A stretch of 33,157 nucleotides of DNA. Origin: a virus. The notes below the pieces were generated by a model. It ran no database searches and was not told the DNA's origin. It saw nothing but the letters and a program-made list of their open reading frames with translations. Position 1 is the first letter of the stretch, and every line of letters begins with the position of its first letter. The translations under genes were made by a program, and so were the position numbers. The stretch covers positions 1 through 33,157 of the IMG/VR virus record IMGVR_UViG_3300004463_000329; one strand, 5' to 3'. Shown here one piece after another: positions 1-33,157 of the stretch.

Positions 1-783
1 CTGCTCGTGCGCCTTGTCCGGCCGCTGCAGTTCGTACCAGAACACCGGCTTGCCCTGCGGCGTGCGGTAGCGCAACTTGGCCTTCAGCAGCTCGGCGGTG
101 GTGACGCCCCAGAACACGGGGATGGCGAGATGGAATTCGTCGAACAGCCGCATGTGCTCGACCGTTTGCGTGTCGTCGGTGGACACGTAGGTCATGTCCA
201 CGCCGCCGCTCTGCAGCCGCACCGCCGACTTCACGAGCTGGTCCTGGCGGGCCTGGAACTCGGTGGCCATCTTCAGCATGTCGATGCTGGTCGGCGTGCC
301 GGTGATGTCGTCCACGTTGTTCTCCAGGAACAGCGCGAACTCGAACTGGCTCTTGGCCTTGTCAGCCCCGTTGTTGGCGGTCCAGATGCCCCACTCCACC
401 GACGGCGCGGGGATGTAGCTGGCGCGGTGCTTGCGCCAGCCGGCCGGGCCCTTGCCCTGGTGGTCGTCGAACACGGCGGTGAACGACAGCTTGTAGGTGC
501 GCGGGTTGAAGTCGCACCAGACCACGGTGCTGTCGTACTGCGCGTGGCGCGACACGTAGGCCAGGAAGCTGTCGGGCTCGGCGAAGTTGGCGGTGCCCTC
601 GGCGCGCAGCGGCACCGGGTTGTTGCACGACACGTCGATCTGCTCCAGCGTCATGCCCTTGGGCACGGCGATGAGGCGCTTCAGTTCGGTGCTGGTGTTG
701 GCCGGATTGAAGACGCTGCCCAACTGCTGCGGCTTCGGCAGCTCGCGCGCGGCGGTCTGCAGGATGTTCTCTTGTTCGTCCAT
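1..783 (-). CDS. DUF2303 family phage protein (YfdQ-like), 3' end outside window
   Basis: The reading frame is open from an ATG at 783 down to base 1, giving 261 residues with no stop in the window, so the C-terminus is missing. The sequence, with an early Pro-Lys-rich stretch, an 'EFALFLENNVDDI' segment and a C-terminal 'ELLKAKLRYR' segment, matches my knowledge of the DUF2303 family, which includes YfdQ of the E. coli CPS-53 prophage. The family's biochemical role is not known; members usually sit in phage early operons near recombination genes, as here. A GAGGA ribosome site precedes the ATG. It is the last visible gene of the leftward early operon. I am fairly sure of the family and can say nothing firm about function. 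Confidence 0.75.
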   Translation of the reverse strand, partial: MDEQENILQTAARELPKPQQLGSVFNPANTSTELKRLIAVPKGMTLEQIDVSCNNPVPLRAEGTANFAEPDSFLAYVSRHAQYDSTVVWCDFNPRTYKLSFTAVFDDHQGKGPAGWRKHRASYIPAPSVEWGIWTANNGADKAKSQFEFALFLENNVDDITGTPTSIDMLKMATEFQARQDQLVKSAVRLQSGGVDMTYVSTDDTQTVEHMRLFDEFHLAIPVFWGVTTAELLKAKLRYRTPQGKPVFWYELQRPDKAHEQ

Positions 784-821
784 TTGGTCCTCGGTGGTTG
801 TTTGTGGGGTGAAACTGGTTC

Positions 822-1142
822 TCAGGCGCCGCGCACCTGGCGCGGGCTGTCCTCGACGGCGCGCAGCTCCAGGTCGCGCTGCTTCGGGTTCTTGTGGGTC
901 AGTTCGCCGTCCTCCGTCACCCAGCGCACGTCGGCGTCGGGCTTCGGCTCGGGGGTCTTGTCCGTCACCTTGGCGACCAGCGCGACCATGCCGCCGGTGG
1001 TCTTGGTGACATCGACGGTGATGGTCAGCTTGCCGGCCTTGCCGGTGGTCTCAACCGCGTTGAGCACCTGTTTGAAGGTCTCGGACACCTTGTGTCCGAA
1101 CAGGCCGCCATTGAGTGCGCCGATCTCGAAAATGCCGTCCAT
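822..1142 (-). CDS. Hypothetical early phage protein, 106 aa
   Basis: A 106-residue frame starts at ATG 1142 with an AAAGGAG ribosome site about ten bases upstream. The N-terminal half is mixed hydrophobic/polar (MDGIFEIGALNGGLFGHKV, then TLTITVDVTKTTGGMVALVAKV-like beta segments). The C-terminal third is charged and Pro/Lys/Glu rich. No catalytic motif, signal peptide or membrane segment is visible. It lies between the winged-helix gene and the DUF2303 gene on the same strand, with gaps of about 30-40 bases, so it is co-transcribed. I do not recognise the family. Confidence 0.7.
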   Translation of the reverse strand: MDGIFEIGALNGGLFGHKVSETFKQVLNAVETTGKAGKLTITVDVTKTTGGMVALVAKVTDKTPEPKPDADVRWVTEDGELTHKNPKQRDLELRAVEDSPRQVRGA

Positions 1143-1172
1143 GTGGGTAGTGCTCCTTTGAGGGATGGGCGA

Positions 1173-1847
1173 TCACGCCCGCAGGTTGAAAACGCTCGCG
1201 TTGGGGGCGAGCCGCTTCGGGAACTGACCATCGCTGACGCGCTTGCGTTCGCGCCAGCGCTGGTTTCGCTCGGCGTCGGTGAGGTTGGCAATGCGCGGCG
1301 CATCGCGACGGTCGAAGCCCAGGCGGTACAGCGGAATCGGCTGCCCGCCTGTGCCGAAACGACGCACCCATTCGGCGACGTAGACCATCCGAACCCCGGG
1401 CGAGGCCATGAAGTCGATCAGCCGCCGCACGACCTGGTAGTCGATGCCGGTTTCGAGCGCGACCTCGCGCAGCGCCACGGGTCGGTGCTCCAACGCTTCG
1501 AGAACCGACTCGAAGGCGATCAGCAGCGCGCCGGGCCTGGCGATCCTTCCGGTGAAGTTCTTGCGGCGATTGACCGAGGAGGTGACGGTGTACTGGCTTC
1601 GGTTGGGCGGGCACGGGGCGTCGTCGCCGCTGCCGTAGTGCCAGACCGGCACCGTGGGGCGCTTGCGTGGCTGGTCCCACCCGCTGACATGCACCCGGCC
1701 CATGGTGTGCAGGCCTGCCATCAGCGTGGCGCCGGTGAGCCGCGACAGGCCCAGGCGCTCGTTGAGCTGGACGGTGGTGCACGGCGAGTCGTACAGGCTG
1801 CGCAGCACGCGCGCGTAGCCCTTCATGCCGAGGCGAGGGCGCTTCAC
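1173..1847 (-). CDS. Winged-helix-like phage protein
   Basis: I chose a GTG start at 1847: it overlaps the TGA of the upstream gene (GTGA) and has an AGGAGG site seven bases before it. The longer open frame upstream reads as Arg/Gly-rich shadow sequence. The 224-residue product has two helix-rich blocks that look like winged helix-turn-helix units: residues 10-50 ('SPCTTVQLNERLGLSRLT', a 'unit-switch' helix pair) and about 115-165 ('VALREVALETGIDYQVVRRL'). The C-terminus is basic. This suggests DNA binding, perhaps regulation or replication. No enzyme motif is seen. ATG at codon 8 is an alternative start. Confidence 0.65.
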   Translation of the reverse strand: MKRPRLGMKGYARVLRSLYDSPCTTVQLNERLGLSRLTGATLMAGLHTMGRVHVSGWDQPRKRPTVPVWHYGSGDDAPCPPNRSQYTVTSSVNRRKNFTGRIARPGALLIAFESVLEALEHRPVALREVALETGIDYQVVRRLIDFMASPGVRMVYVAEWVRRFGTGGQPIPLYRLGFDRRDAPRIANLTDAERNQRWRERKRVSDGQFPKRLAPNASVFNLRA

Positions 1848-1999
1848 GACACCGCCTCCTGCGGCTCGATGGCCTGCTGCACCGCCTCGACGGCCAGGCC
1901 CAGGCTGACCGCGACGCTGTGCACGGCCTCGCCGGTCGTGAGGCCGGCCAGCATTAGCGCCGCCACCTCGCGGCGGATGGTCTCGATGGCGACGATCAC
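1844..1999 (-). CDS. Small helical protein, 51 aa
   Basis: The start is GTG at 1999, overlapping the TGA of the coiled-coil gene (GTGA) and preceded by GGAGG at seven bases. The stop overlaps the GTG of the next gene. The 51-residue product (MIVAIETIRREVAALMLAGL to the end) is predicted to be all helical, with 'LTTGEAVHSVAVSLGLAVEAVQQAI' resembling a short helix-turn-helix. The two GTGA junctions with good ribosome sites strongly suggest a real, translationally coupled gene. The function is unknown; a small DNA-binding accessory is possible. Confidence 0.6.
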   Translation of the reverse strand: MIVAIETIRREVAALMLAGLTTGEAVHSVAVSLGLAVEAVQQAIEPQEAVS

Positions 2000-3501
2000 G
2001 CTGCCACCTCCGCCAGCATCGCGGCGACACGCCGCTGCAGAACTTCGTTGCCGCCCTTCACCGTCGCCCACCACTCGGTGCCCGGCTTCGGCTGCGTGGG
2101 GAACTTGGCGCCCTCCCAGGCCTGCGCCTCGAACGCGAGGTGCCCGGCAATGTCGCCCAGCAGTTGCATCAGGTCGATGGCCTCGCCCACGGGCAGCGGC
2201 GCGAAGCCGGCCGGCGGGCCCAGCGCCTCGGGCTCGCTGGTTTCGAGGGAGCCCAGGTCCAGAGCGAAGTCGGGCCGACTGGCGCCCGAATCGGGGCCTG
2301 CGGCGGCAGGTTGCCCAGCGCCCATGGGTCCGCCGACCGGGCTGGCGTTGGCAGGCTCTCCGCGGTCGGTAGCGTCGGGCGTTTCCGCCTCTGCCTTCAG
2401 AACCTGTTGCGGGGCCTGCGCTGAGGAATGAAGGACGGGGGCGGCACCGAGAGCAGACGCACCATCTGTGCCTCGGCCGGCCGGGCTCTCGGACCCTGCG
2501 ACGTCATGACTTTGCCCCGTGCTTGCATCACGGTTAGCCCCCTGCTGGGGTGTGACCTTGGCGGCTTCGGCCGCCTCCGCTTCCTGCTCGCGTTGGCGCT
2601 TCGCCTCGGCGAGCTGGCGCTGCAGTTCCTCGCGCTCCAGCGCCGCCGCGTGCAGGGCGCGCAGCTGCGCCAGCATGCCGTCGTGCGCCTGCAGCACCTC
2701 GGTGCCCAGTTCCTCGCTGTAGACGGTGCTTTCCAGCAACGCGATGCGGTCGGCGATGAACGCGGCCGGCTGCCCGATGCAGGCGGTGGCATGCGCCTGC
2801 ACGTTGGCGATCGCCGCGATAACGCGCTGGCGCCGCTCGTTTTCGGCGCGCACGCGCTCGGCCTCCACCGCCCGAAAGTGCAGGTCGCGCAGCGCCGCCA
2901 GCGTCTCGGCCTGGGCCTGGGCCGCCTGGTCGGCGAATTCCTCGAACACCGCGGCCGACACGTCGATGCCTTCGACGTAGGCGATGCCCTCGGCCAGACG
3001 CTGCGCCGGCAGTGCCTTGGCCTGCGCCTGGGCGGCGTAGCCCCGGATGGTGGCGATGGCAGCGGTGTGCTTGTCCCTGCGCTCCTTCTCGCGCTGCTTC
3101 TCGGCCTCGATCTCCACCTCGCGGGCCTTGATGAGCTTGTCGATTTCGTCCTCGCGCGGCTGCACGATGGCAATCAGGCGTTCGCCCTCGGACTCGGCGG
3201 CAGCCTTGCCTTCGTTGAGCGCCTTCTTGGCCTGGTCGCGCACGCGCTGCACGGCGTAGCGCCCGTTCTCGCGCAGGTCGTGGCGCGCTTCGGTGGCCGC
3301 CTTCAGGCCCTTGGGCGTCTTCAGGTCGAAGGCCACGGCGCGGTAGCGCTCGGACAGCGCGCGCAGGTCCTTCTCCATCGGGTTGAACAGGGCCAGCACC
3401 GCCTGCTTGACGGTGATGGGCTGGACGGCGGGCAGCTGGGCCGCGGGCGCCAGCGCGGGAACGGCAGGCGCGGCGAGCTCGGGGAACTCGAGGTCGGACA
3501 T
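1996..3501 (-). CDS. Coiled-coil phage protein of the recombination operon, 501 aa
   Basis: ATG at 3501 begins a 501-residue protein. Residues about 30-310 are highly charged and helical with long Glu/Lys/Arg/Ala heptad-like runs (for example 'EAEKQREKERRDKH' and 'EREELQRQLAEAKRQREQEAE'), indicating an extended coiled coil. Residues about 315-420 are Gly/Pro/Ala/Ser rich and probably disordered. The last 80 residues form a compact tail ending 'VLQRRVAAMLAEVAA'. It sits directly downstream of the exonuclease-like and ERF genes, so a helper role in recombination is an inference from position only. Similar coiled-coil proteins are common beside phage recombinases, but I know of no assigned activity. 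Confidence 0.75.
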   Translation of the reverse strand: MSDLEFPELAAPAVPALAPAAQLPAVQPITVKQAVLALFNPMEKDLRALSERYRAVAFDLKTPKGLKAATEARHDLRENGRYAVQRVRDQAKKALNEGKAAAESEGERLIAIVQPREDEIDKLIKAREVEIEAEKQREKERRDKHTAAIATIRGYAAQAQAKALPAQRLAEGIAYVEGIDVSAAVFEEFADQAAQAQAETLAALRDLHFRAVEAERVRAENERRQRVIAAIANVQAHATACIGQPAAFIADRIALLESTVYSEELGTEVLQAHDGMLAQLRALHAAALEREELQRQLAEAKRQREQEAEAAEAAKVTPQQGANRDASTGQSHDVAGSESPAGRGTDGASALGAAPVLHSSAQAPQQVLKAEAETPDATDRGEPANASPVGGPMGAGQPAAAGPDSGASRPDFALDLGSLETSEPEALGPPAGFAPLPVGEAIDLMQLLGDIAGHLAFEAQAWEGAKFPTQPKPGTEWWATVKGGNEVLQRRVAAMLAEVAA

Positions 3502-3510
3502 GGAAGGCTC

Positions 3511-4284
3511 CTAGAACAGTTGAGCGACGAGGGCCTGGGGCGCGACAGGGGCGGGCGCCGGCGCGGGCACGGCAGCCGCCGGCGGCGCAGGCAGGTCCCA
3601 CGGCGGCGTCATGGGGTCGATGACGGGCGCGGGCTGGCCCTGGCGGTGCAGCACATCGAACTCGCGGATCACCTCGGCCATGTAGGCGCGTGCGGCGCGC
3701 ACCTTCTCGGCCATCGCGTCCTCCAGCGCCAGGTCGCGCCGGACGGTCCACGAGGTGATCCGGTGGTGCTCGGGGATGTGGCTGACGAAGTGCATCGACT
3801 GCGGCTCGTAGCCGATCAGGTCCTCGGGCGTGTCCAGCAGCACGTAGTCCACCACCCACTCGCTGGCATCCCACAGCTTCATGTAGCCGCGCATCTGCCA
3901 GTCGTAGTCCTTGTCCTCGCAGGCCGCGGTGACGATCGGGAAGGTCGCGACGGACCAGCTGCACTTGGCGTCGTGACCGATGCGGGCCCTGGGGTCGAAC
4001 AGGTCGCACTCGCCGGTGATTAGGCCGTCGTCGCGGCGCTCGCTGTTCTTGACCAGTTGCAGGCCGCGCACGCGGTTGATCAGCGCGATGGCGTCGGGCT
4101 CGCACCGGATGCCCTTCTCCAGCTGCTTGCTGGAGATCTCGAACTCCACCCCGAAGATCGCCTGGGCGGCGAGCGACTGGATGTAGGTCTTGGCGCCTTT
4201 GGACAGCTGGCCCTCGGACTTGGAGCGCGGCTCGGCCATGATCTTGCCGAGCGACGAGCAGCGGATCAGCAGGTCGGTGCTCAT
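3511..4284 (-). CDS. PD-(D/E)XK exonuclease-like protein (YqaJ/lambda-Exo type)
   Basis: This 257-residue protein follows the ERF gene with an ATGA overlap (4281-4284). The nuclease core is readable: Glu62 in 'KGIRCEPDAI', Asp94 in 'GECDLFDP', then Asp105-Ala-Lys107 in 'IGHDAKCSWS' (the D-X-K element) and a helix with Gln130 in 'WQMRGYMKLW'. This order is known from YqaJ and lambda-exonuclease-like phage nucleases, which resect double-stranded ends to feed a single-strand annealing partner. That partner is encoded immediately upstream. The C-terminal 45 residues are Pro/Ala rich and probably disordered. Assignment rests on motif pattern plus neighbour; polarity and substrate cannot be read. 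Confidence 0.75.
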   Translation of the reverse strand: MSTDLLIRCSSLGKIMAEPRSKSEGQLSKGAKTYIQSLAAQAIFGVEFEISSKQLEKGIRCEPDAIALINRVRGLQLVKNSERRDDGLITGECDLFDPRARIGHDAKCSWSVATFPIVTAACEDKDYDWQMRGYMKLWDASEWVVDYVLLDTPEDLIGYEPQSMHFVSHIPEHHRITSWTVRRDLALEDAMAEKVRAARAYMAEVIREFDVLHRQGQPAPVIDPMTPPWDLPAPPAAAVPAPAPAPVAPQALVAQLF

Positions 4285-5144
4285 TGGTCACCCCCCACGC
4301 GCTGCGCACGCTTGCGCATGCCGCCGAAGTGCGGGTTCATCAGCGAGCGCTGCTTGTTGGTGAGGCTGCCCCACCACTTGGTGAGCGAATCCATGCCGCC
4401 GTCGGCCGCGGTGGTGCCGTCGCGCTGCAGGTGTTCTTCCTCGGACACCTCGCCCGGAGCGGCGCCCTGATCGTCGCCGGTGCGATGGCTGCGGCCGCCG
4501 TTGCCGTCGTCGTCGTCGTCCTGCTCGGCCAGGCCGCAGATGGCCTTGAGCGTGTAGCGTTCCAGATAGGAAACGGTGGAGTGGCGGGCCTGCAGCGTGT
4601 TGCGCGCCGGACCGTTGTCCGGCGGGCCGCCCATCGCCACCGTCTCGAAGTGCCCCTGTGCGTGCTTCAGGATGCACGTCACCTCGATCCACTCGGGCTC
4701 GTCGCGGGTCACGTCCCAGCGCACGCCGAGCCCGTGCTTGGACAATGCCAGCTTGGTCGCCGTGACGAAGCTGTGCAGCGTGGCGTACTTCTGGCCGGAC
4801 AGCGGGCCGCTGGTGCGCGCCTTGTCTTTCAGCACCGCGAGTTCTTCACCGCGGAAGGCAGCGAAGGCGGCGTTGAAGGCCTTGACCGCCTCGCGCTGCT
4901 CGCGCTCCACTTCGCGCTTCTCGCGCTCGGCGTTGATTTGCTCCTGCTGCACCTGCAGCGCCATCAGGCGCTCCATCACCTCGACGCTGGCGTTCTGCTC
5001 GAAGGCGCGCGCGACCAGCTGGGCCGGCGTGATGACGGCCGGCATGGCCGAGGGCGTGGCGACAGGGAGCGTTTGCGCATCGATGCGCTGCGCGCCGAGC
5101 GCGGCCGAAGTCGGCGCCGGCTCGATGACTTCGATTTTGTTCAT
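4281..5144 (-). CDS. erf: ERF-family single-strand DNA annealing protein
   Basis: The 287-residue product carries the ERF superfamily core from about residue 88 to 210: 'AFNAAFAAFRGE', 'YATLHSFVTATKLALSKHGL', and the diagnostic 'STVSYLERYTLKAICGL' (189-205) followed by an Asp-rich run. ERF proteins, known from P22, anneal complementary single strands in phage recombination and genome circularisation. Residues 55-90 form a charged helix before the core. The C-terminal 75 residues are a separate basic tail ('LTNKQRSLMNPHFGGM'). It overlaps the exonuclease-like gene by four bases, the usual annealase-exonuclease pairing. Family call is high confidence. Confidence 0.88.
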   Translation of the reverse strand: MNKIEVIEPAPTSAALGAQRIDAQTLPVATPSAMPAVITPAQLVARAFEQNASVEVMERLMALQVQQEQINAEREKREVEREQREAVKAFNAAFAAFRGEELAVLKDKARTSGPLSGQKYATLHSFVTATKLALSKHGLGVRWDVTRDEPEWIEVTCILKHAQGHFETVAMGGPPDNGPARNTLQARHSTVSYLERYTLKAICGLAEQDDDDDGNGGRSHRTGDDQGAAPGEVSEEEHLQRDGTTAADGGMDSLTKWWGSLTNKQRSLMNPHFGGMRKRAQRVGGDQ

Positions 5145-5172
5145 GGTTCGTCTCTCTTGTTGTTGGAAGGGG

Positions 5173-5421
5173 CTAGCGCGCGACGATCACCAGCAGCACC
5201 AGCGCCAGCAGCAGGCCGGCGGTGCGCCAGGGGAAGCGCAGGCGCTCGCGCTCGAAGCCGTGGAAGGCCTGGGCGTAGCGCGGGTCGCGCGGGAAGGCGC
5301 CGTTGCACCCGTAGAGGGTGCGCGGGTAGCGGCGCACGCTGGGGGTGTCGCACTCCAGCGGCAGCGCCGGGTCGCACTCGGCGCGGCGCTGCACGCCCCA
5401 GGCGTCGGTGTGGTCAGCCAT
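5173..5421 (-). CDS. Small single-pass membrane protein, 82 aa
   Basis: ATG at 5421 lies inside the end of the upstream gene (8-base overlap), with GAGGT upstream. The 82-residue product has a polar, Cys- and Arg-rich N-terminal part and one C-terminal hydrophobic segment, 'TAGLLLALVLLVIVA' at about 67-81, ending in a single Arg. This is a tail-anchored topology. A second open frame (5141-5377) on the same strand is an Arg/Pro-rich shadow. The function is unknown; small membrane proteins in early operons can act on the host envelope, but nothing here shows it. Confidence 0.6.
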   Translation of the reverse strand: MADHTDAWGVQRRAECDPALPLECDTPSVRRYPRTLYGCNGAFPRDPRYAQAFHGFERERLRFPWRTAGLLLALVLLVIVAR

Positions 5422-5782
5422 GGGGCACCTCGCGCTGGGGCAGGCGCACGCCGGCGCGCAGCGCGGCCAGGTGGGCGGCTTCCTTGTCGGTGGGCAGTGC
5501 GTCAGGGCGCGTGCCGTACAGCTCGCGGTGCGCGCGCCGCGCGGCGGCGGCGCGGCGCACGGCCACCCAGATGACGCCGATGGCCACGGGCTTGCCCTGC
5601 GCCAGCGCGGCGTCGATCACGTCCGTGCAATCGCACAGGAGGTCGAGCATTTCGCTGGCGTCGATGGCCTCCTGCGCGGTATCCACGGCTGCGGCCCACT
5701 CGGCGGCGCTGATGCTGGCGCGGAACAGCTCGTAGGCGCGCCCGGCGCCTTGCGCGCGCGGGTTGTCGGGCAGCGCGCTCAT
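5414..5782 (-). CDS. Hypothetical early phage protein, 122 aa
   Basis: ATG at 5782 overlaps the preceding stop (TCAT on the plus strand), and the stop overlaps the next start, so the gene is embedded in the coupled leftward operon. The protein is acidic and helical in residues 15-65 ('AYELFRASISAAEWAAAVDT') with a Cys-containing stretch 'LLCDCTDVIDAAL'. It becomes basic towards the C-terminus. There is no signal peptide or known catalytic motif. I do not recognise a family. Confidence 0.65.
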   Translation of the reverse strand: MSALPDNPRAQGAGRAYELFRASISAAEWAAAVDTAQEAIDASEMLDLLCDCTDVIDAALAQGKPVAIGVIWVAVRRAAAARRAHRELYGTRPDALPTDKEAAHLAALRAGVRLPQREVPHG

Positions 5783-6126
5783 TGCGGCGCCCTCCAGCCC
5801 ATGGCGGTCAGCCGCGCGGCGTACAGGTCGGCGTAGACGTTGGCGATGCGCGTGCGCAGGTCGCGCACGTCGGGGTGGTCGCAGTAGCGCAGCAGGCGCA
5901 GCAACTCCGATGCGACGCAGTGCTGGTCCACCACCTCGCCGACGATCTCGGCGATGGGGCAGGGCGCCACCACGTCACCGTGAATGCGCTGCTCGATGTG
6001 CGGCAGCAGCCCGATGCGGGCCATCATCGCGTCGATGGCCAGGCGGCGCAGCGCCTCGCGCGCGGCCTTGACGGCCGGATCGAACGCCGCGGCTTGCGCG
6101 GGGCGGGTGAGGGCTTCGGCTTCCAT
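5779..6126 (-). CDS. First gene of the leftward early operon, hypothetical 115 aa
   Basis: I place the start at ATG 6126, which has GGGAG seven bases upstream and lies just downstream of the operator-covered leftward promoter. The frame could extend to 6186, but that would run through the operators. The 115-residue product is helical ('FDPAVKAAREALRRLAIDAM', then 'ELLRLLRYCDHPDVRDLRTRIANVYADLY') and soluble. As first gene after the promoter it occupies the place of lambda N, but it lacks an obvious Arg-rich N-terminal RNA-binding helix, so I do not call it an antiterminator. The function is unknown. Confidence 0.65.
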   Translation of the reverse strand: MEAEALTRPAQAAAFDPAVKAAREALRRLAIDAMMARIGLLPHIEQRIHGDVVAPCPIAEIVGEVVDQHCVASELLRLLRYCDHPDVRDLRTRIANVYADLYAARLTAMGWRAPQ

Positions 6127-6161
6127 CGCTTGTCTCCCGGAGTGGGTGGTCGATGGAAGCA

Positions 6162-6190
6162 ACTCTACCGAATGCGGTAGGGTCACGCAA
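6162..6190 (-). promoter_or_regulatory. Candidate leftward early promoter (PL-like)
   Basis: Read on the minus strand, TTGCGT (6190-6185) and TAGAGT (6167-6162) are separated by 17 bases. The match to the -35 box is weak (3 of 6) and to the -10 box fair (4 of 6). The perfect operator at 6165-6180 lies in the spacer and overlaps the -10. Predicted transcription would begin near 6155, giving a leader of about 30 bases before ATG 6126. The layout mirrors the rightward promoter. Confidence 0.5.
6165..6180. promoter_or_regulatory. Repressor/Cro operator, left cluster, site 1
   Basis: CTACCGAATGCGGTAG is a perfect inverted repeat of CTACCG around a 4-base spacer. The same 16-bp element recurs next door and three times at the repressor-cro junction. 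It covers the -10 region of the leftward early promoter. Confidence 0.8.
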
Positions 6191-6203
6191 CCGAATACGG
6201 TAG
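6188..6203. promoter_or_regulatory. Repressor/Cro operator, left cluster, site 2
   Basis: CAACCGAATACGGTAG has a perfect right half-site and one mismatch in the left half. Its centre is 23 bp from the first site, about two helical turns, which would allow cooperative binding of two dimers on the same face. It overlaps the -35 side of the leftward promoter. Confidence 0.75.
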
Positions 6204-6295
6204 ATTTTGATTACCTAATGCATTACGTATCCCCTCCCTCAGGGGGAAGAACACACCGAAGCACCCCGCTACGATCAGGCAGAAGGGAGAGGGCG

Positions 6296-6820
6296 ATGGC
6301 GGCGTGGCGGAGCTGGTTGCTGGGTGGATGCGTGGTCGCGGCCTTAGCTGGGCCTGCCGAAGCTATTTGCCTCAATCCGTTCGGGTGTGCGCCAAGTACG
6401 CTGGAGGAATGCCGAGCGGCAGCGGCTGAGAAGCCCACCGACATGGGTGTGAAGACGGCACTGGCTGACTGCCACGAAAAGTTTGTCGAGGCCCCTGCGC
6501 GCAAGCAGGCCGCCGAGCGTGCGGCAACGCAAGCGGCCGTCTGGAAACATCTTGCACAGGCCCCATTTCCGGAGAGCCGCAAGCGCCTGGGGGCGCCTGA
6601 TTTCAGCTCCGAGGCGCAGGAGTGCTCACCTCTGGAAGGCCGCCAAGTTCTGAAGGGCCAGCGCTGTGTGCGCCATCTCTGGCGCGACCTCAACAGAAGC
6701 ATCTGCGCCCGGCCCGGTGCGAGTCTCTACGACGCGATCGAGAGCGCCTGCTACCTCCGACTGGAGACCGTTGTGGGCAAGCCGGACGAAATATGGGCGT
6801 GGTGGCCGGAATCGTATTGA
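6296..6820 (+). CDS. Secreted Cys-containing protein, first gene of envelope island
   Basis: ATG at 6296 follows a GGGAG-type ribosome site. The 174-residue product opens with a classical Sec signal peptide: Arg5, a hydrophobic core 'WLLGGCVVAALAG', then 'PAEA' before 'ICLNPFGC', so cleavage after Ala-Glu-Ala is likely. The mature part has several cysteines (in 'CLNPFGC', 'EECRA', 'LADCHEKF', 'QECSP', 'QRCVRHL', 'SICAR', 'SACYLR') that could form disulfides in the periplasm. The C-terminus 'VVGKPDEIWAWWPES' is aromatic. Base composition is noticeably less GC-rich than the flanking operons. No family is recognised. Confidence 0.7.
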   Translation: MAAWRSWLLGGCVVAALAGPAEAICLNPFGCAPSTLEECRAAAAEKPTDMGVKTALADCHEKFVEAPARKQAAERAATQAAVWKHLAQAPFPESRKRLGAPDFSSEAQECSPLEGRQVLKGQRCVRHLWRDLNRSICARPGASLYDAIESACYLRLETVVGKPDEIWAWWPESY

Positions 6821-6830
6821 AAGGCGATTG

Positions 6831-7040
6831 ATGGAGCGGGTGGCGATGCTGGTGATCGGAGGCGGGCTGATCGGCTACGGGCTGGTGCAGCGGGGAAAGG
6901 TGCGGAAGCAGCGGCCGCACGAGCGACCCAATGGAGCACTGCCGGCCCCATACGATGTACCCGACGAGGCGGCGCGAACAGACGGAAACATTGCCCTGGT
7001 GGTCGGAGCGCTCCTTGTCCTGGGCGGCGTGTTCGCGTGA
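6831..7040 (+). CDS. Small two-pass membrane protein, 69 aa
   Basis: ATG at 6831 lies 10 bases after the previous stop with AAAGG upstream. The product has an N-terminal hydrophobic segment 'VAMLVIGGGLIGYGLV', a basic and Pro-rich central loop, and a C-terminal hydrophobic segment 'IALVVGALLVLGGVFA'. A helix-loop-helix topology with the basic loop in the cytoplasm is likely. It is co-directional with the secreted HNH gene that follows 7 bases later. The function is unknown; small bitopic and two-pass proteins often serve as phage exclusion or spanin-like factors, but no such signature is present. Confidence 0.6.
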   Translation: MERVAMLVIGGGLIGYGLVQRGKVRKQRPHERPNGALPAPYDVPDEAARTDGNIALVVGALLVLGGVFA

Positions 7041-7047
7041 ACTGACA

Positions 7048-7356
7048 GTGATCGCCGGCCTGGCGCTGGCCGCGCTGCTGGCGTCAGCGGCCCACGCCGC
7101 TGACCGCTCCCCGGCCGTCAAAGCCGAGTTCCGCCGCGCCAATCCGTGCCCGAGCACGGGCCGCACGACGGGGGCCTGCCCGGGGTGGCAGGTAGATCAT
7201 GCGACCGCCCTGATCTGCGGCGGCAAGGACGAGGTGAGCAATCTCCACTGGCTCAGCGTGACCGAGCACAAGGCCAAGACGAGGGTGGAGGTGAAGCTGT
7301 GCCGGTCGCACGAAAGAGCCTCGGGCAGGGCGCACAATCCGCCGGTCCGTCAATAA
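7048..7356 (+). CDS. Secreted HNH endonuclease
   Basis: From GTG 7048 the product is 102 residues: signal peptide 'IAGLALAALLASAAHA' with likely cleavage before 'ADRSP', then a compact HNH domain. The motif is readable as Asp50-His51 in 'GWQVDHATALICGG', Asn65 in 'EVSNLHWLS' and His74 with Lys in 'TEHKAKT'. Two cysteines (34 and 44) flank the first strand. The HNH fold cuts DNA by a one-metal mechanism; export to the periplasm is inferred from the signal peptide. The GTG has only a weak ribosome site, so coupling to the previous gene (stop at 7040) is likely. It sits among membrane-protein genes between the phage's two operator clusters. A host-derived nuclease or superinfection-exclusion factor are both possible. 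Confidence 0.75.
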   Translation: MIAGLALAALLASAAHAADRSPAVKAEFRRANPCPSTGRTTGACPGWQVDHATALICGGKDEVSNLHWLSVTEHKAKTRVEVKLCRSHERASGRAHNPPVRQ

Positions 7357-7370
7357 GGGGAACGACAACC

Positions 7371-7733
7371 ATGGCCAGCAAGCCGACCGGCGCGCCCGCG
7401 CCGGTGAAGGGCATCACGGTTGCGCAGGCGATCCGTGACGTGTTCATCGCCTCGATCAACAAAGGTCAGTTCCCGTTTGCTATTGTCGGGGGCATCGCGC
7501 TGCTGATGGTCTTCCGGCTGCCCGAAAGCGAGATCGTCCCCCTCATTCATTGGATGGTCGATCGCCTGGCCGACAATAGACTGGTCGGCTACGCTCTTTT
7601 CGTCCTTTCGGTTGCTGGCTGGTACATCCATGCTCAGCGCATGCGAAGGGAGTTCACCCTGCAGTTGGACGCGATGTTCAAAGGCAAGAAACAAGGCGGC
7701 ACCAAAAGTGCCTCCGCTGCCAAAGGAGGCTGA
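7371..7733 (+). CDS. Two-pass inner-membrane protein, 120 aa
   Basis: ATG at 7371 is preceded by AAGGGGA at a suitable distance. After about 30 polar residues there are two hydrophobic segments: 'FPFAIVGGIALLMVF' and, after a charged loop, 'LVGYALFVLSVAGWYIHA'. The tail is basic and Lys/Gly/Ser-rich and probably cytoplasmic. The gene continues the run of envelope proteins. No family is recognised. Confidence 0.65.
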   Translation: MASKPTGAPAPVKGITVAQAIRDVFIASINKGQFPFAIVGGIALLMVFRLPESEIVPLIHWMVDRLADNRLVGYALFVLSVAGWYIHAQRMRREFTLQLDAMFKGKKQGGTKSASAAKGG

Positions 7734-7735
7734 CC

Positions 7736-8260
7736 ATGCTGGGCTACCTGATCCTGGGGCTGCTGCTCCTGGCGTTCTGCCACTTCATCATCGATGGCAT
7801 CCTCGCGCCATCGACTCGGCTCGCCACGCGCATGAAGGTCTTGAACGACCTGCAGGCGCTCGACGAGGCACGCGCGGAGCGGCCGCAGGCGGTGCCCGAG
7901 CCGGCCTACCGCGGTCTGCGCTCGCGCCTGCACAACTTCATCGAGTGCATGCCTCACTACACGCTGTGCACAGTGGTATCGGTGCACATGGAGCTGCGCA
8001 GACGGCCTGAGTTGCTCGAAGAGGCGAAGGCTCGTGTGAAGCCCGTCGAGGAATGCTCCGACAGCGTTTTCGCGAAGATCCGCAGCCGGGTGACCGGGCA
8101 CGCCGACCGGACGCTGACCTGGAACACGATGGGCTGGATGCTGTACCTGATCCCCGTGATCGTCGCAGTGACGATGTACCGGTCCACGCATCGCGTGGTG
8201 CGCGCCATCCTGGCCATGCCGGAGCCGCAGGTGCACCGATTTGACCGCGCAAGCTGTTAG
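7736..8260 (+). CDS. Membrane protein closing the envelope island, 174 aa
   Basis: A strong AGGAGG site precedes ATG 7736, two bases after the previous stop. The 174-residue protein has an N-terminal hydrophobic anchor 'LILGLLLLAFCHFIIDGIL', a charged helical middle domain of about 100 residues, and a second membrane segment 'MLYLIPVIVAVTMY' near residue 145, followed by a short basic tail. The middle domain would lie on one side of the inner membrane. It is the last gene before a rho-independent terminator. The function is unknown. Confidence 0.65.
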   Translation: MLGYLILGLLLLAFCHFIIDGILAPSTRLATRMKVLNDLQALDEARAERPQAVPEPAYRGLRSRLHNFIECMPHYTLCTVVSVHMELRRRPELLEEAKARVKPVEECSDSVFAKIRSRVTGHADRTLTWNTMGWMLYLIPVIVAVTMYRSTHRVVRAILAMPEPQVHRFDRASC

Positions 8261-8282
8261 CCTTCGCCGACCCGTTCTCGTG

Positions 8283-8305
8283 AGCCCGCCCTGGCGGGCT
8301 TTTTC
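8283..8305 (+). terminator. Rho-independent terminator after the envelope island
   Basis: AGCCCGCC-CT-GGCGGGCT forms a fully complementary stem (in practice 7 bp with a 4-base loop) followed directly by TTTTTC. It lies 23 bases after the stop of the last island gene, separating this transcript from the STAS-like gene. The remaining bases to 8427 hold only a possible promoter and leader; I see no gene there. Confidence 0.85.
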
Positions 8306-8427
8306 ATTCCGCCCCCAGTCCGCCAAATAGTGCCCGTTCGATGTGCCTTTTCCGTAGGGCGCTGGCTCGCCCACTGAGCTAGCCTCATCGGTACAGTGCC
8401 CAGTAATTTCTACAGGCGTGGGAGCAA

Positions 8428-8841
8428 ATGGACAAGGTGAGGTTCGAGGCGCATCGCGCAGGCGGCGCACTCGTGGTTCAGGTGAGCGGGCTGTTCACGC
8501 GCCGGGCCGCACACGACTTGTGCGGCTTGCTTTCCGAAGAGTTGGGCAGGGCGGCGGCCGTCAAGGCGCTTATTGACCTGCGGCTGGCGGCCATTCTGAC
8601 AACCGCCGCCGACTTGAGCGCGGTGATGACCCGTTCAGGCTCCGAGTGGCCGAGCGTTGGCGTGGCCACGGGAATCCTCGTGGACCCGGCCTACGAGAAG
8701 CTGTGCTGGCAGCACTGCCTCACGATGATGCAGCGCGGCCACACGCGCATGCCCTTCATTCATCTGCAGGATGCTCTGCGCTGGCTTGGAGTTGCTGTGC
8801 CAGCCCTGCAACCCACCCGAACGTTTCTTCCGGTGTCTTAG
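8428..8841 (+). CDS. STAS-like domain protein, convergent with the repressor gene
   Basis: ATG at 8428 has GGGAG just upstream. The 137-residue product reads like a STAS-type alternating beta/alpha fold: strand 'GALVVQVSG', helix 'AAHDLCGLLSEELGR', strand 'KALIDLRLAAI', helix 'ADLSAVMTRS', strand 'VGVATGILVD', then helices. STAS domains usually bind partners or nucleotides. The conserved phosphorylatable Ser of anti-sigma antagonists is not evident. The 3' end overlaps the convergent repressor gene by 86 bases, so transcription of one could interfere with the other. The fold call is tentative. Confidence 0.5.
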   Translation: MDKVRFEAHRAGGALVVQVSGLFTRRAAHDLCGLLSEELGRAAAVKALIDLRLAAILTTAADLSAVMTRSGSEWPSVGVATGILVDPAYEKLCWQHCLTMMQRGHTRMPFIHLQDALRWLGVAVPALQPTRTFLPVS

Positions 8842-9205
8842 GCGGCCGCGCGAAGGCGGCCAGCTCGCAGATCTTCATCGCCCAGGCGCGCCGCACAGGG
8901 TCGTTCGCCAGGTCGTCCAACTGGCGCGCGATACGCAAGGCCTCGGATGACAGGCCCGATGAGTCGGCCTGCACACCCTGAGGGTGCAACAGCTGCCAGG
9001 GATGCACATCGCTGCCTAGCGCGCCAGCGATCTTCTCCACCACGTCCACGCCCACGCTGCGCCGCTTCTCCTTGATGTCGGAGACGGCGCTGGCGCCTAT
9101 GCGTGCACGAGCCCTGAGCCGGGTCAGATTGACCCTGCCCCAGCGCTTCTCCATGAGCGCCGAGATGTTGCTCCATAGCGTTTCACGTAGGGTTTCCTCG
9201 CTCAT
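8756..9205 (-). CDS. CI-like phage repressor (short, no S24 peptidase domain)
   Basis: ATG at 9205 lies inside an operator. The 149-residue product has an XRE-type helix-turn-helix at about residues 25-72 ('LTRLRARARIGASAVSDIKE', then 'VGVDVVEKIAGALG' and 'HPWQLLHP'). The C-terminal half (85-149) is helical and could dimerise, but it has no room for, and no sign of, a LexA/S24 Ser-Lys autocleavage domain. It is divergent from the Cro-like gene with three operators between, the standard arrangement of a lysogeny switch. The proposed promoter would make the mRNA almost leaderless, as for lambda PRM. Function by fold and context is secure; mode of induction is unknown. Confidence 0.82.
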   Translation of the reverse strand: MSEETLRETLWSNISALMEKRWGRVNLTRLRARARIGASAVSDIKEKRRSVGVDVVEKIAGALGSDVHPWQLLHPQGVQADSSGLSSEALRIARQLDDLANDPVRRAWAMKICELAAFARPPKTPEETFGWVAGLAQQLQASAEHPADE

Positions 9206-9218
9206 CCGAAAACGGTAG
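9203..9218. promoter_or_regulatory. Repressor/Cro operator, right cluster, site nearest the repressor
   Basis: CATCCGAAAACGGTAG keeps the perfect right half-site, with two mismatches in the left half. It overlaps the repressor start codon and abuts the -35 box of the rightward promoter, so occupancy would affect repressor transcription or translation. Confidence 0.7.
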
Positions 9219-9248
9219 TTGACAAGACCTACCGAATTCGGATTCAAT
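9219..9248 (+). promoter_or_regulatory. Rightward early promoter (PR-like)
   Basis: A perfect TTGACA (9219-9224) and TTCAAT (9243-9248, 4 of 6) are 18 bases apart. One operator lies entirely within the spacer and another covers the expected start site near 9256, so repressor binding would block polymerase. The opposite strand of the same segment offers a weaker repressor promoter: TTGAAT (9247-9242) and TGTCAA (9224-9219), 17 bases apart. Confidence 0.7.
9229..9244. promoter_or_regulatory. Repressor/Cro operator, right cluster, middle site
   Basis: CTACCGAATTCGGATT has a perfect left half-site and a 10-bp perfect core palindrome CCGAATTCGG. It lies between the -35 and -10 boxes of the rightward promoter, 26 bp centre-to-centre from the repressor-proximal site. 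Confidence 0.75.
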
Positions 9249-9251
9249 GGC

Positions 9252-9267
9252 GTACCGTATGCGGTAG
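9252..9267. promoter_or_regulatory. Repressor/Cro operator, right cluster, site nearest cro
   Basis: GTACCGTATGCGGTAG matches the consensus at 14 of 16 positions and has a perfect right half. It covers the predicted transcription start and ends nine bases before the Cro-like ATG, 23 bp from the middle site. Confidence 0.75.
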
Positions 9268-9275
9268 ATTCAGCG

Positions 9276-9638
9276 ATGGACGCCAACATTCCAAGCCCCG
9301 ACGAAGTGAAAGCCGCCCTTGAGCCCCTGGGGTACGCGCAGATGAAGGAGCTGTCTCGTCGCTCCGGCGTGGCGTTCACGACCCTGTGGAAGGCCAAGAC
9401 CGGGGAGACGAAAGACCCAGGCGTCAGCAAGGTGCGCGCGTTCTGGCCTCACATCGGCGCAGTGCGCGCATGGGCGCCTGCTGCCCCCGTCGCGGCCGCA
9501 GCGAACGATCACGCCGACGCCGCGGCTGAGCCGCGCTCCGACCACGACCGCCGCAGCGGCATCGAGCACTTCGGCACGGTCAACAGCGACCGCATCAACG
9601 ACAACCGCTCCGGCGCTGACCGCCGCACGGAGCGCTGA
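9276..9638 (+). CDS. Cro-like helix-turn-helix regulator
   Basis: ATG at 9276 is the first start after the operator-covered promoter; the frame also opens from TTG 9219, but that lies inside the -35 box. The 120-residue product has a compact helix-turn-helix at residues 21-58 ('MKELSRRSGVAFTTLWKAKT' and the following helix). The tail is Ala-rich and then Asp/Arg-rich ('DHDRRSGIEHFG', 'DNRSGADRRTER') and probably disordered. Divergence from the repressor across shared operators gives the Cro assignment. No clear ribosome site precedes the ATG. Confidence 0.75.
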   Translation: MDANIPSPDEVKAALEPLGYAQMKELSRRSGVAFTTLWKAKTGETKDPGVSKVRAFWPHIGAVRAWAPAAPVAAAANDHADAAAEPRSDHDRRSGIEHFGTVNSDRINDNRSGADRRTER

Positions 9639-9643
9639 GCAAT

Positions 9644-9720
9644 GGGCACTCGCTCCTTCCGACACGAGGGTTCCGGGAAATCACCCATCGTGCCGCGGGG
9701 CGAGTGCCCGCCCTTTTCCC
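9644..9720 (+). terminator. Two-tier RNA hairpin after cro (terminator- or put-like)
   Basis: An outer stem pairs GGGCACTCGCTCC (9644-9656) with GGGGCGAGTGCCC (9697-9709), 13 bp including one G-U. It encloses a second stem pairing CACGAGGGT (9663-9671) with ACCCATCGTG (9683-9692) with one bulged A. The 3' side runs into GCCCTTTTCCC. The position just after cro is that of lambda tR1. It could be a terminator, or a structured antitermination site like the put RNAs of HK022. An open frame over it (9642-9860) looks non-coding. Confidence 0.55.
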
Positions 9721-9831
9721 ACGCCCGCGCCGCAGTACCGCAAGGCCTGCTCTTTTGTGCGGTTCCTCCCTCCCTCGCAACCGGCCCCAGGTGTGGCCCT
9801 TGGCCGAGCGGGGCGCGGGCGTGGACCTTCT
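9721..9831. other. Intergenic stretch without a supported gene
   Basis: Between the two-tier hairpin and the next plausible gene I see no protein with convincing composition on either strand. A 6-bp inverted repeat (ACCGCA 9737-9742, TGCGGT 9758-9763) is present. Open frames here are Pro/Arg-rich and lack ribosome sites. Confidence 0.5.
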
Positions 9832-9990
9832 TCACCCTCGGCGCGCCTGATCGCGCCTGAGTTCGTTGGCCAGCAGCACCAGCTCCCGCGCAGCCCCTTC
9901 CATGCAACGAGCAAAGACTTCGCGCACTCGCAAGGCCGCCCAGACCTCGACGGGCAAGGGTAGGGCGGGGGACTTGGGGGTTTCAGGCAC
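9832..9990 (-). CDS. Possible small antisense-oriented protein, 52 aa
   Basis: Read on the minus strand, a GGAGG site (plus positions 9997-10001) sits six bases before a GTG at 9990. This opens 52 residues: 'MPETPKSPALPLPVEVWAAL' and a helical, amphipathic second half containing 'REVFARCMEGAARELVLLANEL'. The ribosome site is better than that of the overlapping plus-strand gene. It would be transcribed against the rightward early operon. Either it is real and the plus gene starts later, or it is a chance frame. I recognise no family. Confidence 0.35.
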   Translation of the reverse strand: MPETPKSPALPLPVEVWAALRVREVFARCMEGAARELVLLANELRRDQARRG

Positions 9991-10294
9991 GGCAGACCTC
10001 CGGGATTCCAACACTTTCAGCCGCCCGACCAGTTCGCTGCACGACGGCTCGCACACCTGCGAGCGAACGGTGTACCTGGACGAGGACACCGACCACTGGC
10101 TGCACCAGCTGCGCCGCGTGCACGGCTATCGCTCGGGCAGCGACGCGATCCGCGCGTGCCTGCAGTTCCTGGCGCGCGACCCCGACGTGCACGTGAAGCT
10201 GGCTGAGCATGAGGCCAGTCTGGCGCGCGAGCGGGTGGCGCGTATCAGCCAGAACGCCCGCGGAATCGCCGCAAAACCGGAGCGCATGCGGTGA
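9902..10294 (+). CDS. Ribbon-helix-helix-like regulator (start uncertain)
   Basis: The C-terminal part is convincing. 'RTVYLDEDTDHWLHQLRRVH' followed by 'GYRSGSDAIRACLQFLARD' has the strand-helix-helix pattern of ribbon-helix-helix DNA-binding proteins, with the helix-helix turn at Gly-Tyr-Arg-Ser. A charged helix follows. The first 55 residues from ATG 9902 are low-complexity Ser/Thr/Arg and lack a ribosome site, so the true start may lie further in (for example GTG near 10069) and the upstream part may belong to the minus-strand frame. The stop overlaps the next GTG. RHH proteins commonly control phage early genes. Confidence 0.55.
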   Translation: MQRAKTSRTRKAAQTSTGKGRAGDLGVSGTADLRDSNTFSRPTSSLHDGSHTCERTVYLDEDTDHWLHQLRRVHGYRSGSDAIRACLQFLARDPDVHVKLAEHEASLARERVARISQNARGIAAKPERMR

Positions 10295-10632
10295 GCAAGC
10301 GCCGCACGCTCGTGGAGCAGCTGGCGCCGCCGGCGCCACCGTGTTTTGGGAGCCGCCTGCAGTGGCTGGAATTCCTGATCTCGGCCGCCGAGGAACACCG
10401 GCCCGACCACGGCCACGGCCCGCTGGTCTTCGAGGCCGGCCAGCCGGTGCGCTTCAACCAGCGCTTCGACTTCTGCGCTGACTGCCCGAGCGACTACCGC
10501 CGGGCCCAGCAGACCGCCAAGCGCTGCTTCCCCGACTGGCTCACCCGAAGCATCCCCACGCTCACCGACGTGGTGGAACCCGAAAGCAAGGAGACGACCT
10601 TGAACGACAGCACCACGGAGCGGGCGGCATGA
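10291..10632 (+). CDS. Hypothetical early phage protein, 113 aa
   Basis: GTG at 10291 overlaps the previous TGA (GTGA), and the stop overlaps the next ATG, so it is coupled on both sides. The product starts basic ('MSKRRTLVEQL'), has a hydrophobic helix 'RLQWLEFLISAAEEHRP', and contains a single Cys pair 'FCADC' followed by 'PSDYRRAQQTAKRCFPDWL'. That suggests a small metal-binding knuckle. No family is recognised. Confidence 0.65.
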   Translation: MSKRRTLVEQLAPPAPPCFGSRLQWLEFLISAAEEHRPDHGHGPLVFEAGQPVRFNQRFDFCADCPSDYRRAQQTAKRCFPDWLTRSIPTLTDVVEPESKETTLNDSTTERAA

Positions 10633-11156
10633 GCGACCCACTTGCCTGCGCGCGCGCGCGCATCGTCGAAGTTGGCGACTGCCTCGAATGGCAGGGCTCG
10701 ATGGCCTCTGGCAAGCGCAACCGCTCGCAGCCCGTCATCAGCCGCTACAACGCCGACAAGGGATACCACGACAAGTTGCCGGTGCGGCGCGTCCTGTGGG
10801 AGGCCGAGCACGGCCCCATCATCGTGTACTGCATCTGCGGCAACAACCGCTGCGTCGGCTGCCTGGCCCTCGGCAAGCGCGGCGACGCGCACCGCGCCCG
10901 CGCTCGCCTTGGCTTGATGCGGCATTCGCCTGCGGCGCGCGCGGCACTGACGCAAGGCGCCCGCTCGCGCTGCACCGCTCGGCACAGCCTGGAGCAAGCG
11001 CGCGCAGTCCGCGATCTGGTTGCCCACGGCGTGCCGGACCCGCTCATCAGCTGGGCCACCGACGTGACCCCGAATGCGGTCAGCGACATCCGCCTCGGCC
11101 GGACATGGAAAGAGCAGCTTGGCCCGGCCAGCGTGTTTGCGTGGAGGCCGGCATGA
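10629..11156 (+). CDS. HNH-like Cys-rich protein with C-terminal helix-turn-helix
   Basis: The layout follows phage HNH homing-type nucleases: Cys18-Leu-Glu-Trp21-Gln-Gly, a central 'PVRRVLWEAEHGPI', then a zinc-knuckle-like 'YCICGNNRCVGCLALGKRGD' (Cys68, 70, 75, 78). In those nucleases the last block normally reads His-x-Cys-Asp-Asn...Cys-Val-Asn-Pro-x-His-Leu. Here the catalytic histidines appear replaced by Tyr/Cys. The C-terminal 60 residues include a plausible helix-turn-helix 'QARAVRDLVAHGVPDPLISW', then 'ATDVTPNAVSDIRLGRTW'. It may be a non-cutting DNA-binding relative. It overlaps both neighbours by four bases. Confidence 0.6.
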   Translation: MSDPLACARARIVEVGDCLEWQGSMASGKRNRSQPVISRYNADKGYHDKLPVRRVLWEAEHGPIIVYCICGNNRCVGCLALGKRGDAHRARARLGLMRHSPAARAALTQGARSRCTARHSLEQARAVRDLVAHGVPDPLISWATDVTPNAVSDIRLGRTWKEQLGPASVFAWRPA

Positions 11157-11950
11157 GCATCCGCATGGTCACCATCGGCAACGCCACGCTTTACCTCGGG
11201 GACTGCCTCGAAGTAATGCCGCGGCTCCCGAAGGTCGATGCCGTCATCACCGATCCCCCTTTTGCGGATGACGCCCACACCAAGCAGCGCCGCATGCTCA
11301 CCAGTGGAGAGGCAAATGGCGGCCGGCGAAAGGCGGCGGTGCGCCCCGTGGACTTCGCGCCGATGACCGAAGACCTGATGGCCGGCTTCTGCACTCATGC
11401 GGCTCGGCTGTCGGCCGGATGGGTGCTCGCATTTTGTCAAGCTGAGCAAGTTGCTGAATGGCGGGCTGCATTCGAGGCGGCCGGCATCAAGTGGCGTCGC
11501 GCACAGGTGTGGGTGAAGACGGACGGTTCGCCTCAGTTCACAGGTGACCGTCCCGGCGTCGGCTACGAGAGCATAGCCACTGGCTGGGCCGGTGACGGGC
11601 GCTCTGCATGGAACGGGGGCGGACGGAATGGCGTCTACATCCAGCCCAAGAGCGACCCTGGCCTCGGGCACGGCGGGCCAAGCAACGAACACCCCACGCA
11701 GAAGCCTCAGAGGCTGATGGCCGAACTGCTGGGCCTGTTCACAAGCCGCGACTGGACCATTCTCGACCCTTTCATGGGTAGCGGGACAACGGGTGTCGTC
11801 TGCGCTCAGCTCGGGCGCGAGTTCATCGGCATCGAGCGCGACCCAAAGTATTTCGGCATCGCCTGCCGCCGCATCGAGGCCGCGCACAAACAGGCCGAAT
11901 TGTTCCCTCATGAAGCGGCGTCACAGCCGCAACAGGAGGCGCTGCTGTGA
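11153..11950 (+). CDS. Beta-class DNA (N6-adenine or N4-cytosine) methyltransferase
   Basis: ATG at 11153 overlaps the previous stop (ATGA). The 265-residue enzyme shows motif IV early (Asp-Pro-Pro-Phe at 34-37 in 'AVITDPPF'), a variable target-recognition region, then 'EHPTQKP' (179-185) and the AdoMet-binding 'DPFMGSGTT' (205-213) with 'GIERDPKYF' after it. IV-before-I order defines the beta class. It transfers a methyl group from AdoMet to a base in a short site. No restriction partner is adjacent, so it is probably an orphan protecting phage DNA from host restriction or tuning expression. Codons are less GC-biased than its neighbours, hinting at separate acquisition. Confidence 0.88.
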   Translation: MSIRMVTIGNATLYLGDCLEVMPRLPKVDAVITDPPFADDAHTKQRRMLTSGEANGGRRKAAVRPVDFAPMTEDLMAGFCTHAARLSAGWVLAFCQAEQVAEWRAAFEAAGIKWRRAQVWVKTDGSPQFTGDRPGVGYESIATGWAGDGRSAWNGGGRNGVYIQPKSDPGLGHGGPSNEHPTQKPQRLMAELLGLFTSRDWTILDPFMGSGTTGVVCAQLGREFIGIERDPKYFGIACRRIEAAHKQAELFPHEAASQPQQEALL

Positions 11951-12276
11951 CCCAGCTCACCCTCGACCTGCCGGCGCCGGCCGCGCGCAGAAGCGATCCG
12001 GCCACGAGCCACCTGGCAGCGGCCGCCGCGCGCGAGCTGCAGGTGGAGCACCAGCGCCAGATCCTTACCTGCCTACGCAAGCACGGCCCGCTGGGCAAGG
12101 ACGGCATTGCTTCGCGCACGCGCTTGGCCGGCGTGCAGGTGTGCCGCCGCACCGTCGAATTGGAGCGGGTGAAACTGATCAAGCCCACCGGCAAGAGAGT
12201 GCCCAGCGCCGCCGGCCGGCCCGAGCGCGAATGGCGCATCACCCTGGCTGGTGTCCGCCTGCTGGAGGGCCGGTGA
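11947..12276 (+). CDS. Winged-helix phage protein, 109 aa
   Basis: GTG at 11947 overlaps the methylase stop (GTGA). After an N-terminal 'RRSDPATSHLAAAAAREL' segment, a motif I know from many small phage proteins, residues 35-105 form a winged helix: 'RQILTCLRKHGPLGKDGIAS', recognition helix around 'VQVCRRTVELERVKLI', and a wing 'RPEREWRITLAG'. It likely binds DNA. It lies directly before the replication genes, so a replication or regulatory role is plausible. Confidence 0.65.
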   Translation: MTQLTLDLPAPAARRSDPATSHLAAAAARELQVEHQRQILTCLRKHGPLGKDGIASRTRLAGVQVCRRTVELERVKLIKPTGKRVPSAAGRPEREWRITLAGVRLLEGR

Positions 12277-13154
12277 GCGATCTTCCTGCACCGCCATACC
12301 CGCCCGACACGCTGGCCCGCGGCTGGCGCTTCGAGGTGGACATGGAAACCTTCAAGCGCTCCGACACCTGGAAGAAGGCGCGCACCGGAGCGCTGCGCGG
12401 CGCGCTGCTGCTGTTGTGGGCCGAAGCCTGGCAGGAGAAGCCGTGCGGCACGCTGCCCGACGACGACGAGCTGATCGCGCTGATGATCGACATGCCCGCG
12501 GCCAGCTTCGCCAAGCACCGTGACGTGCTGCGCCGAGGGTGGACCCTTGCCAGTGACGGCAGGCTCTACCACGAAACCATCACGGCTCGCGTGCTGGCCA
12601 TGCTGGAGAAGCGCGCGAAGGACGCGAAGCGCGCCGCGAAGAACAGGGCAAAGCCGCACGAGCCTCCACCGACTACGCCACCAGTCACGGGCGCGTCACG
12701 CGTGACAGACGACGGACTCGGAGGTGAGTTCGACACCAAGCACCAAGCACCAAGCACCGTTTATTCCGCTCCTGACGGAGCGGGCGGCGAGCCGCCCCCG
12801 CCACCGAAGCCGCGCCGCAAGCCGGCCACCCGCGAGGAAGCCGAGGATGCCCGCCTCTGGCGCGAGGTGAAGGCGCTGTTCGTCGAGCGCGAGGCCGCCA
12901 AGGACACCAAGGCCGCCGGCGTCCTGCTGGGGGCGCTGTCGGCCAAGTACGGGGCCGACGTGTTCAAGGCCGCGGCGCGCGCCACGCTGGCCGCGGACCC
13001 GGCGCCGGTCGAACCGCACACCTACCTCGTCGCCCTGTGCGAAACCGCCGTCGGCAAGCGCCCCAGCCTGAACCGGCAGGAGGCGCAGGAGCAGCGCAAC
13101 CGCGCCGTGGCCGAGCGCTGGGCCACCGAAGGAGAGCCCCATGAAACCGTCTGA
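12273..13154 (+). CDS. DUF1376-like replication initiation protein
   Basis: GTG at 12273 overlaps the preceding TGA and starts 293 residues. Residues 8-125 fit the DUF1376-type domain of phage replication proteins ('PPDTLARGWRFEVDMETF', 'LRGALLLLWAEAWQ', 'GTLPDDDELIALM', 'LYHETITARVLAMLEKR'). A Pro-rich linker (about 130-185) follows, then a helical C-terminal domain (190-293). The linker DNA contains tandem heptamers and palindromes that look like an origin, the same logic as lambda O with its internal ori. The next gene, overlapping by 14 bases, is a candidate helicase-loader partner. The family call is from remembered pattern, not a search. Confidence 0.65.
   Translation: MSDLPAPPYPPDTLARGWRFEVDMETFKRSDTWKKARTGALRGALLLLWAEAWQEKPCGTLPDDDELIALMIDMPAASFAKHRDVLRRGWTLASDGRLYHETITARVLAMLEKRAKDAKRAAKNRAKPHEPPPTTPPVTGASRVTDDGLGGEFDTKHQAPSTVYSAPDGAGGEPPPPPKPRRKPATREEAEDARLWREVKALFVEREAAKDTKAAGVLLGALSAKYGADVFKAAARATLAADPAPVEPHTYLVALCETAVGKRPSLNRQEAQEQRNRAVAERWATEGEPHETV
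12684..12783. other. Candidate phage replication origin inside the replication gene
   Basis: The block holds GTCACG (12684-12689), a perfect 12-bp palindrome GTCACGCGTGAC (12695-12706), three tandem CACCAAG heptamers plus a partial fourth (12734-12758), a short T/A stretch, and a 7-bp inverted repeat CCGCTCC-TGAC-GGAGCGG (12766-12783). A 7-base unit is not a codon multiple, so the repeat is read in three phases and selection at DNA level is likely. Confidence 0.45.
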
Positions 13155-13800
13155 CCGCAAGGCCTTCGCGCAGCTGCTGAGCGACGTGATGGCGTTCTAC
13201 CGCCGCGACGTGAGCGACTTCGCGCTGTCGGTGTGGTGGCAGGCCTGCCAGCCGTTCGAGCTGGAGCAGGTGAGCAAGGCGCTGAGCGCGCACACGATGG
13301 ACCCGGATCGCTGTGGCTTCGCGCCTCAGCCCGGCGACCTCGTGCGGGTGCTGCAGGGCACGAAAACCGACCGCGCGCTGGCGGCCTGGGGCAAGGTGTT
13401 CGACGCCATGCAGAGCGTGGGCGCCTACCGCTCGGTGGCCTTCGACGATGCGGCGATCCACCTGGCCGTGATGGACCTGGGCGACTGGACGGCGCTGTGC
13501 CGCACGCTGGTGGACGAACTGCCGTTCGTGCAAAAGCGCTTCTGCGACGCCTACCGGCTGCACGCCGGCCGGCCCGGCACGCCGTACCCGGCCCGCCTGA
13601 TCGGCGCCAGCGAAACCGCCAACCAGGCGGCCAAGATGAACGAAACGCAGCAGCGGTGGCTGGAAGGCCAGACGGTGCTGGTCGGCGAGCCGCAGGCTGT
13701 GCGCGCAGTGATCGCCGGCGGGGGCAGCAGGCAGCGTCACCAGATGACCCTGGCCAGCGACATACTTCCGCCGGCACGCCGCCTGGAGCAGGCCGCATGA
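13141..13800 (+). CDS. Replication-associated protein, lambda P-like position (DUF6475-like)
   Basis: ATG at 13141 lies 14 bases inside the end of the initiator gene and the stop overlaps the next ATG. The 219-residue protein is helical: 'FAQLLSDVMAFYRRDVSDFA', 'FAPQPGDLVRVLQG', then 'ALAAWGKVFDAM', and a long central domain with 'DLGDWTALCRTLVDELPFVQ'. I recall this architecture from phage replication proteins annotated DUF6475, which sit where a helicase loader is expected. No Walker ATPase motif is seen. Function by context only. Confidence 0.6.
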   Translation: MKPSDRKAFAQLLSDVMAFYRRDVSDFALSVWWQACQPFELEQVSKALSAHTMDPDRCGFAPQPGDLVRVLQGTKTDRALAAWGKVFDAMQSVGAYRSVAFDDAAIHLAVMDLGDWTALCRTLVDELPFVQKRFCDAYRLHAGRPGTPYPARLIGASETANQAAKMNETQQRWLEGQTVLVGEPQAVRAVIAGGGSRQRHQMTLASDILPPARRLEQAA

Positions 13801-14018
13801 GCTACCAGCAGGCGAAGCGGCGCTACGAGCGCGACGCCGCTGTGCAGCGGCTGAAAGGCCTGAGCGAGAGCATCAAGGACGGTGCCGCAGCACAGCCGCC
13901 GGTCGAACGCGCGCGCGAGCTGGTGCGCCGGACCGAGGCGGGCGAGATCGTGCTCACGATGGCGCAGCGCGAGTGGGCGCGGGCGGTGCTGGCGCGAGCA
14001 CCGCAGGAGCAGGGCTGA
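13797..14018 (+). CDS. Small basic helical protein, 73 aa
   Basis: ATG at 13797 overlaps the stop of the preceding gene (ATGA), and its own stop shares a base with the next ATG. The product 'MSYQQAKRRYERDAAVQRLK...' is a charged amphipathic helix bundle with no Cys or membrane segment. The tight coupling and strong coding bias make it a real gene; the function is unknown. Confidence 0.6.
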   Translation: MSYQQAKRRYERDAAVQRLKGLSESIKDGAAAQPPVERARELVRRTEAGEIVLTMAQREWARAVLARAPQEQG

Positions 14019-14542
14019 TGACCGACATCGTGCTCGTGCGCCAGGACAGCGCCCCGATCCAGGGCCCCGACGCCGACGCCGCGCGGCGCGTGCTGTTCGG
14101 CGCGATCGACGGGCTGGGCGAGGCCGACCGCAAGTCGTGGCGCCGCCTGATGAACTGGTTTTTCACGCGCGCCGAGCCGGGCGAGATGGTGGAAATCAAG
14201 ACCCACCGCGAGCGCATCGGCTGGTATCACCGCAAGCACATGGCCTTCGAGCAGCGTGTGTTCGAGGCGCAGGAGCGGTTCGACAACTTCGAGCAGTTCC
14301 GCATGTGGCTCAAGACCGGCGCGGGCTTCGTGGACTGGCTGCCGGGCCCGAAGGGCGGCGTGATCCCCGTTCCGAAGTCGATCAGCTACGCCAAGCTCGA
14401 CCAGGACGGCATGGAACGCGTGCACGACGACATCGTGTCGTTCCTGCGCACGGAGCATGCGCAGAAGGCGCTGTGGCCGGCACTGCCGGTGCTGCAGCGC
14501 GACGAGGCGATGCGCTCGCTGCTGGAGGAGTTCGATGAGTAA
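14018..14542 (+). CDS. DUF1367 family phage protein
   Basis: ATG at 14018 uses TGATG coupling. The 174-residue protein fits DUF1367, a family found in the nin/early-right region of lambdoid phages: 'ADRKSWRRLMNWFF' in place of the usual His-Arg-Lys-Phe-Phe helix, 'FEQFRMWLKTGAGFVDW', then 'VPKSISYAKLDQDGMERVHD' and 'IVSFLRTEHAQKALW'. No catalytic role is known for the family. It precedes two nuclease genes, matching the usual nin-type order. Confidence 0.65.
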   Translation: MTDIVLVRQDSAPIQGPDADAARRVLFGAIDGLGEADRKSWRRLMNWFFTRAEPGEMVEIKTHRERIGWYHRKHMAFEQRVFEAQERFDNFEQFRMWLKTGAGFVDWLPGPKGGVIPVPKSISYAKLDQDGMERVHDDIVSFLRTEHAQKALWPALPVLQRDEAMRSLLEEFDE

Positions 14543-15110
14543 TCCCGCATCGGTGCTGGCCGCGGAGCAGGCCAAGGCAAAGCGCGAGGCCCTGGAGCTG
14601 GCCATGCTGCAGCAGCTGCGCGCGCTGCAGCTGGACGACGGGCTGCAGCGCGAACACGTGTTCCATCCCACGCGCAAGTGGCGCTTCGACTTCGCGTGGC
14701 CGGGCGAGCACCTGGCCCTGGAGGTGGAGGGCGGCACGCACACCAACGGCCGGCACGTGCGCGGCACCGGCTACGAGGCCGACTGCCGCAAGTACGCCGA
14801 GGCGGTGCTCGGTGGATGGAGCGTGCTGCGCGCGACCGCGGATCAGGTGCGCAGCGGCGTGGCCGTGGCCTGGGTGATGCGGGCGCGCGGCCGCCGCGGG
14901 GACAAGCGCACACCCTACGGCCAAGGCCTGCGCCCGCGCCTGGAAGCGTTCTACGTGGCCAACCCGCTGTCCGACCTGACCGCCGAGCAGGTGGCGATCA
15001 AGTTCGACGTGGACCTGCGCCACGCGCGCAACGAGCTGGCCATTGCGGTCAAGGGCGGATTGCTCAAGCGCGAGACGGTGTGGCGCCTGAACCGGGACCC
15101 CATCGAATGA
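14535..15110 (+). CDS. PD-(D/E)XK endonuclease with C-terminal winged helix
   Basis: ATG at 14535 overlaps the DUF1367 stop by 8 bases. A charged N-terminal helix leads into a nuclease core: Glu40, Asp52 in 'WRFDFAWP' and Glu63-Val-Glu65 in 'LALEVEGGTHT' (the E-X-K-type strand, with Glu in the last place), then 'DCRKYAEAVLGGWSVLRAT', the typical closing helix-strand. Residues 125-191 form a likely DNA-binding winged helix ('LTAEQVAIKFDVDLRHARNE'). Such proteins in phage early-right regions often act in place of RusA or NinG as junction or branched-DNA nucleases. That role is inferred from position; the fold call is good. Confidence 0.7.
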   Translation: MSNPASVLAAEQAKAKREALELAMLQQLRALQLDDGLQREHVFHPTRKWRFDFAWPGEHLALEVEGGTHTNGRHVRGTGYEADCRKYAEAVLGGWSVLRATADQVRSGVAVAWVMRARGRRGDKRTPYGQGLRPRLEAFYVANPLSDLTAEQVAIKFDVDLRHARNELAIAVKGGLLKRETVWRLNRDPIE

Positions 15111-15568
15111 GCTTCCGCCAGCCGCCGCGCCCGCCGCGCCAGCGCGCCATGCCGCAGCCGGTGCCCGAACACCTGCGCCGCACCGACGTGCGCATGGTGA
15201 CGCCGGCGCTGCTGGCCGAGCCGCCCGAGCTCCCGGCGCGCGGCGTGGCGCAGAAGCAGCCGGTGCACCGCAAGCAGAGCATCCGCGACAGCGCCCGCGA
15301 TGAGGCCTGTCTTATGCGCCTGCCGGGCTGCATCGGCCACACGCCAGGCTCGACGATCTGGAGTCACTACCGCGGCAGCGCTGGCGGCAAGGGGATGAGC
15401 CTGAAGTCCAGCGACTCGGCGGGCTGCTACGCCTGCACCCACTGCGATGCCGTGTACGACGGCCAGCGGCCGCGCGCGGAGGGCTGGAGCGAAACCATGG
15501 TCAAGCTAGCCTGGCACGAGGCGCACATCCGCTCGCTCGGCCGGCTGCATGCGAAAGGGCTGCTGTGA
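15107..15568 (+). CDS. YbcO-like nuclease (DUF1364)
   Basis: ATG at 15107 overlaps the previous TGA. The first 55 residues are Pro/Arg-rich. The rest matches YbcO of the E. coli DLP12 prophage: 'SARDEACLMRLPGCIGHTPG' (Cys68, Cys75), 'TIWSHYRGSAGGKGMSLKSS', 'CYACTHCDAVYDGQ' (Cys107, 110, 113), and a helical end 'WHEAHIRSLGRLHAKGLL'. YbcO is a metal-dependent DNase with a beta-beta-alpha metal fold. Placement beside another nuclease matches the lambdoid nin region. The extended N-terminus is longer than in E. coli YbcO. Confidence 0.85.
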   Translation: MSFRQPPRPPRQRAMPQPVPEHLRRTDVRMVTPALLAEPPELPARGVAQKQPVHRKQSIRDSARDEACLMRLPGCIGHTPGSTIWSHYRGSAGGKGMSLKSSDSAGCYACTHCDAVYDGQRPRAEGWSETMVKLAWHEAHIRSLGRLHAKGLL

Positions 15569-15813
15569 CCTGCCTGACCTGCGCCCACGCTGCCCTGCGC
15601 GACGCCACCGACGGCGAGCGCGACAAGATCCTGCGCCGCATGGCCGCCCAGGGCGCCATCAACTGCCTGCTGAGCGACTACCGCGCCGGCTTCCACGCCA
15701 CCGATCACCGCTGCGACCGCTGGGAGCCGGCGGCCGACAGCGTGACCACCGCCCGCCTCGCGTGGGCCGACAAGCACCTCAAGAGGACCGACCATGCAAC
15801 TCCAACCCCATGA
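15565..15813 (+). CDS. Small Cys-containing protein, 82 aa
   Basis: GTG at 15565 overlaps the preceding stop (GTGA). The product begins 'MTCLTCAHA' (a Cys-x-x-Cys pair) and has later cysteines in 'NCLLSDYRAG' and 'HRCDRWEP', enough for one zinc site. This resembles small zinc proteins frequent in phage early-right operons. It overlaps the next gene by 20 bases. The function is unknown. Confidence 0.6.
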   Translation: MTCLTCAHAALRDATDGERDKILRRMAAQGAINCLLSDYRAGFHATDHRCDRWEPAADSVTTARLAWADKHLKRTDHATPTP

Positions 15814-16093
15814 CGCCAATGCGCTGGTGGCCTACCAAGCCTTCGGCCTGATGCAGACCCAGATGGCTTTGGCCCAGAAGGACCAGGCGCTGCAGGAGAT
15901 GGCCAAGCAGCTGGAGCAGGCGAAGAAAGCCGCCCCGGCCGCCAGCCTGCAGGCCCAGCTCGACGCGGCGAATGATCGCATCGCCACGCTGGAGGGCATG
16001 CTGGCCACCCACGTGCGCGCGGACGAGGAGCGCAGGCGCAAGGCGCGCGAGGCGCTGTCGGGCACTCAGGGCGTGAGCGTGGTGGAGGCCTGA
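15794..16093 (+). CDS. Coiled-coil protein, 99 aa
   Basis: ATG at 15794 lies within the end of the previous gene. Residues 18-80 are heptad-rich ('MALAQKDQALQEMAKQLEQA', then 'LDAANDRIATLEGML'), predicting a dimeric coiled coil, and the tail is basic. The stop base is shared with the next ATG. The function is unknown. Confidence 0.6.
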   Translation: MQLQPHDANALVAYQAFGLMQTQMALAQKDQALQEMAKQLEQAKKAAPAASLQAQLDAANDRIATLEGMLATHVRADEERRRKAREALSGTQGVSVVEA

Positions 16094-16341
16094 TGGACGC
16101 CCAGCCCACCGATGGCCCGACCCTGTGGCTCTGCCTGGACCTGTGCCCCAAGCCCGGCACACCGATACCCGAGGGCGAATCGATCAACGACCTGCTGGTG
16201 GACGCGCGCATCAACAGCGAGGGCTGGGTGCGCAACTGGCAGGTGTTCGATTCGAAGCAGGGCGCCGACGCGCACGCGGCCGACGCGCCCAACATCGTGG
16301 TGATGCCGCTGATCCTCGAGGGCCCGTACCAGCCCGGGTGA
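16093..16341 (+). CDS. Last early-right gene, hypothetical 82 aa
   Basis: ATG at 16093 overlaps the coiled-coil gene's stop. The product reads as a small beta-rich domain: 'GPTLWLCLDLCPKPGTP', 'GESINDLLVDARINSEGW', 'VRNWQVFDSK', 'NIVVMPLILEGPYQPG'. There is no known motif. It is the last gene before the noncoding early/late junction, a place where lambdoid phages keep an antiterminator; it does not look like one. Confidence 0.6.
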   Translation: MDAQPTDGPTLWLCLDLCPKPGTPIPEGESINDLLVDARINSEGWVRNWQVFDSKQGADAHAADAPNIVVMPLILEGPYQPG

Positions 16342-16570
16342 GCGCAGCGGTGCCACATGAAGGGTATCCGGATTTGAGTGTGGGAACGCAATGAGCGCAT
16401 GTGTCAAGCGGGGCGTTTTTCATTGCACCGGTTGAATTTCTGAAAAAGCGCGAGACAGTTTTCGCGCACGGCCATTACGCCGTGTCGGTTTGTCTCCAAC
16501 GCGACTTGGCCCCGGGTGTCACAGCCCGGGGCACGTTTTCCCCGGAGACGCCAAGCACACAGGACCGTCG
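16342..16570 (+). promoter_or_regulatory. Noncoding early/late junction with three hairpins
   Basis: No gene is supported in these 229 bases. Three inverted repeats stand in series: GCGCGA/TCGCGC (16448-16467), CACGGC-CATTAC-GCCGTG (16467-16484), and GCCCCGGG-TGTCACAG-CCCGGGGC (16509-16532), the last followed by ACGTTTTCCCC, which resembles an intrinsic terminator. The stretch is more A/T-rich than its surroundings near 16410-16450. A late promoter with a downstream terminator is plausible; I could not identify convincing promoter boxes. Confidence 0.5.
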
Positions 16571-17659
16571 ATGGGAAAAACGCCACGCAAGGACAGCGCG
16601 GCGCGAAAGGCAGCCAAGCCCGACGCGCCGGCTGCCAAGAAGGCCACGGCCAAGCCGGCACGCAAGCGCGCCGCCAAGGATGCACCCCCCGCGAAGCGGG
16701 CACCGGCCGCCAAGAAGGTGCCCGGGGACCGGCGTAAGGCCGCCCCGAAGACTCGCAAGCCCCCCGTGCCGGGTGCGGCCAAAAAGCCGGCACGGGGGCC
16801 CAGCGCATCCAGCAAGGTAGCCCACGACAAGGTGGAGCGCGCCAAGGCCGAAGGCCGGGCCACCCCGTGGGTAGGCGTGGACCCGGCCGCCCCAGGCGCC
16901 GACAAGACCGTGCACCGCCTGCTCGCCGCCGAAGGCGCCCCGGACCCAGAGCGCGGCCTCACCAAGACCGAAACCGCCTTCCTGCGCGAGTACCTCAAGG
17001 ACCCGCAGCGCAACGGCACCGCCGCGTGGCTCAAGGTCGCACCAGGGAATACCCCAGCATCGGCGGCCCAGCAGGCCTATGTCTGCTTGAGGAAACTTGA
17101 CGCCAAGCGCGCGATCGCCGAGGCCGACGCGGCGCTGCAGGCGCGGTTCGACCTCGACCGCGAGGCGCTGCTGTCGCGCCTGCTGGCCATCGCCACGGCC
17201 GACCCGAACGAGCTCACCCAGGTGCGCCACGTGGCCTGCCCGCGCTGCTGGCCCAACGAGCGGCAGGAAGCGGCCGAAATGAACGGCGGCGAGCAAAAGG
17301 CCGAGCGCATTGCCTGGACCGAGCCGGACCCTGCGTGCACCCACTGCCACGGGGAAGGGCAGCCGGTGCCGTGGCTGGCCGACACCCGCAAGCTGTCGCC
17401 GCAGGCGCGGGCGCTGTTCGCCGGCGTCAAGGTCACGCGCGACGGCGTGCAGATCCTCCAGCACGACCAGCTGGCCGCCCTGGTCCAGGCCGGCAAGGTG
17501 ATCGGTGCGTTCGAGCTCGACAACACCCAGAAGGGCACCAGCCTGGCCGAGGCCGCGCGCGAGTTCTTCGGCGCCCTGCACGGCACCAAGCTGCCGATCC
17601 GCCGGCCAGAGCCCAAGGCCGCCCCGCCCGCCAAGGGCAACCCGCTGGTGAAAGGGTGA
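16571..17659 (+). CDS. terS: Terminase small subunit with histone-H1-like N-terminal tail
   Basis: ATG at 16571 has CAGGA upstream. Residues 1-90 are almost only Lys, Arg, Ala and Pro (for example 'KKATAKPARKRAAKD'), like the tail of bacterial H1-type proteins. Residues 128-185 are the terminase_2 DNA-binding helix-turn-helix ('LTKTETAFLREYLKDPQRN'), then 'IATADPNELTQ' and a zinc-like insertion with Cys223-Pro-Arg-Cys226 and Cys256-Thr-His-Cys259, followed by 'DTRKLSPQARALFAGVKVT'. The subunit recognises pac/cos DNA and loads the large subunit. At 362 residues it is long for the family, the excess being the basic tail. Confidence 0.85.
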   Translation: MGKTPRKDSAARKAAKPDAPAAKKATAKPARKRAAKDAPPAKRAPAAKKVPGDRRKAAPKTRKPPVPGAAKKPARGPSASSKVAHDKVERAKAEGRATPWVGVDPAAPGADKTVHRLLAAEGAPDPERGLTKTETAFLREYLKDPQRNGTAAWLKVAPGNTPASAAQQAYVCLRKLDAKRAIAEADAALQARFDLDREALLSRLLAIATADPNELTQVRHVACPRCWPNERQEAAEMNGGEQKAERIAWTEPDPACTHCHGEGQPVPWLADTRKLSPQARALFAGVKVTRDGVQILQHDQLAALVQAGKVIGAFELDNTQKGTSLAEAAREFFGALHGTKLPIRRPEPKAAPPAKGNPLVKG

Positions 17660-17664
17660 CCCCC

Positions 17665-18024
17665 ATGACCAAGCACACCCGCTGTTCCAGGTGCGGCCGA
17701 TACACCTGCGTGTGCCACAAGCGCGACACGGTGCTGGGCTGGGTGGCCGCCGGGCCGCTGCGGCAGCCGGGTGACCCTGGAGCAGGCGAAGAATCCACTA
17801 CGAAAGCGGCACTCGACGGCCCGCAGCCGCACCAGCAGCGCGTGCTGGACGAGCACGCCGAGCTGCTGGAACGCCTCAACAAACTGCGCGCCTTCACCGA
17901 CGGAACACCGCTGTTTCAGGGCCTGCCGGAGGCCGAGCGCCTGCGCCTGTGGCGCCAGCGCGCTGCGATGGTCGCCTACGAGCAGGTGCTGCGCGAGCGC
18001 ATCGAGGCCTGGGACCATGCCTGA
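17665..18024 (+). CDS. Zinc-knuckle plus crAss001_48-like helical protein, 119 aa
   Basis: ATG at 17665 starts five bases after the small terminase stop. The N-terminus has clustered cysteines (Cys7, 10, 15, 17 in 'RCSRCGRYTCVCHK'), a likely zinc knuckle. The C-terminal 60 residues, 'VLDEHAELLERLNKLRAFTD' through 'AAMVAYEQVLRERI', match a short helical phage domain I know as crAss001_48-related, of unknown role. The two parts are joined by a Pro/Gly linker. Its place between the terminase subunits suggests a packaging accessory, but that is inference. Confidence 0.6.
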   Translation: MTKHTRCSRCGRYTCVCHKRDTVLGWVAAGPLRQPGDPGAGEESTTKAALDGPQPHQQRVLDEHAELLERLNKLRAFTDGTPLFQGLPEAERLRLWRQRAAMVAYEQVLRERIEAWDHA

Positions 18025-18115
18025 CCTGTGCGCCCTCGACTGGCAGTGGTTGGCCTTGGGCGGGGTGTTCGTCGGCTGGGCCTGGGTGCTGCTGCGCTGG
18101 GGGCGCCGTGGCTGA
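18017..18115 (+). CDS. Micro membrane protein between terminase genes, 32 aa
   Basis: ATG at 18017 overlaps the previous gene by 8 bases, and the stop lies 8 bases inside the large terminase gene. The 32-residue product is one hydrophobic helix, 'WLALGGVFVGWAWVLL', flanked by 'MPDLCALDWQ' and 'RWGRRG' (a positive-inside tail). A double overlap with no gap suggests it is translated; its function is unknown. Confidence 0.4.
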   Translation: MPDLCALDWQWLALGGVFVGWAWVLLRWGRRG

Positions 18116-19763
18116 CGAGGTGATCGACCCGGCCCAGGTGTTCGTGGACACCGCGGCAGCCTTCGGCGCCAGCGCCGAGCAATGGGCCAGCCTCGAATGG
18201 CGCCTGGACAACCTGTACTGGATCACCGACAAGGACGCGCAGGTGGTGCGGTTCCAGATGAACGCGCAGCAGCGCAAGTTCATCCGCAACCTCTGGTATC
18301 GCAACCTGATCCTCAAGGCGCGCCAGCTCGGGTTCTCGACCCTCATCACCCTGCTGCAGCTCGACCAAGCCTGGTTCGTGCCGCACCACACCGGCGTCAT
18401 CATCGCCGACACGCTGCCCAACGCGAGCAAGCTGTTCGGCAAGCTGGAGTTCGCCTACAGCCGCCTGCCCGGCCTGCTCAAAGAGACGTTCCCGGTGGTC
18501 AAGCGCGAGGCCGGCTCGCTGCTGTCGCTGGGCCACGGCGACCCCACCGACCCGGAGCAGGCCGAGTACAAGAGCACAGTCAGTATCGGCGTGAGCAGCC
18601 GCGGCGGCACGGTCAACCTGCTGCACGTGTCCGAGCTCGGCAAGATCGCGCTGAAGTTCCCGCAGCGGGCCGAGGAAATCAAGACCGGCGCGCTGCCCTC
18701 GGTGCCGCGCGACGGCATCGCCATCATCGAGAGCACGGCCGAGGGCGCGTTTGGCCTGTACTGGGAACTGTGCGAGCCGGCCATCAAGCACTGGCACGAC
18801 GGCACGCCCGAAACGGCGCTCGACTGGCGCCTGCACTTCTTCCCCTGGTACGAGGCCGAGGAATACCGCCTGAGCGACGAGGACACCGCGCTGGTGGACA
18901 TCCCGCCGGCGCTGACCGCCTACTTCGCCAAGCTGCAGGCTGAGCACGGCATCCAGCTCGACGCCAACCAGCGCGCGTGGTACGCCAAGACCCAGGAAAC
19001 GCTCAAGGGGAAGATGAAGCAGGAATACCCTGCGACCCCTGAAGAAGCCTTCGAGCAGGCCATCGAGGGCGCCGTCTACGGCGAACAGATGACCTGGCTG
19101 CGCGAGAACGGCCGCCTGGTGGACGCGATCGGCGTCAACCCGAACTACCCGGTGCACACCTTCTGGGACTTCGGCGTCAGCGACATGACCGCCATCTGGT
19201 TCATGCAGTTCATCGGCCTGCAGTTCCGGTGGTTCTACTACTACGAGGCCGCCGGCAAGGGCCTGGGCTGGTGGTGGCGCGAGTTCCTGGAGCCGCACCG
19301 CGCGCGCCACAAGTACCTGTGGGGCAAGCACTTCCTGCCGCACGACGCCAACGCCGAAATGCTCGGCGAGGGCATCGAGAACAAGCGCCAGATCCTGGAG
19401 CGCCTGGGCATGGGCAAGGCCCTGGGCGGCTCCATCGTGGTGGTGCCGCGCATCCAGACCATCAGCCAGGGCATCGAGCTCACGCGCACCGCGCTGCAGG
19501 GCAACCACTGGTTCGACAAGCGCCGGCCCGACTTCGACAAGGGCGAGGACCTGGGCGCCGGCTTCGGCATCAAGTGCCTGGACGGCTATCAGTTCACGTG
19601 GGACGACAAGCGCGGCGTGTGGAGCAACGAGCCGCTGCACAACTGGGCTTCCCACGGCTCCGACGCCTGGCGCCAGCACGCCCAGGGCTGGAGCAACACC
19701 GACCTGACGAACAACAACAGCAGTTTCACCGCCTTCAAGAACCGCCCCCGGAGGTCCGTATGA
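18108..19763 (+). CDS. terL: Terminase large subunit
   Basis: GTG at 18108 overlaps the micro gene; the longer frame upstream is Gly/Ala/Cys-rich shadow. The 551-residue motor has an N-terminal ATPase: a deviant Walker A 'KARQLGFST' (70-78), Walker B-like 'VNLLHVSE' (169-176), and coupling motif 'ESTAEG' (208-213). It has a C-terminal RNase-H-type nuclease: 'FWDFGVSD' (352-359, Asp354 and Asp359), Glu380, and 'HDANAEMLGEG' (Asp413). It pumps and cuts concatemeric DNA through the portal. The size and motif order are normal for the family. It overlaps the next start by four bases. Confidence 0.9.
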   Translation: MADEVIDPAQVFVDTAAAFGASAEQWASLEWRLDNLYWITDKDAQVVRFQMNAQQRKFIRNLWYRNLILKARQLGFSTLITLLQLDQAWFVPHHTGVIIADTLPNASKLFGKLEFAYSRLPGLLKETFPVVKREAGSLLSLGHGDPTDPEQAEYKSTVSIGVSSRGGTVNLLHVSELGKIALKFPQRAEEIKTGALPSVPRDGIAIIESTAEGAFGLYWELCEPAIKHWHDGTPETALDWRLHFFPWYEAEEYRLSDEDTALVDIPPALTAYFAKLQAEHGIQLDANQRAWYAKTQETLKGKMKQEYPATPEEAFEQAIEGAVYGEQMTWLRENGRLVDAIGVNPNYPVHTFWDFGVSDMTAIWFMQFIGLQFRWFYYYEAAGKGLGWWWREFLEPHRARHKYLWGKHFLPHDANAEMLGEGIENKRQILERLGMGKALGGSIVVVPRIQTISQGIELTRTALQGNHWFDKRRPDFDKGEDLGAGFGIKCLDGYQFTWDDKRGVWSNEPLHNWASHGSDAWRQHAQGWSNTDLTNNNSSFTAFKNRPRRSV

Positions 19764-20173
19764 CGCTGACCCGCCACGCCTCGCGCGCCCTGGCCATCGG
19801 CCGCGCCGTGTCCACCTGGCTGCGCACCGCCAGCCGCGATGTTCCGCACGAGTGCCGCGCGGCCTACCGTGCTGGCCTGGAGGCCTCAGATGCCTTCGAC
19901 CAGGGCTACCGATCCGGCTTCAGCGCCGGGCGCGCCGACGGCTTCCGCGCCGGCCACGAGCAGGGCGTATACGACGCGCGCATCGCCGCGCAGATGGCCG
20001 AGGTGCACCACTCGCTGCCCGGCCGGCTGGTGGAGTGCACGGTGTTCGACCGCTTCGACAACCCCATCGGCGCGTTCGACGCCGACGGCGCCTACACCCC
20101 GATCCCGCGACCCGCTCCGGTGCTGCGCCGCGAGCAGGTGGCGGGCGTGGACTCGCAACTCAACCACGCCTGA
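19760..20173 (+). CDS. Phage protein with Gly-spaced repeat, 137 aa
   Basis: ATG at 19760 follows GGAGG and overlaps the terminase stop. Residues 40-75 hold a regular pattern with Gly every four residues in 'GYRSGFSAGRADGFRAGHEQ', which forms an amphipathic helix seen in many small phage proteins. The rest is mixed ('VECTVFDRFDNPIGAF'). It lies between terminase and portal, and no activity can be assigned. Confidence 0.6.
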   Translation: MTLTRHASRALAIGRAVSTWLRTASRDVPHECRAAYRAGLEASDAFDQGYRSGFSAGRADGFRAGHEQGVYDARIAAQMAEVHHSLPGRLVECTVFDRFDNPIGAFDADGAYTPIPRPAPVLRREQVAGVDSQLNHA

Positions 20174-20174
20174 C

Positions 20175-20693
20175 ATGCACGTCTCACCCGTCCTCGACCC
20201 GCACGGCCGCCCGGTGTTCAGCGCCGGCGGCCGCCACTCCTGGAAGACCCGCCAGTACCGCGACTTCATCGTCTCGTTCGAGTGGGTGATCGGCAACAGC
20301 AGCAAGCGCAAGGCGCCGTGCTTGTGCATCTGGCGCGCGAGCAACGTGTTCGTGGCCGGCGACGGCGAGGGCCGCGGCATCTGGACCATCGGCCGGCGCG
20401 GCTACGCGCGGCTGCTGGGCACGCGCCGCGGCGACCCGATCAAGATCAGCGGCGACCCCTCGCAGTACCTGTGGGATCAGGCCCGCGAGGCACTTCCGGT
20501 GCTGGGATTCGACCGCAACGACCGCAACGCGCTGCGCAATCTCGTGGATTGCGTCATCCACTGCGCGGAGGACTTCAACCGCATGCCCGTCACCCCGGAA
20601 TGGCTCGTGCGCAAGGACAGCGCACGCGCCATGTGGGAAGTGAAGGCCATCAACAAGGCGACGGGCAAGACCCTGAGCGAAGCCGAGGTGTGA
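20175..20693 (+). CDS. Hypothetical phage protein, 172 aa
   Basis: ATG at 20175 is one base past the previous stop. The product has an N-terminal beta-rich half ('WKTRQYRDFIVSFEWVIGNS', 'CLCIWRASNVFVAGDGEGRG', 'WTIGRRGYARLLG') and a helical second half ('REALPVLGFDRNDRNALRNL', 'VDCVIHCAEDFNRM'). Coding bias is strong. It lies upstream of the portal; no family is recognised. Confidence 0.65.
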   Translation: MHVSPVLDPHGRPVFSAGGRHSWKTRQYRDFIVSFEWVIGNSSKRKAPCLCIWRASNVFVAGDGEGRGIWTIGRRGYARLLGTRRGDPIKISGDPSQYLWDQAREALPVLGFDRNDRNALRNLVDCVIHCAEDFNRMPVTPEWLVRKDSARAMWEVKAINKATGKTLSEAEV

Positions 20694-20697
20694 CCCG

Positions 20698-23097
20698 ATG
20701 GGCAAGATGATCAACCAGCGCGACGAGCAAGCCGAGCGCATCGCCCAGGCCGGTGGCCGCAAGGGCCGCCAGGTGGACCCGAACAACCCGATGAGCCCGA
20801 CCGGGCGCGGCCCGCGCGTGCGCAAGCCCAAGGCCACCGCGGAAAACACCACCGCCGACCCGCAACCGGTGGCGCTGATGGGCTCGCGCATCGACGACCT
20901 GCCCGGCCACGCCCGCGCCGGCGTCAACCCCGACGAGGCCGCGCGCGAGCGCCACCGCCAGCGCATGGGCTGGTTCATGTCCGAGGGGCACCGCCAGGGC
21001 GGCAACCGCATGCGCATGGCCAAATGCGAGGCCTTCTACGACAGCGAGCAGTGGGAGTACGAGGAAGCCCAGACGCTGAAGGACCGCGGCCAGGAGCCGG
21101 TGGTCTACAACGAGGTGAAGCCGACCATCGACTGGCTGATGGGCACCGAGCGCCGCACGCGCATCGACTTCGTGGTGATGGCGCAGGACGAGGGCGACGA
21201 GGCCGACGAGGACGCGGCGATCAAGACCAAGATCCTGAAGTACCTCGACGCGGTGAACCAGGCGGCGTTCGAGCGCTCGTGGGCCGCGGAAGACGCCTTC
21301 AAGGCCGGCATCGGCTGGCTGGAGGTGGGCGTGCGCGGCGACAAGAGCGGCCCGCCGGTGTACGTGGGCGCCGAGAGCTGGCGCAACATCCTGTGGGACA
21401 GCCAGGGCAAGCGCGACGGCAGCGACTGGCGCTACCTGTTTCGCGTCAAGGTGGTGGACTACGACGTCGCCATCGCCATCTTCCCGGACAAGGAGGTGGA
21501 GTTGGCGCGCGTGGTGCAGGACGGCGACAACATCACCGTGGCCAGCGAGTTCATGGGCGGGCTGGGCTCGATCGTCACCGGCCTGGACCAGTTCAGCCCG
21601 ATGGCCGATCCGCTGGACGACGTGACCGGGCGGCCGGTGGACTTCTTCAACCCGCGCCGCCGCGTGCTGCTGCTGGAGTGCTGGGAGCGCCGCGCGGTGC
21701 GCCGCCGGCCCAGCGCCGACGGCCTGGGCGACCCGGTGACGTTCGAGATCCACGTGTCGATCATGACCGAGCACGACACGCTGATCGAGGCCCGCAGCCC
21801 GTTCAAGCACGACCGCTTCCCGTTCATCCCCATTTGGGCCTACCGCAACCGCCGCACCGGCTTGCCGTACAGCCCCATCTGGCCGTTGATCGGCCCGCAG
21901 GTGGCGCTCAACAAGCGCATGAGCAAGAGCGTGTTCGAGGCCAACGCGAACCAGTGGGAGTTCGACGCCGACGCCATCGACGACGAGGTGATGGACGCCA
22001 ACGACATCCGCGCCGAGCTCAACGACCCGAACGGCATGGCGATCTACAAGCCGGGCACGCTGGCCGCCAACAAGGCGCGGCCGATCCAACGCGGCCAGTA
22101 CGTGCAGCACCAGCTGGAGCTGGCCGGCGTGGACCGCATGAGCATCCGGGCGATGAGCGGCGTCACCGGTGAAAACCGGGGCGAGAACGGCAATGCCGTG
22201 TCGGGCAAGGCGGTGCTGGCCAAGCAGGACCAGGGCAGCTTGCTCACCGCCGAGCTGTTCGACAACCTGCTGTTCGCGCGCAAGCAAGAGGGCGACATCA
22301 CGCTCAGCGTGGTGGAGCAGTACATGGTGGCGCCGGCGACCATCCGCGTGGCCGAGGGCATCGGCAAGGGCGAGTTCGTCAAGATCAACCAGCCGACCAA
22401 CGAGCTGGACGAGCAGGGCCAGCCGGTCTACCGCAACGACATCAGCCGCCGCCAGGCGCATTTCGTGGTGGGCGAGCAGGCCTGGAAGCAGGCCTACGCC
22501 GAAGCCGCGTTCGAGAGCCTGCTGGAGGTGCTGAGTCAGCTGGCCACCGCGGCGCCGCAGGCCGTCATCAACCTGCTGGACCTGGTGTTCGACATGCACC
22601 CGACGCTGCCGAAGAAGCGCGCCATCGTGCAGCGCATCCGCGACATCAACGGCCAGACCGATCCCGACGCCAAGCTCACGCCCGAGGAACAGGCCAAGCG
22701 CGAGCAGCAGCAGGCCATCGCGCAGAAGAACTTCGAGCTGCAGATGGCGCTGCTGCAGGCCCAGGTGAAGGAAGCGCAGGGCAAGGGCGTGAAGCTCGAC
22801 ACCGAGGCGGTGCTGAACCGCCTGAGCGCCATCTACGAATCGGCACAGGCCGCGCAGGTGATTTCGGCGCTGCCGCAGGTGGCCCCGATCGCCGACGAGT
22901 TGCTGCGCTCGGCCGGCATGCCCGACCTGAACGGCCCGCAGGTGATCGACCAGCCGCAGGCGCCGGCGCTGACGGGCACGGCCGCCGCGCAGCCCCAGCA
23001 GCCGGCCGGGCCCGCTGACCTTCCCCCGGACGGCGCACAGCCCGCGCCGCCGGCCAACCCCGCGCCCGAGATGAGCGCACAGCCAGGAGCGATGTGA
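20698..23097 (+). CDS. Portal protein, P22 gp1-like
   Basis: The 799-residue product has the P22-type portal pattern: 'YDSEQWEYEEAQTLKDRGQE', 'VYNEVKPTIDWLMGTERRTR', a long acidic insertion, 'FIPIWAYRNRRTGLPYSPIW', 'GPQVALNKRMSKSVFEANAN', 'SGVTGENRGENGNAVSGKAV' and 'SLLTAELFDNLLFARK', then a coiled C-terminal barrel and a Pro/Ala/Gln-rich tail. Twelve copies would form the DNA entry ring at the capsid vertex and dock the terminase. The length is slightly above the 725 residues of P22 gp1. The presence of this portal type supports a short-tailed particle. Confidence 0.88.
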   Translation: MGKMINQRDEQAERIAQAGGRKGRQVDPNNPMSPTGRGPRVRKPKATAENTTADPQPVALMGSRIDDLPGHARAGVNPDEAARERHRQRMGWFMSEGHRQGGNRMRMAKCEAFYDSEQWEYEEAQTLKDRGQEPVVYNEVKPTIDWLMGTERRTRIDFVVMAQDEGDEADEDAAIKTKILKYLDAVNQAAFERSWAAEDAFKAGIGWLEVGVRGDKSGPPVYVGAESWRNILWDSQGKRDGSDWRYLFRVKVVDYDVAIAIFPDKEVELARVVQDGDNITVASEFMGGLGSIVTGLDQFSPMADPLDDVTGRPVDFFNPRRRVLLLECWERRAVRRRPSADGLGDPVTFEIHVSIMTEHDTLIEARSPFKHDRFPFIPIWAYRNRRTGLPYSPIWPLIGPQVALNKRMSKSVFEANANQWEFDADAIDDEVMDANDIRAELNDPNGMAIYKPGTLAANKARPIQRGQYVQHQLELAGVDRMSIRAMSGVTGENRGENGNAVSGKAVLAKQDQGSLLTAELFDNLLFARKQEGDITLSVVEQYMVAPATIRVAEGIGKGEFVKINQPTNELDEQGQPVYRNDISRRQAHFVVGEQAWKQAYAEAAFESLLEVLSQLATAAPQAVINLLDLVFDMHPTLPKKRAIVQRIRDINGQTDPDAKLTPEEQAKREQQQAIAQKNFELQMALLQAQVKEAQGKGVKLDTEAVLNRLSAIYESAQAAQVISALPQVAPIADELLRSAGMPDLNGPQVIDQPQAPALTGTAAAQPQQPAGPADLPPDGAQPAPPANPAPEMSAQPGAM

Positions 23098-23128
23098 TGG
23101 ACGATGACTCGACCCAGAAGGACCAATC

Positions 23129-23758
23129 ATGAATGGCGAGAACCAGGACCAGGCGCAAGGCGCCAGCGAGGTGAGCGTGGAGCAGGTGCCGGCCACCGGC
23201 GAGACCGTGGCCACGCCCGAGGGCGACCGAGGCCCGGAGCCGACGACCGATACCCGCCCGCTGGTCGGCGACGAGGTGGTGTACTGGCCCGAGGCCGGCT
23301 ACCAGCACAGCTACCCGATCATGGCCGTCATCAGCCGTGTGTGGGGGCCGGGCATGGTCAACCTGCAAATGGCCATCGACGCCCAGACCAGCGACGCGCC
23401 GACCGTGCACGCTGAAACCAGCGTCTACCTCCTGCGGCACGACGCGCCCAACCCGATAAGCGGCCGCTACTGCCGCTATGGCGACGAGGTGGGCGGCGAG
23501 CCGTTCCCGGTGACGCAGTTCTGGGCACCGCCGCCCGAGCCCGCCTCGGCCAACACCCCGGCCGCCACCGCCACCACGGTGCCGCTGCCCTACAGCCTGG
23601 AGCAGTGCGCAGCGCTGCCGCTGCTGCAGGACGGCCAGCCGCACCAGCGCCTGCTGCCGACAGCCGAGCGCGACATCGTGTGCTTTCTGCACGAAGGCAC
23701 CACCTACCACGTGGTGCTGACCGACGCCGGGCTGGCCAAGCAGCCGGTGCACGGCTGA
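23129..23758 (+). CDS. Hypothetical phage protein, 209 aa
   Basis: ATG at 23129 has AAGGA six bases upstream and overlaps the end of an 11-codon minicistron that begins on the portal stop. The N-terminal 45 residues are acidic and disordered. The core is beta-rich: 'VGDEVVYWPEAGYQHSYPIM', 'VVLTDAGL'. It lies between portal and scaffold-like gene, the place of head accessory proteins. No family is recognised. Confidence 0.65.
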   Translation: MNGENQDQAQGASEVSVEQVPATGETVATPEGDRGPEPTTDTRPLVGDEVVYWPEAGYQHSYPIMAVISRVWGPGMVNLQMAIDAQTSDAPTVHAETSVYLLRHDAPNPISGRYCRYGDEVGGEPFPVTQFWAPPPEPASANTPAATATTVPLPYSLEQCAALPLLQDGQPHQRLLPTAERDIVCFLHEGTTYHVVLTDAGLAKQPVHG

Positions 23759-23778
23759 CCAGCCCCAAGGAGGCCGCC

Positions 23779-24156
23779 ATGCACGTCAAGACCCTCGACG
23801 ATCGGCCGCAGGAGCTGCCGCTGTACCAGTGCCACAAGCGGGTGCGCGCCTGCCGCATCCACGCCATCGACTACGACGACGAGAAGGCGCAATGGGTGGT
23901 GACGCCCGCCGAGCCGTTCCTCGACCCGTTCCGCGTGCACCCGCAGTTCGTCGCCAAGCACGCGCCGAAGGCCGGCGGCTACCTCGTGCAGTACAGCGAC
24001 AACTACCTGAGCTACAGCCCCCAGGCGGCCTTCGAGGAAGGCTACGCCGAGGTGTCGCAGCTGGAGCGCCGGCGCGAGGACCTGGAGCGCCAGCTGGCCG
24101 ACGTGGACCGCGCCATCGAAGCGGCGGCCCTCAACGAATCCACCACCAAGGACTGA
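23779..24156 (+). CDS. Hypothetical phage protein, 125 aa
   Basis: A strong AAGGAGG precedes ATG 23779. The N-terminal part is a small mixed domain ('VRACRIHAIDYDDEKAQWVV', 'PFLDPFRVHPQFVAKH', 'GGYLVQYSDNYLSYSP'). The C-terminal 40 residues are a charged coiled-coil helix ('VSQLERRREDLERQLADVDR'). I know similar 100-130-residue proteins beside phage portal/coat genes but no assigned function. Confidence 0.65.
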   Translation: MHVKTLDDRPQELPLYQCHKRVRACRIHAIDYDDEKAQWVVTPAEPFLDPFRVHPQFVAKHAPKAGGYLVQYSDNYLSYSPQAAFEEGYAEVSQLERRREDLERQLADVDRAIEAAALNESTTKD

Positions 24157-24160
24157 CACC

Positions 24161-25153
24161 ATGACCCAAGTGATCGACGGCAAGCTGGTGAGCATCAGCG
24201 GCCACTACCAGAACCCGAACGACGTCGAGGCGCTGAAAACGCTGCCCACCGACGTGGACGCGCGCAATGCGTTCCTCGACGACGAGGAAGCGCCGGCCGA
24301 CCCGGCGCCCGCTCCGGCCGCGGCCACGCCGGCCCCGCAGTCCGGCGAGCACGAGGCGCCGGACGGTGAAGGCGATACGCCGGACGTGACGGCCGCCGCG
24401 GCGCCGGCCACCGAGCCCGCGGCCGCTGCGCCGACGCCCCCCGCGCCCTCGCCTGCCACCGAACCGGCCACCACTGCCGCGGCCGCGCCGGCGCCCGTCG
24501 CGCAGACCACAGCGCCCGCGCCGCAGCCGGCCGTGCAGCAGTTCAAGACCCGCACGCCGCAGGAGCTCAAGGCCGCCAAGGACGAGCTGATGGACAAGAA
24601 GGCCAAGGCCTTCAAGGACTACTCCGACGGCACGATGACGCCCGAGGACTTCGCCAAACTCGACGCCGAGGTGATGGACGGGCTGGTGGGCATCGCCAGC
24701 GAGGTGGCGCTCGCGCAGGCCAACCACCAGAACGCCGCCACCTCGGCCCAGCAGGCCATCGACGCGATCCGGGCGAAGGGCGCGGCCGACGGCATCGACT
24801 ACACCCAGCAGGCCCACGCCGACCAGTTCAACGCGATCGCCGAAGGCCTGGACAAACTGCCGGGCATGGCGTCGCTGTCGAACGACGAGTTCTACGCCAA
24901 GGTGCACGCGCAGGTGCTGGCGCTCAACGGCAAGGCGCCGGCCGCTGCGGCCGCGCCGGCACCGACGACCACCACCGCGCCCGCGCGCACCGCCCCGGCG
25001 GCCCCTCTGACGCTGGCCGGCGTGCCCAACGCGGCCACGCCCAACACCACCGGCGGCGTGAACGAGGAACTGTCGCGCCTGCAGGGGGTTGCGTTCGAGG
25101 AACGCTTTGCGGCGATGACGCCGCAGCAGCGCGCGGCCCTGCTGGACGAGTGA
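24161..25153 (+). CDS. Probable scaffolding protein
   Basis: The 330-residue product lies between portal and coat. Residues 45-125 are an extreme Ala/Pro/Thr-rich disordered run. Residues 130-245 are helical and charged ('KTRTPQELKAAKDELMDKKA', 'SEVALAQANHQNAATSAQQA', 'FNAIAEGLDKLPGMASLSND'). The C-terminus ends 'EERFAAMTPQQRAALLDE'. Helical, low-complexity proteins just before the coat gene are typically scaffolds that guide procapsid assembly and then leave. The call is from position and composition; no scaffold signature is conserved across phages. Confidence 0.6.
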   Translation: MTQVIDGKLVSISGHYQNPNDVEALKTLPTDVDARNAFLDDEEAPADPAPAPAAATPAPQSGEHEAPDGEGDTPDVTAAAAPATEPAAAAPTPPAPSPATEPATTAAAAPAPVAQTTAPAPQPAVQQFKTRTPQELKAAKDELMDKKAKAFKDYSDGTMTPEDFAKLDAEVMDGLVGIASEVALAQANHQNAATSAQQAIDAIRAKGAADGIDYTQQAHADQFNAIAEGLDKLPGMASLSNDEFYAKVHAQVLALNGKAPAAAAAPAPTTTTAPARTAPAAPLTLAGVPNAATPNTTGGVNEELSRLQGVAFEERFAAMTPQQRAALLDE

Positions 25154-25443
25154 TGCCGCAACCCGACCGCCGGCGCGCCGAGCGCCGCCACGAGGACCGC
25201 CGCAGCGGCCTGGCCACCGACATGCAGGTGGGCGAGAGCCTGACGCTGGAAGCCCTGCACGGCACGGGCTTCCTGCGTGTGACGCTCGACGCCAAGGAGG
25301 TCGGGTTGCTGCCGCCCGGCGAGTCGGTGGACAGCGTGGAAATCAAGCTCACGCTGTCGCGCAAGGCGGGTCAACTTGCCCGCGTGCGCGTGGAGGCGCC
25401 GCCGGACGTGAAGGTGGCGCTGCCGGCGAAAAAGGCCGCGTGA
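25153..25443 (+). CDS. Small CsrA-like protein preceding the coat gene
   Basis: ATG at 25153 overlaps the scaffold stop (a GTG at 25150 is possible too). The 96-residue product starts with an Arg-rich tail ('PDRRRAERRHEDRRSG'). The rest is beta-rich, and its end can be laid over CsrA: 'SVEIKLTLSRKAGQLARVRV' followed by 'EAPPDVKVALP' resembles CsrA's 'VTVTVL..KGNQVRIGVNAPKEVAV'. CsrA dimers bind GGA motifs in mRNA leaders and block or stabilise translation. The likeness is limited to about 35 residues read by eye, so other small beta proteins remain possible. Confidence 0.45.
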   Translation: MPQPDRRRAERRHEDRRSGLATDMQVGESLTLEALHGTGFLRVTLDAKEVGLLPPGESVDSVEIKLTLSRKAGQLARVRVEAPPDVKVALPAKKAA

Positions 25444-25612
25444 AAACTCCTGCCCACCGGAGCACGGCAAGCCGGTTGCAGTTTCAAAAAACAGTAGTAC
25501 CTTTCCCGCAACTCTGAGTTTTCGGAGTTTTGCAGCAGCGGGAATGGTCCCTCTGCTGCGCACCGTAAACCGGCGCGCAGGAGTGCGCCATGCCATCACC
25601 AAGGAGTGAAGC
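25444..25612 (+). promoter_or_regulatory. Structured leader of the coat gene
   Basis: The 169 noncoding bases contain two hairpins. AACTCTGA-GTTT-TCGGAGTT (25510-25529, 8 bp with one G-T wobble) runs into TTTT. GCAGCAG...GGGA-ATGG-TCCC...CTGCTGC (25532-25559) has 11 base pairs and one mismatch. Five GGA trinucleotides occur (25459, 25524, 25541, 25580 and within the ribosome site AAGGAG at 25601-25606). It looks like an RNA control or processing element for high-level coat synthesis. Confidence 0.6.
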
Positions 25613-26725
25613 ATGGCCCGCACGACCATCCTCCCGACCGACCCGAACAAGCGCAAGGCGTGGGCGGCCGCAGTTGCCCAGGACAGCGCCAAGGAACAGT
25701 ACTTCAGCCGCCTCGTCGGCCCGGAGGGTTCCTACAGCGCCATCATCCAGAAGACCGACACCGAGAAGGGCGCCGCCGACGAGGTGGTGACCGCGCTGGT
25801 GGCCAAGCTGCGCGGCGCGCCGGTGCGCGAGGGCGAGAAGCTGGCGGGCAAGGAGTTCCGCCTGCAGCACAGCTCGCACACGATGCGCATCAACGAGTTC
25901 CGCCAGGGCGTGAACGTCGGCGCGCGCATCGACCAGTCGCGCGTGGGCTTCAACCTCAAGCGCCAGGGCCGCGAGAAGCTCACCGACTACATCAAGGAGC
26001 TGTACGAGGAAGTCATCTGCATGCACCTGTCGGGCGCACGCGGCACGGGCACCGAAATCCAGCACCACGACACCGACTACGCGGGCTACCCCAACGCGCT
26101 GCGCACGCCGGACGCCGCGCACTACTTCTGCGGCCCGCTGAACACCAAGGCCAAGGCCACGCTGGCCGGCACCGACCTGATGACCCTGGCGACGCTGAAC
26201 AAACTGCGCACCAAGGCCAAGAAGATGCTCGGCGGCGCGCCCGAGAGCGCCATCAAGATGGACCAGGTGCGCAAGGGCGGGAAAAACGTCTTCATCCTGG
26301 CCGTGTGCCCCGAGGTGATGCAGGACATCCGCGACGACTCCGGCGCCCAGGGCTGGTTCGAGGCGCAGAAGGCGCTGACCGCTGCCGTCGGCAAGGAAAG
26401 CGAGATCTTCAAGGGTGGCGCCGGCATGTTCAACGGCGTGCTGGTCGACGAGATGGAGACGTGCGTCAAGTTCTCCGACTACGGCGCCGGCGGCAACGTG
26501 GGTGCGGCGCGCAGCCTTTTCATGGGCGCCAACGCCGGCTTCATCGCGCACGGCACCAAGGGCCAGGCCGACGGCATGACCGTGGCGCTGGGCGAGGACT
26601 CGGACGACCGCGACCACGACGCGATCCTGTTTTTCGAGATGATCTTCGGCGCCGACAAGACGGCCTTCAACGGCATGGACTTCGGCCAGATCACCGTGGA
26701 CACCGCGTTCACGGCCGCGGCCTAA
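25613..26725 (+). CDS. Major capsid protein, N4-gp56 family
   Basis: ATG at 25613 follows AAGGAG at a good distance. The 370-residue protein fits the N4-gp56/DUF4043 coat family: a polar start 'PTDPNKRKAWAAAVAQDSAK', 'EGEKLAGKEFRLQHSSHTMR' and the 'INEFRQGVNVGARIDQSRVG' strand, 'EEVICMHLSGARGTGTE', 'LRTKAKKMLGG', 'VCPEVMQDIRDDSGAQGWFE', 'GMFNGVLVDEMETC', and an end ' FGQITVDTAFTAAA'. It has the HK97-type fold and builds the icosahedral shell. The upstream structured leader and downstream hairpin agree with a highly expressed gene. Confidence 0.85.
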   Translation: MARTTILPTDPNKRKAWAAAVAQDSAKEQYFSRLVGPEGSYSAIIQKTDTEKGAADEVVTALVAKLRGAPVREGEKLAGKEFRLQHSSHTMRINEFRQGVNVGARIDQSRVGFNLKRQGREKLTDYIKELYEEVICMHLSGARGTGTEIQHHDTDYAGYPNALRTPDAAHYFCGPLNTKAKATLAGTDLMTLATLNKLRTKAKKMLGGAPESAIKMDQVRKGGKNVFILAVCPEVMQDIRDDSGAQGWFEAQKALTAAVGKESEIFKGGAGMFNGVLVDEMETCVKFSDYGAGGNVGAARSLFMGANAGFIAHGTKGQADGMTVALGEDSDDRDHDAILFFEMIFGADKTAFNGMDFGQITVDTAFTAAA

Positions 26726-26740
26726 GCCGAGGCGACCCAA

Positions 26741-26760
26741 GGGGCCGCTTCGGCGGCTCC
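26741..26760 (+). terminator. UUCG-capped hairpin after the coat gene
   Basis: GGGGCCGC-TTCG-GCGGCTCC gives 8 bp (one G-T wobble) closed by a UUCG tetraloop, 15 bases after the coat stop. No T-run follows, so it is more likely an mRNA 3'-end stabiliser or partial terminator than a full stop. Confidence 0.55.
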
Positions 26761-26793
26761 TGACCCCCACCCCCAGGTTTCAGGAGCACTCTC

Positions 26794-27312
26794 ATGGCAC
26801 TTCGCAAGTCTTCCCAGGCCGCCAAGCGCGCGCCGGCCGTCGGCGCGCTCGTCGCGGCGATGGGCCTCACCGTCATCGCCGAGCACACCATCGTGGCCGG
26901 CCAGTTCGCCCTCAACGACGTGATCGAAATGCTGGCCATCCCGGCCGGCCACGCGGTCACGGGCCTCAAGATCGTCACCGACCGCATCGACAGCAACGGC
27001 GCCCCGACGCTGGCGCTGGACATCGGCGTGATGACCGGCGAGTGGTTGCAGAACACCGTGGACAACGACGGCACGACCGCGCGCACCGTGGGCACCGAGT
27101 ACGGCTCGGCGCTGACGACCGTGGGGCGCGCCGCCGGCGGCTCGGTGGTGACGCTGGACACGGTGGCCGGCTTGCAGCTGGCGGCCTCGAACAAGGACCG
27201 CTCGCTGGGCATCAAGGTGCAGGCCGCCGCGGCGACGCTGGTGGCCGGCGCCAAGATCCGGCTCATCGCGCACTTCGTGCCGGTGCCCATCGGCATGGCC
27301 AGCGGCTCCTAA
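26794..27312 (+). CDS. Probable capsid decoration or structural protein, 172 aa
   Basis: ATG at 26794 has CAGGAG upstream. After a basic start the protein is beta-rich and Gly/Thr/Ala-rich ('AEHTIVAGQFALNDVIEMLA', 'HAVTGLKIVTDRID', 'GKIRLIAHFV'-like end). No Cys is present. A gene of this size and composition directly behind an N4-gp56 coat is commonly a head protein. It is assigned by position; the family is unknown to me. Confidence 0.55.
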   Translation: MALRKSSQAAKRAPAVGALVAAMGLTVIAEHTIVAGQFALNDVIEMLAIPAGHAVTGLKIVTDRIDSNGAPTLALDIGVMTGEWLQNTVDNDGTTARTVGTEYGSALTTVGRAAGGSVVTLDTVAGLQLAASNKDRSLGIKVQAAAATLVAGAKIRLIAHFVPVPIGMASGS

Positions 27313-27326
27313 AGCCCTGACCTGAC

Positions 27327-27701
27327 ATGGGCAAGCGTGGACCGAAGCCGGGCTTCAAACAGGCCCGGCTGGCCGCTCAAGCCGCTGCTGGCGCGGCAGC
27401 CGCACCCGTTGCCAAGGCGCCCACGCGCGCCAAGGCCGCGAGGAAAGCCGCTGCGCCCGTGGCGCCAGCAGCCACCGACGACACCGCCGGCGCGGCACAG
27501 CCTGGTGTGTGCACCGAGGTGGCGCTGCTGCCCGGCCTGCCGGCGGCGCACCGCGAGAACCCCGACAAGCTCGGCGGTGCGGCGCTGCGCCACCTGGCCC
27601 ACCGGCGCGGCATCGCCCGCTCCGAGGCCGAACGGCTGCCCGATGACCGCCTGCGCGAGCAACTGCGCTACCGCGCCTACCAGCAGTATGCGGAGGCCTG
27701 A
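27327..27701 (+). CDS. Basic protein with SAP/HeH-like C-terminus, 124 aa
   Basis: ATG at 27327. The first 60 residues are Lys/Arg/Ala/Pro-rich and start 'MGKRGPKPG', an AT-hook-like motif. The C-terminal part, 'LGGAALRHLAHRRGIARSEA' with 'LPDDRLREQLRYRAYQQY', has the helix-extension-helix spacing of SAP/HeH motifs that bind DNA. Its stop shares a base with the next ATG. It may be a virion DNA-associated protein, which is an inference. Confidence 0.55.
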   Translation: MGKRGPKPGFKQARLAAQAAAGAAAAPVAKAPTRAKAARKAAAPVAPAATDDTAGAAQPGVCTEVALLPGLPAAHRENPDKLGGAALRHLAHRRGIARSEAERLPDDRLREQLRYRAYQQYAEA

Positions 27702-28510
27702 TGGCTGGCAACACCGCGCTCGTCCGCGAAGCGCTGCGGCGGGTGTCCGTGCTGTGCATGGACAACTCGCCGCAGTTCAAGCGCTTCAAGGAGGTCCCGA
27801 TGGTGGACTTCCTCAACGACGCGCAGGTGGCCATCGCCAAATACGTGCCGACGGCCTGCGCACGGCTGGACACGATCAAGCTCAAACCCGGCGCGCTGCA
27901 GTCGCTGGAGTCGATCGCCGCGGCTGACTGCAAGCCGGCCGACGGCTCCACGCCGGCGGCACCCATCCTCGGCAACGGCCTGCTCAAGGCGCTGAACAAC
28001 ATGGGCACTGACGGCCTGACCGTCGGCCGCATGGTGCGCCTGATCGAGCAGGACCGGCTCGACGCCTACGACCCGGAATGGATGCTGGCCAGCAAGGCCA
28101 GCGCCACCGTGCAGGAGGTGATGTACGACCCGGCCGACCCGCGCCATTTCCTGGTCAACCCGCCGGTGCCGAGCGCGCCCGCCGTGTGGCTGCGCGTGTC
28201 CTACACCGCCCAGCCGCTGCGCATCACCGACGGCGGCGCGCCTGGCGCCGAGCGCTACAAGGCCGACGGCAGCGGCCCGGGCAACGCCGACAAACTGAGC
28301 ATCGCCGACGTGTTCCTGGACGACCTGGTGAACTACGTCGTCGCGCGTCTGAACATGATGGACAACGAGTGGGCCGACGGCAACAAGGCCGCGGCGTTCA
28401 CCGCGCTGTTCGTCAACTCCATCAACGCCCAGGCCACCGCGCTGACGGGCGTCAACCCGAACCTGCAGCGCCTGCCGTTCGCGCCGCAGCCTGTGGGAGC
28501 CGCGTCGTGA
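27701..28510 (+). CDS. Head-tail adaptor-like protein (DUF6682-like)
   Basis: ATG at 27701 uses TGATG coupling. The 269-residue protein begins with a helical head ('LVREALRRVSVLCMDNSPQF', 'VPMVDFLNDAQVAIAKYVPT') that I associate with adaptor proteins annotated DUF6682 in N4-gp56-type phages. It then has a beta domain ('VMYDPADPRHFLVNPPVPSA') and a helical end with 'ALFVNSINAQATALTGVNP'. It would extend the portal to the tail. The order coat-decoration-adaptor supports this. Confidence 0.65.
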   Translation: MAGNTALVREALRRVSVLCMDNSPQFKRFKEVPMVDFLNDAQVAIAKYVPTACARLDTIKLKPGALQSLESIAAADCKPADGSTPAAPILGNGLLKALNNMGTDGLTVGRMVRLIEQDRLDAYDPEWMLASKASATVQEVMYDPADPRHFLVNPPVPSAPAVWLRVSYTAQPLRITDGGAPGAERYKADGSGPGNADKLSIADVFLDDLVNYVVARLNMMDNEWADGNKAAAFTALFVNSINAQATALTGVNPNLQRLPFAPQPVGAAS

Positions 28511-29121
28511 ACTTCGAGGACATGCTCATCCACGTGCTGCCCTCGGTGCGCGACTGCCCGCGCGCGCTCGCGCTGGAGCACGTGGTGCAGGCCGCCCGCA
28601 CCTTCTGCCGCAAGACGCGGGTCTGGAACTACACGCTGGACACGATCGACAGCGTGGCCGGCCAGGCGGGCTACACCCTCACGGTGGACTCGGGGCAGGT
28701 GCTGTGCGGCGTGCTGGCCTGCGAGGTGAACCTGCAGCGCTACGTGGTGCGCAAGGGCTCGGAGGCGCGCCGCCTGAGCCGCGCCAGCCGCGGCAACCTG
28801 TGCCTGTTCGAGCCGGCCACCGCGCAGATCACGCTGACCCCGGCGCCCTGGGGCGACAACCTGCCGATCGTCGTGGACGTGTTCGTGCAGCCGGCCTCCG
28901 ACCAGTCGGGGGAATGGCCCGACGAGCACGAGGACGAGGTGACTTTCATCGCCGCCGGCGCCCTCGCATCGCTGTGCGCGCTGCCGGGCACCACCTGGAA
29001 GGACGTGGACACCGTGGTGGCGCAGGACGCCAAGTTCCGCGACCGCATCAACACCGTGGCGCGTGCGACCGACCGCACGCTGCAGCGCGAGGACACGGCC
29101 GCCTCGGCGGTCTGGTTCTGA
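28507..29121 (+). CDS. Tail/adaptor structural protein, 204 aa
   Basis: GTG at 28507 overlaps the adaptor stop (GTGA). The product has an N-terminal helix pair ('MNFEDMLIHVLPSVRDCPRA', 'ALEHVVQAARTFCRKTRVW'), then a beta-rich middle ('ITLTPAPWGDNLPIVVDVFV') and a helical end with 'ALASLCALPG' and 'KFRDRINTVARAT'. This shape is common for connector or tail proteins next to an adaptor. No family name is secure. Confidence 0.6.
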   Translation: MNFEDMLIHVLPSVRDCPRALALEHVVQAARTFCRKTRVWNYTLDTIDSVAGQAGYTLTVDSGQVLCGVLACEVNLQRYVVRKGSEARRLSRASRGNLCLFEPATAQITLTPAPWGDNLPIVVDVFVQPASDQSGEWPDEHEDEVTFIAAGALASLCALPGTTWKDVDTVVAQDAKFRDRINTVARATDRTLQREDTAASAVWF

Positions 29122-29134
29122 ACGGGAGGCCACT

Positions 29135-30004
29135 GTGAAGCAGATCGGCATCATCGACGTGAAGACCGCGCAGCTGGCCGACCTGCCCTACCAGGGCGAG
29201 GGGGTGTGGCTGCGCGCGATCGACGACGCCGACCTGCCGATCTACGTCTGGAACTACGACAGCGCGGCCTGGGTGCTGCTCGACCAGGCCAGCGGCACGG
29301 CCAATTTCGCGGCCATCGGCGGCGCCCCGACCGACAACCCGGCGCTGGCCAGCGCGCTCAATGCGCGCGTGCCCGCCACGCGCACCGTCAACGGCCAGCC
29401 CCTGTCGGGCGACGTGACGATCGACAAGGCCAGCGTGGGCCTCGGCAACGCGGACGACACCGCCGACGCCGACAAGCCGGTGAGCGGCCCGCAGGCGGCT
29501 GCCGACGACCTGCGCGGCAAGGTCACGCTGTTGACCACGGCGCAGCTCGCCGCGCCGACCGCCGGGCAGCTGGCCGACCTGCGCGCGGTGTACGTCTGCT
29601 CCGACCAGGCGCCGTACCGGCGCTACCGCAGCGACGGGCGCCGGCTGTACCTGCTGCCCGACGCGCTGGAGGAATCCAGCGCCTTCAACCGCCAGTCTGG
29701 CCGCATCGAGGTGGACGACGCGCTCGGCTTCTACCAGGAAGGCCCGACCCAGGGCAGCAAGCTCATCAGCTCGACCCCCAAGCGCTTTGCCGGCTTCGTG
29801 CTGCAGGCCACCAGCACGATCACGCGCGTGACGTTCTGGGACCAGTCCACGGCCACCGCCAGCGGCTCCAAGCTGATGGAAATCACCAGCGGGCTGACCG
29901 CCGGCGCCGAGTTCCTGATGGAAGAAGCGGTATCGCCGCTGAACGGCATCTACATGGAGGTGGCCGGCGGAACCGGCACCTTCAACGTCAAGCGCGAGGG
30001 ATGA
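29135..30004 (+). CDS. Tail fibre or collar-like protein
   Basis: GTG at 29135 has GGGAGG upstream. Residues 83-118 contain the phage fibre repeat 'TVNGQPLSGDVTIDKASVGL' then 'GNADDTADADKPVS', typical of shafts and collar domains of tail fibres. The C-terminal 130 residues form a beta-rich domain ('IEVDDALGFYQEGP', 'FAGFVLQATSTITRVTFWDQ', 'NGIYMEVAGG'). It probably links the tail to the tailspike encoded two genes later. No C-type lectin or diversity-generating signal is present. Confidence 0.7.
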   Translation: MKQIGIIDVKTAQLADLPYQGEGVWLRAIDDADLPIYVWNYDSAAWVLLDQASGTANFAAIGGAPTDNPALASALNARVPATRTVNGQPLSGDVTIDKASVGLGNADDTADADKPVSGPQAAADDLRGKVTLLTTAQLAAPTAGQLADLRAVYVCSDQAPYRRYRSDGRRLYLLPDALEESSAFNRQSGRIEVDDALGFYQEGPTQGSKLISSTPKRFAGFVLQATSTITRVTFWDQSTATASGSKLMEITSGLTAGAEFLMEEAVSPLNGIYMEVAGGTGTFNVKREG

Positions 30005-30008
30005 CACC

Positions 30009-30332
30009 ATGCCAGCGCTCAACCCCAACACCGGGCGCCTGCTGGCGCAGCGTGCGCGCCAGATCCTGATCCCGTTGACGGCCAGCGGCCGCGCCTGGGC
30101 CGGCGGCGGCGTTTACTCGGGCCTGCGCGTGACCGCCCAGACCACGGCCGGCTCGGGCATCAAGGTGTACGACGGCGACGCCAACGACAAGGTGCTGATC
30201 CACACCATCGCCGCGCCGGTGGTGGGGCAGGCCTTCTACCGCCCGACCGGCAAGCGCCACGCGCTGCGCAACGGCCTGTTCGTCGAACTGCTGGGCACCG
30301 GGCAGACCGTCGACGTGCAGGTGGGAGGCTGA
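30009..30332 (+). CDS. Small beta-rich structural protein, 107 aa
   Basis: ATG at 30009 follows the fibre stop by four bases. The product reads as a small beta-sandwich: 'RARQILIPLTASGRAW', 'GIKVYDGDANDKVLIHTIAA', 'HALRNGLFVELLGTGQTVDV'. Comparable 100-residue proteins lie between fibre and spike genes in other phages. No activity is known. Confidence 0.6.
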   Translation: MPALNPNTGRLLAQRARQILIPLTASGRAWAGGGVYSGLRVTAQTTAGSGIKVYDGDANDKVLIHTIAAPVVGQAFYRPTGKRHALRNGLFVELLGTGQTVDVQVGG

Positions 30333-30333
30333 C

Positions 30334-32100
30334 ATGGCGGATTTTCGCGTCGGCCCGGCCAGCTACGCCACCGGCAGCGGCGACGGCAGCGGATGGGGCG
30401 CGGCCAACGTCCTGACCGCCAAGCAGGCCAGCGACATGATCGCCGCCGGCACCATCGTGGCCGGTGATCGCGTGTTGTTCGGCGGCTCGCTCGGCCACTA
30501 CGGCCTGGCCGACGTAGCGCTGTTCCCGGCCGCCAGCCGCGCGCTCAACTCGGGCTACCCGGCCGGCACCCAGGTGGGCACCGGTGGCGAGAACGGCGGG
30601 ATCACCTTCGGCACCGCGCAAAGCGGCGCGTCCAAGGCCAGCGGCATCACGTTCGAGGGCGCCGGCGACGGCGCGCGCAGCGTGTGGGACCTGCACGGCG
30701 GCCGCACGGTGGCGCAGCGCCAGATTGCCGGGCTGTGCTTCCGCGGCGAGAAGATGGTGGTGCGCAACTTCGAGGTGAACGGCCCCGACTGCGACTACCT
30801 CACCAACATCAACACCGCGGCCAGCGGCAACCAGCCGGAGACGCTGAGTTTCGAGAACCTGTGCGTGGCGGTGTTCGGCGGCGGCAACACCATCGAGTTC
30901 AACAAGCTCAACGGCAACGCCGGCCCCAACGGTTTCAGCCGCTACGCGCTGTACGTGCTGCTGCCCAACGACAGCCAGGGCGCCAACTACGGCAAGCACC
31001 TGACCACCGTGATCCGGCGCAACGACCTGTCGGGCAGTTTCCAGGGCCTGCGGGTGGACCCGGGCGGGCCCGGCGGCGGCGGGCAGATCCTGCGCTACGG
31101 CACCGCGCTGGAGGTGTACGACAACGACCTGCACGATGCCGCCTGGGGCCGGCGCTCGGGGGACGCCGCGCTGCCGTACAACGCCCAGAGCCACGGCGGC
31201 CACGCCTCCGTCAGCGGGGCCTTCTACGGGCGCTCGTTCTTCAACGGCAACCGCCTGTGGGGCGACTGCCAGGACGCGCTGGACCTCATCACCGCCGGCA
31301 TGGACGTGTGCTGGAACCTGGTGCGCGACATCCAGAGCGTCGATCCGGTCATCTGGCAGTGGAGCGGCAGCGCGTGGTTCCAGGCCGCGTGGACCGGCAA
31401 CCGCAACGGCAACGGCTTGAAGCTGGGTTTCACCGGCGTGGACGGCACCGCGCCGAGTGTCTGGCTGGGCAGCGACGGCGTGAGCGGCGGCTCGTCGGCG
31501 GTGGCCGAGGCGGGCAACCGCTGCGTGGGCAACCGGGTGTACCGCACCTCGGGCGCCGGCGTGACCACCAACAACTCGAACGGCATGTTCATCGCGCACA
31601 ACGAGTTCCTGGACACCCAGCTGGCGTGCGTGCTGCTGTACGCCAAGGCGGGCAACCAGTTCGTGATGAACAACTACGGCCGGCTGGCCAGCAACAACGT
31701 GGCCGGCGTGGCCTGCATCGACATCGGCGCCGGCGTGCGGGTGTGGGAGTTCAACAACATCTGGAACGCCGGGTCCAACGCGGCCGCGCGTTCGGCCTAC
31801 GAGTGGAACAACCGCAGCACCGCCGCGCGCACCTACGGCAAGAACCTGCATGTCAACGGCCGCCACCAGAGCCCGGAGGGCGGCTCGGCCTACGTCGGCA
31901 CGCTGGACGTGAACGGCGGCGCCGCGCAGGCCATCAACTACGTCGAAGGCGCGGGCTTCCCGCTCGGCGATGCGCTGCAGGGCCTGGCCGACGCCGAGTG
32001 CCTTCGCACCGCGCGCAGCGCCGGGATGCTGCGCGACATCAACCAGCAACCCATCTGGTTGCCCAACAACCTCGGCCCCTACACCCGGCCGGCCGCCTGA
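30334..32100 (+). CDS. Tailspike with right-handed beta-helix (pectate-lyase-like)
   Basis: The 588-residue protein has an N-terminal 'DFRVGPASYATGSGDGSGWG' and 'AGDRVLFGGSLG' typical of beta-helix starts. It continues with many short Asn/Gly-rich coils: 'ITFEGAGDGARSVWDLHGG', 'MVVRNFEVNG', 'TTVIRRNDLSGSFQGLRVDP', 'ALEVYDNDLHDA', 'NRVYRTSGAGVTTNNSNGMF' and 'FVMNNYGRLASNN'. This fold is used by phage tailspikes that bind or cut surface polysaccharide. Asp/Glu residues that could be catalytic are present but cannot be singled out by eye. It overlaps no neighbour and lies just before lysis genes. Confidence 0.8.
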   Translation: MADFRVGPASYATGSGDGSGWGAANVLTAKQASDMIAAGTIVAGDRVLFGGSLGHYGLADVALFPAASRALNSGYPAGTQVGTGGENGGITFGTAQSGASKASGITFEGAGDGARSVWDLHGGRTVAQRQIAGLCFRGEKMVVRNFEVNGPDCDYLTNINTAASGNQPETLSFENLCVAVFGGGNTIEFNKLNGNAGPNGFSRYALYVLLPNDSQGANYGKHLTTVIRRNDLSGSFQGLRVDPGGPGGGGQILRYGTALEVYDNDLHDAAWGRRSGDAALPYNAQSHGGHASVSGAFYGRSFFNGNRLWGDCQDALDLITAGMDVCWNLVRDIQSVDPVIWQWSGSAWFQAAWTGNRNGNGLKLGFTGVDGTAPSVWLGSDGVSGGSSAVAEAGNRCVGNRVYRTSGAGVTTNNSNGMFIAHNEFLDTQLACVLLYAKAGNQFVMNNYGRLASNNVAGVACIDIGAGVRVWEFNNIWNAGSNAAARSAYEWNNRSTAARTYGKNLHVNGRHQSPEGGSAYVGTLDVNGGAAQAINYVEGAGFPLGDALQGLADAECLRTARSAGMLRDINQQPIWLPNNLGPYTRPAA

Positions 32101-32129
32101 CCCCCCATCCACCCATGAAGGCCACCCAC

Positions 32130-32564
32130 ATGACCGAGCCCGCATCCTCCGCAGCAGCCGGCATTGCCGCCTGGAAGCTCGGCCTGCTCACCAAACTGGG
32201 CGGCCTGCTCGGCGCCGGTGTGATCGGCGGGCTGCTGGCCGCGGCGGCCGACCCGGCCGAGGCGATGCCCGACAGGCGCAAGCGCTTCAAGTTGATCGTC
32301 ACCCAGGTGACGGCCGGCGGCACGCTGTCGATCGCCTGCACGCCGGCGGTGGTGCGCTGGCTGGACAGCACGCTCGACTGGATCGACCTGGACGCCTGCG
32401 CGACGATGCACGACTGCATCGGGCGCTGGGCCGAGGTGGCGCTACCGGTGGCGCTGCTGATCGGCGCGCTGTCGATGGGCATCCTCGGCGCGGCGGTCAA
32501 GTTGCGCGCCATCGTGCGTGATCGCGGCGCCGCCGCGCTGGCCAAGAAAGCGGGGCTCGAATGA
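32130..32564 (+). CDS. Holin-like three-pass membrane protein
   Basis: I prefer ATG 32130, which has AAGG eight bases upstream, over ATG 32115, which has none. The 144-residue product has three hydrophobic segments: 'WKLGLLTKLGGLLGAGVIGG', 'VTAGGTLSIACTPAVVRWL', and 'VALPVALLIGALSMGILGAA', with charged loops and a basic C-terminus. Three-pass topology and position directly before an endolysin (4-base overlap) fit a class I holin, which forms holes in the inner membrane at the set lysis time. A dual start at 32115/32130 could give holin and antiholin forms. Confidence 0.65.
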   Translation: MTEPASSAAAGIAAWKLGLLTKLGGLLGAGVIGGLLAAAADPAEAMPDRRKRFKLIVTQVTAGGTLSIACTPAVVRWLDSTLDWIDLDACATMHDCIGRWAEVALPVALLIGALSMGILGAAVKLRAIVRDRGAAALAKKAGLE

Positions 32565-33157
32565 TCACCGCGGCGCGCTGGCTGGAGGTGCTGACGGCCT
32601 GCGGCGTGCGCGCCAGCGTGGCCGCGCAGTGGGTGCGCCACTTCGAGGCGCAGGTGCAGCCGCATGCGTTCAGCCTGGGCATGCGCGAGCTCGACGACTT
32701 CCTCGCGCAGATCCTGCACGAGAGCGCCCAGCTGGAGTGCACCAGCGAGAACCTGAACTACTCGGCGCAGCGCCTGACCGAGGTGTGGCCGGGGCGGTTC
32801 CCGAGCGTGGGCGACGCGATGCGCTGCGCCTACAACCCGGAGGCCCTGGCCAACACGGTTTACGGCGGCCGACTGGGCAACAACGCCTGGGGCGACGGCT
32901 TCAAGTACCGCGGGCGCGGCGTGGTGCAGGTGACGGGGCGCGCCAATTACGCCCTGCTGGCCGCGCTCACCGGCCTGCCGCTGCTGGAGCAGCCCGAGCT
33001 GCTGGAGCAGCCCGACGCCGCCCTGCGCTCGGCAGTGCTGTGGTGGGAGCGCAAGGTGCCCGACGAGGCCATCGACACCATCGACCGGGTGACGCGCGCC
33101 GTCAACGGCGGCCTCAACGGCCTGGCCGACCGCCGCAAGAAATACGCTGCAGCGCAT
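32561..33157 (+). CDS. GH19 chitinase-like endolysin, 3' end outside window
   Basis: ATG at 32561 overlaps the holin stop (ATGA). The 199 visible residues match glycoside hydrolase family 19 endolysins. The catalytic Glu54 lies in 'QILHESAQLE' with Glu63 in 'TSENLNYSAQRLTEVWPGRF'. 'YNPEALANTVYGGRLGNN' and 'GFKYRGRGVVQVTGRANYAL' follow, then 'RRVTRAVNGGLNGLADRRK'-like closing motif. It cuts the glycan strands of peptidoglycan after the holin acts. No stop occurs before the right edge, so a few terminal residues are missing. There is no signal peptide, in keeping with holin-dependent release. Confidence 0.88.
   Translation, partial: MITAARWLEVLTACGVRASVAAQWVRHFEAQVQPHAFSLGMRELDDFLAQILHESAQLECTSENLNYSAQRLTEVWPGRFPSVGDAMRCAYNPEALANTVYGGRLGNNAWGDGFKYRGRGVVQVTGRANYALLAALTGLPLLEQPELLEQPDAALRSAVLWWERKVPDEAIDTIDRVTRAVNGGLNGLADRRKKYAAAH

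Follow-up and report, generated by a model that had tools for sequence, protein, structure and literature searches.

A TIR-less homologue of the 2TM-1TM pair and a predicted exported HNH protein in the immunity region of a P22-like phage: candidate exclusion modules in a variable slot

The window, by which we mean the whole stretch of DNA analysed (33,157 bp), is a complete IMG/VR record of a P22-like temperate phage, marked as such by its portal (PHROG 156) and major head (PHROG 334) genes; its leftward early operon carries an Erf-like annealing protein and an exonuclease. No similar DNA was found when phage records were searched with the window. Positions 6296–8260 are filled by five plus-strand open reading frames, genes A to E, which an earlier, sequence-only reading had described as co-directional genes for a cysteine-rich protein with a signal peptide (A), a two-pass protein (B), an HNH protein (C) and two further membrane proteins (D and E). 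These features are confirmed in the sequence, export being a prediction. Our home-made gene caller errs on some high-GC frames, having missed genes A to C and the 1TM gene of another locus, L010, and the key frames were therefore verified through homology.

A GC-rich, terminator-like hairpin with a T-run (8282–8301, plus strand) closes the island. The terminator scan returned 6 sites against 4.3 expected by chance, close enough to chance that only the strength of this hairpin carries weight, and it is on that strength that the island can be said to have its own terminator, as first proposed. At 65.0% GC the island is lower than the adjacent 5 kb on the left (70.4%) and on the right (68.0%), and 5.8% of windows of the same size have GC as low; the adjoining immunity region (8261–9700), however, has 65.3%, so that the lower GC reported earlier is real with respect to the 5-kb flanks but is no hallmark of an island. 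Low GC was therefore rejected as a sign of foreign origin, this neighbouring region being equally low.

The genes lie, as had been claimed, between left operators and the immunity genes. A palindromic operator, TACCGnATnCGGTA, is common to four sites in the window (6166–6179, 6189–6202, 9230–9243 and 9253–9266), where 0.26 would be expected by chance. The left pair, OL (6166–6202), comprises TACCGAATGCGGTA and AACCGAATACGGTA, 23 bp apart, and the right pair, OR (9230–9266), two TACCGnATnCGGTA sites. By eye, OL overlaps a leftward promoter-like sequence (TTGCGT...TAGAGT on the minus strand), and the segment 9219–9248, with TTGACA near 9219, the operator and TTCAAT, resembles a rightward promoter overlapped by OR. 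A Cro-like repressor is encoded at 9276–9638 on the plus strand (PHROG 9425, E 5.6e-7), and a repressor-like protein with weak helix-turn-helix (HTH) matches at 8837–9205 on the minus strand, convergent with genes A to F. Gene F (8428–8841, plus strand; 137 aa) is conserved at its place between repressor and cargo slot, where it accompanies C and the convergent repressor in L041, L042 and L045 as well; it has no Pfam or PHROG match and looks STAS-like by eye only, and its 3′ end overlaps the end of the repressor gene by a few bases. Since genes A to E are oriented against the repressor gene they are absent from its transcript, and they would require a promoter of their own close to the left operator; a scan of the window found no good sigma-70 promoter for them.

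Gene A (6296–6820, plus strand), with an RBS-like AGGGAGAG, encodes a predicted secreted protein of 174 aa with a putative signal peptide and 9 cysteines. Profile searches assigned it to no family, with no credible Pfam or NCBIfam match, and no relatives were found in IMG/VR or phage records. As its codon-position bias is also only moderate, A is the least certain gene of the five, and by sequence comparison it is an orphan.

Genes D (7371–7733) and E (7736–8260), both on the plus strand and separated by 2 nt, encode homologues of the two membrane components of a validated anti-phage system. The product of gene D (120 aa) has two transmembrane segments by hydropathy and matches the PADLOC 2TM-TIR model (PDLC02978, E 4.8e-27), and that of gene E (174 aa), with transmembrane segments at its N- and C-terminus, matches the 1TM-TIR model (PDLC02977, E 7.4e-25); neither has a credible Pfam or NCBIfam family. 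The 1TM and 2TM proteins of the P2-like phage AC1 match the same models, and the AC1 TIR protein matches PDLC03016. In the AC1 report, E. coli C carrying the three-gene cassette was protected from lambda, LF82_P8 and P2, and the authors suggest that a messenger made by the TIR protein activates the membrane proteins (Rousset et al. 2022, PMC9122126); the published text reports no single-gene deletions (PMC9122126). The window pair is like the AC1 genes in the order of the pair, the homology of its proteins and its place in a prophage-borne cargo locus. It differs in lying within the immunity region of a phage that is P22-like, and in that the 33 kb record contains no match to PDLC03016 or to Pfam TIR_2 (PF13676), and D-E was rejected as a full 2TM-1TM-TIR member for this reason.

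Most pairs carry two hallmark motifs, LFxLRD, which in the 1TM protein follows the first transmembrane helix, and an SSx tail on the 2TM protein. Both are absent together in a Burkholderiales subfamily made up of the window pair and those of L006, L007, L008 and L018, which suggests from sequence that the two motifs may function together, this co-loss being drawn from related sequences and so not amounting to a statistical test. The loss of both also means that the function of D-E may differ from that of other pairs. An AlphaFold2 model of the gene E product (pLDDT 90) places transmembrane helices at residues 2–48 and 110–160 and a cytoplasmic bundle at 55–106. Fold searches with it gave no match at E<0.001 in the PDB or BFVD, and a profile search of the PDB gave nothing credible.

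The pair occurs elsewhere, and mostly apart from TIR. In homologous pairs the 2TM gene always comes first and the 1TM gene second, at a spacing of between -14 and +22 nt; such pairs were found in 13 IMG/VR contigs, the GC of the carriers ranging from 34 to 63%. Among Burkholderiaceae, 6 of 401 genomes have the pair by the 1TM model, and among Pseudomonadota 10 of 399, the weaker matches being distant. When TIR genes were sought with the AC1 TIR family and TIR_2, only two of the 29 pair-bearing records, the window included, had one near the pair (G804 and G805), although two records (L007 and L011) stop at the pair and allow no verdict. An AC1-type pair accompanied by TIR is present in 13 E. 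coli genomes, and a divergent pair occurs as a prophage copy in six more; both of the divergent loci that were read (L038 and L039) hold a TIR-less pair between Rz and an HNH/terminase block, and the L038 proteins match the PADLOC models at E 5.5e-57 and 7e-79. At L039 (5729–7340, E. coli JNEC-KY176) the HNH gene beside the pair is split by an IS3 element and the pair is intact. A literature search on the 2TM-1TM pair without TIR returned nothing specific.

Gene C (7048–7356, plus strand) encodes a candidate exported nuclease of 102 aa, counted from a putative GTG start at 7048. The predicted signal peptide is an N-terminal hydrophobic stretch ending in AHA, and relatives carry similar stretches. 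The HNH residues D50-H51, N65 and H73 are present (alignment A3), the protein matches PHROG 333 and other families (E 2e-6), and its AlphaFold2 model (pLDDT 82) shows the HNH (beta-beta-alpha) fold. The best matches in the PDB, from profile and fold searches, were ZRANB3, Cas8f-HNH and McrA, the HNH domains of the first two being the closest of known structure. No fold match was below E 1e-3; by profile, the protein matches the HNH domain of ZRANB3 at E 4e-5.

Relatives of gene C that carry the third HNH histidine are associated with phage repressors. Among non-redundant relatives, 18 of 32 with this histidine follow a CI-type repressor encoded on their own strand, at a distance of no more than 1.5 kb, compared with 4 of 41 that lack it (Fisher p 2e-5) and with 79 of 1059 background genes (p 4e-12), both p-values ignoring kinship among loci. 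The figure of 18 may be an undercount, as the repressor model missed HTH repressors such as those upstream of C in L043 and L171. At about 20 of 31 such loci, by inspection, the gene immediately upstream of the C relative is predicted to encode a small membrane protein, a secreted protein or a lipoprotein, and these envelope proteins belong to differing families. The recurring order is thus repressor, small envelope protein and predicted exported HNH protein; a literature search on repressor-linked exported HNH proteins returned nothing specific.

In the window the envelope partner is gene B (6831–7040, plus strand), whose product of 69 aa has two hydrophobic segments. Profile searches including Pfam and NCBIfam detected no relation to any family, phage records held no relatives, and the 401 Burkholderiaceae genomes gave only two marginal matches, both within longer frames. 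A homologue 40% identical in sequence lies in L021, directly between the repressor and a C homologue, and this is the one further contig from which B-C linkage is known.

It could be supposed that gene C alone matters, as an anti-transformation nuclease guarding the prophage against removal by homologous transforming DNA, in the manner of Dns from the Campylobacter prophage CJIE1, with D and E as passengers. The repressor-side position of its relatives fits such a role, as does the finding that DNases of mobile elements cut transformation by orders of magnitude (PMC4774983); we nevertheless think it doubtful, as D-E is conserved as an ordered pair and is related to a validated defence cassette.

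Three contigs from one metagenome (L041, L042 and L045) have the architecture of the window and show what varies within it. In their common frame the early genes run leftward and an envelope gene rightward; a C homologue comes next, then the segment that varies, then an F homologue in the position equivalent to that of gene F, and finally the repressor gene on the minus strand. In place of D-E, L041 has a Fic/Doc gene, L042 has nothing and L045 a different HNH gene. Such high turnover of cargo would also be expected of neutral morons that have no defensive role, gene C being, for example, a nutritional or competition DNase. We regard this as improbable: the repressor linkage of C is non-random, and the settings of D-E are defence-associated. 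In L016 the P2 defence hotspot, which lies between gpA and the portal gene, has the pair as its sole cargo, and among chromosomal relatives AbiLi/AbiLii adjoin the pair at L158 and a type I restriction gene (REase) adjoins it at L159.

The same settings bear on the idea that D and E are a late-expressed pair with an accessory role in lysis or of holin type. Lysis genes directly precede the pair in L006, L018 and the E. coli loci L038 and L039, but none lie near it in the window, in the P2 hotspot or at the chromosomal loci flanked by AbiL or restriction genes, and the large cytoplasmic helical domain in the model of gene E also speaks against such a role, which appears quite improbable. That A to E form a single co-evolved five-gene exclusion system, as their tight co-directional packing and common terminator might suggest, can be set aside as very improbable, for genes A to E as a whole were found at no other locus among the genomes and contigs searched, C, B-C, C-F and D-E each occur separately in other genomes, and A is an orphan.

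A conserved five-gene unit is accordingly rejected, and with it the coordinated system that the sequence-only reading had proposed; that reading had itself named scattering of the genes as evidence against unity. Its observations hold in most points, and its direction was right as to the cargo location, the HNH protein with predicted export and small envelope neighbours, and the relation of D and E to anti-phage defence. We consider it about an even proposition that the interval between OL and the repressor is a variable cargo slot containing two separable exclusion modules and an orphan secreted protein.

More specifically, and with a probability of roughly 0.4, we propose that 2TM-1TM is a phage-borne system for defence or exclusion that is widespread and sufficient by itself, to which TIR is an occasional addition, and which is missed if TIR is required; in the window it would share a lysogeny-side slot with gene B and an exported HNH protein that intercepts periplasmic DNA. 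Genes A to E would be expressed in the lysogen. D-E would work without TIR, as in most carriers, and would probably sense infection at the inner membrane and respond by changing membrane integrity (abortive infection) or by blocking entry. The gene C product would be exported and would cleave double-stranded DNA, either periplasmically or extracellularly, and the gene B product, a putative small inner-membrane protein, may serve as its anchor, its immunity partner or an entry blocker. The target of B-C would most plausibly be transforming DNA, with its potential to replace the prophage, or else the DNA of a superinfecting phage. If the TIR-less pair is active, the AC1 model, in which a nucleotide signal from TIR drives membrane effectors, is incomplete, and a defence unit that would escape rules looking for all three genes is present in many prophages. 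The non-random pairing of predicted exported HNH proteins with phage repressors across Burkholderiaceae prophages likewise offers a testable case of policing of the periplasm against foreign DNA.

The system had been called undescribed, which holds only in part, since both 2TM-1TM, as a pair of components, and prophage DNases that prevent the uptake of DNA were known before. Mobile-element DNases that block natural transformation include Dns of C. jejuni CJIE1, CJIE2 and CJIE4, IdeA of V. cholerae and YokF of B. subtilis (PMC4774983). Gene C resembles these in lying on a prophage or integrated element and in encoding a nuclease with predicted export, but its product is an HNH protein of ~100 aa whose activity is predicted. 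Dns and IdeA are nucleases of another family. SNIPE is a membrane-anchored nuclease found in association with ManYZ and the tape measure protein (PMC13190303); the likeness of gene C to it is one of concept, the cleavage of incoming DNA at the envelope, and the two are set apart by description, the gene C product being a small (102 aa), predicted soluble export with the membrane proteins encoded by separate genes. T4 Imm, HK97 gp15 and P22 SieA are phage membrane proteins that stop DNA entry (PMC11436027). Gene B likewise encodes a predicted small two-TM phage membrane protein (69 aa), with no sequence relation to any family detected by profile searches. In lambda, the slot between the left operator and the repressor gene carries rexAB and sieB. 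The window slot holds its cargo in the same place, but in rightward orientation and with different genes.

Predicted exported HNH proteins are also found in other arrangements. A second branch, seen in L030, L033, L036 and others, lies among tail or lysis genes; it has KDRWE in place of the third histidine and possibly a different or lost activity. In L046 (~4390–5000) a MazE/MazF-like toxin-antitoxin pair, recognised by eye, precedes the C homologue. Two Mu-like prophages (L174 and L178) show a repressor, homologous small two-TM proteins of 66 and 78 aa, and then a predicted exported HNH protein, so that these two-TM proteins constitute a second envelope-partner family besides B.
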